A stretch of DNA of 64,000 nt. Origin: Acidobacteriota bacterium. GTDB taxonomy: Bacteria; Acidobacteriota; Vicinamibacteria; Vicinamibacterales; UBA2999. Below the pieces are notes generated by a model. The model was not told where the DNA came from. It saw only the letters and a program-made list of their open reading frames with translations, and made no database searches. The DNA is taken from the NCBI GenBank assembly GCA_021730945.1, contig JAKFYH010000023.1:1-64000 (forward strand), written 5' to 3'. Below, piece by piece: positions 1 to 64,000 of this stretch (positions are counted from its first letter, which is position 1; each line of letters begins with the position of its first letter). Position numbers and translations under genes: made by a program.

Positions 1-1299
1 CGCCCTAATCCGCACCATGTCCGGGTTCACCCCGCAGATGAAGCCGCCGCTGCGATGGAGGGCCGCCATGGCGTCCAGGGCCTGGGCGAGCAAGGTCGAT
101 GCGCGAGCCCAGGGCAAGGCGCCGCCGGCTGCCAGCGCCTGGCGCAAGCTGGGGCCGTCGACGAAATCGGTAACGAGAAAGACGTTCTGGTCGTCCTCGC
201 CGAAATCGCGAACCTGGAGCAATCCGGGATGCGGCACCTGCTGGGTGCGCGCCTCGAGCAGGAACCGGGCCCTGACTGCATCCCAGTGCGGCTGCTCGTC
301 GCGCTTCAAGATCCGGATCGCCACCGGCACGCCAAGTGCGCGGTGAGTGCCGCGATAGATCAGGCTGCCCAGGCGGCCACGACCGACCAGCCCGCCTAGT
401 TCGTAGCGCGAGAGCAAACCGGCGCCCTGATCCCCGCGATCGTCGCGACCGGCCGCGCCGGCCGCCTCCTGCAGGGCGGCCACAAAATCGGTGACACTGG
501 CCCACCGGTCGGCCGGGTTCTTGTCGAGCGCGCGCATGACCGCGCGATCGATGGTCTCCGACAGGCCGGTCCGGTGCGCGGCCGGGTTCACCGGCCGGAC
601 GGTCAGCATCTGGTTGATCAGAGTGACGCGATTGCCGGCATCGAAGGGCCTGGCGCCGGTCAGCATCTCGTAGGCGATCACGCCCAGCGCGTAGATGTCG
701 GTGGCGGCGGTAATGGCATCGCCGCGCACCTGTTCGGGCGCCGCATACGCGAGCGTGCCCAGGAACATGGCCGGATCGGTCAGCCGGGTTTCGTCGCTCG
801 CCGCTTTCATGGCCGCCAACCCGAAGTCGATCACCTTGTAGACCCGTTCGCCCGACTCGTAGCGGTGCACGACGATGTTGGCCGGCTTGAGGTCGCGGTG
901 GGTGATGCCACGGTCATGCGCCAACTGCAGCGCCGCGGCCACCGGGGCCAGGATCGCCGCCACCCGGGCCGGCGCCATCGGCGATTCCAGCTCGATCTCC
1001 TCGCGCAGGCTGGGACCGCTCAGCAGTTCCATCACCATGAACGGCTGATTGGCGGCGTCGAAGTCGAAATCAAGGATGCCGACGATGTTGGGATGGCGAA
1101 GCTGGGCACAGGCGCGGCTCTCGCGCAGGAAGCGTTCGCGCGTCTCCGCCGGCGCGGTGTGCGCCGTCTGCATCACCTTGATGGCCACCTCGTCGCCCAG
1201 CTTCAGGCGGCGGGCCCGGTAGACCTGGCCCATGCCGCCCGATCCCAAGACGTCGACGATCTCGTAGCGGTCGTCGATCCGCGTCCCCGGCGCCAGCAC
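1..1299 (-). CDS. Ser/Thr protein kinase with tandem pseudokinase domain (C-terminus beyond window)
   Basis: Cytoplasmic eukaryotic-type Ser/Thr kinase; 433 residues are visible before the window edge. Domain 1 (about residues 10-275) is complete: glycine loop GSGGMG (20-24), VAIK with the ATP lysine K41, catalytic loop HRDLKPAN (134-141, D136) and DFG (158-160), followed by an APE-like AAPEQ. A second kinase fold starts near residue 294 with the glycine loop GRGRLG. Its VAIK equivalent reads VAIR (R329), and the catalytic loop reads ICGVNPDM where HRDLKPEN is expected, so lysine and catalytic aspartate are both lost: a pseudokinase by sequence. The GTG start at 1299 lies 9 bp after the stop of the upstream flavoprotein gene, implying co-transcription. 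Kinase assignment is certain; substrate unknown. Sensor domains, if any, lie beyond the edge. Confidence 0.9.
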   Translation of the reverse strand, partial: MLAPGTRIDDRYEIVDVLGSGGMGQVYRARRLKLGDEVAIKVMQTAHTAPAETRERFLRESRACAQLRHPNIVGILDFDFDAANQPFMVMELLSGPSLREEIELESPMAPARVAAILAPVAAALQLAHDRGITHRDLKPANIVVHRYESGERVYKVIDFGLAAMKAASDETRLTDPAMFLGTLAYAAPEQVRGDAITAATDIYALGVIAYEMLTGARPFDAGNRVTLINQMLTVRPVNPAAHRTGLSETIDRAVMRALDKNPADRWASVTDFVAALQEAAGAAGRDDRGDQGAGLLSRYELGGLVGRGRLGSLIYRGTHRALGVPVAIRILKRDEQPHWDAVRARFLLEARTQQVPHPGLLQVRDFGEDDQNVFLVTDFVDGPSLRQALAAGGALPWARASTLLAQALDAMAALHRSGGFICGVNPDMVRIRA

Positions 1300-1308
1300 G
1301 CGACCAGC

Positions 1309-4300
1309 TTATACGTGAACGAGCTGGGATTCAGCCCGGTCGAGCAGGTGCTCGAACCACAGGTTCGACAGCTTCTCCTGCACGCTGTTCTGGCGAAGCC
1401 GCGCCTGCAGGTTGTTGAAGTCGACGCGGTCGAGCTCCTGGTCCTGGTTGTAGCAGGAGAAGATGAACTCCTCGCGGCCGGTCTCGGGATCGACGTGGCG
1501 CTGCAGGCACTGCGCGCACACTTCCTTCATCATGCACTGCATGGGCGAATTGATGCTGCCGATGCCGACATGTTTCGGATTGAGGTACGGCTGCAGCACG
1601 CCGTGGCGGGCAATCCGGACGCCGTTCATCATGCGGTCGGAGCCGATCGCGATAATGCGCGTCACGTCCTTGAGCGGCACGGCCTGGACGCCGAGGTGGC
1701 CTTCGGCGTAGGCCACCATGGCCTGGACGATGTTGCCGCGGAAGTGCGCGTCTTGCGGCCGGTGCGGTTCGATGCCGTCGCCGGCGTCGCTCGCCCAGAT
1801 CACCTGGTCGGTGGCGGCCTCGATATCCTCGCGCTTGAACAGGTCGCTGCTGTTGCGGTAGCCGGCGAAATAGATAACGCGGTTGCCCTGGGCCTTGAGC
1901 GCCCGGGCAATCGAGAACAGCACGGCGTTGCCAAGGCCGCCGCCCGCCAGCAGGACGGCCGACCCATCGGGGATCTCGGTCGGCGTACCGGTTGGCCCCA
2001 TCACCACCACCGGCTCGCCAGGCCTGAGATACGCGCACAGCCGGCTCGAGACGCCCATCTCGAGCGTGATCAGCGACAACAAGCCTTGCTCGCGATCGAC
2101 CCAGGCCCCGGTCAGGGCAATCCCTTCCATCAGCATCGAAGCGATGTGGTCGTCGAGACGGACGTGCGGACTCAATCGCTCGAAGTTCTGGAGCCGGTAG
2201 AACTGGCCGGGATGGAAGTGCCGCGCCGCCGCCGGGGCGCGGACGATCACCTCGATGATGGTGGGCGTGAGCCGCACCACGCGCTCGACGCGGGCCAGTA
2301 GCTGATCGTCGAACCGGCCGACCATCGCCTGCCAGGCCGACTCGCGCTCCGGCTGCGCGGCGGGATCGAGCGCCGCGATCTCGCCGGCAAACAGCGCCAC
2401 CACATGCGGGTAGCCGTGCTTGGCCGAGGCCATGGCCTTGACGACGTTGCCGTTGTAACGCGGGTGGTTGTCGCCGTAGTACGACACGAACTTGCCATCG
2501 GTGTCGTGCGAGGTGAAGAAGCCGTTGGGGTCCGGTTCGAGCTTGAACCGGCGACGGCCAAAGCCATCGTCCTCCACAGCAACCGCCCGGAAACCCTGGA
2601 AGAATTTCTGCTTGCCGTCGAGGCTGAACGAGCCGGGGTGCTCTTTCTCGTAGGTGATGTTCGGCACGGTGCCGGCGGCCACCAGCACGGTCCGCGCCGG
2701 CAACACAACCGAGGATCCGTCGGCACGGGTGAAGATCATGCCGTTGACGTGGCCGAACTCGTCGGGGATCGCCTCGACCGGGTTCACGTTCTCGGTCACC
2801 GAGATGCCCTCTTCAAGGGCCTTGGCCACTTCTTCGTGATTCAGGCGATAGGCCGGGGCATCCTGCAGGCGCTTGCGATAGGCCAGCGTGACGCCGCCCC
2901 ACGAGCGAATCATGTCGATGAAATTCGGCGCCTCGCCCGCCAGCACGGCACGGGCGCGCTCGTCGCGCACCGCCTGGCCGTGTTGCAGGAACTCGTCCAG
3001 GATGCCCTGCTCTTCCGCGTCCATCAGGCCGCGCACGCGCGGCTCGCCCAGGTCGCGCACCAGCGCTTCGTAGCGGTCGAGCGTCTTCTCCACCTGGATC
3101 GGGTAGTAGGCCATTAACTCGGTCGCGGTATCGACGCCGGTAAGGCCGCCGCCGATCACCACCGCCGGCAGCCGCGCCTGCAGGTTCGACAGGGCGTCTC
3201 GCTTGAAGGCGCCGGTCAACTGCAGCGCCATCAGGAAGTCGCTGGCCTTGCGGATGCCGCGGATGAGGTTGTTCTTGATGTCGATGATGGTGGGCCGTCC
3301 GGCGCCGGCGGCAATCGCCACGTGATCGATGCCGGCCGTCCACGCTTCCTCGATCGGCAGGGCGCCGCCAAAACGGACCCCGCCGTAGATCTTGAGCTTG
3401 TCGCGCCGCGCCAGCGTCAGGTGAATCAGCGTCAGGAAGTTCTTGTCCCAACGGACGGTGATGCCGTACTCGGAGACGCCGCCAAACCCCTCGAGCACGC
3501 GCTCGTCGAGCGGCCGGTAGATCTCGCTCCAGTTCTTGATCGGCCGCGGCGGGACGGCGGGCTGGCCCTCGCGCGCCGGCGTACCGACGATGTCCTCTGG
3601 CAGTGGCTCGATCTTGAGGCCGTCGATGGCGACCACGCCGAAGCCTTCGTTCAACAGGTAGTGCGACAGGGTGTAGCCGGCCGGTCCGAGTCCGACCACC
3701 AACACGTTGCGGCCGTTGTAGGGCAGCGCGTAGGGCCGCTGCGCGTTCAGCGGGTTCCAGCGCGTCAGCAGGCCGTAAATCTCAACACCCCACGGCAGGT
3801 TCAGCACGTCGGTCAGCACGCCGGTCTCGATCTGCGGAATGTTGACCGGTTCCTGCTTCTGGTAGATGCAGGCCTTCATGCAGTCATTGCAGATGCGATG
3901 GCCGGTGCCGGGGCACATCGGGTTGTCGACGACCACAATCGCCAGCGCGCCGATGGCGTCGCCGCGCTTGCGGACCGTGTGCATCTCGGAAATCTTCTCG
4001 TCGAGCGGGCAGCCGGGCATGGGGATGCCGAGCGGATTGGCGGTGACCTTCCCTTCCTTGTCGCGGATCCCCTTGGAGCAGGTGTCCTTGTCGCGCTCGT
4101 GGCACAGCACGCAGTAGTGGATTTCACTCAGCACTTCGCGGGTGGTGTAGCGCGAGTCGGTCAGCTCGAAGCCTTGACGGCGCCGCAGCTTCTCATCGGG
4201 GCCCAGAATCTGCTCGGGCAGCGCAGCCACCGGCCGCTCGATCTGCACCAGGTGGTCGTAGTCGAGATTCTCGGGAAAGCGAAACACCACCCAGCCCCGG

Positions 4301-4884
4301 TAGGCCGGTGCGTGCACGTGCGCGGCACACCAGCGCTTGAGCGCTTCGATCTCAAGCGCCACCGCCGCCTTGTCGGCCTCGGTTCCGTCGGCGCGCAGTG
4401 CCTCCTCGCGGTCCAGCAAGGCGCACCCCAGCTGCGCCAGCGCCATCTCGCCGTCGCTGCCCATTCGCACGAAGGCGGCCTCGACATACGCATGGTCGGC
4501 CGCCGTCGCAACCACGTGCGCGCCGCCCTTCAACAACGGGAGCGCGCGGCGGCGCACGAAGTCGATCTTGAACCGGAACAGCGCGTCGTAGGCGCGGCTG
4601 GCGGCCACCAGCGCATCGGCCTCGCTGCCGACGCCAAACAGGCGGGTCACGAAGCGGCTCAGGTGCGGCGCCATGGCGACCACCAGGTTGCCGCGCGCGA
4701 CGGCGCCAAGCGCCTCGGGCACATCGCGATACTGCTCCCACTGCGCCCACAGGCCCGGCTCCGAGGCCTGGACCTCGGCCACAAAGTGCGCGTGAAGGTC
4801 TCGCAGCCGAGCCGGCCGATGAAGGTCTGCGAACGTAAATCCGGGAATTCCGAGCGCGGTCTCAGGTGCAGTCGTCGATGCCAT
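1309..4884 (-). CDS. Large fused FAD/iron-sulfur NAD(P) oxidoreductase (GltD-like core plus PyrK/FNR-like C-terminus)
   Basis: A 1191-residue cytoplasmic flavoprotein. The N-terminal third is helical and ends in cysteine clusters typical of GltD-type [4Fe-4S] domains (YCVLCHERDKDTCSKG near 255-270, MPGCPLDE near 290, CNDCMKACIYQ near 335). An FAD-binding Rossmann motif (VVGLGPAGYTL, near 395) and a second nucleotide-binding motif (VVIGGGLTGVDTATEL, near 570) follow, as in the glutamate synthase small subunit. From about residue 880 there is an FNR/PyrK-like module (HFHPGQFYRLQN, then VLLAGGGLGNAVLFS) ending in a CX5CX2CX17C cluster (about 1117-1144), like the [2Fe-2S] site of dihydroorotate dehydrogenase electron-transfer subunits. 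Electron bifurcation or transfer is plausible; the substrate is unknown. ATG at 4884 was preferred over TTG at 4890 because of the -10 box at 4897-4902. Confidence 0.85.
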   Translation of the reverse strand: MASTTAPETALGIPGFTFADLHRPARLRDLHAHFVAEVQASEPGLWAQWEQYRDVPEALGAVARGNLVVAMAPHLSRFVTRLFGVGSEADALVAASRAYDALFRFKIDFVRRRALPLLKGGAHVVATAADHAYVEAAFVRMGSDGEMALAQLGCALLDREEALRADGTEADKAAVALEIEALKRWCAAHVHAPAYRGWVVFRFPENLDYDHLVQIERPVAALPEQILGPDEKLRRRQGFELTDSRYTTREVLSEIHYCVLCHERDKDTCSKGIRDKEGKVTANPLGIPMPGCPLDEKISEMHTVRKRGDAIGALAIVVVDNPMCPGTGHRICNDCMKACIYQKQEPVNIPQIETGVLTDVLNLPWGVEIYGLLTRWNPLNAQRPYALPYNGRNVLVVGLGPAGYTLSHYLLNEGFGVVAIDGLKIEPLPEDIVGTPAREGQPAVPPRPIKNWSEIYRPLDERVLEGFGGVSEYGITVRWDKNFLTLIHLTLARRDKLKIYGGVRFGGALPIEEAWTAGIDHVAIAAGAGRPTIIDIKNNLIRGIRKASDFLMALQLTGAFKRDALSNLQARLPAVVIGGGLTGVDTATELMAYYPIQVEKTLDRYEALVRDLGEPRVRGLMDAEEQGILDEFLQHGQAVRDERARAVLAGEAPNFIDMIRSWGGVTLAYRKRLQDAPAYRLNHEEVAKALEEGISVTENVNPVEAIPDEFGHVNGMIFTRADGSSVVLPARTVLVAAGTVPNITYEKEHPGSFSLDGKQKFFQGFRAVAVEDDGFGRRRFKLEPDPNGFFTSHDTDGKFVSYYGDNHPRYNGNVVKAMASAKHGYPHVVALFAGEIAALDPAAQPERESAWQAMVGRFDDQLLARVERVVRLTPTIIEVIVRAPAAARHFHPGQFYRLQNFERLSPHVRLDDHIASMLMEGIALTGAWVDREQGLLSLITLEMGVSSRLCAYLRPGEPVVVMGPTGTPTEIPDGSAVLLAGGGLGNAVLFSIARALKAQGNRVIYFAGYRNSSDLFKREDIEAATDQVIWASDAGDGIEPHRPQDAHFRGNIVQAMVAYAEGHLGVQAVPLKDVTRIIAIGSDRMMNGVRIARHGVLQPYLNPKHVGIGSINSPMQCMMKEVCAQCLQRHVDPETGREEFIFSCYNQDQELDRVDFNNLQARLRQNSVQEKLSNLWFEHLLDRAESQLVHV

Positions 4885-4896
4885 TTCCAACTCTCA

Positions 4897-4902
4897 ATTA
4901 TA
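4897..4902 (-). promoter_or_regulatory. Candidate -10 element (TATAAT) for the flavoprotein gene
   Basis: A perfect TATAAT on the minus strand, 12 nt before the ATG at 4884, inside the only AT-rich pocket between two divergent genes. No convincing -35 hexamer and no Shine-Dalgarno sequence is visible, so the mRNA would have a very short leader or none. Confidence 0.45.
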
Positions 4903-4917
4903 TGTGATTGGCTATGG

Positions 4918-4923
4918 TACGAT
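4918..4923 (+). promoter_or_regulatory. Candidate -10 element (TACGAT) for thiS-thiG
   Basis: TACGAT on the plus strand, 18 nt before the thiS ATG, in the same 57-bp divergent region as the minus-strand TATAAT. A weak AGG lies just before the ATG. No riboswitch-length leader is available, so TPP-riboswitch control of this thi operon is excluded by spacing. Confidence 0.3.
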
Positions 4924-4941
4924 TCGGAATCACCTTAGGTC

Positions 4942-5142
4942 ATGACCATCAAATTGAACGGCGATCTGCATGATCTTCCCGCGCCGCTGAGCGTGACGGC
5001 ACTACTCACCCAGCTCGACATCGATGCGCGCCGCGTGGCGGTGGAACTGAACCTGGCCGTGGTCAAGAAGGCGGCCTACGATTCGTCGATCATCGCCGAC
5101 GGCGACGAAGTCGAGATCGTCAATTTCGTCGGAGGCGGTTAA
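4942..5142 (+). CDS. thiS: Sulfur carrier protein ThiS
   Basis: A 66-residue ubiquitin-like protein ending in the Gly-Gly tail (NFVGGG) that ThiF adenylates and that then carries the thiocarboxylate sulfur for thiazole synthesis in thiamine biosynthesis. The length matches the family. Its TAA is followed immediately by the thiG ATG, and the thiG Shine-Dalgarno GGAGG lies within the last thiS codons, so the two are translationally linked. It starts 57 bp from the divergently transcribed flavoprotein gene. Confidence 0.95.
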   Translation: MTIKLNGDLHDLPAPLSVTALLTQLDIDARRVAVELNLAVVKKAAYDSSIIADGDEVEIVNFVGGG

Positions 5143-5916
5143 ATGGCGGATCCGTTCATCATTGCCGGACGCACCTTCACGTCGCGCTTGATCATCGGCA
5201 CCGGCAAGTACCCCTCACACGCGATCATGCAGGCGGCCCATGAAGCATCGGGAGCCGACATGGTGACCGTGGCGGTGCGGCGGGTCGATATCTCGCGCAA
5301 GACCGAGTCCCTGCTCGACTACATCGATACGGCGAAGATCTTCCTGTTGCCCAACACCGCCGCCTGCTACACCGCCGACGATGCGATCCGGACGGCGCGG
5401 CTGGGCCGCGAAGCCGGGATGTCGAACTGGGTGAAGCTGGAGGTGATCGGCGACGAGCAGACGCTCTTTCCCGACAACGAAGGCCTGCTCGAGGCCACTC
5501 GCGTGCTGGTCAAGGACGGCTTCATCGTCCTGCCCTACACCAACGACGACCCGGTGATGTGCCGCAAGCTGGCCGAGGCCGGCGCTGCCGCGGTGATGCC
5601 GCTGGGCGCGCCAATCGGGTCGGGCCTGGGCATCCAGAACCCCAACAACATCCGCATCATTCGCGAGCAGGCCAAGGTCCCGGTGATTGTCGATGCCGGC
5701 GTGGGCACGGCGTCCGATGCCGCGGTGGCGATGGAGCTCGGAGCCGACGGGGTGTTGATGAACACCGCGATTGCCGGCGCGACCGATCCGGTCATGATGG
5801 CGCGGGCGATGAAGCTGGCAGTGGAGTCGGGCCGGTTGGCCTACCTGGCCGGACGAATTGCGAGAAGGTCGTACGCCAGCGCCAGCAGTCCGCTGCACGG
5901 CATCGTCGGGTCCTGA
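5143..5916 (+). CDS. thiG: Thiazole synthase ThiG
   Basis: A 257-residue TIM-barrel enzyme that condenses 1-deoxy-D-xylulose 5-phosphate, dehydroglycine and the ThiS thiocarboxylate into the thiazole phosphate of thiamine. Family features visible: the start [30 protein letters not shown], the phosphate-binding segments [15 protein letters not shown] and [28 protein letters not shown], and the C-terminal [18 protein letters not shown] lies 7 nt before the ATG. Only 3 bp separate its stop from the convergent rfbC stop, so there is no room for a separate terminator. Confidence 0.97.
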
Positions 5917-5919
5917 GAC

Positions 5920-6450
5920 TCAGGGCTCGACCAGGGGCCAGGTGGCGTCGCGCTCGGAAATCACGACCGGCGCCGCCGGCCAAACGACGGCAAACGCGGG
6001 ATCGTCCCAGCGAACGCCGCCCTCGGCCTTTGGCTCCCACGGCGTCGACGCCTGGTAGAACACCTCGGCCTCGTCGCTCATCGTGATGTATCCGTGGGCC
6101 AGACCGCCGGGTATGTACAACATGCGGCGGTTGTCCTGGTTCAAATCGACGCCTACCCACTCCCGGAAGGTGGGCGACCCCGGCCGCAAGTCGATGATGA
6201 CGTCGTGGACCGCGCCGCGGGTGCACCGCACCAGCTTGGCCTGGGCATGGGGCGCGCGCTGATAGTGCATGCCACGCAGCGTGCCCCGCTTGTGGTTCCA
6301 CGACAGGTTGCATTGGGCCAGCGACGAATCAAGGCCGCGCGCGTGAAATTCACCAGGTTGCCAGGTCATGGCGAAGAATCCCCGGTCATCAGGTATCGCC
6401 GTGATGTCGACAATCCACGCGCCGGCGATGCGAGTCTCGGTGAACGTCAT
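5920..6450 (-). CDS. rfbC: dTDP-4-dehydrorhamnose 3,5-epimerase
   Basis: A 176-residue cupin enzyme of the RmlC family, which epimerises dTDP-4-keto-6-deoxyglucose at C3 and C5 on the way to dTDP-L-rhamnose. Recognisable segments: DDRGFF, QCNLSWNHKRGTLRGMHYQ (with the catalytic His of RGMHYQ), KLVRC, GVDLNQDNRRMLYIPGGLAHGY and FYQAS. The ATG at 6450 was chosen because the family starts there and AGGAG lies 4 nt upstream, directly after a hairpin. It is last in an operon with a nucleotide-sugar dehydrogenase and an aminotransferase. RmlA, RmlB and RmlD were not found in the window, so rhamnose formation needs genes elsewhere. Confidence 0.95.
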   Translation of the reverse strand: MTFTETRIAGAWIVDITAIPDDRGFFAMTWQPGEFHARGLDSSLAQCNLSWNHKRGTLRGMHYQRAPHAQAKLVRCTRGAVHDVIIDLRPGSPTFREWVGVDLNQDNRRMLYIPGGLAHGYITMSDEAEVFYQASTPWEPKAEGGVRWDDPAFAVVWPAAPVVISERDATWPLVEP

Positions 6451-6459
6451 TCGGCTCCT

Positions 6460-6479
6460 GGCGGCACCGAGGTGCCGCC
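6460..6479 (-). other. Perfect intercistronic hairpin upstream of rfbC
   Basis: A 20-nt perfect inverted repeat, reading GGCGGCACC-TC-GGTGCCGCC on the coding strand. It sits between the dehydrogenase stop and the rfbC ATG. AGGAG occurs on both sides; the downstream copy is the likely rfbC ribosome binding site. There is no U-run, so it is probably not an intrinsic terminator but an RNA processing, stability or translation-control element. Confidence 0.6.
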
Positions 6480-6496
6480 CTCCTGGCACATCACGA

Positions 6497-7789
6497 CTAG
6501 AGGCGGAAGACCGTGTCCCTGGTGACGCCCTTCAGGGCGTTACGGGTGTCGACCAGCAGCGGGAAGCGGTCGAGCATGGCGGCGTAATTGAACACCTTGT
6601 GGTCGGTAATGATCACGCCGACGTCGGCGCCCTGGTGCGCCGTCTCTTCCGGCACGTGCGTCAAGTCGAGCGAGGCGTGCTTGAAGGCGGCGACGTAGGG
6701 GTCGGTGTAGCTGACGATCGCGCCGCGGTGCGCGAGCAACTCCAGCACCTCGAGCGCCGGCGACTCGCGCAGATCGTTGACGTCGCGCTTGTAGGCGACC
6801 CCGATGATGTGGACGCGTGAACCGTTCAGCGACTTCTTCTGCGAATTGAGGGCGTCGATGATGCGCTGGACCACGAACTCGGGCATGGCGCCGTTGACGC
6901 TGCCGGCCAGCTCGATGAAGCGCGCCTCGAAGTTGTACTGGCGCGCCTTCCACGACAGGTAGAACGGATCGATCGGAATGCAGTGGCCGCCGAGGCCGGG
7001 ACCGGGATAGAACGGCATGAAGCCGAACGGCTTGGTCTTGGCGGCGTCGATCACTTCCCACACGTCCAGGCCCATGCGGTGGCACATCAGCGCCAGCTCG
7101 TTGACCAGGCCGATGTTGACAGCGCGGAAGGTGTTCTCCAGCAGCTTGACCATTTCGGCGACGCTCGGCGAGCTGACCGGGATGACCGTGTCCATGACCT
7201 GCTGGTAGAACGCCACGGCGGCCTTGGTGCTGTCCTCGTTGATGCCGCCGACCACCTTGGGAATGTTCTTGGTCTGGTAGTGCGGATTCCCGGGGTCGAC
7301 GCGTTCGGGCGAGAACGCCAGGTAGAAGTCCACGCCAGGCTTGAATCCCTTGGCGGCCAGCGTCGGCTGCACGACTTCCACCGTGGTGCCGGGGTAGGTG
7401 GTCGACTCGAGGATGATCAGCTGCCCCTTGCGGAGCACCGCCGCGACCGCGTCGACCGCCTGCACGACGTAGGTCATGTCTGGGTCCTTGGTCTTGCGCA
7501 GCGGCGTCGGCACGCAGATGTCGATGATGTCGGCCTCGGCCAGGGCCTTGGGGTCGGTGGTCGCCTTGAAGCGGCCGCTCTTCACGACCTCGGCGAGGTG
7601 GGCCGCATCGACGTCCGGGATGTAGCTCCGGCCGGCCATGAGCTCGCCCACCTTGAAGGCATCGACGTCGTAGCCGACGACGTCGAACCCGGCGCGGGCA
7701 AATTCCACGGCGAGCGGCAGGCCGACGTAGCCCAGCCCGATCACGCCCAACTTCGCCTGCTTCGCTTCGATCTTGTTCAACAGTTCCAT
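6497..7789 (-). CDS. wbpA: Nucleotide-sugar dehydrogenase, UDP-GlcNAc 6-dehydrogenase (WbpA/WecC) type
   Basis: A 430-residue cytoplasmic NAD-dependent dehydrogenase that oxidises C6 of a UDP-sugar to the uronic acid. The N-terminal Rossmann motif is GVIGLGYVGLPLA (residues 15-27). The family signature ICVPTPLRKTKDPDM, the catalytic segment GPGLGGHCIPIDPF with the active-site cysteine, and the C-terminal domain IGVAYKRDVNDLRESPALEV are all present. The spacing and the FxSPERVDPGN segment favour the WbpA (UDP-GlcNAc) subgroup over UDP-glucose dehydrogenase. The neighbouring WbpE-like aminotransferase, whose stop is 7 bp upstream, supports a UDP-2,3-diamino-uronic acid route, although WbpB and WbpD homologues are not in the window. 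Confidence 0.9.
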   Translation of the reverse strand: MELLNKIEAKQAKLGVIGLGYVGLPLAVEFARAGFDVVGYDVDAFKVGELMAGRSYIPDVDAAHLAEVVKSGRFKATTDPKALAEADIIDICVPTPLRKTKDPDMTYVVQAVDAVAAVLRKGQLIILESTTYPGTTVEVVQPTLAAKGFKPGVDFYLAFSPERVDPGNPHYQTKNIPKVVGGINEDSTKAAVAFYQQVMDTVIPVSSPSVAEMVKLLENTFRAVNIGLVNELALMCHRMGLDVWEVIDAAKTKPFGFMPFYPGPGLGGHCIPIDPFYLSWKARQYNFEARFIELAGSVNGAMPEFVVQRIIDALNSQKKSLNGSRVHIIGVAYKRDVNDLRESPALEVLELLAHRGAIVSYTDPYVAAFKHASLDLTHVPEETAHQGADVGVIITDHKVFNYAAMLDRFPLLVDTRNALKGVTRDTVFRL

Positions 7790-7796
7790 GAAAGTT

Positions 7797-8909
7797 TTAT
7801 CCGCGGTAGAAGGTCCGAATCGCGCCGACCACGGCCGCCTGCTGGGCCTCGGTCAGCTCGGGATAGATCGGCAACGCCAATGACGACTGGGCCGCGCGTT
7901 CCGCCACCGGGAAGGCGCCCGCCTGGTAGCCAAGGCCGGCAAAGCACTCCTGTAAGTGGAACGGCACGGGATAGTACACCTCGCAGCCGATGCCGGCCGC
8001 GTCGAGGTGGGCGCGCAGTTGGTCGCGCTGCGGCACCCGAATTACGAACTGGTTGTAGATGTGCGTGCGATCGGGCGCCTCAACCGGCAGCACGACGTCG
8101 GTCAGGCCCGCGTCGGCAAAGAGTGCGCGATAGCGCGCGGCGTTGGCGCGGCGGCCGGTGCTCCACCCGGCCAGGTAGGGCCGCTTGATCCGCAGCACTG
8201 CCGCCTGCAGGGCATCGATGCGGAAGTTGGCGCCCACCATGTGGTGGTAGTACTTCGGCTCCATGCCGTGATTGCGAATCAGCTTCAGGCGATGCGCCAA
8301 CTCCGCGCTGGTGCTGGTCGCCAGCCCGCCGTCGCCGAAGCCGCCAAGGTTCTTGCTCGGGAAGAACGAGAAGCACCCGATCGCGCCCCAGCTGCCGACG
8401 GGCTTGCCGTGATAGAGGCAGCCAATCGCCTGCGCCGCGTCTTCGATCACCGGGATGTTGCGAGGTGCGGCTGCGGCGAGGATTGGCGCCAGTTCGGCGG
8501 CCTGGCCGAACAGGTGCACGGGAATGATGGCCTTGGTGCGCGGCGTGATCGCGGCAATGGTCGCCGCCGGATCGAGATTGAAGGTGTCGGCTTCGCTGTC
8601 GACCAGCACCGGGGTGGCGCCCAGCCGGGCCACGGCGCCGGCGGTGGCGAAGAACGAATAGGTCGGCGTGATGACCTCGTCGCCCGGGCCAATGTTGAAG
8701 GCCATCAGGGCCGCGACCAGGGCGTCGGTGCCCGACGACATACCGATGGCATGCGGCGTCTGGAGGTCGGCGGCCAGCTCGCGCTCGAGGCCCTCGACCT
8801 CGGGGCCGCCAATAAAGCGCTGGCTGTCGCACACGCGCGTCACCGCATCGAGCAGGGCCTGCCGGAGCGGGGCGTATTGTGCCTGGAGATCGAGCAGGGG
8901 AACGGTCAC
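7797..8909 (-). CDS. DegT/DnrJ/EryC1/StrS sugar aminotransferase, WbpE-like
   Basis: A 370-residue PLP-dependent aminotransferase making an amino sugar nucleotide. It opens with the family hallmark VPLLDLQAQYAPLR. GTDALVAAL, EDAAQAIG and the PLP lysine in FFPSKNLGGFGDGG (K186) follow, and the C-terminal FHLQECF motif is present. Close linkage to a UDP-GlcNAc 6-dehydrogenase suggests the substrate is a UDP-3-keto-uronic acid, as for WbpE; this is inference from context. The start is GTG at 8909. It is first in the rfbC-dehydrogenase operon, divergent from wecE with 73 bp between them. Confidence 0.9.
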   Translation of the reverse strand: MTVPLLDLQAQYAPLRQALLDAVTRVCDSQRFIGGPEVEGLERELAADLQTPHAIGMSSGTDALVAALMAFNIGPGDEVITPTYSFFATAGAVARLGATPVLVDSEADTFNLDPAATIAAITPRTKAIIPVHLFGQAAELAPILAAAAPRNIPVIEDAAQAIGCLYHGKPVGSWGAIGCFSFFPSKNLGGFGDGGLATSTSAELAHRLKLIRNHGMEPKYYHHMVGANFRIDALQAAVLRIKRPYLAGWSTGRRANAARYRALFADAGLTDVVLPVEAPDRTHIYNQFVIRVPQRDQLRAHLDAAGIGCEVYYPVPFHLQECFAGLGYQAGAFPVAERAAQSSLALPIYPELTEAQQAAVVGAIRTFYRG

Positions 8910-8968
8910 AAACTATCCATGGTACAGGCACTTGGCGGTCGAGGCAAGCGCCAGGCGCCCTGGCGAAT

Positions 8969-8974
8969 TACAAT
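8969..8974 (+). promoter_or_regulatory. Candidate -10 element (TACAAT) for wecE
   Basis: TACAAT on the plus strand, 8 nt before the wecE ATG at 8983. Transcription would begin about at the start codon. No Shine-Dalgarno sequence is visible, consistent with a leaderless mRNA. Confidence 0.4.
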
Positions 8975-8982
8975 GGCGTTTC

Positions 8983-10110
8983 ATGGTTCCGTTCAACGCG
9001 CCCGGGGCAATCGGACGCGAGATGCAATACGTTCAAGAGGCGGCGCACAGTGGGCACCTGGCCGGCGACGGCCCCTTCACCAAACGCTGCGAGGAGCGCC
9101 TGAAGGGCGTGCTTGACGCGTCGCGGGTGCTGCTGACCACCTCGTGCACCCACGCCCTTGAAATGGCCGCGCTGCTGCTGCGCGTGGGCCCGGGCGACGA
9201 GGTCATTCTGCCGTCGTTCACCTTCGTCTCGACCGCCAACGCCTTCGTCCTGCGCGGCGCCACGCCGGTGTTTGCCGACATCCGGCCCGACACGCTGAAC
9301 ATCGACGAGGCGGCGCTGCCATCACTGATCACGCCGCGCACCCGCGCGATCGTGGTGGTGCACTACGCCGGCATCGGCTGCGCCATGGACCGCATCATGG
9401 CGTTGGCCGGCAGCCACGGTATTCCAGTAGTGGAAGACAACGCCCACGGCCTGTTTGGGACGTTCGCGGGCCGGCCGCTCGGCTCGTTCGGCGCGTTGTC
9501 GACCATGAGTTTCCACGACACCAAGAACTTCACCTGCGGTGAAGGCGGTGCCTTGGCTGTGAACGACCCGGCGTTGATTGAACGAGCCGAAATTCTGCGC
9601 GAGAAGGGCACCAATCGCAGCCGGTTCTTCCGGGGTGAAGTCGACAAGTACACATGGCTCGACCTGGGATCGAGTTACGTCCCTTCAGAAATGTTGTCGG
9701 CATTCCTGCTGGGGCAACTCGAAGAACATGAGCGGATTCAGTCGGCACGTGAGCGCATCTTCAGGCGATACGGCGACGCGCTCCGGGCATGGGCCGCGTT
9801 GCAGGGCGTCGACTTGCCACACGTGCCTGACGACTGCGGACCGGCGTGGCACCTGTTCTACGTACGACTGCCGGGACTGGAAGCTCGACAGCGTTTCATT
9901 GCGCACATGAAGTCATGCGGCAGTCATTGCCTGTTCCATTACTTGCCGCTGCACATCTCGCCTATGGGCCGGCAATTCGGCGGCCGGCCCGGGCGCTGCC
10001 CGGTGTCGGAACGCGCCAGCGATGAATTGGTTCGCCTGCCCTTCTTCACCTTGATGACCGAGAGCGACCAGTCGCAGGTGATCGACGCCGCACTGGCGTT
10101 TCGCACCTAG
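8983..10110 (+). CDS. wecE: dTDP-4-amino-4,6-dideoxygalactose transaminase
   Basis: A 375-residue PLP aminotransferase (E. coli WecE is about 376). The start VPFNAPGAIGREMQYVQEA and GHLAGDGPFTKRCEE match WecE/RffA. PSFTFVSTANAFVLRGATPVFADI, EDNAHGLFG and the PLP lysine in SFHDTKNFTCGEGGA (K181) follow. It converts dTDP-4-keto-6-deoxyglucose to dTDP-fucosamine, the 4-aminogalactose precursor used in enterobacterial common antigen. A WecD-like acetyltransferase sits at 45579-46292. The open frame extends upstream, but ATG 8983 is chosen from family alignment and the -10 position. Its TAG shares the CTAG at 10107-10110 with the convergent methyltransferase. Confidence 0.93.
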   Translation: MVPFNAPGAIGREMQYVQEAAHSGHLAGDGPFTKRCEERLKGVLDASRVLLTTSCTHALEMAALLLRVGPGDEVILPSFTFVSTANAFVLRGATPVFADIRPDTLNIDEAALPSLITPRTRAIVVVHYAGIGCAMDRIMALAGSHGIPVVEDNAHGLFGTFAGRPLGSFGALSTMSFHDTKNFTCGEGGALAVNDPALIERAEILREKGTNRSRFFRGEVDKYTWLDLGSSYVPSEMLSAFLLGQLEEHERIQSARERIFRRYGDALRAWAALQGVDLPHVPDDCGPAWHLFYVRLPGLEARQRFIAHMKSCGSHCLFHYLPLHISPMGRQFGGRPGRCPVSERASDELVRLPFFTLMTESDQSQVIDAALAFRT

Positions 10111-10946
10111 CGCCGTTGCGCCACCAGCAGGATCGTCGAGCCAAGGCGCAGGCTCGCGCCCCGCTCGATGCGCGCCACTTCGTGGGCGAGCAGCCGTTCA
10201 ATCAGCGACACGCCAACCGTGCCCCCCGCCCTGTGCTCCGCCTCGAACTGCCGGTCGGATCGGCTCCGCTGCAACCCCAGCGCGTACGGCACGGTTCGCG
10301 TCAGGAAGAATGCCGGCACCAGCCGCCCGAACAGGGCCGTCATGTAGACGATGTTGAAGTGGTCCGCGAAGACCGCGGCGAGCGACGCCTGCGAGTAGCG
10401 CCTAAAATGCATCGCCGAGACGTCGCTTCCTGACCAGAGCCAGTTGAACGAGGGCACCGTGAGGTAGACGTAGCCCTCCGGCTTCAGCACGCGGTGCAAG
10501 TCGGCGGCCACCGCACGATCGTCCTCGATGTGTTCGAGGACGTCGAACATCCCGACCGCTGGGACGACGCCCTCATGCATCGCGGATTCCTCCAGCGTCG
10601 CGCAAATGACGTCGGGGATCCGCCGGGTACGGTGCGCGTTCCGGGCCCCTCCGGGGCCAGGCTCCAAGACAACCGCAGGAAAGCCGGCGTCGATCAACGC
10701 ACGCGAGACGTAGCCGTTGCCACCGCCGACGTCGAGGATGAACCCGGCCGGCGCGAACCGGCGCACGGCCGCGAGAATGCACCGGTTTCGATGGCGGAAC
10801 CAGAACGACTCGTCCTCAAGGGCGAAACAAGTGGCGTGGTCGCCCTCCGGATACGCTACCTGAGCGGCCCGCGCACTGCGCCAAATCCCAGAAGCCGCAT
10901 CGTAGGTCAGGGCGGAGCTCAGGCAGTCCAGGTTCACTCCCGCCAT
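10107..10946 (-). CDS. Class I SAM-dependent methyltransferase
   Basis: A 279-residue soluble methyltransferase. Motif I is FILDVGGGNGYVSRAL (residues about 69-84), the acidic post-I region is VVLEPGPGG, and FDVLEHIEDD is the motif typical of UbiE/WaaG-locus type enzymes (Methyltransf_11/23). The C-terminal 80 residues are hydrophobic around VYMTALFGRLVPAFFL, suggesting membrane association, as is common in polyprenol-linked glycan clusters. It lies 6 bp downstream of a second, similarly organised methyltransferase and is probably co-transcribed. Target unknown; a sugar or lipid carrier is likely from context. Confidence 0.85.
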   Translation of the reverse strand: MAGVNLDCLSSALTYDAASGIWRSARAAQVAYPEGDHATCFALEDESFWFRHRNRCILAAVRRFAPAGFILDVGGGNGYVSRALIDAGFPAVVLEPGPGGARNAHRTRRIPDVICATLEESAMHEGVVPAVGMFDVLEHIEDDRAVAADLHRVLKPEGYVYLTVPSFNWLWSGSDVSAMHFRRYSQASLAAVFADHFNIVYMTALFGRLVPAFFLTRTVPYALGLQRSRSDRQFEAEHRAGGTVGVSLIERLLAHEVARIERGASLRLGSTILLVAQRR

Positions 10947-10952
10947 GGCAGG

Positions 10953-11798
10953 TCACACCCGCTTTCGCGCCACGGCGAGCAACGAGCCGCCCATCGGCAG
11001 CGACAGCCCCATCGCAATCAGCGCCTCGTCCACCCGCATCATCACGTCAAAGGCGGCGTTGAGCGGACCGGGCAGATTCACTTCCGACTCGAACTCCTTG
11101 GCCGTGTCCGCCGACCGCGCCCGCGCGCGGCTCATGAACCGCGACAGCACCATCGGCGGGAACAGCAGCGACACGAACGACGTCGTTCGCAGCACATCAA
11201 ATCCGGCCGCCTGCAGCTTTCGCCGCAGCTCGCTTCGGGTGTAGCGGCGCTTGTGGTGGACGATCTCGTCGAGGTGGCTCCACATCCAGGGATACTGGGG
11301 CACGGTAATCAGGAAGAGCCCGCCTGGCCGCAACGCGTTGTGCACACTGGCCATCACCTGCTCGTCCTCGTCGATGTGCTCGAGGACGTCGAAGGCGCCG
11401 ATCAGGTCGAACGACTGCGTAAAGGGGATGCAAGTGGCATCCAGCTGGATGAACGAGGCGTCCGGCAGCCGGGACCGGGCGTACTGCAAGCCACTGAGGT
11501 AAATCTCGGAGCCGGTCAGGTTCAAGCGGCCGAGCGACTGCAGCCCGCCGACCATGCCGCCGATGCCGCAGCCAATGTCGAGCATGTCCAGGGTGCGGCT
11601 GCGGTCGGCATAGCGCTCGATGATGCCGCGGATGATGCGGATGCGCGAGCGGCACCAGAAACTGCGTGCCTCGACGTCGGCCGTGACGTCAAAGCCCTCG
11701 CTCGGGTAGTCGGAATGCGCGCGGGCGACCTCGGGGGCGTAGCACAAGATACCGTCGATCTCGACCGGTCCCGCCGCGGTCGTGTTCCCGGTCAACAT
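10953..11798 (-). CDS. Class I SAM-dependent methyltransferase
   Basis: A 281-residue methyltransferase with motif I LDMLDIGCGIGGMVGGL and the post-motif FDVLEHIDEDEQVMASV, followed by ALRPGGLFLITVPQYPWMWS. It is organised like the next gene (10107-10946): both carry a W-rich PxxxWLW/PWMW segment, an RRY segment and a hydrophobic FLTR/VLSRFM stretch, so they look like divergent duplicates. An ATG at 11807 overlaps a perfect minus-strand TATAAT (11806-11811). The next in-frame ATG, 11798, lies 7 nt after that box and is preferred as a leaderless start. Confidence 0.82.
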   Translation of the reverse strand: MLTGNTTAAGPVEIDGILCYAPEVARAHSDYPSEGFDVTADVEARSFWCRSRIRIIRGIIERYADRSRTLDMLDIGCGIGGMVGGLQSLGRLNLTGSEIYLSGLQYARSRLPDASFIQLDATCIPFTQSFDLIGAFDVLEHIDEDEQVMASVHNALRPGGLFLITVPQYPWMWSHLDEIVHHKRRYTRSELRRKLQAAGFDVLRTTSFVSLLFPPMVLSRFMSRARARSADTAKEFESEVNLPGPLNAAFDVMMRVDEALIAMGLSLPMGGSLLAVARKRV

Positions 11799-11805
11799 CC
11801 TCAGC

Positions 11806-11811
11806 ATTATA
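11806..11811 (-). promoter_or_regulatory. Candidate -10 element (TATAAT) for the methyltransferase pair
   Basis: Consensus TATAAT in the 67-bp gap between a GT2 gene (stop at 11866) and the methyltransferase, 7 nt before the chosen ATG at 11798. It suggests that the two methyltransferases have their own promoter although upstream genes run in the same direction. Confidence 0.42.
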
Positions 11812-11865
11812 GATAGCGGTGGCCGCCAGTGTCGACGCCCCCGGCTGTTGCCGAAGTCCTGCGAC

Positions 11866-12822
11866 TCAGGATCGACGGTCGGCGGCCGGCAGGCGCGCCG
11901 AGCGGACTACCCACGGGGGGAGATCCTGCGCGAAGACCAAGCGGCGGAAGTAGCTCGCAAGGATGCCAATGGCCAGCAGTTGCAGGCACCCCATCGCCAT
12001 GACGGTCAGGACCGTGCTCGACCAGCCCGGCACCGTGTGACCACGACTCGATTCGACCGCAATGAAGGTGCCGTAGACCAGGGCAAAGACCAGCCCCAGC
12101 GCGCCAAGCGCGGTGATCGCCTGCAGCGGGAAATGCGAGAAGCGGATGATGCTGGTAACCGCGAACTCGAGGTTCTTGCGAAAGGTGAATCGCGACGTGC
12201 GATTGGCGCGAATGTCCTGGGCGTACTCAACCGCCCCCTTGCGACCCGGAATCCATGCGGCGAACACGCGTAGCGACCCGACATGCGGCAAGTACGACTG
12301 TACGCCGCGCAGAACGGCTGCGTCCCACAGGCGGAAATCCGCCTGCCCCGGCGCCAGATCGAGCCCGGTCAAGGCCGACGTAGTCCGGTAGAACAGCGTC
12401 GACGGGATGCGCTTCAGCAAAGGCAAGTCGTTGGTCTGTCGGCGAATGGCATGCACCAGGATCGGCGCGGTCGCCCGCCAGGCCTCCAGCAACTGGGCGA
12501 CCACCGGCATGGGATGCTCAAGGTCGACATCCATGGTCACAATCGCATCAGGCCATTCGCCGGCGTGGCAGAGCCCGGCAATCAGCGCCGCCTGATGACC
12601 GGCGTTGGCCGCCAGCGAGACAAACCCGAGCCAGCCAGGACAACGATCGGCCGCGTCTCGCAGGACGCTGGCCGTGCCGTCCACGGAGCCATCGTCCACT
12701 ACCAGCAGCCGCAGTTCGGTACTGGGTTGGAGCGACACCCGGAGGGCATCAGCTGCGCGAATGAACTCGGGCAGCGCCTCCTCCTCGTTGAATGCCGGCG
12801 CGACAATCAACAAGCGCGTCAT
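11866..12822 (-). CDS. Glycosyltransferase family 2, membrane-anchored (polyprenyl-phosphate type)
   Basis: A 318-residue GT2. The N-terminal GT-A domain has LIVAPAFNEEEALPEF, LLVVDDGSVDGT and the DXD-type segment VTMDVDLEHPMPVV. The C-terminus has two predicted membrane helices (about residues 240-262 and 276-300), as in GtrB/ArnC/DPM-type enzymes that make polyprenyl-phosphate sugars for GT-C transferases. The start ATG at 12822 overlaps the stop of the upstream 901-residue membrane protein (ATGA), implying translational coupling and a functional pair: this enzyme could supply the lipid-linked donor for that protein. Pairing is inference. Confidence 0.88.
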   Translation of the reverse strand: MTRLLIVAPAFNEEEALPEFIRAADALRVSLQPSTELRLLVVDDGSVDGTASVLRDAADRCPGWLGFVSLAANAGHQAALIAGLCHAGEWPDAIVTMDVDLEHPMPVVAQLLEAWRATAPILVHAIRRQTNDLPLLKRIPSTLFYRTTSALTGLDLAPGQADFRLWDAAVLRGVQSYLPHVGSLRVFAAWIPGRKGAVEYAQDIRANRTSRFTFRKNLEFAVTSIIRFSHFPLQAITALGALGLVFALVYGTFIAVESSRGHTVPGWSSTVLTVMAMGCLQLLAIGILASYFRRLVFAQDLPPWVVRSARLPAADRRS

Positions 12823-15524
12823 TCTTTCACCAGCTTGCCAGCCGCCTCCTGCAATGCGAGCAGGGCAAAGAGCGAGAGCATCATCGTGCCTATCATCCCA
12901 TCGACCAGGGGCACACCGCCGGTTGTGAGCGGACCAATCGGAATGGCCGCCACCGCCACCGCGAGACAAGCGGCCACGAACGGCAACGCAGCCGCCGATC
13001 GCCGCTGCCACCGCCAACCCACCACCACTGCCGCTCCTGCGGCCCCAGCAAAGATCATCCGCTCGAGTGCGCTCGGCAACTGCGTCGCCAAGGGTTCAGG
13101 AATCTCACCTGGTAAACCGGCGAGCCATGCGGCCGTGGCGACGATGACGCCAGTTCCAGCCGCGGCGGCTGCCATTGACCAGGCCCGGCTTGCACGCGCG
13201 GCAGGCACGCACGCACTGGCCAGGCGGAACGCCGTCACCGCCAGCAGGGCCGACAGCGGCCACGCGACACCTGGAACGGTCAGTAACAAGCCCGTGAACC
13301 AGCCACCGGCGATCGCGCCAAATCCAGCCGCCAGGCCATTGGTGCGCCAGCAGCCGCCCACCGCGGCCCAGCCACAAAGGACGACCGACAGGAGCAGCAA
13401 CACCGGGGCAAACGCCTCGGAGGCGAACAAGTGACCGCCCAGTTCAGCCAAGACCCATAGATTGGCATACGTGGCCGCATAGACGAAGGCCGGGCTGAAC
13501 CCCAATGCCACCAGGATTGCGCCAGCGGTCAAGATGGCACCGAGGCGCAGGTAGTGCAAGGACTTGCCGAGCCCTGCCGGGGTCAGCCCTGGCCGGACAT
13601 GCAGGAGCAGCGCCTGCACGGCCACCAGGGCCCCGCCGTGCGAGAGCCGATCACCGGCAGCCGCGCAGTACGCGCCGACCGAACCCGCCTGATCGATCGC
13701 AAGGGCGCGAAGGGGCGCCAGTTGACGATCGCGGCCCAGCACTGCCGCCGACGCGACCGGTATCTCGGGGTGGCGGGCGGGCCCGAGACCGCACAGCGCC
13801 CAGCACAGCGCGACATCCACGGCCGCGGCAGCCTGACGATCGGCGGTCAGCGTCCGCTCGATGCCGCGCAAACCCGCCGGCATCGTCAGGCCGGCCAGGA
13901 CTGCGAGCACGACCAGCTGTCCTAACAGTCGCGAGAGTGCGAAAGGCCTCGGCGGGGACAGGCCAAGAAACAATTGAACTTCCCGGCGGGCGGCCTCGAC
14001 CAGCCACCAGGATCTCATCCGGCTCCAGACAACCGGCAGACGGTTCATGCCTATCTGAGCGCCAACCAGCGAGAGGAAGATCGCCGCAAACGCCAGGTAG
14101 CCGTGATAGTTGGGAACCCAGAGGGAATAGATGACACCAGCCTCGGCCTGCGCCAGCACGGCCGCCGTGCTCAGGAGCAGGGCCACGAAGGCGGTGGCCG
14201 AGCCGCTGCGAACCAGGTGGATCAGCGTTGCACCGGCGATGGCGAGATAGACCGCGAGCAGCCACAGGCCGCTTGGAAGCCACGAAAGCGGCGCCAGCAG
14301 GGCGCTGGCCGGTAGACCTGAAAACAGGGTCGTGGTCCGCAAGGCGGTGATCATGTCCGGTCCCACGCTGGCGAACTTGAGGCGGTAGACGTCCAGCATC
14401 TCGAGCGGCCGGCTGCGCCACAGCGACGTGTAGTAACGGAGCAATGCTGCGTCGTAGCGGGGGCCGAGGTACTCGGCCTCGGGATCCACGCTCAGTGCCT
14501 TTTCTGCGCCAACGGCGTCGAGCCACGAAATGCCGAGTTCCTGGCTCAGGGCATTAGGAGGCGCGGCCAGGGCGAGGACCAGGGGGTGTGAGATCGAGTG
14601 GTGTTGGCCATGCGCGGCGGCTTCAGGAAAATGGCGTGCGATCAGGGTGTAGTGGAACGCGCCCACCGCAACCGCGAAGCCGGCAACGAGCAGAACGGCG
14701 CGCCGGCGCCTTGAGATCCCGTGCCCGGCGAACCGGCTGCAACACGCGAGTGTTACGAATCCGGCAAACTGCGCGAGGACGATCGGCGTATAGCTCGTGC
14801 GCAAGTTGAGCATGAAGGCCGACAACAAACCGGCGACGACCGCCACCAGCACGGCACCGGTCGCGGACTCAGCCCAGCGCCGATGCCAGGCAAAGCCGTA
14901 GAGTGTCGCGCCGACCAGCGCAATCTCGAACAGGAAGGGGTATTGAGCAAAGAGGGCAGCGCGCAGCCAGACCAGGAGCCCCAGCCCGGCCAGGACGGTT
15001 CCAAGCGCAAGAAGCAGGCTGCCGCCAAGTTCGAGGATCAGCAGCACGAACCCAAGCAATGCGACGATGCGGATGGCATGGAGGACACTGCCCATTTGGG
15101 CCAGCGAAATGTCGGGGTGGATCCGCAAGATCGCCGCCTCAAGCAGCATCAGTGCGTTCTCGTTGTTGGAGGCAGGGGTCAGCTGAGCACAATAGCGAGC
15201 GACCGATCCGCTCAGCCGCTCGACCACTTGCCGCATCGGTAACGACCGCAGGCTGTCGGCGGCCACGAACTGGAACGCGACGTTACGAACCGACGCGTGG
15301 TAAGGCTGCCCGCACAGTGCCCACGACATGGCAAGGTCTAGTGAGAGGACGGCATGCGAGTCGACGTGCATCGGCTCATCGATGCGAAAGCTGCGAGGCG
15401 CGAGACCGGCGGCCACGGCCAGCGTGAGAGCGAGGTAGGCCAGAGCGCGCGAGCCGGACCTCGGCTGGCCCCAGAAGACGCAATCTCGGAGCACGTCGCC
15501 AAGGCGGCTGAACAGGGCCGACAT
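12819..15524 (-). CDS. 901-residue polytopic membrane protein with internal duplication (GT-C-like, unrecognised family)
   Basis: No confident family match. It is a polytopic inner-membrane protein, alternating hydrophobic helices with extracytoplasmic stretches. The N-terminal extracytoplasmic region plus first helices (about 45-170) recurs at about 555-700: DLAMSWALCG/DVALCWALCG, GSVARYC/GSVGAYC, and MGSVLHAIRI/LGKSLHYLRL at corresponding positions. Segments LRAALFAQYPF (187-197), EYLGPRYDAA (351-360) and YSLWVPNYHGY match positions conserved in the proteins at 43165-45582 and 47226-49220, so it is a diverged third member of that family. It is coupled by ATGA to a GT2 donor-synthase-like gene, which fits a role as a lipid-linked-sugar transferase; no catalytic residue can be named. 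Confidence 0.7.
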   Translation of the reverse strand: MSALFSRLGDVLRDCVFWGQPRSGSRALAYLALTLAVAAGLAPRSFRIDEPMHVDSHAVLSLDLAMSWALCGQPYHASVRNVAFQFVAADSLRSLPMRQVVERLSGSVARYCAQLTPASNNENALMLLEAAILRIHPDISLAQMGSVLHAIRIVALLGFVLLILELGGSLLLALGTVLAGLGLLVWLRAALFAQYPFLFEIALVGATLYGFAWHRRWAESATGAVLVAVVAGLLSAFMLNLRTSYTPIVLAQFAGFVTLACCSRFAGHGISRRRRAVLLVAGFAVAVGAFHYTLIARHFPEAAAHGQHHSISHPLVLALAAPPNALSQELGISWLDAVGAEKALSVDPEAEYLGPRYDAALLRYYTSLWRSRPLEMLDVYRLKFASVGPDMITALRTTTLFSGLPASALLAPLSWLPSGLWLLAVYLAIAGATLIHLVRSGSATAFVALLLSTAAVLAQAEAGVIYSLWVPNYHGYLAFAAIFLSLVGAQIGMNRLPVVWSRMRSWWLVEAARREVQLFLGLSPPRPFALSRLLGQLVVLAVLAGLTMPAGLRGIERTLTADRQAAAAVDVALCWALCGLGPARHPEIPVASAAVLGRDRQLAPLRALAIDQAGSVGAYCAAAGDRLSHGGALVAVQALLLHVRPGLTPAGLGKSLHYLRLGAILTAGAILVALGFSPAFVYAATYANLWVLAELGGHLFASEAFAPVLLLLSVVLCGWAAVGGCWRTNGLAAGFGAIAGGWFTGLLLTVPGVAWPLSALLAVTAFRLASACVPAARASRAWSMAAAAAGTGVIVATAAWLAGLPGEIPEPLATQLPSALERMIFAGAAGAAVVVGWRWQRRSAAALPFVAACLAVAVAAIPIGPLTTGGVPLVDGMIGTMMLSLFALLALQEAAGKLVKE

Positions 15525-15669
15525 CGTTACGTCATCGTCTCACAGAGTCGCATCGGCGCCGTCCGGAAGTCGCGTACAATACCGGCGGCGATGGCGCGAC
15601 CGCGGCCCCTGCACCACCCTCGCATCGGGACGGCGCCACTGCACCGCACCGCTTATCCGGACACCACCA
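15525..15669. promoter_or_regulatory. Divergent intergenic region with overlapping -10-like elements
   Basis: 145 bp between divergent genes. A plus-strand TACAAT (15575-15580) overlaps a minus-strand TATTGT (15576-15581), a partly symmetric arrangement that could drive both directions. The plus-strand leader to the methyltransferase would be about 80 nt. A 57-codon open frame from ATG 15591 overlaps that gene in another frame and has no independent support. Confidence 0.3.
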
Positions 15670-16353
15670 ATGCGCAAGACCGAACTCTACTTCGACTCCA
15701 TCAGCGACGAGTTCCTGTCCCGCATGAACGCGTTCGACGTCGAGTCCCGCCTGGCGTGGTTTGATCGCGAATTGTCGGCCCATGGCGCCAGGGGTGCGAC
15801 GCTGGTTGACGTCGGCGCCGGCCTGGGTCAGTTCTCGCTGGTGGGCCAGCGGCACGGCGCCCGCGCCGTGCCGGTTGATATCGCGCCGCGGCTGGTGCAG
15901 CGCCTGCGTGCCAGCTTTCCCTCGGCGATGCTGGCCTCGGCGACGGCACTGCCTTTTGACACGGCCTCGATCGACCTGGTGGTGTCGTCGGAGTGCATCG
16001 AGCACACAACCGATCCGGCGCAGGCGATTCGCGAAATGATGCGAATCCTCAAGCCGGACGGCTGCCTGTTCCTGACCACGCCGAACCTGGTATGGCGGTG
16101 GTCGATCGGCGTGGCGGAGTTGCTGCGCCTGCGCCAGTTCGAGGGGCTTGAAAACTGGCTGTCGCGAGGCGCCGTGAGGCGGGCGATTATCGCCAGCGGC
16201 GGCGACATCACCGCCACCGCCGGCCTTCATCTCCTGCCCTTTCAACTGACACCGCTGCTTCCGGTGATTCGGGCCATCAACCAGCACGGCCAATGGCTGC
16301 AGCCGCTCATGATCAACCAGTGCTGGGTGGCCAGGAAACGACCGGCGCCGTGA
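15670..16353 (+). CDS. Class I SAM-dependent methyltransferase
   Basis: A 227-residue methyltransferase. Motif I is LVDVGAGLGQFSLVG (residues about 44-58), then VPVDIAPRLVQRLR, ATALPFDTASIDLVVSSECIEH (an SxxxEH variant of the UbiE/COQ5-type segment) and MRILKPDGCLFLTTPN. It is soluble. Its TGA overlaps the GTG start of the next methyltransferase (GTGA), so the two are translationally coupled. The target is probably a sugar of the surrounding glycan pathway; this is inference. Confidence 0.85.
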   Translation: MRKTELYFDSISDEFLSRMNAFDVESRLAWFDRELSAHGARGATLVDVGAGLGQFSLVGQRHGARAVPVDIAPRLVQRLRASFPSAMLASATALPFDTASIDLVVSSECIEHTTDPAQAIREMMRILKPDGCLFLTTPNLVWRWSIGVAELLRLRQFEGLENWLSRGAVRRAIIASGGDITATAGLHLLPFQLTPLLPVIRAINQHGQWLQPLMINQCWVARKRPAP

Positions 16354-17186
16354 GTCCGGCCTGTCCGCTGTGCGCCAGTCCGCGCGCAGTCCCGCAATTT
16401 TCGAAAGCGGGATTGCATTACCGCCGGTGCGAGTCGTGTGCGATGGTGTTCGCGCCGCTGATCCGAGACGCCAACCTGGCGTCGGCCATCGAGGACTACG
16501 AGCCCGCTTACCGGCTGTATCTTGACGGCGGGCCCGTCGATGACCGCAATCTCGATGACATCGTGAGCTGGATCGAGCGTCACCGCGACTTGAAGGATCC
16601 GGCGCTCCGGGTGTTGGACGTCGGAGCCGGCAGCGGCAAGCTGCTGCGACGCCTCCGCGATACGCGCGCCTGTGTGGCGACCGGATTGGAACCGGCGTCG
16701 GCGCTCTTTGATGCCTACCGCCTGGCCGAGCTGGGGGTGCTGCCGATGACCCTCCCGGAGCTGGCGCGGCAGTCGCCGGCTGCCTTTGACATCGTCACGG
16801 TGCTCGATGTGATTGAGCATGTGCCGGCCGCAGGTGAATTCGTCGAGGCCCTGGGCCGAATCACGAGACCAGGAGGGCTGGTGTTTGTCTCCACTCCCGA
16901 CCTCGGCGGGCCGTTGGCCCGGCTGATGGGCCGGCGATGGCACCATTTCAATGCCTACCATCACTGTCTCTATCGGACGGCGACCCTGGCCACGGCGGCC
17001 GCGCTCGGCGGCTTCGAAGTGGTGGAGGCCGGCCACGTCTCGAAGCACATGCCGGTCAACTATCTTTGGCACTACGCGCTGAATTTCGGGCTCGGCAGCC
17101 GGACTCCGGCGGCCCCCGCGCGGGGAGGGTGGGCGCTGACGCTGAACCTTCACGACATCGTTTCGACCGTATGGAGACGCACATGA
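16350..17186 (+). CDS. Class I SAM-dependent methyltransferase with N-terminal zinc ribbon
   Basis: A 278-residue protein beginning with a CPLC...CESC zinc ribbon (about residues 5-34), followed by a Methyltransf_23-type domain: VLDVGAGSGKLLRRL, the FDIVTVLDVIEHV segment, and GGLVFVSTPDLGGPLARLMG then WHHFNAYHH. Zinc-ribbon methyltransferases of this kind are common in glycan and natural-product clusters (C- or O-methylation of dTDP-sugars); the precise target is unknown. The GTG start at 16350 is chosen because it overlaps the preceding stop as GTGA and because the zinc ribbon begins immediately after it. Confidence 0.85.
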   Translation: MSPACPLCASPRAVPQFSKAGLHYRRCESCAMVFAPLIRDANLASAIEDYEPAYRLYLDGGPVDDRNLDDIVSWIERHRDLKDPALRVLDVGAGSGKLLRRLRDTRACVATGLEPASALFDAYRLAELGVLPMTLPELARQSPAAFDIVTVLDVIEHVPAAGEFVEALGRITRPGGLVFVSTPDLGGPLARLMGRRWHHFNAYHHCLYRTATLATAAALGGFEVVEAGHVSKHMPVNYLWHYALNFGLGSRTPAAPARGGWALTLNLHDIVSTVWRRT

Positions 17187-17210
17187 ACCATCCACCCACC
17201 GGGCACCATC

Positions 17211-18311
17211 ATGGTTAGTGTCGATGTGGCGGTCATCGGCGGCGGCGTCACCGGACTGGCCGCGGCGGCGGCGCTGGCCGAACGGGGGGCCTCGGTCTGC
17301 CTGCTGGAACGCGAGGCCAAGCCGGGCCGGGCCACCAGCACCCACAACAGCGGCGTGATCCACGCCGGCCTCTACTACCCCACCGGTTCGTTGAAGGCGC
17401 AGCTGTGCATCGAAGGCCGCGACCGGCTCTACCAGTTCTGTCCCAGGCACCGCGTGCCGCATGCACGGTGCGGGAAGCTGGTGGTCGCCTCTGACGAACA
17501 CGAGGTCGAGGCGTTGGCGACGCTGCTGCAGAAGGCGCACGCCAACGGCGTGACCTCCGTCATGGACGTCGACCCGGCCTTTGTCCGCGACAAGGAGCCC
17601 AACGTGCGCGCGGTGGCCGCCCTGTGGTCGCCCGACACCGGCATCCTCGAGGCTGAGGCCCTGGTCAAGGCCCTCGAACACCTCTGCCAGGACCGCGAGG
17701 TCGCGCTGGTCGTCGGCGCGCCGCTCATCGGCGCCGAACCGCACGCCGACGGCATCGAACTGGTCACGCCGCACGAGCGATTCGTAGCGCGCACGGTGGT
17801 CAACGCCGCCGGCCTGTACGCTGACGTAGTGTCGGCGGCGCTCGGCGCCCAGGCGTTCACGATCTATCCGTGCCGAGGCGAATATGCCGAGCTGGCGCCG
17901 GCCAGGCGGGCGATGGTCAACGGACTGGTCTACCCGCCGCCCCATGCTTCCGGGGCGGGGCTGGGCGTGCACCTGGCCAAGACCACGTGGGGGACGGTGA
18001 CGCTGGGCCCGACCATCCACTACCAGGAGTCGAAGGACGATTACGAAGGTGGACGACTCGCGTTGGACGCTTTCGTGGAACCGGCGCAACGATTGCTGCC
18101 GTGGGTGACGATCAAGGACCTGCAGCCCGGTGGCAGCGGCATCCGCGCCAAGCTGCACGGGCCGGACAAGAAGTTCGCAGATTTCCTGATTGAGCGCGAT
18201 CCGGTGAACCCGCGGGTGATTCAGGCGGCCGGCATCGATTCGCCGGGGCTGACGTCGTGCCTGGCGGTAGCCGAGCGGGTCGCGCGAATTTGGGCGGAGG
18301 GAACCGCCTAG
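17211..18311 (+). CDS. lhgO: FAD-dependent oxidoreductase, L-2-hydroxyglutarate oxidase (LhgO) type
   Basis: A 366-residue DAO-family flavoprotein. The N-terminal dinucleotide motif is [20 protein letters not shown]. The LhgO/L2HGDH signature [21 protein letters not shown] follows, then [28 protein letters not shown] and the C-terminal [17 protein letters not shown]. It oxidises L-2-hydroxyglutarate to 2-oxoglutarate with electron transfer to the respiratory chain or oxygen; related enzymes act on other 2-hydroxy acids. It is 24 bp downstream of the methyltransferase gene and possibly co-transcribed; a link to glycan synthesis is not evident. Its TAG shares CTAG (18308-18311) with convergent gmd. 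Confidence 0.88.
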
Positions 18312-19288
18312 GCGATGAGCTGACCCGACTTGATGCGGTCGAGGTCGGCATCCACCATCATCGTGACCAACTGGCTGAAGTTCACTGACGGCTCCCAGCC
18401 CAGTTGGCGCTTGGCCTTGCCGGGATCGCCAATCAGGTGATCGACCTCCGCCGGCCGCAGGAAACGCGGATCGACGCCGACGTGCTTCTGCCAGTCGAGG
18501 CCGACGTGGGCGAAGGCGACTTCGACAAACTCCTGCACCGAGTGGGCTTCACCGGTGGCAATGACATAGTCATCCGGCTGGTCCTGCTGCAGCATCAGCC
18601 ACATGGCACGAACATAGTCGCCGGAGAAACCCCAGTCGCGGCAGGCATCGCGGTTGCCCAGCATCAACTGGTCGGTGAGCCCCAGCTTGATGCGGGCGAC
18701 ACCGTCCGTGATCTTGCGGGTGACAAACTCGATGCCTCGTCGCGGCGACTCGTGGTTGAACAGGATGCCCGAGCACGCGAACAGGTCGTAGCTCTCGCGA
18801 TAGTTCACGGTGATGTAGTGGCCAAACACCTTGGTCACGCCGTACGGGCTGCGCGGGTAAAACGGCGTCATCTCGGTCTGCGGCACTTCGCGCACCCGGC
18901 CGTACATCTCGCTCGATGAGGCCTGGTAGAACCGGATCTTCGGATTGACGCTGCGCACCGCTTCGAGTGCGCGGGTGACGCCCTGGGCGTTGAACTCGCC
19001 GGTCAGCATCGGCTGATCCCACGACGCCGGCACGAATGACATCGCGCCGAGATTGTAGAACTCGTCGGGCTGCGACTTCTCCACCGCCTTGATCAGCGAC
19101 AACTGATCCAGCAGGTCGCCCTGCAGCAGCGTGACGCGTTCGAGAAGGTGCTGAATCCGCCACACGTTGGGCGCACTCAAGCGGCGGATGACACCGTAGA
19201 CGTCGTAGCCCTTGTCGAGCAGCAGTTCCGCCAGGTACGATCCGTCCTGGCCGGTGATGCCGGTGATGAGCGCTTTTTTGTTCGCCAA
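18308..19288 (-). CDS. gmd: GDP-mannose 4,6-dehydratase
   Basis: A 326-residue extended SDR that converts GDP-D-mannose to GDP-4-keto-6-deoxymannose, precursor of GDP-fucose, GDP-rhamnose and GDP-perosamine. Motifs: [19 protein letters not shown] (residues 6-24), [22 protein letters not shown], the YxxxK site in [18 protein letters not shown], and [14 protein letters not shown]. The next pathway enzyme (GMER, RMD or PerA) is not recognised nearby. The only start that keeps the nucleotide-binding strand is TTG at 19288; it lies 9 nt after a TACGAT -10-like box, with no Shine-Dalgarno sequence. Confidence 0.93.
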
Positions 19289-19297
19289 AACCCGACA

Positions 19298-19303
19298 ATC
19301 GTA
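19298..19303 (-). promoter_or_regulatory. Candidate -10 element (TACGAT) for gmd
   Basis: TACGAT on the minus strand, 9 nt before the TTG start, in a 51-bp divergent gap shared with the YfhO-like gene. It supports TTG as the true, leaderless start. Confidence 0.35.
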
Positions 19304-19323
19304 CCCCGCCAGGCCACTCGCTG

Positions 19324-19329
19324 TATAGT
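19324..19329 (+). promoter_or_regulatory. Candidate -10 element (TATAGT) for the YfhO-like gene
   Basis: TATAGT on the plus strand overlaps an in-frame GTG at 19328, so translation more likely starts at GTG 19340, 10 nt downstream of the box. Confidence 0.4.
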
Positions 19330-19339
19330 GTCCTCCGAC

Positions 19340-21103
19340 GTGCCGAAGACCGGCCTTTGGCCCCGCGTGTGGATCACCGCACTGTACGGGGCCCTCAGCT
19401 ACGCATTCTGCTCCCCGCTGTTTGCCCACCCGGCCGGACTGGGCGTGTACGACTGGGACCAGCACCTGTTCTACTACGGAGCGGTGCTGAAGAACGTGGT
19501 CGAGTACGGGCAGATGCCGTTCTGGAACCCGTGGTACTGCGGCGGCAACGTGCTGTGGCAGAACCCGCAAATCGCCCTGCTGAGCCCGGTCTACCCCCTC
19601 ACCGCGCTGATGCCTCTCGCCCTGGCGATGAAGATCAACATCGTCCTGCACTATTGGGCTGGTTTCATCGGCATGCACCTGCTGCTAGGCCGCGTGGTGG
19701 GGCTGCGATCGCTGCCGATCGTGCTGTTCCTGGCCACGATGTTCACCGCCTCCGGCGCGCCGGCCATCCATTTCCTGGTCGGCCACAGCGTGTTCCTGCC
19801 GGCGTTCTACCTGCCATTCCTGCTCTACTGCTACTTCACGGCCATCGAGTCCGGTCGCCTGCGGCTGGCGATGCTCGGCGGCGGGGCGATTGCCCTGATG
19901 GTGTACAACGGCGGCACGCACATCCTGCCGATGGCGTTTGCCGCGATCGGCATGCTCTCGGTCGGCATCGCCGCCATGCGGCGGCAGTGGCGCCCGATCG
20001 TGATCGGCCTGGTGTGCTGCGTGGCCGGACTCGCCTACTCGGCGCCCAAGCTGCTGCCGGTGGTGTCGTTCGTCGGCAGCGAACAATTCTGGGACACCCG
20101 GCCCGAGATTGAGCGCCCCGATCGTTCGTCGCTCGAGATGGCGGTTCGCATCTATCTCGACCCGTACCATATGAGCCGCCCCAAGTTTCCGGTGCAGCGC
20201 CACGGGTGGCACGAATACGGCAACTACATCGGCGAGTTCGCCGGCCTGCTGATTGTGGTGAGCCTGCCGTGGATTGGCTTCGCCCGGCGGTCTCATCGTT
20301 ACTGGCTCGGCCTGCCGCTCGCCCTCGCGAGCGCCGGTTTCTTCCTGCTGTCGCTCGGCGAATTTGCGGCGTGGGCGCCGGCGTCGCTGGTCACGCATGT
20401 GCCGCTGTTCTCGAGTTTTCGAATCCCGAGCCGCTACACCATTCCCTTCGTGCTGTGCGCGTCGTTGGCGGTCGCCTGGGCCGTGCGGGCGCTCGACGCC
20501 GATGCCCTGGCAGGCCGCGCCCGCGCGTTTGTCTCGGTACTCTGCATCGTCGCCGCCATTCACCTGATCGCCACCAATCGACTGCTGCTGCAGAATGTGT
20601 TCTCCCAGCCGCCCGCGACGCGGTCATTCCAGTGGATGCAGGGCCCGAAGCAAATCGAGACCGACTCGGTCACCAACGCCTACATCGCCGGATCACCGAT
20701 GTTGACCGCCCTGCTGAACGACCAGTCCTTCTTCAATTGCTACGAATCGCTGCAGTTGAAACGTACGGCTGACGCCGAGCACCCGCTGATCTTCAGCGAT
20801 AACAAGGCCAGCCTGGTCGACTCGTCGTTCACGCCCAATCGGATCGACTTCACGGTCGTCGGCGGCAGCGAACCGTCGCGCCTGTCGCTCAACCAGAACT
20901 ACGCCACCGGGTGGCGCAGTTCGGCCGGAGCCTTCACGTATGAACCCGGCGCGGCCATGCCCGGCGTGACGCTGGCGGCCGGGCAGACCGGCAAGTTCTC
21001 GTTCTCGTTCGTGCCCGACTGGTTGTGGACCGGAGTCGGCGTACTCGCCGCAGCTCTCATGCTGTCGGTGTGGGGCTGGCGTCGCCAGTTGCAGCCGTTC
21101 TGA
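19340..21103 (+). CDS. YfhO-like polytopic membrane protein (GT-C-type glycosyltransferase)
   Basis: A 587-residue inner-membrane protein with about 12 helices. The N-terminal extracytoplasmic loop carries the acidic [13 protein letters not shown] and the family-typical [20 protein letters not shown], then [11 protein letters not shown]; this pattern is shared by YfhO-type proteins implicated in glycosylation of cell-wall polymers from lipid-linked sugars. The C-terminus has an extracytoplasmic beta-rich segment ([19 protein letters not shown]) before a last helix, also as in YfhO. Single gene on this strand. GTG 19340 is chosen from the -10 box. Its 3' end overlaps the convergent gene by 47 bp. 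Confidence 0.75.
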
Positions 21104-23159
21104 GGCCCAGGCCGATCACCCGCGCCAACGCGATCCCGACAAAGGGCAGCAGCATCAGGTAGCCGGGCAGGTAGAGCCGGGTGTGATGCGGGAAGATGGC
21201 AATGATCGCGGCGAACATCGTCGCCGCAATCGCCATGGGGACGGCACGGGCCGCAATGGGAAGCGCCGCGGCCCGGCGCGGGCTTCGTAACGCGACCAGG
21301 AACCCGGCCGCCGCCGTCAGCCACCACACCATCAGGACCATCGACCAGCCGGCACCGGGAACGAAGGGGTCGAAGTACCCGAATGCGTACTGGCATTTTC
21401 GCCAGAGGTTGGCGAGAAACTCCCGTGGTGCGTGGCGAGCAAACTCGATCACCGGCCGGCTGCGTTCGCTCCCGGCCAGCCATCGATCAAGGGCGTGCTC
21501 GCCGGCCGGGTGTTGGGGCACCGCGCGCGGAGGCTCGTTGCCCAGGTAGAGGTTGACACCGAAACTGGTGGTGATTGGCACGACCGTTCCCGAGACGATG
21601 AAATTGCGGACGGTCGCCAGGCTGACGACGGCCGCCATGACGGCAAGCATCAAGAGCAGGCCGCGCCGCCGCGCCGGTGGCAGGGCGAACCACATCAGTA
21701 CCATGACTGGCGGTACGGCCAGCAGCAGAGTCGATCGGCCCAGCACCGCCAGTCCGCCGGCCAGGCCGGCGACGACCGCCATGCGCCATCCAGCGCCGGC
21801 ATCGAGACTGCGCAGCAACACGCACGCCCATGCCACCACCAACGGCACGAACACGGTTTCGGTCCACAGTTCAGCAGCCCAGCGATCGACCCAGAGGAAG
21901 AACAAGCCCGTGCCGATCAAGGCAGTCAGCACGCCCGCCCGCGGACCGTCGAGGCGATGGGCCATCCAGCTCAGTCCCAGAATGGCCAGGCCCATGGCCA
22001 GGCGCTGCAGGAGGAATGCGCCAAACAATCCCTCGCCAAACAACAGGTGGGTGGCGGCCAGGATATAGGCATAGAGCGGTTGGTAGTAATAGGCCTCGAC
22101 CTGGCCGGCGACACCCCCCATCAACATCAGCGGACCGTTGAAGACGATGTCGCGGGCGTAGGTTTGATAGGTAAGCGGGTCGTCGCCGCCGGCTTGCAGG
22201 ATCAGCCGGCCCGCGACCGGCCACGCGAACCGGGCCGCTTCGGCGATCGCGGCAGCGATCGCCAGGGCGAACATCGCGTGCCGCTGTTCATCGCCGCGCC
22301 TGCACCATGCCTGTCGTACGGCTGCCGACAGGGCGGTGAGGGTGGCCCAGCCCAGTATGGCGACGAGAACCAGGTCGATCGCCATGCTGGCGGCGCGGAC
22401 CACGCCGTCCAGCTGCATCGCCCTTCGCGAAACCGGCGAGCGATAAACCGGCGCCGAGCCCAACGGCCGCTCGCTGCCTGACGCATCGATACTGCCTGCT
22501 TCAAAATCGCGCGCCATCTGGTCGCGCCCGGCGGCGCGCACAACCAGGTGCCGCCATCCCTTGGCATAGAGCGCGGTGGCCGTCGCGGTCTGCTCACCAG
22601 GCGCCAGTGTGACGAGCCGAGCGCCATCCAGCTCAAGACTGCCGTCAAGCGCGGTCGCTTTCAGGTAGAACGTGCGGGCACGCTCGCCCTCCTCGACCCA
22701 GACGTAGCCGTCCCACACCACCGAGAACGGCAGCCGTGCCCGGTGCGGTTCGCCGCCCTGATAGAAATTGAAGCGGCCGACGTCGTTAAAGAAATACAGC
22801 GGCAGGTCCGGCGCCCCGGGGCGTCCGAAGGCGAGCCGGCGATCGACGCGGGTGGCGTCGGTCTCGTGATGCTCAAGGCTGCGCTCGATTGGAGCCGTGA
22901 ACTCGCTATTGGCGAAGTACGAGGCTGAGAATCCCTGCGGCACCAGGAGCCAGGAGCTGGCGACCTTGAGGACCAGGCACGCCGCCACCGGCCACGCCGT
23001 CCCGAGCCGTCGTGACCAGCCCCACGTCCACCAGATCGCAGCCACCACGACGGCCTCGGCCGGACCGAGCGGCACGCCATCGAGCAGGCCCCATCCCGCG
23101 ATCGGAATCAGCGAGTACGCCGTCCACAGGAGCGGCCCCCACCACGTCGTGCGCGTCAC
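21057..23159 (-). CDS. GT39/ArnT-like membrane glycosyltransferase with PA14-like extracytoplasmic domain
   Basis: A 700-residue membrane protein. After one or two N-terminal helices, a soluble domain (about residues 77-211) resembles PA14: SYFANSEFTAPIERS, LPFSVVWDGYVWVEEGE, ALDGSLELDGARLV, GWRHLVVRA. A hydrophobic core like dolichyl-phosphate-mannose transferases follows, with the extracytoplasmic QAGGDDPLTYQTYARDIV carrying the acidic pair expected after helix 1 of GT39 and LGRSTLLLAVP typical of PMT_2. PA14 domains bind carbohydrate, so acceptor recognition is plausible. GTG 23159 is preferred over GTG 23192 because it lies 9 nt after a TATACT box; the longer form would overlap the divergent gene. 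The last 47 bp overlap the YfhO-like gene. Confidence 0.78.
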   Translation of the reverse strand: MTRTTWWGPLLWTAYSLIPIAGWGLLDGVPLGPAEAVVVAAIWWTWGWSRRLGTAWPVAACLVLKVASSWLLVPQGFSASYFANSEFTAPIERSLEHHETDATRVDRRLAFGRPGAPDLPLYFFNDVGRFNFYQGGEPHRARLPFSVVWDGYVWVEEGERARTFYLKATALDGSLELDGARLVTLAPGEQTATATALYAKGWRHLVVRAAGRDQMARDFEAGSIDASGSERPLGSAPVYRSPVSRRAMQLDGVVRAASMAIDLVLVAILGWATLTALSAAVRQAWCRRGDEQRHAMFALAIAAAIAEAARFAWPVAGRLILQAGGDDPLTYQTYARDIVFNGPLMLMGGVAGQVEAYYYQPLYAYILAATHLLFGEGLFGAFLLQRLAMGLAILGLSWMAHRLDGPRAGVLTALIGTGLFFLWVDRWAAELWTETVFVPLVVAWACVLLRSLDAGAGWRMAVVAGLAGGLAVLGRSTLLLAVPPVMVLMWFALPPARRRGLLLMLAVMAAVVSLATVRNFIVSGTVVPITTSFGVNLYLGNEPPRAVPQHPAGEHALDRWLAGSERSRPVIEFARHAPREFLANLWRKCQYAFGYFDPFVPGAGWSMVLMVWWLTAAAGFLVALRSPRRAAALPIAARAVPMAIAATMFAAIIAIFPHHTRLYLPGYLMLLPFVGIALARVIGLGLRTAATGDASPTPTA

Positions 23160-23168
23160 CGTTCGGTT

Positions 23169-23176
23169 AGTATAGT
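23169..23176. promoter_or_regulatory. Symmetric divergent -10 pair (AGTATAGT)
   Basis: TATAGT on plus (23171-23176) and TATACT on minus (23169-23174) overlap by four bases between two divergent membrane-glycosyltransferase genes. Minus: 9 nt to GTG 23159. Plus: 4 nt to GTG 23181. One AT-rich melting site could serve both directions. Confidence 0.4.
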
Positions 23177-23180
23177 GACA

Positions 23181-25103
23181 GTGTTCGGTCACCTGTTGGA
23201 CTCGCCCCGAACCACCCGCCTTGCCTGCGTTATCTCACTCGCCTTCGGGTTGTTCTTCACGTTCGTGTGGGCGCCGCACCCCTGGAGTTGGGAAGGCATC
23301 GACCAGTATCACGAGCTCGCGCGGGCGCTGGCGCGGGGGGAAGGATTTGGCACGACCGACGTGCCGTGGGGCTACGCCTACTATGTGGCGTTGTTCTACT
23401 CACTGTTCGGCGTCCACCCGGTGCCGCCGATTCTTGGGCAGGTGCTCGCCAACGCGGCCATGCCGCTGCTGCTGTTCGCGCTCGTCCGGCCCCTCGCCGG
23501 CCAGCGCACCGCCGCGCTCTCGGCGCTGATTGTCGGAATTTTTTCCTTCAACACGGTCTACGCATCCACGCAGGTCTCCGACGCGATCTGCTCGGTGTTG
23601 TTCATGGCCGCGGTCCTGTGCTTTGCGCGAGGCCATGCCGCGGGCCGGCAGTGGTACTTCGCCGGCAGCGGGCTGCTCGCCGGCCTGGTGCCGCAGTTCC
23701 GACCCAACCTGCTGCTCCTGCCGGCGATGGTGGCCGTTCTATACGTCACCTGGACCTGGTTGGCGGCCTCGCGGCAGCAGCTGGGCCGCGCCGCCGTGGC
23801 CATGAGCCTCTTGCTTGGCATCAGCGTCCTGGCGCTGGTGCCATGGGTGGTCCACAACTATCGATTAACGGGCGTGTTCCTGCCCACCAGCTCCCACGGT
23901 GGAATCCAGTTGTGGTACGGCACGCTCCAGGTGGGGCCATATCTCGAGAACTACAGCGCCAATCCGCGTACCGTCTTCGCGACGCCGGTGTTCGACTATT
24001 CAAGCCTGTCCGGCCAATCGATCGTCGTTTCAGCAGTCGTTGCGGACTGCGCGAGCGCCGGCCCCGCCCCCACCCTCGTGTACTGGACCGATCGCAACAC
24101 CACCCCGGCCACGATTACACCGTCGGCGATCAACGGCCGCGCGCTCGAGTTTGCGATCCCGGGGCAGCCCGATCCGACGGCGGTGTACTGGCGGATCAAT
24201 GCGGCCGGCGCATCGGCCGCCGAATCGCTGTACTACATCGCGTCCGACCATACCGGCGATCTCGATCGTCACGATGACTGGCTTGACGTCTTCGACGTGA
24301 TTCGCCTGGCACGGCACCTGGCCTGGGCTGAGCCGGTTCCAGCCGGGCCGCTTGCCGACTTCGACGGCAACGGCCGCGTTGAGCGCGCCGACCTGGCCGC
24401 GGCGGTGTTTCGGCTGTTGGGCTACCAGGTTCCGGGTGTGCCGCCGTTGGGCGGCTTGGTGGCCGAGCCGGCCGTCGCAACGTTGCAGTTTTCGGACGGC
24501 TCGTACCTGCGGATACCCAACACGTTTACCGGCCGCGTCACCGACCTTGATGTGCGGGGCGGGCTGGCAGGCCGGTTGCTCTCGGCGAAGATCCGCACGT
24601 CGGCATCGCCGGCCAGCTCCCCCAGTTGCGGAGTCGTGGATGCCGCCGGTGTCAACGACGTGTTCTACCGCCGGGAGCTCCAGCAACTGGCCCGCTTTGG
24701 CGCGCTCGCACTCGACAACATCGGCCGCGACCCGCTGGCGTTTGCCGCCGCATCGGCCTACCGCGCAGTTCGACTGTTCGTGGTGCGTCCCTCAGGCGAC
24801 CTGGCCACGACCTACCAGTTCGCGTCTGGACGGCTGGCCTACACCTCCGGCCTCGTACTGTCGTTGTTGTATTTCGGATTGTTCCTGGCGGGCGTGGTGG
24901 CGGCGTGGCGCCAGCGCTCGGCGCTACTGCCCTTGCTGGTGCCGATTGTCTACGTGCCAGCCACTATTTGCTTTGTGCTGACGAACCAGCGCTACACCGT
25001 GACGGTACAGCCGCTGATGTTTGCGTTCGTGGCGCTGGCCCTGGTGAGGGTCCTGGGGTGGGATCGAGACGGGGCCGCGGCGGTGAAGGCCAAGGCCGCC
25101 TAG
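23181..25103 (+). CDS. GT39-like membrane protein with embedded dockerin-like domain
   Basis: About 640 residues. The N-terminal half (to about 230) is a PMT_2/GT39-type membrane core: WSWEGIDQYHELARALARGEGF has the acidic extracytoplasmic motif after helix 1, and FRPNLLLLP and LVPWVVHNY are typical. Instead of the usual short loop, about 290-560 is an extracytoplasmic region containing a dockerin type I-like pair of calcium loops (about 356-416): GDLDRHDDWLDVFDVIRLA and DFDGNGRVERADLAAAVFR, each with Asp/Asn ligands at EF-hand spacing followed by a helix. Four or five helices close the protein. GTG 23175 is also in frame but lies in the -10 box. Its stop shares CTAG with the convergent WecA-like gene. 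Confidence 0.78.
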   Translation: MFGHLLDSPRTTRLACVISLAFGLFFTFVWAPHPWSWEGIDQYHELARALARGEGFGTTDVPWGYAYYVALFYSLFGVHPVPPILGQVLANAAMPLLLFALVRPLAGQRTAALSALIVGIFSFNTVYASTQVSDAICSVLFMAAVLCFARGHAAGRQWYFAGSGLLAGLVPQFRPNLLLLPAMVAVLYVTWTWLAASRQQLGRAAVAMSLLLGISVLALVPWVVHNYRLTGVFLPTSSHGGIQLWYGTLQVGPYLENYSANPRTVFATPVFDYSSLSGQSIVVSAVVADCASAGPAPTLVYWTDRNTTPATITPSAINGRALEFAIPGQPDPTAVYWRINAAGASAAESLYYIASDHTGDLDRHDDWLDVFDVIRLARHLAWAEPVPAGPLADFDGNGRVERADLAAAVFRLLGYQVPGVPPLGGLVAEPAVATLQFSDGSYLRIPNTFTGRVTDLDVRGGLAGRLLSAKIRTSASPASSPSCGVVDAAGVNDVFYRRELQQLARFGALALDNIGRDPLAFAAASAYRAVRLFVVRPSGDLATTYQFASGRLAYTSGLVLSLLYFGLFLAGVVAAWRQRSALLPLLVPIVYVPATICFVLTNQRYTVTVQPLMFAFVALALVRVLGWDRDGAAAVKAKAA

Positions 25104-26605
25104 CGGTTGCGCTCGCCAGCCTGACGGCGTTGCGCCACGGTATCCACCAGGCGAAACGATCCACGCACGGCCGAGGCCAGCGCGGCCACCAGGACAAAAT
25201 AGATGACAAAGACGGCGCGTGAGTAACTGGTGTAGTGATACAGGTAGACGATCACCAGCTGCGCCGCTGCCGTCCCCAGCAGCGCGCCCTTGAGAAGGGT
25301 GACACTGTCGCGCACCCCAAACAGGTGCCAGGTGCCGCGGTACACCCCGACGACGAAAAACGCTATCAACTGGGCGGCCAGGATGACCGGCAGCGATTCA
25401 TAGAATGTCTCGACGTTGGCCAGGTAGTCGCCATCGGTGAATCGCAGCCGATAGGCACCGTAGTAGGCCGCGCCAATCACGCAGAAGTCGATCACGACCT
25501 CCAGGACACGCCGCTTGTACATGAAGTCGGCAATCAGCGGGGTGATGGCCTCGCGCGGCGGCGCCGCCTGGTCGTCGTAGACCCGGATTCGAGCCAGATA
25601 CACGGCGAACGCGCTCATGGCCGCCAGAAACACCGCCGCCGGCACGAACGACAGGCCCTCGGTGGCATTGCGCAGAGTGAGGCCAATCACGCCGCCGACC
25701 GCTGCCAGAAACCACAGCACGAACACCGCGGCCCGCTCCGACAGGCCCATGGCCACCAGGCGATGCGAGGAATGATCGCGGCCCCCGACCGCTGGTGAGC
25801 GTCCGGACAGCAGACGCGCCGTGGTCACCAGCGTGGTGTCGAAGATCGGAATCAACAAGAGGAACACCGGCCCGGCGATTACCGACAGCACATCGGTTCG
25901 ACTGGCGCGAATGCCTTCGGGACTGAGGGTCAACGACGCAACCGTAAACCCGAGAAACAGGCTGCCGCTGTCGCCCATGAAGATCGACGCCGGAGGAAAA
26001 TTGAACAGCAGGAAACCACTGGTCGCCCCCAGCAACAACGCCAGCAACATCACTTGATTGCCGGCCTCGTCGCGGGTGGCGCCAGTCAGGAGCCCCGCGA
26101 TCAGCATCGCCGTGACCACGATCGTGACACCGGCCAGCAGGCCATCCATGTTGTCGAGCAGGTTGAAGGCGTTGGTCAGGCCCACCACCCAGACGATGGT
26201 CAGGAGGCTGTTAAGCAAGCGAGACTCGACCCAGCTCAGGCTGTAGCCGAAGTACACCAGCAGCGCCGCCAGCGTGATCTGGGCGATCAGCTTGGTCGAC
26301 GGCTTCAGCGTCAGCAGGTCGTCGACCAACCCGACCACGAATATCAGCAACGCCGCCGCCACCGGCACCACCATCGACATGGCCACACCCGTGACGAGGG
26401 CCCCGGCCAATGTCGCCACCGCGATGCCCACCCCGCCCAACAGCGGCACGGTCTGCCGATGCCAGCGATCGTTGCGGGGATGCGCCACTACGCCGATGCG
26501 CAGCGCCAGCACTCGACAGATCGGCAATAACGCAAGGGCCAGCGCGAGACCCACGAGCAGCGGTGGCACCACTGGTCTGAGCGCCTCGGGAATCATCTCA
26601 GACAT
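25100..26605 (-). CDS. wecA: WecA/MraY-family sugar-1-phosphate transferase with extra C-terminal FlaA1/WbpM-type membrane domain
   Basis: A 501-residue polytopic protein. Residues 1-360 are a GT4-type polyprenyl-phosphate N-acetylhexosamine-1-phosphate transferase: HPRNDRWHRQTVPLLGGVGI, VGLVDDLLTLKPSTKLIAQ with the catalytic Asp pair, NAFNLLDNMDGLLAG, GDSGSLFLGF and the cytoplasmic HSSHRLV. It would start glycan assembly on undecaprenyl phosphate. WecA proteins usually end near 350-370 residues. Here about 130 residues follow (KRRVLEVVIDFCVIGAAYYG, YRLRF, VGVYRGTWHLFGVRD), resembling the N-terminal membrane domain of FlaA1/WbpM-type UDP-GlcNAc dehydratases without the dehydratase. ATG 26605 overlaps the preceding gene by 8 nt. 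Confidence 0.88.
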   Translation of the reverse strand: MSEMIPEALRPVVPPLLVGLALALALLPICRVLALRIGVVAHPRNDRWHRQTVPLLGGVGIAVATLAGALVTGVAMSMVVPVAAALLIFVVGLVDDLLTLKPSTKLIAQITLAALLVYFGYSLSWVESRLLNSLLTIVWVVGLTNAFNLLDNMDGLLAGVTIVVTAMLIAGLLTGATRDEAGNQVMLLALLLGATSGFLLFNFPPASIFMGDSGSLFLGFTVASLTLSPEGIRASRTDVLSVIAGPVFLLLIPIFDTTLVTTARLLSGRSPAVGGRDHSSHRLVAMGLSERAAVFVLWFLAAVGGVIGLTLRNATEGLSFVPAAVFLAAMSAFAVYLARIRVYDDQAAPPREAITPLIADFMYKRRVLEVVIDFCVIGAAYYGAYRLRFTDGDYLANVETFYESLPVILAAQLIAFFVVGVYRGTWHLFGVRDSVTLLKGALLGTAAAQLVIVYLYHYTSYSRAVFVIYFVLVAALASAVRGSFRLVDTVAQRRQAGERNR

Positions 26606-27587
26606 GGTAATCGGTCTGGCGTCCCGCCGGTGCCGCGCGCTCAGGGATCGCCCGCAACACGACCAGCGGAACCAGCACCGGCACCCAGAGCCGCCACTCC
26701 CATGGCTCGGCAAAGACGTGGACGAACCCGAGATACGGCAGCGACAGGGCGGCGAACCACATCCGTTCGCGCAGGTTGCGTCCACCGGCCAGCAACAACA
26801 CCAGCGACGCCGCCAGCATGGCCGACCCGGTCAGCGAGAACCAGTTCAAGTTCGACCACCACTGCCAGGCATAGAAGACACTGCTCGCACCCGACCAGCC
26901 AACGACGGCGCGGACGCCGACGTAGACCACGACCACCGCACTTGAACTGGCGACCAACGTCGCTCGGGCCGCCCGGTCGCCGGCGAGGATGGCGCGGTGA
27001 TGCACGGCGAGGTAGAAGACGGGAATGAAATACGCCGTCTCGCGAGTCAACGTCGCCAGGCCGGTGACAACTACCAGGGGCAGAAGCGCAGTGCCGGCCG
27101 CGGCCGAGAGCGTGATCAGCACCGCGGCCATCTGGAAGGCGAAGAACACCCCGTCGTACGGGGTGACTACGAAAGCTGCAATGGCCACCGCCAGGGCGAC
27201 GCCGGCAACGACCAGCTCAGGCGCCCCCTCGTCTGGCGGCGAACTGCGGCGAAGGGCGACCAGCAACAAACTACAGCCAATGCACGTCGCCAGCGTGTGC
27301 ACGACGACGTAGGCCCAGTAGGTGGCGGCGTTTCCGAGCGGATCCAGCAGGAGCAACGCCCGCGGCACCGGCCAACCGACGGCCAGGGGCTCGAACACAG
27401 CCGACAGCCACTGCACCAGGTAACGTCCGACGATGCGGTACTGGAACACGCTGCGCTGATATTGCCCGGCCAGGCCGGAAGTGGAAAACACGTCGGTCGT
27501 GTAGTTGGTGAAGAACCCGAAGAAGGCGATCAGCGAAAAGCCCGCCGGCAGGATCCAGGCGGCACAGATAAACCGCAGGGCCCGCAT
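26598..27587 (-). CDS. Polytopic membrane protein, GT-C-like, unrecognised
   Basis: A 329-residue protein, almost entirely hydrophobic, with about 9-10 predicted helices and no motif I can assign to a named family. The first extracytoplasmic loop after helix 1 is short (FFTNYTTDVFSTSGLAGQYQRS) and contains one Asp. The segment LTRETAYFIPVFYLAVHH resembles the cytoplasmic LxRE/TxxxF stretch of GT-C enzymes. It is shorter than typical GT39 proteins. ATG 27587 overlaps the asnB stop as TGATG and its own stop overlaps the WecA-like gene, so all three are coupled. Possibly a small glycosyltransferase or polymerase-like protein; low certainty on function, high on coding. Confidence 0.7.
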   Translation of the reverse strand: MRALRFICAAWILPAGFSLIAFFGFFTNYTTDVFSTSGLAGQYQRSVFQYRIVGRYLVQWLSAVFEPLAVGWPVPRALLLLDPLGNAATYWAYVVVHTLATCIGCSLLLVALRRSSPPDEGAPELVVAGVALAVAIAAFVVTPYDGVFFAFQMAAVLITLSAAAGTALLPLVVVTGLATLTRETAYFIPVFYLAVHHRAILAGDRAARATLVASSSAVVVVYVGVRAVVGWSGASSVFYAWQWWSNLNWFSLTGSAMLAASLVLLLAGGRNLRERMWFAALSLPYLGFVHVFAEPWEWRLWVPVLVPLVVLRAIPERAAPAGRQTDYHV

Positions 27588-29494
27588 CACTGCGTCGCGC
27601 CGTTCCATGAGGGCAGCAGTTGCAGCCACCGCTCGAAGGTCAGCAATGTCCAGAGTCGATGGCCGTGATTGGCCCGTCCGGCGGCGTGGTGATCGAGCAG
27701 CTGTGCCACGTAGGGTTGCGACACGTAGGTGCGCAGGTGCGCCGATGGCGACAGCAGCAGATCGTGGGCGTAGCTACGCAGTTCGCCACGAAACCAGGCG
27801 TCGATCGGCACGCCGAAGCCGCGCTTCGGGCTTCGCTGCACCTCGGCCGGCACCAGGTCGGCAAAGGCCTCGCGCAACACCGCCTTGGTCGTGCGCCCGT
27901 GCAACTTGTCCCGGTCCGGCAACGCGGCGACGTATTCCATCAAGGCGAGGTCGAGAAACGGCGAACGCGCCTCGAGCGAGTTGGCCATCGACATCCGGTC
28001 GGCCTTCACGAGCAGGTCGTCATGCAGATAACTGTGGAAGTTCGCCGCCAGCAGCCGGCTCAGGGCCGATGCACCCTCCACGCCTGCCAGCGCACGCAGA
28101 TGGCGGCCGCGGTCGATCGGGCCGACCCCCTGCAGGAAAGCCGGCTGGAGCAACTTCTCGAGGTCGTCATAGAAGACCCCGGCCCAGGCAGTGAGGCGAT
28201 CCTCGAGTGGCAGCCGCATGAAGCGAGTGAAGCGCCGCGCGCGTGACAGCAGGTGGCGCTCGTTGCGCGGCTTGGGCAACACGTCGAGGACGCCGCCCAG
28301 AACGCCGAGCCAGGCCGGCGTCGACTCGGCGGCCAACGCGGCGCCAAATCGCAGGTAGCCGGCAAACAGTTCATCGCCGCCATCGCCGGTGAGCGCGACG
28401 GTCACGTGCTCACGCGTCAACTTGGCAACCAGGTAGGTCGGCAGGGCCGATGAGTCGGCAAATGGTCCATCGTGGTGGTAGATGAGGGTGTCGAGCAGGT
28501 CGATCGCCGATGGCCGCACGCGGAACTCGGTGTGCATCGTCCCAAACTGTTTGGCGGTGGCGGCCGCCTGTGCCGACTCGTCAAAGGCCGGGTCATCGTC
28601 AAAGCCGATGCTGAAGGTGCGCACCGGAGCGGTCGAGAGCTGGCTCATGATTCCGACCACGATGGTCGAGTCGAGTCCGCCGCTCAGGTAGGCGCCAAGC
28701 GGCACGTCGCTGACCAGGCGGCGGCGCACGGCGGCGGTGACCAGTTCCCGCACGCGGCCGACGTGAGCGGCGTGATCGCCGGCGGGCGGCGGCGCCGCCG
28801 CTGGGGGATACGCCAACTGCCAGTAACGGCGATCCTGCCTGCGGCCACCGCGATCAAACACCGCGATGGTCCCGGGCGCCAGGTGCGACACTCCACGATA
28901 GAAGGTCTGCGGATGTGGCGCATAGCCGTAGAGGAAGTACGAGGGCACGGCCTGCTCGTCGACTTCGAGCGCGAGGCCCGGATGCGCCGCCAGGGCCTTG
29001 ACCTCTGATGCGAACACGACCCGCTCGTGGGTCTGCCACACAAACAGCGGCTTCTTCCCCGCCCGATCCCTGGCCAGCACGAGGCGTCCTTCGCGGTGAT
29101 CCCAGATGGCCAGCGCGAACATGCCGTCGAGCTTGTCGATGGCCCGCTCGCCCAGTTCCTCGTAGAGGTGCACGATCACCTCCGAGTCGGCGTGCGAGCG
29201 GAAGACGTGCCCGCGCGCGACCAGGCCGCGTCGCAATTCCTGATAGTTGTAAATCTCGCCGTTGAATACCAGTTGAACGGCCTGGTCTTCGTTGCCGATC
29301 GGCTGGTTGGCGCCGGCGCTCAGGTCGATGATGCTGAGCCGCCGAAAGCCGAGTCCGGCGCTGGCATCGGGCGACAAATACGTCGCGCCATGGTCCGGCC
29401 CGCGGTGGCGGATCGCACTCGACATGGCCGCAAGCGTGCGCTCGGTCACCGGCCGATGGCCCGTGAAGCTCAGTTCACCACAAATGCCGCACAT
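27587..29494 (-). CDS. asnB: Asparagine synthase-like glutamine amidotransferase
   Basis: A 635-residue cytoplasmic enzyme. The class II glutaminase domain has the nucleophile Cys2 (MCGICGE), RHRGPDHG, RLSIIDLSAGANQPI and LVFNGEIYNYQELR. The synthetase domain has the ATP-pyrophosphatase loop AYLSGGLDSTIVVGI, FDDDPAFDE, ALTGDGGDELFAGYLRF, KADRMSMANSLEARSPFLD and KRGFGVPI. AsnB-like paralogues in polysaccharide loci often amidate uronic-acid or amino-acid groups rather than aspartate; context favours that here but does not prove it. The start is fixed by Cys2. A 49-bp gap separates it from the GT4-DUF218 gene and includes a short tandem repeat. Confidence 0.92.
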   Translation of the reverse strand: MCGICGELSFTGHRPVTERTLAAMSSAIRHRGPDHGATYLSPDASAGLGFRRLSIIDLSAGANQPIGNEDQAVQLVFNGEIYNYQELRRGLVARGHVFRSHADSEVIVHLYEELGERAIDKLDGMFALAIWDHREGRLVLARDRAGKKPLFVWQTHERVVFASEVKALAAHPGLALEVDEQAVPSYFLYGYAPHPQTFYRGVSHLAPGTIAVFDRGGRRQDRRYWQLAYPPAAAPPPAGDHAAHVGRVRELVTAAVRRRLVSDVPLGAYLSGGLDSTIVVGIMSQLSTAPVRTFSIGFDDDPAFDESAQAAATAKQFGTMHTEFRVRPSAIDLLDTLIYHHDGPFADSSALPTYLVAKLTREHVTVALTGDGGDELFAGYLRFGAALAAESTPAWLGVLGGVLDVLPKPRNERHLLSRARRFTRFMRLPLEDRLTAWAGVFYDDLEKLLQPAFLQGVGPIDRGRHLRALAGVEGASALSRLLAANFHSYLHDDLLVKADRMSMANSLEARSPFLDLALMEYVAALPDRDKLHGRTTKAVLREAFADLVPAEVQRSPKRGFGVPIDAWFRGELRSYAHDLLLSPSAHLRTYVSQPYVAQLLDHHAAGRANHGHRLWTLLTFERWLQLLPSWNGATQ

Positions 29495-29509
29495 CGCTAA
29501 ACGACCGGG

Positions 29510-29537
29510 ATCCGGGAGCCGGAATCCGGGATTCGGA
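29510..29537. repeat. Short intergenic tandem repeat, 2 x 14 bp
   Basis: Two adjacent 14-bp units, ATCCGGGAGCCGGA and ATCCGGGATTCGGA, matching at 12 of 14 positions, fill most of the 49-bp gap between asnB and the upstream gene. No function is evident. Confidence 0.6.
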
Positions 29538-29543
29538 CCTGAC

Positions 29544-31382
29544 TCACAACCAACCGCGCCACCAGTAGACGGCGATGGCGGCATACTCCTGCAGGATGCC
29601 GCGGACCTGCTCAACGCTGGCGCCGATCGTGTGGTCGTAGAACTGGGCCTGCGGCGGCGGCACCGGGATCACCGCCACATCTGGCGCGAGGTTCTGCCAG
29701 ACCAGGTCAGCGCGACGCATGTGGTACGGCGAACTGACCAGCAGGATCGTCCGCCAGTTCCGCGCCCTGAGAATCTCGGTGGTGTAGGTGACGTTCTCAC
29801 GGGTGTTGGTCGCGCGCAGCTCCAGCACGATGCGGTCAGCCGGTACGCCCTGGTCAATAGCCAGCGCGCGCATGACTTCGGCTTCCTTGAAGCTGTAGAC
29901 GTAGCCGGACGACAGGATCAGCGCCGGCGCGAACCCGCTGCGGTAGAGATCCACGGCCTGCTTGAGACGCTCCTGGGCGCCGCCACCGGCGCGTCCCGAC
30001 TCCCCGACGCCGCCGGCAAAGACCACGACAGCATCGGCCTGCTGCGGCGGTGCCGACAGGCGGAGCGGCTCGGCCGCCCACCAGACGAGGTTGGTCTGGA
30101 ACACCAGCAGGTAGGCCGCTGCCACGCCCAGCACGATGCGGGCGGTGTGGCCACGGGCGCGGCGATAGACGCGACGCAGGGCCGCGTCCCAGCGCTGCTC
30201 GCCGGCCGAACGGCGCGCCAGCGCCTGGTCGATCAGCACGCCCATGGCATCGATGCGGCTGCGCCAGCTGTTGCTTTGCGCCACTTCCCGGCGCCGCGCC
30301 ACGACCGTGGGCTGGGTCTCGGTCAGCGCGGTGCGAATGGCCTGGGCGAACGCCTGCGCAGTGGCGGCGACGTGCACCACTTCGCCGTGATCGCGATTGA
30401 ACCGCCGAATCTCGGCCAGGTCAGTGGCCACCACCGGCGTGCCCATGGCCAGGTACTCGTTCAGCTTGGTGGGATAGACGTTGGCCGTGTACTCGGCGAT
30501 CTTGTACGGCACCAGGCCGACGCCAAACGCCTTCACGTAGGCGGGCACCTGGGCGTGGTCACGCTGGCCGAGTAACTTGATGTTCGGCCGCGACTGCAGG
30601 ACGGATACGTCAACCTGCGCGGGCCCGACCATGGCAAAGGTGACGTCGGGCATCAGGCCGGCCACGGCGGAAAGCAGCTCTTGATCGACCCACTGGTGCA
30701 GGCCGCCGACATATCCGACCACTGGTCCCGCCAACGCCGCGATGTCGGCCGGCGGCGGGGCGGCGCTGTCGCGGGTCTGCTCGAACCGGGCCAGGCTGAC
30801 GCCAAACGGAAACAGGTGCACCTGGCCCGCCGACTGCGCGGCGCGGACCCGCAACTTCTCGGAGGTCACAAACACCAGGTCCGCTTCACGGAACAGGGCC
30901 TGCTCGCTGGCGACGATCTTGCGCGCGCCGGCGGAACTCGACGCCAGGTCGTCGATGCAGTAGTAGATCGTCAACAGCTTGTCGGTGCCGCGGATCAGGT
31001 CGCGCGCCAGCGGGGTTGGCAGAAAGGTCCACACGATCGGCCGATGGAACCCGGTCACCCGCATCCAGCGCTGCATCGCGCGCTGCATGAAGAACGCGTT
31101 AATCCATCGCGCGATTCGTGAGTATGGAAACGGCAAAAGCAGCGGCGAATAGACGAACAGGTTCTCTCGTTCCTCGCGGAACCCCTTGGTCGCACGCCAC
31201 CAGCTAAGCAGGCGCTTGCGGATGCGCGGGAAGTCGCCCACCGAAGGAGCGCGGACGCCCGTGTTCTCCACAAACAGCACGCGGTGCCCCTCGGCCGCGT
31301 AGGTCGACATGATCTCCTGGTGACCCTGCCAGATAAAGTCCCAGTCGATCGACGAGATGCAGAGAATGTCGTGACGGGTCAT
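29544..31382 (-). CDS. Fusion: GT4-type glycosyltransferase plus membrane-anchored DUF218 (YdcF/ElyC-like) domain
   Basis: 612 residues. Residues 1-395 form a GT-B glycosyltransferase (GT4-like): ILCISSIDWDFIWQGHQEIM at the N-terminus, VVGYVGGLHQWVDQELL, VGPAQVDVS, and the donor-site segment VYPTKLNEYLAMGTPVVATD. A single hydrophobic helix (about 414-436) leads into a DUF218 domain (449-600): ADAVVVFAGG, ILSSGY, ATNTREN (524-530) and SSPYHMRRA. DUF218 proteins (YdcF, SanA, ElyC) act at the envelope, and ElyC affects undecaprenyl-phosphate metabolism. If the helix crosses the membrane once, the two domains lie on opposite faces. ATG 31382 is chosen because the glycosyltransferase fold starts there; 19 bp separate it from the upstream GT4. 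Confidence 0.85.
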   Translation of the reverse strand: MTRHDILCISSIDWDFIWQGHQEIMSTYAAEGHRVLFVENTGVRAPSVGDFPRIRKRLLSWWRATKGFREERENLFVYSPLLLPFPYSRIARWINAFFMQRAMQRWMRVTGFHRPIVWTFLPTPLARDLIRGTDKLLTIYYCIDDLASSSAGARKIVASEQALFREADLVFVTSEKLRVRAAQSAGQVHLFPFGVSLARFEQTRDSAAPPPADIAALAGPVVGYVGGLHQWVDQELLSAVAGLMPDVTFAMVGPAQVDVSVLQSRPNIKLLGQRDHAQVPAYVKAFGVGLVPYKIAEYTANVYPTKLNEYLAMGTPVVATDLAEIRRFNRDHGEVVHVAATAQAFAQAIRTALTETQPTVVARRREVAQSNSWRSRIDAMGVLIDQALARRSAGEQRWDAALRRVYRRARGHTARIVLGVAAAYLLVFQTNLVWWAAEPLRLSAPPQQADAVVVFAGGVGESGRAGGGAQERLKQAVDLYRSGFAPALILSSGYVYSFKEAEVMRALAIDQGVPADRIVLELRATNTRENVTYTTEILRARNWRTILLVSSPYHMRRADLVWQNLAPDVAVIPVPPPQAQFYDHTIGASVEQVRGILQEYAAIAVYWWRGWL

Positions 31383-31401
31383 GGATGCGGGCGCCACTAT
31401 T

Positions 31402-32586
31402 CTAGCGGAGCGAGTCGTAGGCTTCGGTCCAGCGCTGGCGCGCCGCCTCGAGGCCGTAGCGGCTGACCACGGTCTCGCGGGCGTGGGCGCCGAGACGCGA
31501 TGCTTCGGCCGGCTGGCGGAGCACGCGCAGAATGGCTTCGGCCAGGGCCTCGGGATCACGCGGCTCGACCAGGATGCCGGTCACGCCGTCATCGACAATC
31601 TCGTCGGTCACCTGCTCGATGCGTGAGGCGACCACCGGCAAGCCCGACGCCATCGCCTCGACCAGCACCATGCCGAAGGCCTCGCGCGAGGATGGCATGA
31701 CAAAGATGTCGGCCGCGTGGTACGCCGACTCGACGTTGGCCATCGGTCCGGTGAACCGCACGCGATCGCCGACGCCCAGGTCGGCGGCCCTCGCCGTGAT
31801 CGCCGCGGCCAGCGCCTTGTCCACCTCGTGATACTCGGAGTCGGTTTCGCCCACGAAGATCAATCCGGTCGGCGGCGCGCCGAGCTCAGCAAGTCGCAGC
31901 CACGCGTCAAACAGCACATCGGGACACTTTTCACGCGAGAAGAACCCGACGAACAGGATCCAGTAGAGGTCGTCCGACAGCGGCGCCAGAGCCTGGCGGG
32001 CCACCTGCCGTTGCTGTCGCGTCGGCGGGTGAAAGCGAGCAACATCAAGGCCATTGGGCGCGAGCTTGACCTTTGTTGGCGGCAGGCCGGCGGCCAGGTA
32101 GTTGTGAGCGATCCGCGAGCTGATGGCCAGGTACAGGTCGGCCTGCCGATAGGCCCAATAGGTCAGCCAGCCCAGTTGCCGCGCCGCGACGGCTTCGTCG
32201 GAACCGGCGGTGTGAATGGTCAGCATGATGCGCTTGCCAAACAACCTGGCGAGCACCACCATCAGGATCGACTTCTGCGAGAAGCCATGCAGGTGCACGA
32301 GTTCGAAGGTGTGGCGCTCGGCGAGAAAAAACCGCACCGTCCGTAGCGCCGCCATCAGCTTCGAGAGGCGGCTCGCGACGTTGACCCGCACCCGCATTAC
32401 CGGCGTGCCCTCGACCTCGGAGACACGAGGCAGCCGGCGATCGGTGCAGGTGGTGAAGACGCGAAAGCGAAAGCGGTCGCCGAGCGCGTGGATCATGGTC
32501 CGGCACTGCAGGCCGCCGCCGCTCAGTTCGGGCCAGTAGGCGCCGGTGACCATCAGCACACCGCGGTCGCTCGCGGCACTCTTCAA
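31402..32586 (-). CDS. Glycosyltransferase family 4
   Basis: A 394-residue cytoplasmic GT-B retaining glycosyltransferase. The N-terminal domain opens with GVLMVTGAYWPELSGGGLQ, the usual acceptor-side glycine-rich loop. The C-terminal Glycos_transf_1 domain has LAPNGLDVARFHPP, WILFVGFFSREKCPDVL, RVRFTGPMANVESAY, and the donor-binding EX7E-type segment PSSREAFGMVLVEAMASGLPVVA. It probably adds one sugar in repeat-unit assembly. The start is TTG at 32586, supported by the Shine-Dalgarno AAGGAG 5 nt upstream. A 48-bp, very GC-rich gap with palindromic GCCGGCCGGC separates it from the DUF1552 gene. Confidence 0.92.
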   Translation of the reverse strand: MKSAASDRGVLMVTGAYWPELSGGGLQCRTMIHALGDRFRFRVFTTCTDRRLPRVSEVEGTPVMRVRVNVASRLSKLMAALRTVRFFLAERHTFELVHLHGFSQKSILMVVLARLFGKRIMLTIHTAGSDEAVAARQLGWLTYWAYRQADLYLAISSRIAHNYLAAGLPPTKVKLAPNGLDVARFHPPTRQQRQVARQALAPLSDDLYWILFVGFFSREKCPDVLFDAWLRLAELGAPPTGLIFVGETDSEYHEVDKALAAAITARAADLGVGDRVRFTGPMANVESAYHAADIFVMPSSREAFGMVLVEAMASGLPVVASRIEQVTDEIVDDGVTGILVEPRDPEALAEAILRVLRQPAEASRLGAHARETVVSRYGLEAARQRWTEAYDSLR

Positions 32587-32634
32587 TACGGCTCCTTCGG
32601 GTGTTGCCCGCGCCGGCCGGCGGCCGGGACGGAC

Positions 32635-34083
32635 CTAGAGGTTGGGCAGCGGCGATCGCCGATCGCCGAAGTTGTACTGCCCCTTGAAGTTCACGCGGTA
32701 GTCGCCGAACCCGGGTTCCTCCCCGGTCTCCCACTCCTTGTGGGTCAGGCCCATCTTCGTCATCAGCGTGATCAGCAACTCGTTATAAGGCCGGCCAAGG
32801 TCAGGACCGTTGAGGTCCTCGCGGCCATCCTCCCACATGATCACCTTTTGTTGCGGCTTCTGGTAGTTGATGAACCGATTGGTCTTGATCCGCCCGCCCG
32901 CCCCGCCGATCAGCATGACCTGCATGTCGTTGCTGTAATGCGGATTGCCAACCTTGATGTTGTAGACGCCTGACTCATTGCCCCAAAACACCAGGCTGTT
33001 GTCCAGGTAAGTGGCGCCCGTCTCGGGGTCTTCAACCACGTCGAGCTGGGTGAGGAACTCCGCCACCAGGGCCGAGTACCACTGGTTGATCTTCACGAGT
33101 GGCTCGATATTCAGGTCGTGCGTCAGGTTATGGTGGTTGGTGGCGCTGACCCCTGTGAGCCACGAGAACGAACGCTGCTCCTGGCTGTGGGCCAACTGCA
33201 ATCCGTAGACCCGGCACAGGTCGGACTTGATCGACGACACGATCAGCGTGGCGTAATTGCGGAGAATCTCGCCCGCGCTCGGTTCATCCCGATCGCGAAT
33301 TGGCACCAGCGCCGGGCGGCTGGTGCCGCGTGGCAGTGGCCGCAGCGACTGTTTCTCCACCTGGCGGAGGAAGCTGACGTGGGCATCGAGGCGCTGGCGG
33401 TCATCGGTCGACAGCCGCGGGTCAGCCAGCAGGCTGCGCATCTCCCCGGCCACCGAGTCGATCACGGAGGTGCGGGTGTCCTGGTTGATGGGCGTGGGAA
33501 ACATCCGCTGAAGGACCACCGACGGGTCGGTGTAGGGAACCACCGGAGAAACCAGGGTGCCGTTGCGCGCGACCGACAGCGGCAGGTACTTCATCTCGCT
33601 CTGGCCGTCGGCGACGACGTTCAGGGACCGCAGCCAGGGTTCGCGTGAGTACACGGCCGGCGACATCGCCATCATCTGGTCGATGGTCGGCCGTAACGGG
33701 CGCGCCTCGCCGTAGCCACTCATCATCTTGGTGGCGATGTGCGTGTTCTCGTTCAGGACCGCGGCATCAAGGCCGCGAATCAGCACCATCTTCTTGCGGA
33801 ACCGATCGAACTCCGGTCCGATCACCAGGGACAGCGGACCCCGGATATCGGTCAGAGCGGCTTCCCTGATATTGGGCCCGGTCTGGACGAAGTTGACGGG
33901 CTGGGTCGGATACCAATTCGCGTCGTGCTGGCCGTTGGCGCTGAAGATGGCGATGAATCGCCGCGGGAACCGCACGGTTTGCGCGGCGCCGCGGGCCGCC
34001 AGCGATGGCAGGAACGGCAGCGCCAACGCGGCGCCACCGGCCCCTTTGAGAAAACGGCGGCGGCTAAGGTCGAGTCGTGACAT
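32635..34083 (-). CDS. DUF1552 family protein with Tat signal
   Basis: 482 residues. The N-terminus SRRRFLKGAGGAALALPFLP is a twin-arginine signal, so the protein is exported folded, probably to the periplasm. The rest matches DUF1552, a family found mostly in planctomycetes, acidobacteria and relatives, nearly always paired with a DUF1592/DUF1588/DUF1585 cytochrome-like protein, as here. Conserved-looking segments: FSANGQHDANWYP, RGLDAAVLNENTH, SQEQRSFSWLTGVSATNHHNLTHD and GNESGVYNIKVGNPHYS. Members resemble DUF1501/sulfatase-like folds; biochemical function unknown. The start ATG lies 20 nt inside the upstream DUF1592 gene, so the two are coupled. Confidence 0.92.
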   Translation of the reverse strand: MSRLDLSRRRFLKGAGGAALALPFLPSLAARGAAQTVRFPRRFIAIFSANGQHDANWYPTQPVNFVQTGPNIREAALTDIRGPLSLVIGPEFDRFRKKMVLIRGLDAAVLNENTHIATKMMSGYGEARPLRPTIDQMMAMSPAVYSREPWLRSLNVVADGQSEMKYLPLSVARNGTLVSPVVPYTDPSVVLQRMFPTPINQDTRTSVIDSVAGEMRSLLADPRLSTDDRQRLDAHVSFLRQVEKQSLRPLPRGTSRPALVPIRDRDEPSAGEILRNYATLIVSSIKSDLCRVYGLQLAHSQEQRSFSWLTGVSATNHHNLTHDLNIEPLVKINQWYSALVAEFLTQLDVVEDPETGATYLDNSLVFWGNESGVYNIKVGNPHYSNDMQVMLIGGAGGRIKTNRFINYQKPQQKVIMWEDGREDLNGPDLGRPYNELLITLMTKMGLTHKEWETGEEPGFGDYRVNFKGQYNFGDRRSPLPNL

Positions 34084-35803
34084 CGGTCTGTGGTTCCTTC
34101 GTCGCGTGACGCCTGACGACTCCCTTGAGCACGCTGCGGACACTACCACCCGGACCCATCAGATCGCCGGCAAGAACCGGCAGGGCCGCCAGGTCGTCGG
34201 CGCCGAGGGGACGGCCGGAGACGAATGTGGTGAGCTGTTTGACAAAGCAAGTGTTGGCCTTCCGGCTTGTCCCCAGCAACGCGCTGAGCGCCGCCGGGCC
34301 GTCAATCTCGGGCTCGGAGCGGCTCTCGGCGAAGGGTACGACGGCGGCATCGATGGCCAACTCGGTGAAGGCCTCCGGCGAGGAGTTGGGAATCAAATGG
34401 CGCTCAACCGTTCGGAAGCGGCCAATGCCATCGTACGGCTCGAACGAGAATCCCAGCGGGTTGATCATGCGGTGGCAGCCCTGGCAGATTGGCGGCGAAG
34501 TCCGCGCCTCCCAGCGCTGCCGGGTAGTCATCCGGTGGTCCGGGGCCGGCGGTACCAACGAACCCGGCGGCAGAGCGGCAGGGTCGGGCGGACTCAACGG
34601 ATCGCACAGGATCTGGCGCCGCACCATGGCCCCGCGCTTGACCACCGAGGCCTCATCGGTGCCACGCGCCAAGAGCGCTACACGGGTCAGGATACCGGCA
34701 CGGTTGCCCGGCGCCAGTTCGACGCCGCGCGCCGGCGTCGCTGGAAGCCCATAGATTTGGCGAATCGACGCCGACTCGGTGAGCACCTTTCGAGACGTCA
34801 TCAAGTCGCGGAAACTGCCGCCATCGGTCCACACAATCGCGTCGATGAAGCGTTCGAGCTCGACCACGGCGTTGTCATGCAGGTGCGCGCGGTCGATAGT
34901 CCCCAGGAACGGCCACGAATAGCCCTCAACGGGAATGTCCTCGTAGTGCAGCCATTGCCGGAAGAACATCCGCAACCACTGCCGGGACTTGACGTTGCCC
35001 AGCATCCGCCCGAGCTGCGTGTCGAGCTTGGCGTCGTCCAGCAGGTCCCCCGCGCCGGCGGCGGCCAGCAGCGCGGCATCGGGCATGGTGCCCCACAAGC
35101 CGTAGGACAGGCGCGACGCGCGCGCGTAGCTCTCGTCGACCCGGGCCTGATCGCAGTCGTCACCGGTGCGGGTCGGGCCGGCACCGTGCTTGAAGATGAA
35201 GGACGGTGAGATCAGGACGCGGGTAATCAGCGCGCTCAGCGCCCGAGCCGGCGACTGGGCGTGCTGGGCCGAATAGAAGCCCAGTAAGTCTTCGCGTTCG
35301 CGCGGTTCGAGCGGGCGGCGAAAGGCGCGGGTAGCGAAGGTGTCGAGAAACGACTCCAGGCACGCCGCAGTGAGGTTCGCGCGATCGGTAGCGCATGGAA
35401 GAATCTTCCGGCGAATCCAGGGCATAACGCTGATCTGGACGCCCAGTTCGTTGGCAACACCCAGGTAGCCGCTGACATGGTCTGCCGAGAGCGACCAGTT
35501 GATGTTGGTAAACCCACCCTGACGGTCATCGTCTGGAATGCCGGCGATCAGGCCCGCCAGCGCGGGCAGGCCGTTGGCAATCTCGGCGCTGATCAGATCG
35601 CGAACCGTACGCTCGTATTCCACTTTCGACAGCCGGCTCAACGGTTCACGGGCAGGCGGCCGGCCATCGGCGCAATCCACGGGACCGGTGGCGCCGGCCA
35701 TCAACGCGGTCCTCGCGGACGTGGCCGGGACCACTCCGCCACCGGCCAGAACCGCCACGACCACAAGCAGAAGGAGTCGCATAGCTGACGAGCTTTCAGC
35801 CAT
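34064..35803 (-). CDS. DUF1592/DUF1588/DUF1585 (PSD1-type) cytochrome-like protein
   Basis: 579 residues with an N-terminal Sec-type signal (RLLLLVVVAVLAGG, then PATSA). Order of domains: DUF1587-like start (LSRLSKVEYERTVRDLI), DUF1595 (ATRAFRRPLEPREREDLLGFY), DUF1592 (RVDESYARASRLSYGLWGTMPD), DUF1588 (RAGILTRVALLA, VKRGAMVRRQILCD) containing a heme-type CQGCH followed by RMINPLGFSFEPYD, and C-terminal DUF1585 (KQLTTFVSGRPL). One CXXCH suggests a c-type heme, but these families are uncharacterised. ATG 35803 is preferred over TTG 35815, which overlaps the -10 box. It is first in the run down to 25100; its 3' end overlaps the DUF1552 gene by 20 bp. Confidence 0.92.
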   Translation of the reverse strand: MAESSSAMRLLLLVVVAVLAGGGVVPATSARTALMAGATGPVDCADGRPPAREPLSRLSKVEYERTVRDLISAEIANGLPALAGLIAGIPDDDRQGGFTNINWSLSADHVSGYLGVANELGVQISVMPWIRRKILPCATDRANLTAACLESFLDTFATRAFRRPLEPREREDLLGFYSAQHAQSPARALSALITRVLISPSFIFKHGAGPTRTGDDCDQARVDESYARASRLSYGLWGTMPDAALLAAAGAGDLLDDAKLDTQLGRMLGNVKSRQWLRMFFRQWLHYEDIPVEGYSWPFLGTIDRAHLHDNAVVELERFIDAIVWTDGGSFRDLMTSRKVLTESASIRQIYGLPATPARGVELAPGNRAGILTRVALLARGTDEASVVKRGAMVRRQILCDPLSPPDPAALPPGSLVPPAPDHRMTTRQRWEARTSPPICQGCHRMINPLGFSFEPYDGIGRFRTVERHLIPNSSPEAFTELAIDAAVVPFAESRSEPEIDGPAALSALLGTSRKANTCFVKQLTTFVSGRPLGADDLAALPVLAGDLMGPGGSVRSVLKGVVRRHATKEPQTDVTTRP

Positions 35804-35814
35804 CTTCACGCTCA

Positions 35815-35820
35815 ATCATA
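35815..35820 (-). promoter_or_regulatory. Candidate -10 element (TATGAT) for the DUF1592 operon
   Basis: TATGAT on the minus strand, 11 nt before ATG 35803, in the 53-bp gap that separates the 28-kb upstream operon from the DUF1592-to-WecA run. This is the largest gap in the co-directional block 25100-64000. Confidence 0.4.
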
Positions 35821-35856
35821 CCCTCGCCGGCAGGACCGGGGCGACCTGGCGCCGGC

Positions 35857-37119
35857 TCACGGTGCCTCCCGGACTTCATCAAGCAACGCGGCGAACACGC
35901 GCGCGGTCTCGCGCACCTGGTAGCGGCGCGACACGGCCACATGCTGCGCGGAGGGCTGGGGCCGCCGGCCGGCGTCGGCGACCAGCCCCCTGATGACCTT
36001 CACCAGTCCTGCCTGGTCGTGGGGAGCGACGATTGAGTAGTCGAGTTCGCGAAGCAAGTCGGCGGTGGGTCCGGCCAGCGGCGTTATTCCCAGGATCGGT
36101 GTGCCCAGGGGCAAATAGTCGATCAGCTTGCTGGGCAAGAACAGGCTGGGGCCGTCAGGCGAAGGCGCATCAATCACCAGCAGCAGGTCGGCGGCGCCCG
36201 CGCGCTCCTGCGCCTGCTCGGGCGAAACCCGGCCGCTGAACACCACACTGTCGCCAAGGCCCAGCAGCTGGGCGCGCTTGGCATAGACCGACATTCCCGC
36301 GCCGACAAACTGGACCTCGAGCCGGCCCGCAAGCGGAACCTGCTGATTGGCTTCCGCCATGGCGTGCAAGAAGACGTCGGGCGTCCGGAGGCCGTCGTAG
36401 AAGCGTCCGGTGTAGACCACGCGCAAGGGACCAGTCCGGCCTGCCGTGGGTCGAGGCGAACGCACCGGCGGCTCAAAGCCTTGCGGAATCACCGCCGTCT
36501 TCGACAGGTGTGCGGCCTGGTACTTCGCCATGACACGATCGCGTGTGTAGGCGTTCACGAACACCACTCTGGTGGCCTCGTCTATGACCTGCCGTTCCCA
36601 GGCTTCGGCACGGCGCCGCGCGCGTGGACCGGCACGATAGTAGGGGCTGTCAACCCACGGATCCGAGAAGTGTGCCACCCACGGCAGGCCGCGCTCGCGC
36701 TTGAGCGCAAGCGCGATCAAGTGATCCGACCACGGCTGCGCGAAACTGACGATGACATCGGCTGGCGAGGCGTCGAGGCTGGCGCGTGCCGCGCGCAGGG
36801 CACCGGGCATCCACACCCGCTTTTCATCCGGCCACTGCTTGAGCGGCGGCGCCAGCCGCCACAGCGCGCGGAAGATGAACCACTCTTCCGGCGACGGCAC
36901 CGGAATGAGCGTGGCCATGCCACCCGACAACTGCTCGATCGAGGCGAGGTGGTCCTGCTGATAACGCCCCGACCGCGGCGCAAAACAGACCGTCCGCGAG
37001 CGCCAACCGTGCGCGGCCAGCGCCGAGAGGGTGCGCGTCACCTGCACCGCGCGGGGCCCGGACAGCGGCGGCATCTCCCACGAGATCGCCAGCAACGACT
37101 TGTCTGTGGCCACGGTCAC
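35857..37119 (-). CDS. Glycosyltransferase family 4
   Basis: A 420-residue GT-B glycosyltransferase. The N-terminal domain has LLAISWEMPPLSGPRAVQVT, the start pattern of GT4 enzymes from exopolysaccharide clusters, and WVAHFSDPWVDSPYY, typical of the WcaI/WbuB-like group. The C-terminal domain has VIPQGFEPP, LRVVYTGRFYDGLRTPDVFL, VVFSGRVSPEQAQE and LPSKLIDYLPLGTPILGITP. GTG 37119 overlaps the stop of the upstream methyltransferase as GTGA; a second GTG, 37113, is also possible. It is the last gene of the long operon running from the window's right edge. Confidence 0.9.
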   Translation of the reverse strand: MTVATDKSLLAISWEMPPLSGPRAVQVTRTLSALAAHGWRSRTVCFAPRSGRYQQDHLASIEQLSGGMATLIPVPSPEEWFIFRALWRLAPPLKQWPDEKRVWMPGALRAARASLDASPADVIVSFAQPWSDHLIALALKRERGLPWVAHFSDPWVDSPYYRAGPRARRRAEAWERQVIDEATRVVFVNAYTRDRVMAKYQAAHLSKTAVIPQGFEPPVRSPRPTAGRTGPLRVVYTGRFYDGLRTPDVFLHAMAEANQQVPLAGRLEVQFVGAGMSVYAKRAQLLGLGDSVVFSGRVSPEQAQERAGAADLLLVIDAPSPDGPSLFLPSKLIDYLPLGTPILGITPLAGPTADLLRELDYSIVAPHDQAGLVKVIRGLVADAGRRPQPSAQHVAVSRRYQVRETARVFAALLDEVREAP

Positions 37120-37877
37120 CGGGTGGCGTTCACGGCGATGAACCAGCCCCACGAGGCCGGGTAGAACTGCGTGATCCAGCGCGGCAGGCGATCGCGATCG
37201 CTCAGTGCGAGGATGGGCGTCGTGCTGACCGCAGGGAATGGCGAGAACAGCGCACGCAGTTCGGGTTGGGTGTAGGCCTTGGTGCCGATGCTTTCGACGT
37301 GATTCCAAATCACGTCGGCGGGAGTGCGCCATGGCCGTCCCACGACCAGCGCGTGGCGCAGCCACAACAGCAGGGCCGTCGCTGAATGCCGCCCATACAA
37401 CATGCCGATGAACGTGCCGCCGGGCCGCAGCACGCGGGCGATCTCGGACACGATCTTCTCCGGATGCGCACTGTGATGAATCACTCCCCAGGAATACACC
37501 AGGTCAAAGAACCCATCGTCAAACGGCAGTGTCTCGGCATCGACCCGTTGCAACTGCGAACGCAAACCATAGAGCGCCAGCCGTTCGCGGGTGGTCGTGA
37601 TGCCGGCCTCGGTCAGGTCAACGCCGTAGCAGTCGCAACCGGCGCGCGCCCATTGCAGGTGATCGGTGCCGGCACCGACGCCGACCTCGAGCATGCGCTT
37701 GCCGCGATGCCGGGTGAACTGCGCCACCGAGTGGATGAACGGCTCCACCTCGTAGCGGTAGCGCTCGACCTGCTCGAACCACTCGCGGGTGTGCGACGGT
37801 GCGTCGCCGACGATCGCCGGGGCGGTTCCGCAAGGCTCGTGCTCCCAGAACGCGCGGACGTCCTTGTTGATGCTCAT
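37116..37877 (-). CDS. Class I SAM-dependent methyltransferase
   Basis: 253 residues. The N-terminus MSINKDVRAFWEHEPCGT matches a methyltransferase subgroup that begins with a short WxxxPCGT segment. Motif I is MLEVGVGAGTDHLQWA, then CYGVDLTEAGI, AETLPFDDGFFDLVYSWGVIHH and RVLRPGGTFIGMLYGRHS. The C-terminal 60 residues are partly hydrophobic. The WEHEPCGT start is common among sugar or lipid methyltransferases in polysaccharide loci. It overlaps both neighbours (ATGA upstream, GTGA downstream), both GT4 genes, so it likely acts on the same sugar or intermediate. Confidence 0.88.
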   Translation of the reverse strand: MSINKDVRAFWEHEPCGTAPAIVGDAPSHTREWFEQVERYRYEVEPFIHSVAQFTRHRGKRMLEVGVGAGTDHLQWARAGCDCYGVDLTEAGITTTRERLALYGLRSQLQRVDAETLPFDDGFFDLVYSWGVIHHSAHPEKIVSEIARVLRPGGTFIGMLYGRHSATALLLWLRHALVVGRPWRTPADVIWNHVESIGTKAYTQPELRALFSPFPAVSTTPILALSDRDRLPRWITQFYPASWGWFIAVNATR

Positions 37878-39475
37878 ACAGACTGTTGCAGCGCGGCCAC
37901 GGTGCGGCGCACGTGCTCGTGCCAGCTGTGCCGCGCCATCGCTGCCTCGCGGGCCGCCGCGCCAAGACTCTCCCGCCAGGCCGGGTCTTCAACCAGCCGC
38001 ACCAGCGCCGCGGCGAGCGAGCCCGCGTCCCCTGGCGGGACCAGCAGCGCCGTGCGCTGGTCTTCGAGCACGTCACCAATCTGGTCGAGCGACGAGGCGA
38101 CGATACCGCGGCCCATGGCCATGTATTCAAACAGCTTGGTGGGCGAGCCAAAGAACGGCGAGCCGTCCTGGTTCGGCACGTGCGGCGAGGCATAGATGTC
38201 GCACGCGGCCAGGTAATCCGGTCCCTCTGCCTGTGGCACCAGGCCGGCAAACACGCAGGCGTCAGCGGCCCCGCCCTGCTGCACGATTCGGCGGACAGCG
38301 GGCATGGTGGCACCATCGCCGATCCACAGCACGCGCAACGTGTCGCGCAGGACCGGTCGCGCCGCCAGGATCTGCACCAGCGCCTCGGCGAGTACCTCGG
38401 CGCCGTGCCACGGGCCAAAGGTCCCGATGAATCCGATCACGGTGCGTCCGGTCAGGCCCAGGCGCTGGCGCAGGGCGGAGGCATCGATGCCAGGGTGATA
38501 GCGTTCGGGCTCAACTCCGTTGGGATTGATCAACACCCGCGACCGCTCCACGCCCAGGGCGATCACCTCGTCGGCCAGCGGCCGGCTCACCACCGAGACC
38601 AGGTGCGCGGCCTTCAAGTTGAGCAGTTCGATGCGCGTCGATAGCGGCTCGTGGACCAGCGGTCGGCCCCAATGCCTGGCCACCCACACCTCTGAGCCGT
38701 TGTACTCAGTGACGAGCGGCACCCGCCACCGTTGCGCCAACTGGACGGCGGCGTAGCCGTTGAGCGTGTAGCGCTGATAGAGGAATGCCGGGATGCGCGC
38801 GCCGGCCGCGCGATTCACGGTGCGCGTCACCGCGCGATTCATCACGAAGGCAGGCAGCTCCTGGTAGTGCCAGTACGCCTCGTCCGGCTCAATCGTATGG
38901 GTCTCGATTGACGGCGATACCGTCGGCACCGGATCGGACGTCACCACGATCGGTGGTCCGCCGAATTCGCCGAGATGATTAATGACGCCGGCGGTGTGGC
39001 CCACCGAGCCGCCGGCCTTGACACCGAAGCTGAGGTCGGCGCGCAAGTACAGGGGCGAGCCGCCGGCCTGATATGCGACACCGGCCTGGGGCGCCGGCAC
39101 CGAACGTTCGAGCGCCGACACCTCGTCGTCAATCGCGGCCACGAACGCGCCGCGCGTGAACGGCTCGCTCATTGCCTGGCCCATCCACCGCATCAGCAGG
39201 CCGGCAGCCAATGGGCGCCGGCGGCCCTGGGCATCGGCGACGTAACAATCGCCGCGCGAAAGCAGCCGCGCCGCGAGCGCGGCCGGCAGCGGGCGGCCCA
39301 GCGCATCCACCCGATCGGTCAGCAACCGCACTTCCCGGTATCGACCGGCACGCGCGAACACGCGCCCGGACCGGATCCAGTCTTTCAACTCGTCGGTCGT
39401 GATGATCGTCTCACCCGCAACCGGCGCCGGCGGCGCCGCCCCGTGGCGGACGATGGTCAGGCGGGGGTTATTCAC
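37874..39475 (-). CDS. Glycosyltransferase family 4 with about 130-residue N-terminal extension
   Basis: 533 residues. The GT4 portion starts near residue 150 with PLYLRADLSFGVKAGGSVGH, includes VPLVTEYNGSEVWVARHWG and the C-terminal lobe (INPNGVEPERYHPG, TVIGFIGTFGPWHGAEVLAE, VFAGLVPQ, SPTKLFEYMAMGRGIVASS). Ahead of it lies a domain I cannot assign (TIVRHGAAPPAPVAGE to about 130), which includes RSGRVFARAGRYREVRLLTD and ARLLSRGDCYVAD. It has no signal peptide or membrane helix. GTG 39475 is chosen because it overlaps the propeller gene's stop (GTGA). Function of the extension unknown; substrate recognition or partner binding is possible. Confidence 0.87.
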   Translation of the reverse strand: MNNPRLTIVRHGAAPPAPVAGETIITTDELKDWIRSGRVFARAGRYREVRLLTDRVDALGRPLPAALAARLLSRGDCYVADAQGRRRPLAAGLLMRWMGQAMSEPFTRGAFVAAIDDEVSALERSVPAPQAGVAYQAGGSPLYLRADLSFGVKAGGSVGHTAGVINHLGEFGGPPIVVTSDPVPTVSPSIETHTIEPDEAYWHYQELPAFVMNRAVTRTVNRAAGARIPAFLYQRYTLNGYAAVQLAQRWRVPLVTEYNGSEVWVARHWGRPLVHEPLSTRIELLNLKAAHLVSVVSRPLADEVIALGVERSRVLINPNGVEPERYHPGIDASALRQRLGLTGRTVIGFIGTFGPWHGAEVLAEALVQILAARPVLRDTLRVLWIGDGATMPAVRRIVQQGGAADACVFAGLVPQAEGPDYLAACDIYASPHVPNQDGSPFFGSPTKLFEYMAMGRGIVASSLDQIGDVLEDQRTALLVPPGDAGSLAAALVRLVEDPAWRESLGAAAREAAMARHSWHEHVRRTVAALQQSV

Positions 39476-40401
39476 GCGGGCGCAATCGCCAGGCCGATGC
39501 CGTCGCGGCCGAAGGCGTTGCCGTTGTAGAACATGAACCAGCGGCCGTCGTGCTTGACGACGGCCGGGTAGGCTTGGGCGGCGGCGTCCCACCCGTCGGC
39601 CGACAAGGCGATGCCGGCCCGCTCGTCGAGCCGGGTCCACTCCAGGCCATCGGCGGACTCGGCGTAGCCGATGCGGTAGCCGGCGCGACCGCCGCCCACC
39701 GAATACCAGCCGCGATACCGGCCGCCGTCCGGCACCACCCACAAGCGAGCGATGTTGGTTTCGTCACCCTGCAGGTTCAGGCACACCCGGCCATCCCGTC
39801 GCCAGATCAACCCATCCTCGGACTCGGCGTACTTCACGAAGTAGTGTGACTGCAGGCCGTGGGCCTCCTGGGTCCACGACTCGCCGGAGACGTACCACAT
39901 GCGCCAGCGGCCATCCTCGTTCAGCACGAACGGCGCGGTGACCAGGCACGGGTCGCAGGCGGAGCGCTGCATGATCGGAGCGGCGGTGTATTTTTCAAAC
40001 GTGGTGCCGCCGTCGGTGCTGTCGGCGCAGCCAATCGACGCATAGAAAAGGGGCGGGGTGGCGCCGGTGGTCACGCCAATGGTGTAGAGCCGGATGCGAT
40101 CGCCGATCCGCACCGCCGACTCGACGTAGATGCCGTCGGCGTCGTAGCAGCCGATCGGCCCCGGCACCAGGATCGGTTCCGCCGACGCGGCGAGGATCTG
40201 ATTGGGCTGGTTGAGATCGAGATCGAAGTAGCCGACGTGGGAGTGATTGGCCGCGTCGCGGCTGGAAAAATAGATGCGATAGACACTGCCGGCAAGGTGC
40301 ATGGGCGTGGGCACCGCCGCATGGGTTCGCATCCACGCCCGTGACGAGTCAGGACGGAAAACTAATCCCTGCTTCTCCCACGCCAAAGGTTGCCCGGCCA
40401 T
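39472..40401 (-). CDS. GH43/GH130-like five-bladed beta-propeller protein, no signal peptide
   Basis: 309 residues of repeating blade-like units with SRD and ESxDGLxWxR motifs: YRIYFSSRDAANHSHVGYFD, MWYVSGESW, KYAESEDGLIWRRDG, GYAESADGLEWTRLD and a closing WFMFYNGNAFGRDGIG. This pattern is typical of the GH32/43/62/68/130 superfamily. It has no signal peptide, so it is probably cytoplasmic, which is odd for a glycosidase. It is a diverged paralogue of the adjacent pair at 52730-54651. It lies 2 bp downstream of a methyltransferase and overlaps the GT4 start. It could be a phosphorylase, transglycosidase or non-catalytic sugar-binding protein; catalytic acids not assignable. Confidence 0.75.
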   Translation of the reverse strand: MAGQPLAWEKQGLVFRPDSSRAWMRTHAAVPTPMHLAGSVYRIYFSSRDAANHSHVGYFDLDLNQPNQILAASAEPILVPGPIGCYDADGIYVESAVRIGDRIRLYTIGVTTGATPPLFYASIGCADSTDGGTTFEKYTAAPIMQRSACDPCLVTAPFVLNEDGRWRMWYVSGESWTQEAHGLQSHYFVKYAESEDGLIWRRDGRVCLNLQGDETNIARLWVVPDGGRYRGWYSVGGGRAGYRIGYAESADGLEWTRLDERAGIALSADGWDAAAQAYPAVVKHDGRWFMFYNGNAFGRDGIGLAIAPA

Positions 40402-40403
40402 GG

Positions 40404-41219
40404 TCACTTCCGGTTCACAGCCGCACGCAGGGTCTGTTCCAGCCACTCGGTGATCGACAGACCGGCCCGGGCCGCGGCATCAACCACCTGCTGCCGCACT
40501 TCGGGCGCGACACCGTCGAGCTTGCCGTAGTAGCGCGTGCGATGCGATCCCCCGCGCCAGCCCGGGAACGGCAGGTCCATGTCGAGATACGGCTCCCCTA
40601 CGCCGACGACGAAGTCGACGACGTAGAAAGCACCGTTCATGATCCAGCGGCACGCCACGTCGCGGGCTTCGACCGGCATCAGCGCCAGCGGCGGCTGGTA
40701 GCGATAGAGCGGGTTGCTGTTCACCAGGACCTTGCCGAACTCACTGTCAGCCAGCCACGGCGCCAGGCCCTCGTCGCCGAACACGACCTTGCCGCCGGGC
40801 TTGACCACCCGTGCCATCTCGGCGATGCCCTGCCTGATATCGGGAAACAGGTTGATGCCGCCGAAGTGATACGCGGCATCGAAAAAACCATCGGCGAATG
40901 GCAGCCGGGTGGCGTCCGAGACGAGCAGGTGCACCCGATCAGTACCCAGTCCCGCGTTGGCGAGCCGGGAGCGCCCGACCTGGATCATGTCGGCCGACAG
41001 ATCGGTGGCATAGACGACGCCGGCCTTGGCGGCCAGGTGAATCGTGTCGCGACCGGTGCCGCATCCTGTCTCCAGGACTCTCGCTCCTGGCGCCAGCCCG
41101 AGCAGGCCGGTCAACTGCTCGCGCACGGTCGCCTCGTCGGTGGCGAAGGTCTGAAACAGCACCTCCATGCCGCGGTCGTACTCGCGCGCGCGTGCTCCGG
41201 CGTAGTCGGCATTCGACAT
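40404..41219 (-). CDS. Class I SAM-dependent methyltransferase
   Basis: 271 residues. Motif I is VLETGCGTGRDTIHLA, then VYATDLSADMIQVGRSR, SDATRLPFADGFFDAAYHFGGINLF, and RVVKPGGKVVFGDEGLAPWL. The FGGINLF after motif II is reminiscent of UbiE/MenG-like enzymes. About 100 residues follow the core (WIMNGAFYVVDFVVG, GSHRTRYYGKLDGV). The small C-terminal GLSITEWLEQTLRAAV resembles a ribbon-helix-helix-like amphipathic stretch. Its stop lies 2 bp before the beta-propeller gene; the same methyltransferase-propeller adjacency recurs at 51980-54651. Confidence 0.87.
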   Translation of the reverse strand: MSNADYAGARAREYDRGMEVLFQTFATDEATVREQLTGLLGLAPGARVLETGCGTGRDTIHLAAKAGVVYATDLSADMIQVGRSRLANAGLGTDRVHLLVSDATRLPFADGFFDAAYHFGGINLFPDIRQGIAEMARVVKPGGKVVFGDEGLAPWLADSEFGKVLVNSNPLYRYQPPLALMPVEARDVACRWIMNGAFYVVDFVVGVGEPYLDMDLPFPGWRGGSHRTRYYGKLDGVAPEVRQQVVDAAARAGLSITEWLEQTLRAAVNRK

Positions 41220-41229
41220 CGGTTAGATC

Positions 41230-43161
41230 CTATGCTGGCGATTCTTCGAGCGCCAGCGGTTCCCGGGCAATGTAATGACGCCACCACATGGCCAGGTTCA
41301 TCAAGTACCAGACCTTCGAGCCGTCGGCGGTGGTCATGACTCGATCGGCGGCGGCGGCGTCGAGCAACCCCGTCTCGTTGGCGAAGCGGGCGACCTCGCG
41401 CCGCGCCGCCGCCAGCAGGCGGCCGGGCAGCATTTCGTTGACCGGCACGCCGAACCCCTGCTTCTTGCGATCGATCAGAGCATCGGGAATCACCCCACGG
41501 ACCGATCGCTTCAGCATGTGCTTGAGGACGCCGTCCTTCAGCTTCAAGTGCGACGGAATGCTCAGCGCCAGCGAGACAAACTCGTGGTCGAGAAACGGCA
41601 CCCGGCCTTCCAGGCTGACGCCCATGCTCATCTTGTCGACGCGCATCAGCAGTAATTCCGGCAAGCGGATGTTGAGGTCCACGTACGACATCCAGTTGAC
41701 GTGGGCCCGGTCCCAGGCCGCACGGTCAAACCGCTCGCGAATCGGCTTGATAACCTCCCAGGACGACAGGCCGCGCAGGCGATCGCGAACGGCCGGACCC
41801 AGCAGGTTCTGCTTCTCGGTTTCGGTGAATGCCTCGGCGCCGCCCCAGAACAGCGGCTGGCCCAGCGACGCGCGCCGGATGGCCTCGAACTGGTGGGTCT
41901 CGCCGTAGCCGGCCGTGCGCAGCGCTGCCACGGCAGCCCGCGCCGCCATCCTCGGCACCGGCAGGTCGGCCAGTCGCTGGCGCTCAAGCGCCGCCTGCCA
42001 ACTGGGGTAGCCGATGAACAGCTCGTCGGCGCCCTCACCCACCTGGCACACGGTGACGCCGTGCTCGCGGGCAAGCTTCGACACGTAGTAGACCGGCACG
42101 CACACCGGATCGGCAATCGGCTCGTCCTGCAGATGCACCATGCGCGGCAGGAACGACACCAGGTCGTCGGTGCTGATCAAATACTCGTGGTGGTCGGCGC
42201 CCACCCGTTCAGCCATCTGCCGGGCATAGGGCAGTTCGCTTGGGTAGCTGCCAAACTCCTCCCGGTACGCCACCGAGAAAGTCTTGACCTGCGACTGCTC
42301 CCCTTCCGAGAACAGTGCGGCATTGGTGCTCGAATCGATGCCGCCTGACAGGAACACGCCCACCGGCACGTCGCTGACCTTGCGGTAGCGCACGGCGGTC
42401 CGCAGGGTGTCGAGGACACGCTCGGCGATCTCCCCTTCTGACGCCGACGTCAGCGGGTTGGTGTGATCCCAGACGTCCCAGTACTTGCGCTGCTCGATAT
42501 CGCCGCCGGCCGTCACCCGCATCCAGGTACCCGCCGGCAACTTGTGGATGCCGTCGAACAGCGTTTGCGGCGCCGGCGTCGTGAGGAACGACAGGAAGTG
42601 GTAGAGCGCCTCGGGATGGACTGCCCGGCGCTGCTCGGGATCCTGCAGCAGCGCCTTGATCTCAGAGGCGAAGTTCAGCCGGCCGTGATGCTGCGACCAA
42701 TAGAGCGGCTTGATGCCGATACGGTCGCGCACCAGCCACAGTTCGCGCCGGCGGCCATCCCACAACGCAAAGGCAAACATGCCACGGAAGCGATGCAGGC
42801 AATCAATCCCCCACTCCTCGAACGCGTGCAGGATGACTTCGGTATCGGCGTGATCGGTCTTCCACACGTGGCCGCCGCGGGCCTCGAGTTCGCGACGAAC
42901 CTCGGCATGGTTGTAGATCTCGCCGTTGAAGACAATCTGCAGCGAGCCGTCTTCGTTGGCCATCGGCTGGCCGGCCGGCGCCGACAGGTCAATGATCGAC
43001 AACCGCCGATGCGCAAGCCCAACCCGCTCGTCCGGCGAAATCCAGGCCCCGGTTCCGTCAGGGCCGCGATGCGCCATGGCGTCGCGCATCGCACACAGCG
43101 CCGGCAACACCACGGCGCTGGCATGGCCGTCGAACGCCAGCGTTCCGGCGATCCCACACAT
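41230..43161 (-). CDS. asnB: Asparagine synthase-like glutamine amidotransferase
   Basis: 643 residues, the second AsnB homologue in the window. The glutaminase domain has Cys2 (MCGIAGT), MAHRGPDGTGAW, RLSIIDLSAPAGQPM, IVFNGEIYNHAEVRRE; the synthetase domain has GVFLSGGIDSSTNAAL, CQVGEGADELFIGYPSW, RVDKMSMGVSLEGRVPFLDHE and KKQGFGVPVNE. GEGADELFIGY replaces the GDGGDELFAGY of the other copy, so they are not a recent duplication. It probably amidates a carboxyl group on a glycan or its precursor, by context. It lies 10 bp upstream of a methyltransferase and 3 bp downstream of a large membrane protein. Confidence 0.92.
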   Translation of the reverse strand: MCGIAGTLAFDGHASAVVLPALCAMRDAMAHRGPDGTGAWISPDERVGLAHRRLSIIDLSAPAGQPMANEDGSLQIVFNGEIYNHAEVRRELEARGGHVWKTDHADTEVILHAFEEWGIDCLHRFRGMFAFALWDGRRRELWLVRDRIGIKPLYWSQHHGRLNFASEIKALLQDPEQRRAVHPEALYHFLSFLTTPAPQTLFDGIHKLPAGTWMRVTAGGDIEQRKYWDVWDHTNPLTSASEGEIAERVLDTLRTAVRYRKVSDVPVGVFLSGGIDSSTNAALFSEGEQSQVKTFSVAYREEFGSYPSELPYARQMAERVGADHHEYLISTDDLVSFLPRMVHLQDEPIADPVCVPVYYVSKLAREHGVTVCQVGEGADELFIGYPSWQAALERQRLADLPVPRMAARAAVAALRTAGYGETHQFEAIRRASLGQPLFWGGAEAFTETEKQNLLGPAVRDRLRGLSSWEVIKPIRERFDRAAWDRAHVNWMSYVDLNIRLPELLLMRVDKMSMGVSLEGRVPFLDHEFVSLALSIPSHLKLKDGVLKHMLKRSVRGVIPDALIDRKKQGFGVPVNEMLPGRLLAAARREVARFANETGLLDAAAADRVMTTADGSKVWYLMNLAMWWRHYIAREPLALEESPA

Positions 43162-43164
43162 GGT

Positions 43165-45582
43165 TCAGCGAGGCTCCATGACACCGGCCTGGGTGATTAT
43201 CAGGTGGTTCTCGCGGCGTCCAGGCGGCATCGCGTTGGTGACGAGCGGCGTGTAGTTGCCGGGGCCATCAACGCCAATCACGGCGACGAATGGCCCGGGC
43301 GTCTGTATCAATGCCTGCTTGTACCACGCGCGATCCTTCAGCAGGCCGATGGCGACGCCGCCCTCGCGCAAGTGTCCGGCGACGACAAAGGCCGCCTTCG
43401 ACGCGACGCCGACTTCCTTCAGTTGCAGCAGGTAGGACGACTCGTTCTCTGACCGTCCGTCGATCACGATCTGCGCGGCTTCTGGATGGACGATGTCCGA
43501 GTAGATCTGGTCGATGGCCGCCGGCGTGAGCGGCAGGGCGGCGGAAGGAAGCCGATCGAGGTAGCCGAGCAGGCCGCGGCAGCCAGGCCCATTGGCACAG
43601 GTCACTGGTTGCGGCGCCATCGCCCGCGGATCGTCTCGTTCCAGTTGCAGCCGCTGATACAGCGGGCGGTCGCGCCAGTCCGCGGGAAGCCTGACATCAA
43701 GCGGCAGGCCGGCCAGCCCGCCAGTGTCGACTCGATACACACCAGCGAGACGCCGGCGCGCTGAATCGCCAAGTTCGACGCCGGCCAGATCGGATTGACC
43801 GGCGTGAGTGAAGACGCTGAACCCGACGCGGTTGGCGCCGGCAACCGGCGCAAGCGTCAACAGGCGCGAATAATTCTGCCCAACGGCAACGTCGTAGCGG
43901 ATGCTTACATGGATCGGTTCGCCGCTCCCATCGTCGGCAAACTCGACGATGTAGTGAGCCGCGCGCAGACCGCCCATGGCGGCGGGCGGCGCCGGCTGCG
44001 GCCAACTGACCAGCCACGACCCGTTGTCTTCCTGGCTCAACGAGGTCTGGAGCGGCACCCGGGTGTTGAGGTAAGCCGTCACGGCTTGGTCGAGTTGTGA
44101 TGATTGATACGCCCGCAGCGCCACTAGCGGCACCACCGTCAGGGCCAGCATGACTGCGATAGGGACGGCGAGCGATCGCACCAAGCCGAAGTGCGGCAGG
44201 CGGCGGGACGCCAGGGCGACAGCCATGTGGCCAGCGGCCCCGACCACCGCCAGCAGCGCCACCACGGGAACAATCTGCGCGTGAAAATAGTGCCGGCTCT
44301 CGAACTGCAACGAGGGATAGCCGGCAAGGATCAGCAGCACGACCATCGCAAGCAGGCCACGACGCAAGTTGTTCCATGACGCGATCACGAGGAACAGCGG
44401 TGCCAGGACGATGCCGAACCCGTTCAGGCGATACAGAGCCGAGTAGAGCGCCAGGAAGAATGGTTGCGCGGGGAGCGGCTGGACGAGGAACGAGGGGTCG
44501 CGACTCAGGAAGCACAAATTCATGACCGCGTTGGCCGCGCCCAATGCCCTGACGAACAGGTCGGCGGGAAACTTGCGGAACACTTCGAGGAACATCGCCT
44601 GGCCCGCGGCGTCATATTCGGGTGAGGGAAAGCCGAGCAGTTGGCCGCTATGGCCTTGGATCACGTTGGCGAGGTAGCCATCGTTGTAGAACGGGAGAAA
44701 CGCGTACACCGATCGCTCGATACCCAGGTTGGCGTCGAACCCGTCAGCGAAGCCCAGAAGAATCACGTGGAAGGAATTTGAACCACCGGCCGACAGCCGG
44801 TACAGCAGCGGCCCGGCCGCCAGCAGCAGTGCGGCTAGCAGCACGCCGACGACTTGTGCCTTCTCCCCCAGGTCGGTCCACGGCCGGCGGCCTCTCGACA
44901 AGACGATGCTCGCCACGGCGAGCGGCGCCATGATCGCCACGTCCATCTTGAACCCGAGGCCGAGGCCGATCAGCCCGCCGGCCGCGGCCGCGCAGGCCAT
45001 CAGGGCGCGGCGCGAGAGCGGCCGAAGCGCGAGTACCGCGAGAAGGGGTAACACCCCGACGATAAATGCGCCCTTTGAGTAGTCGCGGACGTGGGGAACC
45101 AGGGCGAGTTGGAGCGTCGAGGTGCAGATCCAGAGCGCACCAACCACCGCCAGCGGCAGCGGCAGGAACAGCCGAATCAGCGCATACGCGCCAACCACGG
45201 TCATGGCATGAAGCGCGGCGCCGACCTGGCCGATCGATGTCCATGAGATGCCCGAGATCCGCCACCAGTATCCGACCGTGTTGATCAGGTAGCGGGTGGT
45301 CTCGTGAAACCGGTCGGGTGGCCCGATCGGCATGTCCACGGCGTCCTGCCAGGCCAGGGTCATTGACCGCCGGGCCAGGAAGTCGTCGAGCGGTGACCCC
45401 GGCACCGGGACGGCGGTGTGGAAACCCTTGCCGACCGCCACGGAAATTGCCGGGCTCAGGTAGTGATAGTCGGGCGGTGTCGCCGCCTGGCTGGCGGCAA
45501 AGTTGCCGTACCAGAACCCGGTTGCGAGCAGTGCGGTGACGACGATGCACTCGATAGCGACCCGGAGACGCCGCCCGGTCAC
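43165..45582 (-). CDS. Large polytopic membrane protein of a locus-specific GT-C-like family
   Basis: 805 residues. After helix 1 an extracytoplasmic segment (YHYLSPAISVAVGKGFHTAVP) precedes many helices. Motifs shared with the protein at 47226-49220: PHVRDYSKGAF (163-173), FHVILLGFADGFDANLGIE, FPSPEYDAAG, and GYPSLQFESRHYFH. The C-terminal part is extracytoplasmic (RLPADWRDRPLYQRL, as in the paralogue), then a terminal module (IVIDGRSENESSYLLQ, GGVAIGLLKDRAWY, YTPLVTNAMP) that resembles the C-terminal module at 55061-59532. No named family is recognised; a transferase using lipid-linked donors is a guess from topology. GTG 45582 is chosen because it overlaps the preceding stop (GTGA). Confidence 0.75.
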   Translation of the reverse strand: MTGRRLRVAIECIVVTALLATGFWYGNFAASQAATPPDYHYLSPAISVAVGKGFHTAVPVPGSPLDDFLARRSMTLAWQDAVDMPIGPPDRFHETTRYLINTVGYWWRISGISWTSIGQVGAALHAMTVVGAYALIRLFLPLPLAVVGALWICTSTLQLALVPHVRDYSKGAFIVGVLPLLAVLALRPLSRRALMACAAAAGGLIGLGLGFKMDVAIMAPLAVASIVLSRGRRPWTDLGEKAQVVGVLLAALLLAAGPLLYRLSAGGSNSFHVILLGFADGFDANLGIERSVYAFLPFYNDGYLANVIQGHSGQLLGFPSPEYDAAGQAMFLEVFRKFPADLFVRALGAANAVMNLCFLSRDPSFLVQPLPAQPFFLALYSALYRLNGFGIVLAPLFLVIASWNNLRRGLLAMVVLLILAGYPSLQFESRHYFHAQIVPVVALLAVVGAAGHMAVALASRRLPHFGLVRSLAVPIAVMLALTVVPLVALRAYQSSQLDQAVTAYLNTRVPLQTSLSQEDNGSWLVSWPQPAPPAAMGGLRAAHYIVEFADDGSGEPIHVSIRYDVAVGQNYSRLLTLAPVAGANRVGFSVFTHAGQSDLAGVELGDSARRRLAGVYRVDTGGLAGLPLDVRLPADWRDRPLYQRLQLERDDPRAMAPQPVTCANGPGCRGLLGYLDRLPSAALPLTPAAIDQIYSDIVHPEAAQIVIDGRSENESSYLLQLKEVGVASKAAFVVAGHLREGGVAIGLLKDRAWYKQALIQTPGPFVAVIGVDGPGNYTPLVTNAMPPGRRENHLIITQAGVMEPR

Positions 45583-46292
45583 TCGATCTCCAACCAGCGG
45601 TGGAACCAGACATGAATATCGCTGACCGAATAGCCGGCGGCTTGGTACAGGCCCATGGCTGAGCGATTGCGACCCTGGGTCACCACGGTCACGCGCGCCA
45701 GGCCTTCCCCGGCGCACCAGCGCCGTGCGCTGACCAGCATGCGGGTGGCGAGGCCCTGCCCGCGCGCGCTTGCGCCCACGCCGACCAGGCCGATTTCGGC
45801 ACCCTCACCCCGCCGGTGCACGGTCACGTAACCGGCCGCCGTCCCCTCCGCTTCGGCGACGAACACGCGATCGGCCCACCCGTCGCAGCTGCGGGCAATC
45901 CAGTGCGCGAACAGTTCGTCGCAGCGGCGGCGATCAAAATGGCCGTCGGCGTAGAAGCGTGAATCGACGTGGCTGTCTCGGGCGATGGCCTTGAGTTGCT
46001 CAATGTCGCCGGCCGACACCAGCCGGACGCCTGCTACCGGGGCGGTGTCTGGCTCCGCGCCCACCTCCGCCGCCAGCTTGACCCTGACATCGACCAGCCT
46101 GAAGCCACAGCCGGCGGCGGCATCATGCGTCCCCTGATCGCCCGCCTCGGCCAGCAAGTATGCGCACTGAACGCCCTCACGCCGGCACCACGCTTCAGTC
46201 TCAGCCAGGTTGGCGGCGGCGATTGCGGCGGGCTGGAGGTGGGCAATACGGAGGCCGAAAAACTCGGAGTCCCAGTCGAGAATCCGCCTCAC
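45579..46292 (-). CDS. GNAT acetyltransferase, WecD/RffC-like
   Basis: 237 residues. The start RRILDWDSEFFGLRIAHL matches RffC/WecD, which acetylates dTDP-fucosamine to dTDP-Fuc4NAc. The C-terminal GNAT core has the acetyl-CoA loop VGVGASARGQGLATRMLVSA and VTVVTQGRNRSAMGLYQAAGY. A wecE homologue at 8983-10110 would supply the substrate, and a VioA-like aminotransferase at 50149 could make the gluco isomer, so the acceptor is probably a dTDP-4-amino-4,6-dideoxyhexose; the exact isomer cannot be decided here. GTG 46292 overlaps the upstream stop (GTGA) and starts exactly at the family N-terminus. Confidence 0.85.
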   Translation of the reverse strand: MRRILDWDSEFFGLRIAHLQPAAIAAANLAETEAWCRREGVQCAYLLAEAGDQGTHDAAAGCGFRLVDVRVKLAAEVGAEPDTAPVAGVRLVSAGDIEQLKAIARDSHVDSRFYADGHFDRRRCDELFAHWIARSCDGWADRVFVAEAEGTAAGYVTVHRRGEGAEIGLVGVGASARGQGLATRMLVSARRWCAGEGLARVTVVTQGRNRSAMGLYQAAGYSVSDIHVWFHRWLEIE

Positions 46293-47236
46293 GCGGGTGG
46301 CTCCTCGCGGACGACATAGACCGGCCGGTCGAGCAAGCGGACGTGCATGCGCGCGAGATATTCGCCGATGATCCCGAGCGTGGCCAGTTGTGCGCCCGAA
46401 AACAGAATCGTGATGGAGGCCAGGAAGGCAAAGCCCGGTACCGCGGCGCCCTGAATCAGGTACCGCCCGGTCACATAGGCGAGGAGCAGCAGGCCAAAGC
46501 ACGTCAGGCTCAACCCCAACACGCTGGCGAATTGCAGCGGCAGGGTACTGAACCCGGTCAACATGTTCAGCGTGTGGGTCAGCAGCCGGCGATAATTGTA
46601 ATTCGAGACGCCGTCCGCTCGAATGTCGTGACGAACCCGGACCGCGCGGAACCGCGTGGTGCCCCAGGTCAGCAACACGTCGATATTGACGAACGTGCCC
46701 CGATAGTCGTCAAACGCGCGCCTGACGGTTGACCGGAAGGCGCGGAACGGGCCCACCAGTCGCGCGGTCTCGGCACCGAGCGCGCCGCTCAGCACGATCT
46801 TCCCCACCTGCGAGGCGAGATCGCGCCACAGGCCGTGGACCTCGGCCAGTGGCGCGCCGTACACCACATCGACACCGGGCCGCAGTTCCGCGAGCAACTT
46901 CGGGATCTCTTCCGGCGGGTTCTGCAGGTCGTCGTCAATCGTGACGATGACTTCGTACCGGGACGCGCGAATGCCGCACAGCAGCGCATTGTGTTGACCG
47001 TAGTTGCGAATCAGGTCGATGCCGCGGATCCAGTCATGTTGCTGGCGCAGGCGATCAATCACGTCCCAGGTGCCGTCGCGGCTGCCATCGTTCACCAGCA
47101 CCACTTCGAACTGGTCGGCGGCGCCGCGCAGCACCGGCTCCAGTCGAGCGACGAGCTCGGCCAGAGTCCGGGCACTGTGGTACGCCGGGACCACGACCGA
47201 CAATCCTGCGAGCCGGTCCGCCGGGTTAGTCCCCAT
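46289..47236 (-). CDS. Glycosyltransferase family 2, GtrB/ArnC type
   Basis: 315 residues. The GT-A domain has LSVVVPAYHSARTLAELV, VVLVNDGSRDGTWDVI, GIDLIRNYGQHNALLCGI and the catalytic IVTIDDDLQNPPEEIPKLL. Two C-terminal membrane helices (about 230-255 and 265-290) and GIIGEYLARMHVRLLDRPVYVV are typical of ArnC/GtrB enzymes that transfer a sugar from UDP or dTDP to undecaprenyl phosphate. Such lipid-linked monosaccharides feed GT-C transferases, which are abundant here. ATG 47236 lies within the last codons of the upstream membrane-protein gene (11-nt overlap). Confidence 0.92.
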   Translation of the reverse strand: MGTNPADRLAGLSVVVPAYHSARTLAELVARLEPVLRGAADQFEVVLVNDGSRDGTWDVIDRLRQQHDWIRGIDLIRNYGQHNALLCGIRASRYEVIVTIDDDLQNPPEEIPKLLAELRPGVDVVYGAPLAEVHGLWRDLASQVGKIVLSGALGAETARLVGPFRAFRSTVRRAFDDYRGTFVNIDVLLTWGTTRFRAVRVRHDIRADGVSNYNYRRLLTHTLNMLTGFSTLPLQFASVLGLSLTCFGLLLLAYVTGRYLIQGAAVPGFAFLASITILFSGAQLATLGIIGEYLARMHVRLLDRPVYVVREEPPA

Positions 47237-49220
47237 AACCCCACAATCGTAACGCGACCTTGCCGATCGACTGATGCCGAGGCAGGTCACGCCAGCCTGG
47301 CGGCAATGTCAGCACCGGCAGCAACGGAAGCCCGCGGACCGACTCCAGCCGCTCGACGCGGGTAACACAGCTCGCCGGGGCGCCGCCCAGCGACAGCCCC
47401 AGGAACCCGCGATAGACCGGCACCAGGATCCGCTCGGCCGGGCGCCCCGCCGGTTGCATCGCGATCGACGCGGAAAAGTCGTAGAACGGGTTGGCCTTGT
47501 CGTAGAGCACGCCAAGGGGCACGCCCGATGGGCAGGCGGCAAGGTCGAGCGTCACGTCGAGCAGCGCAGTCTGGGTCAGGTCGGGACTGCCCTCGAGAAG
47601 AGGCGGAGAGGTCAGCACCAGGCCGGCGCCGCCGGCCTCCGGCGACAGAGCGACCGGCACCCGCGGGGCGGCCAGCAGATCCTGGGTCAGCGTGGCAATG
47701 GTGGCGTCCTGGTAGGCGCGGGCCAACGGCAGCGGCAGCCAGATGACCGCCGCCACGACGGCGGCGAACAGCAGGCCACGCCTGACCATCTTGCCGTCAC
47801 CGGTGGCCCAGGCGGGCTCGGCACCGGTGGCCAGCCACAGGGCCGTGCGGATCATCTGGGCGACCACGAACGCAATGGCCCACCAGCCCAGAAACTCGAG
47901 GTGGAAAAAATGCCGGCTGGCAAACTGCAGGGAGGGATAGCTGCCGAAGTACATCACCACGAAGACCGCGAACAGACCCCATTGCCAGCTGGCGGCGCCG
48001 AGAATCACGACGGTGATGAAAACGGCCAGCCGGCCGGTGCCGACGAAGTTGGTCAGGAACTCGCCCAGCGGGCTTCGGTTCAGCGTCGTCTCCGGTCCGG
48101 TCCCGAACAGGTAGAACGGCAGGTCCATCACCCGCAAGGTTGAGGTGTAGGCCCGGGTCAGGACATCGCCGGGCGCGGTCTGGAGGATGGACACCAGATA
48201 GCCCCCGCTGGCCACATCGTAGTCAATCGAACAGTACGGCACCGGCGGCAGAGCGCCGGTGCGGTAGAGGTAGCTGTTGACCGAGGTGTGGATGTACTCG
48301 TCGGAAAATCGCGCCACCCACTGGTAGTACGACGGCGTGACGCCGAGATTGTCGTCGAAGTTGTGCTCCAGGCCCAGCATGACGACATGCCACTGGCAGC
48401 CGCCCTGCTGGACGACATAGGAGACCGCCGGCCACGATACGGCAACAAACAGCGCGGCGGCGACGACCAGCGCTGCCGCCTTGCCGGCCAGGTCGCGCAA
48501 AGAGAATCCGGGGACGAAGCACAGCACCGTGATGATCAGCGGCGGAATGTTCGACAGAAAGTCCGCGCGGAAGCCGTAGCCGAACCCGAGCACGACCCCG
48601 TAGAGCGCCGACAGCGCGATCAGGCGGGTGGCGGTCGACCGCCTTCTGACCATCCAGAACAAGATGAGCAGCAGGCCGAGGACAAACGGGGCCTTGGCAT
48701 AGTCGCGCAGATGCGGCAGGTTCTGACGGTGCAGCACCGACATCATCAGCGCGACTGCCGCCGGCGCCGCCAGCCACATCGGTGCGGCCAGGCGGAATGT
48801 CGCGTAGGCGATCACCACCACCAGCGCGAACAGGAAGCCGAGGAACCAGACCAGTCCGCTCCACGACACGCCGAACAGCATCCAGTACAGGCCCACGGTC
48901 CACATCAAGTAGAACCAGGCCTGCTGGGGCATGCCCGTGTGGCTGACCGGCTGGCCGGGCGAGATGCTGGCGCAGTCGAAGCGATCGACCCGCTGGCGGA
49001 TGAAGTCGCCCATCGGCGGCTCGTACGACGGCACGGCATGGACAAAGCCGTAGCCGCACGCGATCATCGCCGCCGGCTCGAAGTACTCCTGGTAGAAGAC
49101 CTGTCGCTGGCCCGCTGCGCGCCATTCGGTGACATAGCGCTGGCCCCACCAGAATGCCGCGCCAAACAGCAGCAGGACAATGACAGCCTCGCGCCTGGCG
49201 CGGGGCGACACGGCAGGCAT
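47226..49220 (-). CDS. Large polytopic membrane protein of a locus-specific GT-C-like family
   Basis: 664 residues. Topology as for the protein at 43165-45582: helix 1, extracytoplasmic YFEPAAMIACGYGFVHAVP, then many helices. Shared motifs: PHLRDYAKAPF (169-179), WHVVMLGLEHNFDDNLGVTPS, YCSIDYDVASGGYLV, SYPSLQFASRHFFH (about 427-440) and LPPGWRDLPRHQS near the C-terminus. It lacks the terminal module of its paralogue. It is sandwiched between two GT2 genes whose products would make polyprenyl-phosphate sugars, an arrangement like GtrB plus glucosyltransferase in serotype-conversion systems; transferase role inferred. ATG 49220 is preferred over TTG 49229. Confidence 0.75.
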   Translation of the reverse strand: MPAVSPRARREAVIVLLLFGAAFWWGQRYVTEWRAAGQRQVFYQEYFEPAAMIACGYGFVHAVPSYEPPMGDFIRQRVDRFDCASISPGQPVSHTGMPQQAWFYLMWTVGLYWMLFGVSWSGLVWFLGFLFALVVVIAYATFRLAAPMWLAAPAAVALMMSVLHRQNLPHLRDYAKAPFVLGLLLILFWMVRRRSTATRLIALSALYGVVLGFGYGFRADFLSNIPPLIITVLCFVPGFSLRDLAGKAAALVVAAALFVAVSWPAVSYVVQQGGCQWHVVMLGLEHNFDDNLGVTPSYYQWVARFSDEYIHTSVNSYLYRTGALPPVPYCSIDYDVASGGYLVSILQTAPGDVLTRAYTSTLRVMDLPFYLFGTGPETTLNRSPLGEFLTNFVGTGRLAVFITVVILGAASWQWGLFAVFVVMYFGSYPSLQFASRHFFHLEFLGWWAIAFVVAQMIRTALWLATGAEPAWATGDGKMVRRGLLFAAVVAAVIWLPLPLARAYQDATIATLTQDLLAAPRVPVALSPEAGGAGLVLTSPPLLEGSPDLTQTALLDVTLDLAACPSGVPLGVLYDKANPFYDFSASIAMQPAGRPAERILVPVYRGFLGLSLGGAPASCVTRVERLESVRGLPLLPVLTLPPGWRDLPRHQSIGKVALRLWGYGD

Positions 49221-49225
49221 GCGAA

Positions 49226-50146
49226 TCAATAGGTTCGGCCGATCACGTAGTTAGGCTTGCGGCGGACTTCGTCAAAAATCCGCCAGACGTACTCGCCGAT
49301 GATGCCCATCATCACCATCAGCAATCCGCCGATCACCAGCAACACCACCATGATCGGCGCCCAGCCGGGAAACGGCGACCCGTGGACGAGACGGTAATAA
49401 ATGATATTGAGCGCGTAGGCAAACCCCACCAGCGCCGTCACGACCCCGATCAGGCTGATGAAGCGAATCGGCAGGTACGACGAATCGAGGATCGCGTCGA
49501 GCGAGTTCTTGAGCCGCTTGGCAAAGTTGTACTGCGAGCGGCCGATTTCCCGCTTGGCCCGGGTGTAGGGAAGAAAGGCGGTCTTGTAGCCAAGCCACAG
49601 CAGGTCGCCCTGGAAGAAGCGGTTGCGAACTTCGATCTGGTTGAACGAGTCCACCACCCGGCGCCCCATCAACACATAGTCGAAGCCCCCGGGCGGAATC
49701 TGCGGAAACGACATCCGGACGACGCTGTAGAACAGGCGGGATGTGATCCGCGACGTGAGTTTGTCTTCGCGACCCTGACGATATGCCACCACCAACTCGT
49801 GGTCGTTCTCGAACTCGCGCACCATCTGCGGAATCAGTTCCACCGGGTCCTGAAGGTCGGCCGACAGGTGCAGCACCAGGTCGCCGGTAGCGGTCTTCAG
49901 CCCAGCCTGGATCGCGGCCATCTGGCCGAAGTTGCGGGTGAAGGACACCACGCGCACCGTCGGGTCCGACGCCTTCAACTGCAGCAATTCGGGCAGCGAA
50001 TTGTCGTCCGAGCCGTCGTCCACGAAGACGAACTCGCGAGCGTAGCCTGGCAGGTCGCGCTCGACCATGGCCCGCAGCTTCTGGTAGGTGAGCGTGACCG
50101 CGCGCTCGTTTCGGTAGACGGGAATGACAAAGGACAGGGTCGGCAT
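49226..50146 (-). CDS. Glycosyltransferase family 2, GtrB/ArnC type
   Basis: 306 residues. LSFVIPVYRNERAVTLTYQK, EFVFVDDGSDDNSLPEL, VVSFTRNFGQMAAIQAGL, LVLHLSADLQDPVELIPQM, then KRLKNSLDAILDSSYLPIRF at the membrane interface, two C-terminal helices and GIIGEYVWRIFDEVRRKPNYVI. These are hallmarks of polyprenyl-phosphate glycosyltransferases. Compared with its neighbour at 46289 it has the SADLQ rather than DDDLQ form. ATG 50146 lies 2 bp after the aminotransferase stop. The neighbouring aminotransferase and acetyltransferase genes suggest an amino sugar could be what is loaded onto the lipid; this is inference. Confidence 0.92.
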   Translation of the reverse strand: MPTLSFVIPVYRNERAVTLTYQKLRAMVERDLPGYAREFVFVDDGSDDNSLPELLQLKASDPTVRVVSFTRNFGQMAAIQAGLKTATGDLVLHLSADLQDPVELIPQMVREFENDHELVVAYRQGREDKLTSRITSRLFYSVVRMSFPQIPPGGFDYVLMGRRVVDSFNQIEVRNRFFQGDLLWLGYKTAFLPYTRAKREIGRSQYNFAKRLKNSLDAILDSSYLPIRFISLIGVVTALVGFAYALNIIYYRLVHGSPFPGWAPIMVVLLVIGGLLMVMMGIIGEYVWRIFDEVRRKPNYVIGRTY

Positions 50147-50148
50147 GT

Positions 50149-51279
50149 TCACCGCCGGAGGCCGAGCAGCAGATCGCATATGCGATCCACGGCATCAAGC
50201 GACAGGGTTCCATAAATGGGCAGGCAGAGCACTTCCTGCACGGCCCGGTGCGCCACCGGCAGACCCTGCGGACGCGCCGAGTCGAGCCGGTTGTAGCACG
50301 GGTAGTCGCTGCACAGCGGGAAGAAGTACTTGCGGGTCAGCACATTTGCCTCCTTCATGGACGCCTGCACTTCGTCGCGCGAACGGCCGAACGCCTCGCG
50401 GTCGATGCGAATGACAAAATACTGAAAGCTCTCGGTGACCCCGGGCAACCGCGGCATCAGGGTGAGTCCGGCCACGCCGTCCAATCGGGCGCGATAGCGG
50501 TCGACGATGGCCCGCCGGGCGGTGACCTCCTCGCTGACGTGATCGAGCACGGCCAGGCCGAGGGCCGCCTGCAGCTCGTTCATCTTGCCGTTGATGCCCG
50601 GCACATCGACCTCCTCCTGGTTGAGGATGCCGAAGTTCTTCAGATGATCGATCGACGCCTTCATGGCCGGGGTCTGGCAGGCCAGGGCCCCGCCCTCGGC
50701 AGTGTGAAACAGCTTGGTGGCATGAAAGCTGTACATGGTGATGTCGCCATAGGTGCCGATGCCGCGACCGTTGATCGTGGTGCCAAAGACATGGGCGCCG
50801 TCGTAGACCACCTTGAGACCATGCCGGCCGGCGATCTGCTGAATGGCATCGACGTGACAGGGCACGCCGTAGACGTGGACACCGAGAATCGCCGAGGTGT
50901 CGGGTCGAATCGCCGCCTCGATGGCCACCGGATCGATGGTCAGTGTCACCGGATCGATGTCGCAGAAGATCGGTTCGATGCGGCTCCACACCAGCGAGTG
51001 CGGGGTGGCCGGAAAGGTGAAGGGCGTGGTGACCACCGACCCCGACAAGTCGAGGGCGCGCATCGCGGTCATCAACGCGATGGTGCCGTTGTTGAACAAC
51101 GCCAGTTCGGGTACACCCAGGTGCGCCCGCAAGGCGGCTTCGAGTTGCTCGTGCTGGGCGCCGGCGTTGGTCAGCCAGCGCGAGGCCCACACCTGCTCGA
51201 GACGGGCCACGACTTCGGCCAGGGGCGGTAGCAGTGGACGGGTGACGAAAATCTGCTCGTCAAACGGCGGGGATGACAT
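50149..51279 (-). CDS. DegT/DnrJ/EryC1/StrS sugar aminotransferase, VioA/FdtB-like
   Basis: 376 residues. The opening IFVTRPLLPPLAEVVARLEQ resembles VioA (dTDP-4-amino-4,6-dideoxyglucose transaminase) and its relatives, which start with VTQPFLPPLEE. TTPFTFPATPHSLVWSRIEP, VVYDGAHVFG and the PLP lysine in YSFHATKLFHTAEGGAL (K189) are clear. YDGAHVFG in place of EDxAQxxG is usual for this subgroup. The likely product is dTDP-viosamine or a similar amino sugar. The neighbouring WbqC protein, whose 3' end overlaps this gene by 20 bp, is a frequent partner of such aminotransferases in O-antigen loci. Confidence 0.9.
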   Translation of the reverse strand: MSSPPFDEQIFVTRPLLPPLAEVVARLEQVWASRWLTNAGAQHEQLEAALRAHLGVPELALFNNGTIALMTAMRALDLSGSVVTTPFTFPATPHSLVWSRIEPIFCDIDPVTLTIDPVAIEAAIRPDTSAILGVHVYGVPCHVDAIQQIAGRHGLKVVYDGAHVFGTTINGRGIGTYGDITMYSFHATKLFHTAEGGALACQTPAMKASIDHLKNFGILNQEEVDVPGINGKMNELQAALGLAVLDHVSEEVTARRAIVDRYRARLDGVAGLTLMPRLPGVTESFQYFVIRIDREAFGRSRDEVQASMKEANVLTRKYFFPLCSDYPCYNRLDSARPQGLPVAHRAVQEVLCLPIYGTLSLDAVDRICDLLLGLRR

Positions 51280-51964
51280 CGACCTCGCTCAGCATGGCAC
51301 GGACCGCCGGTTTCGGGTTGAACATCAGGACATCAAGAATCGACAGGTTCGGCACGAAGGGGCCGCCAAACTGCGGGTAGGCGATCGGCTTGGACTGGAC
51401 GAAATCAAGCCGAATCGACTCGGCGGCAAACGCCGCCGGTGAATATAAGGACTGGCCGCCGATCGGGTTGAGGTAGCGATCGGCGCCGAGCGCCTTGCAG
51501 ATGGCCAGCACCTTCTGCTCGGACTTGAGCGTGTGATCGATGGCAATCGATGACGATATCACCATGGGTGTGGCAATCTCCAGGAACCGCGCCACTTCAA
51601 CCAGGCTGTGATGCACGTAGGCGAACAGGTTACCCAGGGGCGCCCTGACAATGCGCTCGACCAGCGGATACACGGTCTCGAACTCCGGCGCCTTGCGGTA
51701 GCTCGCGGCCAGCGACCGAAGCAGCTTGTCGCGATCGAACTCACCGGCCACCTGCCGCTCGGCGACGGTCAGGAAGTCGGACGCCTTCCGGACGGGCACC
51801 GTGAAGTAGGCGTCGGCAGTGCCCTGCAGGAAGCGGTTGCGATTGATCCAGCCCTTCTTGGTGTACTCGATGTTGTCGTAGACCACGAACCGATCGGCCA
51901 TCGCCATCAGCTGCCAATAGCCGATGTAGGGCAGGAAGTAGGGCTGAAAAATCGCCAGCGTCAT
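51260..51964 (-). CDS. WbqC family protein
   Basis: 234 residues. LAIFQPYFLPYIGYWQLM at the start and DNIEYTKKGWINRNRFLQG are signature segments of WbqC-like proteins from O-antigen clusters. Later NPIGGQSLYSP and PFVPNLSILDVLMF fit the family. Soluble and cytoplasmic. The biochemical role is not firmly established; genetic context elsewhere links WbqC to N-acyl or amino-acid decoration of 4-aminosugars. Here it overlaps a VioA-like aminotransferase by 20 bp, consistent with that. A second WbqC gene lies at the right edge (63385-64000). Confidence 0.92.
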   Translation of the reverse strand: MTLAIFQPYFLPYIGYWQLMAMADRFVVYDNIEYTKKGWINRNRFLQGTADAYFTVPVRKASDFLTVAERQVAGEFDRDKLLRSLAASYRKAPEFETVYPLVERIVRAPLGNLFAYVHHSLVEVARFLEIATPMVISSSIAIDHTLKSEQKVLAICKALGADRYLNPIGGQSLYSPAAFAAESIRLDFVQSKPIAYPQFGGPFVPNLSILDVLMFNPKPAVRAMLSEVDVIPAV

Positions 51965-51979
51965 GCCAACCCGAGGCAG

Positions 51980-52729
51980 CTACCGGGCGCCCCGGCGGCA
52001 GACCAGGAAGATGCTGGAGCAGAGGTCCGGATAGACCTGTCCCAACCGGTAGCACCCTTCGAGGTACTCCGGCGAGATGATGTCGGTCGCCAGCAGCCGG
52101 TCCCACTGGAAGTTGGCCAGCGCCTTGAAGAAAATACCCGAGCGATGAACGACCTCGAGGCCGGCCGAACGGGCATCACGCTCGAGCGTGTCGAGCGTGT
52201 ACGTGATGCGGTGGCCGTGCGCCAACTCGGACGGCGTGACCGCGGCATGGTGGCTGATCAGGCCCATGTGCACCGCGATCTGGCGCGAGGCGGCGTTGCC
52301 GTTCGGGCACACCAGGAAAAGCCGCCCGGTGTCAGACAACCACTCGTCGTTGACCCGCTTGAGCACGCCGACCGGGTCGTCCAGGTGCTCGAGCACGTGC
52401 GTCAGAACCACATGATCGAAGCGGCGATCGAGCTGCACCGTCTCGAACGTTGAGTGCACGATTCGAGCCGCCGATCCCAGCCGCTTCCCCGCCGCCGCGG
52501 CCGCCTCGCCCGAAGCCTCGACGCAGGTGATGTCGCTGAAGCGCGTGGCCAGCCGGCTGGTGAACTCGCCGGTATAGCTTCCCAACTCGAGCAGGTTGCC
52601 GGGCCCACAGAACGGCTCGAACGACCTCAGCATGAACGGATGCATGACATCGAGGTCGAAGGTATAAGCGTACTTGTGGTCCGGCGTGTCGCGCAGTTCC
52701 TGGTCGTAGTTGCGATCGGTCCGAGACAT
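51980..52729 (-). CDS. Class I SAM-dependent methyltransferase
   Basis: 249 residues. YDQELRDTPDHKYAYTFD at the start, then motif I LLELGSYTGEFTSRLA (in place of the usual GxGxG, GSYTG), VEASGEAAAAAG, FDHVVLTHVLEHLDDPVGVLKR and GRLFLVCPNGNAASR. The GSYTG form and N-terminal HxYxFDLDVMHPFM occur in methyltransferases of WbqC/sugar-amine clusters. Its ATG abuts the TAG of the beta-propeller gene, so it is co-translated with the propeller pair. Target unknown, probably a sugar of the repeat unit. Confidence 0.87.
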   Translation of the reverse strand: MSRTDRNYDQELRDTPDHKYAYTFDLDVMHPFMLRSFEPFCGPGNLLELGSYTGEFTSRLATRFSDITCVEASGEAAAAAGKRLGSAARIVHSTFETVQLDRRFDHVVLTHVLEHLDDPVGVLKRVNDEWLSDTGRLFLVCPNGNAASRQIAVHMGLISHHAAVTPSELAHGHRITYTLDTLERDARSAGLEVVHRSGIFFKALANFQWDRLLATDIISPEYLEGCYRLGQVYPDLCSSIFLVCRRGAR

Positions 52730-53686
52730 CTATCTCTCCAGCCGGGCCACGCCAAAGCCGGCGCGGCCAAACGCATTGCCGTTGTAAAGCAGGTAGGCCT
52801 GGTCGCCACACCAGAACGCGTGGGGGTAGCACTGCATTTCAGAATCCCACCCGGTTGCCGACACGTCGATCCCCGCGGCCGCATCGTCGCGGGTCCAGCG
52901 GACCAGATCGTCCGAATAAGCGTACCCCAAGCGGTAGCCGCGCGCGTGGTTGGCGCGAAAGTCGGTGGCGTAGCGGTAGCAGAAGTACATGTGCCAGCGG
53001 CCGTCGCAGCCAAATACGGTCGGCAGCGCCTGGCACTCGTCGTCGCCAAGCCGGTTCGGGATGAGGGTCACGGCGTCGCGGTCCCAATGACGGCCGTCGG
53101 TGGACGTGGCGTGCGCGATCTTGTAGACGCGGGCCGGAGCTGGATCGCCGGGGCCGCCGGGCACCCACCCGGTGCCAAAGATGTAGAACATGTGAGAGCG
53201 GCCGCCGTGGTCGAGCACGAACGGGTCGCCCACCAGGCAGGGCTCGGCCGGTGACGGCGCCATCACCGGGCCGGGACCGACCCGCTCGAAGGTCCGGCCC
53301 TGATCAGCGCTTATCGCCAGGCCAATGGCCGTCTCCACCGGCACCGACACCCGCCGGCTCCAGCCGCAGGTGTAGGCGCGAACCGCGTCGCCGTGGCGGA
53401 CGACATTGATCGGGAAAATGCCGTGTTCGTCGAAGGCGCCGAGCACTCCGAGCGGCATCACCGGCCGGTCAGCCACCCGCAGCACTCTCGTCAGTTCGCG
53501 ATCGACCTCAACGTAGCTGATGTAGCTCAAGTACTGCCCGTTGGCATCGGGTTTCCGCGTGGAAAAATAGATGCGGACAAAGTCGTCGAAGACCAGCGCC
53601 TGTGGTGACTGCGCGAAGCTGGTGCAGCCGTCGGTCAGTTGATGGTTTGCAGGGTCGAACAGGACGCCAAGCTTGGTCCACCTCAC
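52730..53686 (-). CDS. GH43/GH130-like beta-propeller protein, no signal peptide
   Basis: 318 residues, a close paralogue of the next gene and a more distant one of 39472-40401. Shared blocks: PDANGQYLSYISYVEVDR, GAFDEHGIFPINVVRHGD, GWSRRVSVPVETAIGLAIS, DDECQALPTVF, RWHMYFCYRYATDFR, RGYRLGYAYSDDLVRW, AAAGIDVSATGWDSEM and AYLLYNGNAFGRAGFGVARL. The architecture is that of the GH32/43/62/68/130 five-bladed propellers. GTG 53686 overlaps the previous stop (GTGA); nothing resembling a signal peptide precedes it, so it is cytoplasmic. The enzymatic role is unknown; the strictly conserved DECQA acids are candidates for catalysis. Confidence 0.77.
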   Translation of the reverse strand: MRWTKLGVLFDPANHQLTDGCTSFAQSPQALVFDDFVRIYFSTRKPDANGQYLSYISYVEVDRELTRVLRVADRPVMPLGVLGAFDEHGIFPINVVRHGDAVRAYTCGWSRRVSVPVETAIGLAISADQGRTFERVGPGPVMAPSPAEPCLVGDPFVLDHGGRSHMFYIFGTGWVPGGPGDPAPARVYKIAHATSTDGRHWDRDAVTLIPNRLGDDECQALPTVFGCDGRWHMYFCYRYATDFRANHARGYRLGYAYSDDLVRWTRDDAAAGIDVSATGWDSEMQCYPHAFWCGDQAYLLYNGNAFGRAGFGVARLER

Positions 53687-54651
53687 GCCAGCAATCCTTC
53701 CAGCCGCGCCAGTCCGAAGCCCGAGCGGCCGACCTGATTGCCGAGGTACATCATGTAGACGGCGCCGTCGAGCGCGAAGACGTGGGGATAGCTCACCATC
53801 TCCACATCCCACCCTTCGTCGGAAACGTCGATGCCGGCCCTGGCGTCGTCGCGCACCCAGTGAATGAGGTCGGTCGAGCTGGCGTAGCCGATGCGATAGC
53901 CACGCGCGCGATTGCGGTAGTCGAGGCTGTAGCGGTAGCAGAAGAACATGTGAAAGCGACCGTTGGCCTCGAACACGTCGGGGCTGGCCTGGCACTCGTC
54001 GGGCTCGAGGCGCGGTGCGATCAGTTCGTGATGGTGGCGGCGCCAGACGACACCATCGTCGGAAGTCGCCATCCGGATGCGGTAGACCGGTTCGGCGCGG
54101 CCCGGCGTGGGCAGCCACTTGATGCCGGCGATGTACCACAAGTACCACCGGTCGCCGAAGCGGCGGATCTTGGGGCCGCTGATCACGAACGGCTCGTCCA
54201 CGCTGGCCGCCAGGATCGGGCCGGCGCCCTGCTTGGTGAAGGTGACACCGCCGTCGCGGCTGACCGCTCGGCCGATGGCGACGTCGAATGGCACCGACGC
54301 ACAGCGCGTCCACCCGCCGTAGTACGCCCACACCTCGTCACCGTGACGGATGACGGAAGTCGGATAGGTCCCAAACTCGTCGAACGTGCCAAGCGCTCCG
54401 AGGGCGAGCACCGGCGCGGACGACAACCCGACCCTCGAGAACAGGTTCGCGCGGTCGAGGTCGACGTAGGCGGCGTGGCTGACGTACTGGCCGTTGGCAT
54501 CGGGGCCGGGCCGGCAGGAGAAGTACACCCGAACGGCCTGATCCATCACCAGCGTGGCGGGCGCCTGCGCGAACTCGCGCATCCAGGCCGGCCTGCCCTC
54601 GATTGCTGCCGGGTCGAACAGGCGCCCGAGCTTGTTCCAGCGAAAGCTCAC
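53683..54651 (-). CDS. GH43/GH130-like beta-propeller protein, no signal peptide
   Basis: 322 residues, adjacent to and clearly homologous with 52730-53686. Blocks with positions: PDANGQYVSHAAYVDLDR (50-67), GTFDEFGTYPTSVIRHGD (88-105), DECQASP (218-224), RFHMFFCYRYSLDYR (232-246), RGYRIGYASSTDLIHW (250-265), ARAGIDVSDEGWDVEM (270-285) and YMMYLGNQVGRSGFGLARL (299-317). The tandem pair suggests duplication followed by specialisation or a heteromeric complex. GTG 54651 overlaps the GNAT stop (GTGA). No export signal. Function unknown; a phosphorylase or a sugar-modifying activity on a nucleotide- or lipid-linked sugar would fit the location. Confidence 0.77.
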   Translation of the reverse strand: MSFRWNKLGRLFDPAAIEGRPAWMREFAQAPATLVMDQAVRVYFSCRPGPDANGQYVSHAAYVDLDRANLFSRVGLSSAPVLALGALGTFDEFGTYPTSVIRHGDEVWAYYGGWTRCASVPFDVAIGRAVSRDGGVTFTKQGAGPILAASVDEPFVISGPKIRRFGDRWYLWYIAGIKWLPTPGRAEPVYRIRMATSDDGVVWRRHHHELIAPRLEPDECQASPDVFEANGRFHMFFCYRYSLDYRNRARGYRIGYASSTDLIHWVRDDARAGIDVSDEGWDVEMVSYPHVFALDGAVYMMYLGNQVGRSGFGLARLEGLLA

Positions 54652-55061
54652 AGCGCCAGTTCCAGCACGTGGGTGGTGCCACGTTCTTCGATCGTCGAGA
54701 ATCCCAGCGCGCGGTACATGCCGAGCGCCGCGGCGTTGTCCTGGCGGACCTCGAGGCGGCAGCTGGTGAAGCCCCGCTGGCGGCAGATCTCAAGTACGCC
54801 GGTGACCAGCGCGCGGCCCAGTCCGCTCGCGCGATCTTCGGGCGCCACCAGTACCAGCGTGATGAAGGCGCGTCGGCTCACCAGGTCGTTGCAGTAAAAG
54901 GCCACGAAGCCGCGACAACGGTCGGCCACCGTGTTGGTCAGCCACTCGGCGCGGGCACCGAGCTTCTCGAGGTAGGCGTTGAGATCAATGCCCTCGATGA
55001 AGTGGCCGGCCTGGCGCGCCTGCTCGTCGAGGATCAGGGCCGTAATCGCCGGGGTCATCAT
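54648..55061 (-). CDS. GNAT family N-acetyltransferase
   Basis: 137 residues, a minimal GNAT fold. ITLVLVAPEDRASGLGRALV is the acetyl-CoA-binding beta4-alpha3 segment and SCRLEVRQDNAAALGMYRALGF the C-terminal motif. The N-terminal half (ARQAGHFIEGIDLNAYLEKL) is characteristic of small GNATs in amino-sugar clusters. A sugar-amine acetyltransferase is likely by context, but GNAT substrates cannot be read from sequence. The start ATG at 55061 overlaps the upstream stop (TGATG), and its stop overlaps the propeller gene's GTG, so it is tightly coupled on both sides. Confidence 0.88.
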   Translation of the reverse strand: MMTPAITALILDEQARQAGHFIEGIDLNAYLEKLGARAEWLTNTVADRCRGFVAFYCNDLVSRRAFITLVLVAPEDRASGLGRALVTGVLEICRQRGFTSCRLEVRQDNAAALGMYRALGFSTIEERGTTHVLELAL

Positions 55062-57631
55062 CACGGTCGTGCACGCTGCCGGGCGTCGGCGAAGGCCTGC
55101 ATCAGTTGGTCGACGTATAACTCGTCGCGATCGGACCACAGCGCGTAGCTGCCGTCGCCGATCGTCGCCTTGAGCTGCGAAACGGCAGCCGGGGAGCCGC
55201 TGCAATCGGCCAGCACCGGCTTCACGGTCCGGCTCTGGTTGATCGAAAACTCGTACTCAGGCGCCAGACGGTCGGGGGCAACCAGCCAGCGCAACTCGGT
55301 CTGGTCGAGCACCCCCAGGCAGCCGCGGCCACCGGTAACGGTCACTGGCACACGCAATCGCATGCGCTGGCCTGGCCGCACCGAGATCCGCGGACCGAAT
55401 GCCTGGTAGCCGTAGAGCGTGGTATTGCCGGCCACCGCCAGCCCCGCACCTGGCTGAATGGTCGCAACGATTTCCGGAAACGCCGCCACCCACTGGCTGG
55501 CCGGCAACGCCTGGTCCGGCGCGACCGCCCGCCGTTGCTGATGGTAGTTGGTCAGCGCAAGGATTGGCGCCGCCTGGACGCCGGCCATCGCAGGGGTGCC
55601 GCTGCCAAATTGACTGACGTAGAACGGACCGCCGGGGTGGGTGTAGATCAGTGATACCGCCGGTTCGTCGATCATCCAGGGGCTGATGTCGAGGGGACTG
55701 GATGGCTGCGTAAGGTCGCCCGGAAGCTCGCTCGACTGACTGGCGATAAACACGGCAGCCGACTCAGCCGTCATGCCCGGTGTGAGCGCGATCGTGAGCA
55801 AGTACTGACCGGCGGGAAGCTCGCCGGTCAACGTCTGGACCGCGGGCCTGGCGGGCACGGCATCGCGAATGGTTGCCGGCGGCGCGCTCGCCATCGCCAG
55901 CGTCACGGCTGCGCCGACGGCGCTCTTCCATTGATGCTCGTCTGGAGAGTAGACGTGCACCATGGGCCGGGCCAGCGCTGGCATCTCGCGTGTCCAGCCG
56001 TAAACGCGAGTGACGCCGTACGGGGCACCAGCGGTCAATGACACCAACGCATAGCGGGCCTCAGCGAAAGCAAGCGACAGGCGCCATGACGCGATTCCCT
56101 TGCGATCGTCAGCCGTCGTCTGCACCATGCCATTCACTGCCAGCGTGGCGGAGGCGTTCATGCCGTTTTCCACCGCACCCCACACCAGGTAGTCCGGCGC
56201 CAGGCCTTGACGGTCGGCGGGAGGCACGTCCTCGAGCACCTTGATGCCATCCCAGAACTGGATCAGTTGTACGCGGCCCGGATGCTCGATGCCGAAGTCC
56301 ACCGATCCAAACGCCCGCGCCCTGGCCGGAAGGGTGTCGAGCACGTGGCCGAGATATTGATCGATCGGTGTCCATGTGGCAGCGGCCAGCGCGCGATAGT
56401 TGGTGCGCTGGGCCAGCACCGTGAGCATGCCGACTCCCACGGCGAATGACGCGATCCAGGTGCCGGCCACCGCCACGCGCTGCCATGACGGCCAGCGAGC
56501 CAGGGCGTCGAGGGTCACGGTGGCCAGGGCCGCGCTGGTCCACAGCCACATCACCTGGTTCAACACGGCGTAGCCGGCGTGGAAGTTGTTGTACGACCCG
56601 AGGCTCGCCAGGTAGACGGCCCACACGATGGCCGGCGGCGCGAGCACAGCGAGCGACTGGCGACGCAAGTCGGCCGGAGCCCACGCCACCAGCGCGGCCA
56701 CGAGGAGCGTGGCCCCCGCCAGCGTCGCCCACACCAGGTACGCCATCGGGTACGGCAGGTACCAATAGGCCGCGTCGAAGTGGCGGACGATCAGGTCGCC
56801 AAACGACACGCCGGAGGCGATCTCCGACAGGCTGCCGGTGTAGTGCTGATAGTCGGTCAGGAAGGCGAGTTGATCGCCGATACGGAATCCAAATGATGCA
56901 TAGAACGCGGCGGCCCCGAGCAGGCCGCCGCAGGCCAGTCCGATGATCGGCGGCCACAGCCGAACCGGCCGGCGCCATCGGCCGGCCTCATCCTGGGCGT
57001 CGGCCAGGTAGCCGATCCCAAGGATGACCAGCGCGGCAGGGACCAATGCCCAGGCGACAAGATGGGTGAAGGCGCCACACGCGGCAGCCAGGCCTGCGCC
57101 CGCCCAATAGCGGACCTGACCCGTGCGGATGGCCACTCCCCCACAGATCACCAGCACGACCGCGAACATGGACACCAGGCTGTCGGGTCGCACCATCGGC
57201 CACTGCGCGCGCTCAAACGCCATCAACAATCCGACCGCCGACAGCGCGCCGACGGCGCCGGCGGCACGGCCGCGGAACCACACGCCGCCGGCCGCGGCGA
57301 TGCCAAGAATGACGACGAGGTGGATCGACCGCAGCAGGACGATGTTGTAGCCGAACATCCAGATCAGGGCGGCGCCCAGGTAGAAGTAGAACGGGCCGTA
57401 GCTGAACAAGCCATCGTGCCTGGCCATGCCGGCCAGGATCGGACTGCTCAGGAAGCCGTACCGCCCTTCGGTCGCTAGTGCGTACGAGATATTACCGACG
57501 CCATCGTCGGTCGACAGGTGAATGGCGGTATTGGCCGTGTGAAAGAACTGCTGGGCGATGATGACCCCGTAAATCAGCACGGGTACCCAGACGACCACCA
57601 GAGCGAGTCGCCGCGCGGAGGTCGCGCTCAT
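55061..57631 (-). CDS. GT39-like large membrane protein with C-terminal extracytoplasmic cysteine module
   Basis: 856 residues. The first extracytoplasmic loop (HLSTDDGVGNISYALATEGRYGF) has the acidic pair expected after helix 1 of GT39/PMT_2 transferases; SYGPFYFYLGAALIW follows. About 11-12 helices end near residue 420. The remaining half is extracytoplasmic. Its end (about 730-840) contains a module shared with the next gene: AGNTTLYGYQ, VTVTGGRGCLGVLDQ, RWLVAPD, VKPVLADC, with cysteines at 771 and 810. It probably transfers a sugar from a polyprenyl-phosphate donor; acceptor unknown. ATG 57631 overlaps the upstream stop (ATGA). Confidence 0.78.
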   Translation of the reverse strand: MSATSARRLALVVVWVPVLIYGVIIAQQFFHTANTAIHLSTDDGVGNISYALATEGRYGFLSSPILAGMARHDGLFSYGPFYFYLGAALIWMFGYNIVLLRSIHLVVILGIAAAGGVWFRGRAAGAVGALSAVGLLMAFERAQWPMVRPDSLVSMFAVVLVICGGVAIRTGQVRYWAGAGLAAACGAFTHLVAWALVPAALVILGIGYLADAQDEAGRWRRPVRLWPPIIGLACGGLLGAAAFYASFGFRIGDQLAFLTDYQHYTGSLSEIASGVSFGDLIVRHFDAAYWYLPYPMAYLVWATLAGATLLVAALVAWAPADLRRQSLAVLAPPAIVWAVYLASLGSYNNFHAGYAVLNQVMWLWTSAALATVTLDALARWPSWQRVAVAGTWIASFAVGVGMLTVLAQRTNYRALAAATWTPIDQYLGHVLDTLPARARAFGSVDFGIEHPGRVQLIQFWDGIKVLEDVPPADRQGLAPDYLVWGAVENGMNASATLAVNGMVQTTADDRKGIASWRLSLAFAEARYALVSLTAGAPYGVTRVYGWTREMPALARPMVHVYSPDEHQWKSAVGAAVTLAMASAPPATIRDAVPARPAVQTLTGELPAGQYLLTIALTPGMTAESAAVFIASQSSELPGDLTQPSSPLDISPWMIDEPAVSLIYTHPGGPFYVSQFGSGTPAMAGVQAAPILALTNYHQQRRAVAPDQALPASQWVAAFPEIVATIQPGAGLAVAGNTTLYGYQAFGPRISVRPGQRMRLRVPVTVTGGRGCLGVLDQTELRWLVAPDRLAPEYEFSINQSRTVKPVLADCSGSPAAVSQLKATIGDGSYALWSDRDELYVDQLMQAFADARQRARP

Positions 57632-59532
57632 GGCTGGACGCCACCCTCGGCCAGGCGGGCAAACGACCCGCCGGTCACGCGGAACCGGCTCGCCGGGTTG
57701 CCGCTGTCGAGCGGATAGCAGTTGGCGAGAACGACCCGCATGGCATCGACCGCTCCCGACTGGAAGGACAGTTCGGCGGTGACGCCGTCAGGGGGCACGA
57801 GCCAACGCTGTTGATCGGCGGTGAGGATACCGGCACACACCCGCCCTTCAGTTACCTCGAACTTCACCCGCACCAGGTAGGTGGCGTTGGCCGCCAGCGG
57901 GATCGGCGGGCTCATCACCTGGTAGCCGGTCTGGGTGTCATCGCCGGCGTAGGCGATACCGCCCTGGCGAGCGGGTGCCGACGCCTGGCCGGTCACCGCC
58001 TGCCATTGATCGATCGGCGGCAGGGCGTTGGGGAGCGCGGCCAGCAGGCCGCGCGCCGTGGCCACGCCGTCATCATGGCGAAACGGCATGAGCGGATAGG
58101 CCAGCATGCCACTGGGCGACTGGTAGCTAACGCCGAGGACCTCGCTCAAAGCGCGCAACGGATTCGGGTAGATCTGGCTGCCCAGACCCGATTGGGCGGC
58201 CATGTAGGCGAGGTACGGCGGCCGCGCCAGCGCGCCGTACAGCAGCAGCAGCCACACGACCGCGATGACACCCCCCGACGCGGCCCGGTTCGGCCACGAC
58301 CGCCACGCGGTCGTCACGAGCCAGGCAATCAGGCCAGCCGCGCCGATCACGCCGACGGTGACGTGATAGGTCATGGCCGGCATGGCGTTCATCGGCCGAA
58401 ACTTGACCAGCGTGTGGGTGGCGCCGGGCACCAGGATCATCAGCAGGAACATCATCAGGGCGAGGGTCCACGCCGACGGGTTCGCCTGCAGCCGCGCCGC
58501 GGTGCGCGCGATGACGTAGAGCAGGGACACCAGGACAGCGCCGGCGTAGAAGCGCCAGAAGAACACCTGGTTCATGGCGACCAGGTACAGGTACTGCTCG
58601 TGGTAGCCATGCTGGGCACTGACCAATTGCTCGACACCCAGCCAATAACCAGACGTCGCGCCTACCAGGAACGGCGGCAGGAAGTTACTGACGCTCAGGT
58701 AGGTGTGGGTGAAGACGTTGGCGACTAGATCTTCGATCATCAACCCGGTGCTGGCGTAGTTGAAGATGATGTCCGACTCCGCACCCTGCGCCTGGCCGAA
58801 ACCCAGCGTCACTTTGATCACGATGTAGCCGATGCCGGCCGCGGTCATGGCCGCGACCATGTGGAGCACGCGCCGGGCTTCATCGGCCCGGCCCAGCCGG
58901 CGCAGCCCCAGGTAGGCCACGGGCGCGGCCACCCAGACGACCGCCAGCACGTCCAGCCACCCCTCGTAGCCGAGCATGTTCAGGGCCAGGCTGCCGGCCA
59001 AGGCGGCCCACCAGGCCACCCGCGGCGTAGCACCGCGCACGATCTGCACCGCCGAAAATAACAGCAGCAGGTGGTAAGTCGCCACGATGTACGAGGCGAT
59101 ACCGCCGGTCACCGCATAGGCGTGGTAGAACTGCGTACCGAAGCCGATCGCAATTGCGAAGGTGAAACTGAACACCGCCGAACGAAACAGCGTCCAGGTC
59201 GTCCCGAACGCCACCAGGATCGCAATTGCGTTGTACAACTCCCACACGCCGCCCGAGGTCAGGCGACGCTCGAGGGCATAGGTCAGGAGCATGGTGGAGG
59301 TCGCCCACGCCCCGGTGAACTCCGGGATCGGCAGCAGTAGTTGCCACCACGACTTGGCCAGCACCGCGGGAATCTGCGGACCGTAGAAGGTCTCCATGAA
59401 GGAGTACATCCGGCGCGGCGACTCTTCAAGCGTATGCCGGAGGTAGTAGTTGGCCAGCAGAGTCAGGGCAAGTCCGGTCACGATCCAGATCGCACGACCC
59501 CAGCGTCTGGCACCAGGTTGAGGTTGTTCCAT
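57628..59532 (-). CDS. Polytopic membrane protein with the same C-terminal cysteine module
   Basis: 634 residues. One N-terminal helix, an extracytoplasmic loop (RHTLEESPRRMYSFMETFYG), then about 11 helices to about residue 440, organised like Wzy- or GT-C-type proteins but without a motif I can name. The C-terminal about 110 residues (525-634) match those of the preceding ORF's product without gaps: AGDDTQTGYQ, FEVTEGRVCAGILTADQ, RWLVPPD, MRVVLANC, with cysteines at 566 and 605, again 39 apart. A shared extracytoplasmic partner, ligand or disulfide-stabilised fold is implied. It lies 17 bp downstream of the radical SAM gene and could be the glycan polymerase missing from this locus; this is speculative. 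Confidence 0.75.
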   Translation of the reverse strand: MEQPQPGARRWGRAIWIVTGLALTLLANYYLRHTLEESPRRMYSFMETFYGPQIPAVLAKSWWQLLLPIPEFTGAWATSTMLLTYALERRLTSGGVWELYNAIAILVAFGTTWTLFRSAVFSFTFAIAIGFGTQFYHAYAVTGGIASYIVATYHLLLLFSAVQIVRGATPRVAWWAALAGSLALNMLGYEGWLDVLAVVWVAAPVAYLGLRRLGRADEARRVLHMVAAMTAAGIGYIVIKVTLGFGQAQGAESDIIFNYASTGLMIEDLVANVFTHTYLSVSNFLPPFLVGATSGYWLGVEQLVSAQHGYHEQYLYLVAMNQVFFWRFYAGAVLVSLLYVIARTAARLQANPSAWTLALMMFLLMILVPGATHTLVKFRPMNAMPAMTYHVTVGVIGAAGLIAWLVTTAWRSWPNRAASGGVIAVVWLLLLYGALARPPYLAYMAAQSGLGSQIYPNPLRALSEVLGVSYQSPSGMLAYPLMPFRHDDGVATARGLLAALPNALPPIDQWQAVTGQASAPARQGGIAYAGDDTQTGYQVMSPPIPLAANATYLVRVKFEVTEGRVCAGILTADQQRWLVPPDGVTAELSFQSGAVDAMRVVLANCYPLDSGNPASRFRVTGGSFARLAEGGVQP

Positions 59533-59549
59533 CAGTGGGTTTGTTTACT

Positions 59550-61628
59550 TCAGAGGCGAACGGCCAGGTTGGCGTGGGCTGTGCTGACCGCGGCTTTGTT
59601 GTCGCGCTGCTCGGCCGCGATTGACGCGCGACTGTACGAAAACACCTTGTCACCAAACGCAGTGCCGATGATGTTGAGCCGCACGCGGTAGACGGCCTCG
59701 GCAATGGTGGCCGTGGCGGCACGGGCCGCGATTACGGCATCTGCGATGCCGGGCGCCAGCCGGTAGACCAGCGGAAGCGGCGTGGCCAGCCGGTAGTTCT
59801 CGAGCGGCTCCCCATCCTGGGCCGCCAGCCAGGCGTCAAAGTCGTAGTGGCTGGTGATGTGCCGCTCCTGCTCGAGCGTTTCGTAGCAGACCAGCTTGTC
59901 GAACGCCACCCCAAGGCAGGCCGCCAGCTCGCCGCGCCGCTCCGGTGAGACCCGGCCCGAGAAATCGGCGTCGACCTGCGTCTGCAGGTACTCCCGAACG
60001 TCGGCCATCATCGACGCACTCGAGGTCAGGCCGCACAGCGTATAGGGAATCAGCGCCAGCTGGTTGGTCTTCACCTGGGCGATGTCCGCCGCGGTGAAGT
60101 ACAGCTTGCGATCGCCGGGATCGATCAGCTCCCGCCGCGCGCCGTCGAGGAACCGGTCGACCAGCTTCTGCAGCCCTGGCGTCCACGCGGTGCGGTCATC
60201 GACGATGGTCCGGGCCAAGGTGCCGTAGTCAAGACCGGCGCGGCGCAGCGCCTTGCGAAACTCCTCGAACGCCTGGCCGGCGAGCAGGATCACCAGAAAC
60301 TGGAAGAGCCGAATCCGGAAGTAGCCATCCCGCGTCATGTCGTTGTGCTCAACAACGATCTCGTCGTACTCAAGTGAATGGAGGTCGCCGAAGCTGCCGA
60401 CGAAGCGCGGGATGATTCGCAGCGCCGTCTTCAGGCCGAAGCGCTCGCGGTACGCCCGTTCGCCGGATTCCGAACCCGCCAACAGCAACTGCGGGTACAT
60501 GGTCACCCGCTGCCCTTCCCGAATGGTCGCGATTACGCCCTCGATGTAACTGTCGTCGCTCTCGCCGGCCAGCCCGTAAATCAACTCGGAGTAAGTGTCG
60601 ATGCCGCGCTGTTCGCACTCCTTGCGAAGCGTGTCGTACTGGGCCACCGGGATGTTCTTGCGCTTGACGTTCTCGAGCACCACCGGGTTGAGCGTCTGCT
60701 TCGACATCGACAGCATGGTCACGCTGCTGAGCGTCTCGGCAATGCGGACGACGCGGTCGTTGGTGTTCTTGGCGAAATAGACGTAGACCCGCTTGGGGAC
60801 GCCGCGGGTGTTGGTGCACTCCTGCAAGGCGGCGGCGATTTCCTCATCACGATCAAAGATCCCGAAATTGCCGTCGGCGATGTAGAAGAAACCGGATGGA
60901 TTGCGGGTGGCCTGCGCGGCGTGACGTACTTCCTGCACCACTGTCTCGAGCGGGAACTTGTTGATGCGCGACTGGGTGGCCTGGCCCCAGCAGCAATAGG
61001 CGCAGGAGTAGGGGCAGCCCCGGTTGGTCTCGATGATCGGCGCCAGCCGCGCGTCGGCCAGGAAGGGATCGAGCATCCCGTTCAAGTACGGGGACGGCAC
61101 CCGCGTCAGGTCGAGGCGAGCGACCGGATTGGCGGGGTTGTGCACCGCCTGCCGGGCCGCGCGGTCGAACGCGAACAACGAGGCTGGCCGCGATTCGAAC
61201 GGGATATCGGCGACCGCGCCATGGCGATCGATCAGATCCACCGTTCGCCGGAAACTCTCCTCGCCCTCACCGGTGACATACAAGTCCAGGCCGGGACGGT
61301 TGGCAAAAAAATCGGTGACCCAACCGTGGTCGGCAGCGTGAAAATTGGGCCCGCCCATCACCGTGATCAGGTCAGGCTTGATCGCCTTGGCACGCGCCAG
61401 CACCGGCAGGTTGAGGTTGGCGTTCCAGTCGTAGTGGCTGAGCGCCAGCACGTCCGGCGGCGCCGCCGCGAGCGCGGTCAGCAGTTCCCGCGGATCCTTG
61501 AACAGGCGGACGTCGTCGCCGGGCCGGTGCGCCTTGAGGTAGGCGCCGACGTAGCCGGCATTAAGCGGCACCGGATGGTTGGTGTCGCCCTCGACCAGGT
61601 AACAAAGATCGGCAAGATAGACCTTCAT
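59550..61628 (-). CDS. B12-binding-type radical SAM protein
   Basis: 692 residues. The N-terminal domain (1-150) resembles the Rossmann-like B12-binding domain of radical SAM enzymes (VMGGPNFHAADHG, DLYVTGEGEESF), but I do not see a canonical DxHxxG, so cobalamin binding may be base-off or lost. The radical SAM core has the cluster motif CPYSCAYC (C205, C209, C212), ETNRGCPYSCAYCCWG, then FYIADGNFGI and ELIYGLAGESDDSY. The C-terminal 250 residues are unlike BchE and hold no further cysteine cluster that I recognise. The family does C-methylation, ring rearrangement or thioether chemistry. In this operon a sugar or lipid-carrier modification is the simplest inference. ATG 61628 has AGGAG upstream. 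Confidence 0.87.
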   Translation of the reverse strand: MKVYLADLCYLVEGDTNHPVPLNAGYVGAYLKAHRPGDDVRLFKDPRELLTALAAAPPDVLALSHYDWNANLNLPVLARAKAIKPDLITVMGGPNFHAADHGWVTDFFANRPGLDLYVTGEGEESFRRTVDLIDRHGAVADIPFESRPASLFAFDRAARQAVHNPANPVARLDLTRVPSPYLNGMLDPFLADARLAPIIETNRGCPYSCAYCCWGQATQSRINKFPLETVVQEVRHAAQATRNPSGFFYIADGNFGIFDRDEEIAAALQECTNTRGVPKRVYVYFAKNTNDRVVRIAETLSSVTMLSMSKQTLNPVVLENVKRKNIPVAQYDTLRKECEQRGIDTYSELIYGLAGESDDSYIEGVIATIREGQRVTMYPQLLLAGSESGERAYRERFGLKTALRIIPRFVGSFGDLHSLEYDEIVVEHNDMTRDGYFRIRLFQFLVILLAGQAFEEFRKALRRAGLDYGTLARTIVDDRTAWTPGLQKLVDRFLDGARRELIDPGDRKLYFTAADIAQVKTNQLALIPYTLCGLTSSASMMADVREYLQTQVDADFSGRVSPERRGELAACLGVAFDKLVCYETLEQERHITSHYDFDAWLAAQDGEPLENYRLATPLPLVYRLAPGIADAVIAARAATATIAEAVYRVRLNIIGTAFGDKVFSYSRASIAAEQRDNKAAVSTAHANLAVRL

Positions 61629-61646
61629 GGATGTCAGGCTCCTACC

Positions 61647-62387
61647 CTACGAACCCGGGCGATTGTACCTTCGCCGCCGCAGAAGTCTCCACCTGAGCTT
61701 GACCATTTCCCACAGGGTCCGGACGACCGTCGACAGGTTGGCCACTTTCGATTCGCCGCTCAGTCGCTGACGAAACCGCGTCACACCCAGCCGCGCGACC
61801 CGCCGCCCCTGCTCGCGGCATTGCAGGATGATCTCGAGGTTGGCCAGGCCGGTGTCTGACACCAGGGTCAGACTGCGCACCAGGTCGCCGCGGACCACAT
61901 AGATGCCGACATCCTTGTCGATCCAGAAGCCAAGCACGACGCGGACCACCAGATCGAAACCCCAGGTGAGGAACCGGCGGTCGGCGCCAACCGTCCGCTC
62001 ACGACGGCTGAGGATGAGGTCGTAATCGCCGAACTCCCTGAGCAGGTTCACGATCTGGTCGGCCCCGAGTTCCCCGTCGGCCGAAATCAGGCTCACGGCC
62101 TGGCCGCGGGTGTGGGCGAACCCGGTCCTGAGCGCGGCGCCGAAACCGCGATTCTGCGGGTGATGGATCGCTGTCAGCTCTGGATGCGTTGCGGCCAGCG
62201 CATCCATCACGGCCCCGGTCTGGTCGCGACTGCCGTCGTCAACCAAAATGACCTCGAACCCGTCAACCCAGGGGTTGTCGGCCATCACGGCCAGGATCTC
62301 GCGCACCACCGGCTCGACGTTGTCGGCTTCGTTGAACGCCGGCATGACCAGGCTCAACATCGGTGGTTTGAGTGAGGAAGCGGTCAC
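61647..62387 (-). CDS. Glycosyltransferase family 2, DPM1-like
   Basis: 246 residues, shorter than the GtrB-type enzymes here and without obvious paired C-terminal helices. LSLVMPAFNEADNVEPVVRE, FEVILVDDGSRDQTGAVMDA, HPQNRGFGAALRTGFAHTRG and SLISADGELGADQIVNLL define the GT-A fold; the usual DADLQ is SADGEL, so the metal ligand set is altered. A hydrophobic stretch (LTWGFDLVVRVVLGFWI) may associate with membrane. The Arg-rich C-terminus (LRRRRYNR) suggests phospholipid contact. GTG 62387 overlaps the flippase-like gene's stop (GTGA). Confidence 0.88.
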   Translation of the reverse strand: MTASSLKPPMLSLVMPAFNEADNVEPVVREILAVMADNPWVDGFEVILVDDGSRDQTGAVMDALAATHPELTAIHHPQNRGFGAALRTGFAHTRGQAVSLISADGELGADQIVNLLREFGDYDLILSRRERTVGADRRFLTWGFDLVVRVVLGFWIDKDVGIYVVRGDLVRSLTLVSDTGLANLEIILQCREQGRRVARLGVTRFRQRLSGESKVANLSTVVRTLWEMVKLRWRLLRRRRYNRPGS

Positions 62388-63388
62388 GCTGGCCTTCCGT
62401 CAGGGTCTTTGGCGGCGGCGCCCTGCTCGGCCAGGTTGCGGAGCCCGCCGAGCGACAGGCCCTTGCGGGCCAGGCTCCAGGTCCCGAACACGGTGACCAC
62501 CAGAATCGACATCGCGTGGCTGACCAGGGCGAAGGCAAACGCCCGGCTGGCGTCGGGCATCCACGGGGTGACGCCGACCATCGCCGAGTAGTGATACACG
62601 CCGATGCCGGCCGGCGGCGCCGGCAGGATGCCGGCGAGGTTGATGATCACGATCGCGAAGGCGCCACCAAACCACGGCGCCGCGGCGGAGAAGGCGGCAA
62701 GGACGAAGCTGGCACTGGCCGCGGCGCAGATCCAGCCGGCGAGTGTGATGAGCAAGGCTTTCGGTATGCGCGCGCGTTCGCGGATGACACCGGTGCCGGC
62801 GAGGAAACGGTCGGCCCACTCGTGCACCCGCGAGCCGGGCCCGCGCCACTGGCCGGCCCAGCGCGCCAGCCAACCGAGCGGACCCTGCGCGCCGGCCCAG
62901 AGTACCAGCACAACCAATATGACCACCACCAGCAGGGTCGCCAGCGCCCCCTGCATGAAGGCCGGCACCGACATCAGCGACGACACTGCCACGCCGAAAC
63001 CAACCAGCATCAGCACGTCAAGCACCCGTTCAATCACGATGGTGCCAAACAGGCTGGTGGCGCTCGTCGAGTGGTAGCGGCCAGCCGCCACGGCGCGGGC
63101 CACGTCGCTCAAGCGGCTGGGCAGCACCAGCCCGGCCAGGGCGCCAATCGCCAGGAAGTCGAAGGCATCATGAAAACTCCACCCGTGTGCCGATCCAACC
63201 AGCACATACCAGCGCAACGCAAACAAGCCCTGCGCCAGCGCGGTCGTGAACATTGCCAGCAGCAGCCACTGCGGCGAGACACTCGCGACGGCCGACGCCA
63301 CCGCGCGCCAGTCCACTTGTCGAACCGCCACAAACAGGAGGGCCGCGCCAAGGGCAATGCCAACCATGACCAGCCAGGAACGTCTCAC
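62384..63388 (-). CDS. LPG synthase transmembrane-type (UPF0104/AglD-like) membrane protein
   Basis: 334 residues with about eight predicted helices. RQVDWRAVASAVASVSPQW, ALRWYVLVGSAHGWSF, LVLPSRLSDVARAV (the conserved LPSRxGD-like segment) and VIERVLDVLMLVGFG are typical of the lysylphosphatidylglycerol-synthase transmembrane family, whose members without the catalytic domain accompany glycosyltransferases. They are proposed to be lipid flippases or accessory proteins. In the absence of Wzx it is the only flippase-like candidate in the window. Its GTG start overlaps the WbqC stop and its own stop overlaps the GT2 start. Confidence 0.88.
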   Translation of the reverse strand: MRRSWLVMVGIALGAALLFVAVRQVDWRAVASAVASVSPQWLLLAMFTTALAQGLFALRWYVLVGSAHGWSFHDAFDFLAIGALAGLVLPSRLSDVARAVAAGRYHSTSATSLFGTIVIERVLDVLMLVGFGVAVSSLMSVPAFMQGALATLLVVVILVVLVLWAGAQGPLGWLARWAGQWRGPGSRVHEWADRFLAGTGVIRERARIPKALLITLAGWICAAASASFVLAAFSAAAPWFGGAFAIVIINLAGILPAPPAGIGVYHYSAMVGVTPWMPDASRAFAFALVSHAMSILVVTVFGTWSLARKGLSLGGLRNLAEQGAAAKDPDGRPA

Positions 63389-64000
63389 GTGGCCGCTCCC
63401 GGAGCATCGGGCCGAGGCATCAACAGCTGGGCGACTCCCTCGACTCCCGCGTGGAAGAGGGCATCGATGATCGACAGTCCCGCGATAAACGCGCCGTCCG
63501 GCCGCTGGGGGTAGACCGGGTGAAGGTAGCGTTGGTACTCCACCGTCACACCCTCGGCCTGCAACACCGATTCGTCCAGGTACCCGCCTGACCCGTCGCC
63601 GGACAAGTAAGTCGTGCCGCCGACCCGCTTGACCAGGTTGGCCACCAACTCGGACTTCCCGCCCGAGATGTCGAGCGTGGAGCTGCGGACGATGGGCGTC
63701 GCCAGACCCAGCTGCTCGGCGATCGCGGTAATGGCGTGCATGTTGTAGTCGGCCAGCAGGTCGGCAGGAGTCTCAACCCAGGACTCGACCAGGGGGAAGA
63801 CGTCCCGGAAGGCCTGGGCCCGGCCGTAATTGGTGCGCAACAACTGGAGCAGCTTGCGCCGCCAGGGCATCCGGTTGTCGATCTGCATTTGATCGATTCG
63901 CCGGAAGCCGTCGTAGTCGCGGGCGACCGGCATGGTGACCCAGGCCGCCTCGGCATTCACCCTGAGCTTGACGCGGTTCGACCAGTTGCCTTCCGACTTC
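63385..64000 (-). CDS. WbqC family protein (5' end beyond window)
   Basis: At least 205 residues; the frame stays open to the window edge, and the segment NWSNRVKLRVNAEAAWVTMPV corresponds to the conserved NRN/W.TVPV region near the start of WbqC proteins, so roughly 40-60 residues are missing. A GTG at 63960 is in frame but would delete that conserved block. IRSSTLDI-like VRSSTLDISGGKSELVANLV and GGTTYLSGDGSGGYLDESVL continue the family match; the last resembles NPIGGQSLYSP of the other copy at 51260. Overlaps the downstream membrane protein by GTGA. Confidence 0.88.
   Translation of the reverse strand, partial: KSEGNWSNRVKLRVNAEAAWVTMPVARDYDGFRRIDQMQIDNRMPWRRKLLQLLRTNYGRAQAFRDVFPLVESWVETPADLLADYNMHAITAIAEQLGLATPIVRSSTLDISGGKSELVANLVKRVGGTTYLSGDGSGGYLDESVLQAEGVTVEYQRYLHPVYPQRPDGAFIAGLSIIDALFHAGVEGVAQLLMPRPDAPGAAT

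Follow-up and report, generated by a model that had tools for sequence, protein, structure and literature searches.

A dockerin-like paired-loop module in the insertion of a GT-C-like membrane glycosyltransferase from an Acidobacteriota bacterium

Dockerins are familiar chiefly as the plugs of secreted enzymes. What, then, would a dockerin-like module be doing inside a membrane-bound glycosyltransferase? The question is raised by a 64,000-nucleotide stretch of an Acidobacteriota genome (contig JAKFYH010000023.1; the whole stretch is called the window below), for which a sequence-only reading had placed two EF-hand-like loops with following helices in a large insertion of a PMT_2-like protein and suggested that they tether the enzyme to a cohesin-bearing surface protein or gate it by calcium. 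Our analysis confirms a dockerin/EF-hand-like module in the insertion of such a transferase and points to a role other than the two suggested.

The open frame of the host protein continues upstream of the GTG start to 23016 (for coordinates see Table 1). Residues 62-213 match Pfam PMT_2 (4.3e-12, 47 bits against a cut-off of 26.1), and a full-length AlphaFold2 (AF2) model calculated from nine sequences (mean pLDDT 77.2, pTM 0.72) retrieves Pmt4 (1.0e-5), ArnT (5.9e-3) and PglB (7.1e-3 to 9.5e-3) from the PDB with Foldseek, at TM-scores that are low (at most 0.38), the match resting on the transmembrane part. The predicted fold is GT-C-like. D43 would be the candidate catalytic aspartate, a role which we assume from other GT-C enzymes. 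Hydropathy shows nine peaks above 1.4, six before the insertion and three after it; because the full model suggests a further helix at 159-174, the number of transmembrane segments before the insertion is six or seven. By the common GT-C topology the insertion would lie outside the cytoplasmic membrane; we infer both this extracytoplasmic site, from GT-C homology, and the sugar chemistry of the enzyme.

Table 1. Positions of the transferase gene, its parts and the genes discussed with it (window coordinates unless another contig is given).
Feature	Position	Strand	Basis or remark
GT-C / PMT_2-like membrane glycosyltransferase ORF, 642 aa	23175..25103	+	GTG start
D43 codon, GID motif, first loop of transferase	23301..23303	+	invariant 9/9
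Insertion, ~200 residues, about 281-480	24015..24614	+	missing from 7 shorter aligned homologues
Ig-like beta-sandwich, residues 283-355	24021..24239	+	AF2 models (full, insert)
Dockerin-like paired loop-helix module, residues 360-416	24252..24422	+	profile matches, AF2 helices
Loop 1, D362-D374, DLDRHDDWLDVFD, 13 residues	24258..24296	+	D362, D364, D371, D374 invariant
Loop 2, D395-D406, DFDGNGRVERAD, canonical 12-residue EF/dockerin loop	24357..24392	+	D395/D406 in 8/9
Small beta segment, residues 425-461	24447..24557	+	both AF2 models; fold not identified
Second PMT_2 protein	21057-23192	-	PMT_2 match
Glycos_transf_4 enzyme	25100-26785	-	
GDP-mannose-dehydratase-like epimerase	18308-19678	-	
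830-aa TPR-secretin protein, cohesin-like C-terminal domain	G000:C3:9000-13500 (L037:123-2612)	+	Pfam

Judged by its neighbours, the transferase gene is part of a surface-polysaccharide-type cluster, which besides the genes of Table 1 also holds two asparagine synthases, several group 1 and family 2 glycosyltransferases and a DegT aminotransferase. To the eye, the N-terminal stretch of the second PMT_2 protein resembles a PA14-type beta domain; Pfam at E<=1 returned no PA14 match for this protein. Two further loci in the vicinity deserve mention: a single frame at 29547-31559 (-) combines a group 1 glycosyltransferase region with a DUF218 domain, and an HXXSHH (DUF1552) plus PSD/PSCyt (DUF1585-1595) gene pair is located at 32638-35815 (-) within the polysaccharide cluster.

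The insertion is delimited by seven of 18 partial matches, short frames of single-domain length (435-483 aa), which align with 0-24 of the 75 residues 281-355, with 11-32 of the 57 residues 356-412 and with 0-13 of the 68 residues 413-480. Its parts follow each other in the order Ig-like domain, dockerin-like module, small beta segment. The two loop motifs lie where they had first been noticed, at 24240-24428, corresponding to residues 356-418. Loop 1 reads DxDxxxxxxDxFD, which is one residue more than the canonical dockerin loop and leaves position 5 without a conserved ligand. In both AF2 models (full length and insert only) one helix follows each loop, at 372-384 and 404-415; averaged over blocks of ten residues, pLDDT in the module is 69-90 for the full model and 60-93 for the insert model. 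The two models treat the start of loop 1 differently: residues 362-368 are coil in the full model, and residues 359-366, including D362 and D364, are helical in the insert model, where the predicted conformation is thus not a canonical EF loop.

Single-sequence scans gave weak results. Pfam and NCBIfam scans of the ORF did not find a dockerin, Dockerin_1 (PF00404) at E<=1 matched neither the whole ORF nor an 82-aa fragment, and the window domain alone reached 13.0 bits against this model, under the curated cut-off of 22.9. A search of the PDB with the ORF returned 12 weak rows, the best of which (E 0.0035) is a serine-protease fragment and several of which are unrelated. A profile of relatives was needed. 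Built from eight module sequences (omitting locus L030, in which loop 2 is lost), this profile matches the PDB dockerin 5lxv_B at 6e-5, the alignment taking in both loops and having a one-residue gap in loop 1; a wider family profile gives 0.0019. The entry 5lxv_B is the crystallised dockerin of a carbohydrate-binding protein, presumably from Ruminococcus flavefaciens. Two rows of calcium-binding proteins (4.6e-5 and 5.7e-5) stand above it, and among the best 60 of 251 matches at E<=1 most are calmodulins matching loop 2; only in 5lxv_B does the best stretch, among these 60, span both loops. Dockerin_1 itself matches seven of the eight family domains at E<=1 (best 5.5e-4). When the whole genome of one relative (G007) was scanned with it, the orthologous domain was the sole match at E<=0.01 (E 0.0038; 19.4 bits, short of the 22.9 cut-off). 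In the window genome, such a scan at E<=1 missed the transferase domain and gave weak matches at two different places (14.4 and 13.0 bits), in whose proteins Pfam at E<=0.01 found no dockerin.

Further support comes from the reverse direction. A small dockerin HMM, which is not independent because its seven dockerin domains had been picked up with the family's own profile, ranks the transferase ORF first among 563 window frames (E 2.5e-4, with the runner-up at 2.2) and gives the window domain 16.5 bits against 6.0 bits for the best of 2000 shuffles. Its inclusion threshold is passed by six of the nine distinct sequences (window, L004, L006, L007, L008 and L009), with L010 (10.8 bits) and L005 (9.9 bits) below it and L030 unmatched (-0.4). 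Alignment of the family module with distant dockerins by hhalign yields a probability of 96.8 (E 2.7e-10 over 49 columns, the first of them within loop 1), a result biased by the fact that the distant dockerins were found with the family's profile. Eleven distant, weak loci had been obtained in a phylum search; in all four that were scanned with Pfam, the matched place scores over the Dockerin_1 cut-off, and the proteins are multidomain, having cohesin, Ig or peptidase domains. A dockerin motif is present by eye in L055, L059, L062 and L064, and in L060, L061 and L065 the match is to the profile's Ig-like part. Two distant phylum members (L056 and L057) have Cohesin and Dockerin_1 in one chain. 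Altogether, the profile comparisons show the module to be homologous to dockerins.

Conservation was counted over nine distinct sequences, L029 having been dropped as a repeat of L008. Eight residues are invariant, namely H359, D362, D364, D371, F373, D374, R377 and W384. Of the predicted ligand positions, the orthologues keep the loop-1 aspartates in 9/9 and the first and last aspartates of loop 2, D395 and D406, in 8/9; L030 is the exception, and loop-2 positions 3 and 9 are variable. Mean pairwise identity over the predicted ligand columns is 0.735, a value reached in 3 of 20000 random draws, compared to 0.362 over the insert. The source of this signal is loop 1 (identity 1.0; 0 of 20000 draws as high); the ligand columns of loop 2 alone (0.522) are not unusual (2059 of 20000). 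Among the parts of the protein, identity decreases from the N-terminal core (0.53) over the module (0.44) to the beta part (0.33) and the Ig-like part (0.32).

The distribution of transferase plus insert is narrow among the genomes searched. In 60 relatives (own genome included), the transferase protein finds matches at E<=0.001 in 17 genomes, eight of which hold full-length matches (42-100 % identity). The insert profile matches eight of 43 family genomes, i.e. seven of nine in the genus plus G013 of another genus. In a phylum draw of 396 genomes, with five candidates scored per genome so that a miss is weak evidence, full matches were found in five genomes, all of the same genus, and ten others gave weak, partial matches. 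A GTDB scan added two loci, L029 and L030. The latter (VBAP01000075.1) is a 17-kb contig filed under ANGP1 (Terrabacteria group); its neighbours resemble the window's cluster (e.g. an asparagine synthase at 59 % and a glycosyltransferase at 67 %), so that cluster transfer or misbinning is possible.

From these results we favour, at a probability of roughly 0.57, a calcium-stabilised internal structural module in the insertion of a GT-C transferase, rather than a plug for a separate cohesin. In this scenario a GT-C transferase of a surface-polysaccharide cluster would carry, in the large loop after its N-terminal transmembrane core, an Ig-like domain and the dockerin-like module; the latter would bind one or two Ca2+ ions and act as a stiff internal element, keeping the extracytoplasmic domain in place over the active site and giving the acceptor side its shape. 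This reading is supported by the GT-C core, by the dockerin homology, by the gene's position among glycosyltransferase and sugar-processing genes of the cluster, by the invariance of the loop-1 aspartates in all nine sequences while the surrounding Ig-like and beta parts average 0.32-0.33 identity, and by the retention of the module in seven of nine genus genomes with no dedicated cohesin seen. The invariant non-ligand residues H359, F373, R377 and W384 would fit packing against the host protein. Several observations count against it: loop 1 has no conserved position-5 ligand and begins as a helix in the insert model, loop 2 is lost in L030 and varies at positions 3 and 9 elsewhere, the window domain alone stays under the Pfam cut-off, dockerins are best known as interaction modules, and a cohesin-like domain is present once in the genome.

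The Ig-like part would allow a different function for the insert as a whole. VIA-align of the insert model aligns this part with the PPAD chain 6i0x_A (Z 8.6) and, over PPAD, amylase and filamin domains, gives Z values of 7.4-8.6, which according to the tool may reflect a common arrangement only; the Ig-like sequence profile reaches E 0.058 against PPAD. Most of the VIA-align rows fall on insert-model residues 1-88 (the Ig part) and none listed is a dockerin, so that the comparison speaks to the Ig part rather than to the dockerin-like one; Foldseek returned zero structures for the insert model at E<=0.001. Since alpha-amylase chains and CBM41 are among the structures aligned with the Ig part (Z 7.4-8.3), and the four scanned distant dockerin matches belong to multidomain proteins, the Ig-like and dockerin-like insert could be a glycan-binding or acceptor-recognition appendage from another extracellular protein in which calcium only stabilises. 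We consider this unlikely: no sign of a ligand site was seen, and a Z near 8 carries the tool's caveat just given.

No more convincing to us, and equally unlikely, is the regulatory half of the sequence-only reading, according to which the module is a sensor of extracytoplasmic calcium that turns the transferase on or off. The position in the insertion and the conserved aspartates would suit such a switch, but L030 has lost loop 2 and kept the rest of the enzyme.

The tether requires a partner, and a search of the window genome for cohesins gave a single match (genome scan E 1.5e-4, 23.6 bits; cut-off 24.1). It belongs to an 830-aa protein with TPR, Secretin_N and Secretin domains, in which Cohesin covers residues 714-790 (protein scan 8.1e-5, 23.3 bits), and which is nearest to the GspD and PilQ models, under their cut-offs. 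The proposed link to a cohesin-bearing surface protein is not supported by our data: the sole candidate is a secretin whose cohesin score is below the cut-off, and cohesin matches occur both with and without the transferase. At E<=0.01, Cohesin matches are present in 46 of the 60 relatives, comprising 8/8 with the transferase and 38/52 without it; 43 of these 46 have one each, and 32 of all 49 matches fall in frames of 790-1070 aa (the secretin assignment covers the protein of the window genome only). Because the matches do not follow the transferase, a cohesin partner was rejected as the leading reading. Scans of the window genome with Cohesin, Dockerin_1 and the family profile revealed no cellulosome-like system and no dedicated cohesin.

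A working dockerin could nevertheless plug into the cohesin-like C-terminal domain of the secretin, or into an unrecognised cohesin, and couple surface glycosylation to an envelope machine. The module would be the only candidate cohesin partner seen, as scans of the window genome show no other dockerin: Dockerin_1 gives none over its cut-off, and the family dockerin profile at E<=0.1 finds the transferase gene as its sole match. The secretin protein carries the Cohesin match given above, and every transferase-bearing genome has a cohesin match. These points are countered by the cohesins of the 38 relatives without transferase, by Dockerin_1 exceeding its cut-off in only seven of the 60 relatives (the window genome not among them), so that cohesin matches do not follow dockerins either, by the subthreshold score of the genome's own cohesin, and by the missing loop 2 of L030. 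We therefore hold this coupling to be quite unlikely; it is possible that the secretin serves as an unspecific partner of the module.

There is also the view that no metal is bound at all, the resemblance being fortuitous or the module degenerate, an acidic helical stretch. Here the window copy alone, under the Pfam cut-offs, and the non-canonical loop 1 speak in its favour; the helical start of loop 1 in the insert model raises its standing and lowers that of the calcium-stabilised structural module. A chance resemblance would, however, have to accommodate a family profile that matches 5lxv_B over both loops, Dockerin_1 matches in seven of eight members, the genome-wide match in G007, the shuffle control, helices after both loops in both models and loop-1 aspartates invariant in 9/9, and is decidedly improbable. 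Least credible of all is that the module, as a true dockerin in the periplasm, docks the inner-membrane transferase onto the cohesin-like end of a secretin belonging to a type II secretion system or a pilus machine, with secreted or pilus substrates being glycosylated on their way out, which we regard as highly improbable.

Among known systems, dockerins such as PF00404 and 5lxv_B share with the module the two loop-helix repeats in about 57 residues. Unlike them, the present module is internal to a membrane enzyme, its loop 1 is one residue longer and its two repeats are unlike each other; in contrast to dockerin systems, no dockerin of the window genome exceeds the cut-off, and its one cohesin match is weak. 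A literature search, which covered few subscription papers, found among the papers listed no description of a dockerin in a GT-C enzyme. According to the accessible part of PMC5301203, XDoc dyads likewise have a separate module directly before the dockerin; they stand at the C-terminal end of ScaB and CttA, with the ScaE cohesin as their partner, whereas here the pair is internal to a transferase that has no known cohesin. Dockerins on proteins with no part in cellulose degradation also occur in ANME archaea, for which the available text of PMC9012536 describes proteins with up to five cohesins, dockerins on ABC-transporter binding proteins and S-layer-domain proteins, and, in contrast to our case, no dockerin-bearing glycosyltransferase. 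The accessible portions of PMC11452385 and PMC10066038 mention cohesins or dockerins and no glycosyltransferase carrying one.

If the structural reading is true, a dockerin-like calcium module can work as an internal component, structural or regulatory, of a membrane glycosyltransferase; the transferase is a small, testable case. On the enzyme side, the similarity to PMT_2, Pmt4, ArnT and PglB extends from the PMT_2 profile over the GT-C-like transmembrane core to the extra-membrane domain that follows. The inserts differ: those of eukaryotic PMTs are MIR domains and PglB has others again, whereas the insert of the present transferase consists of an Ig-like plus a dockerin-like part.
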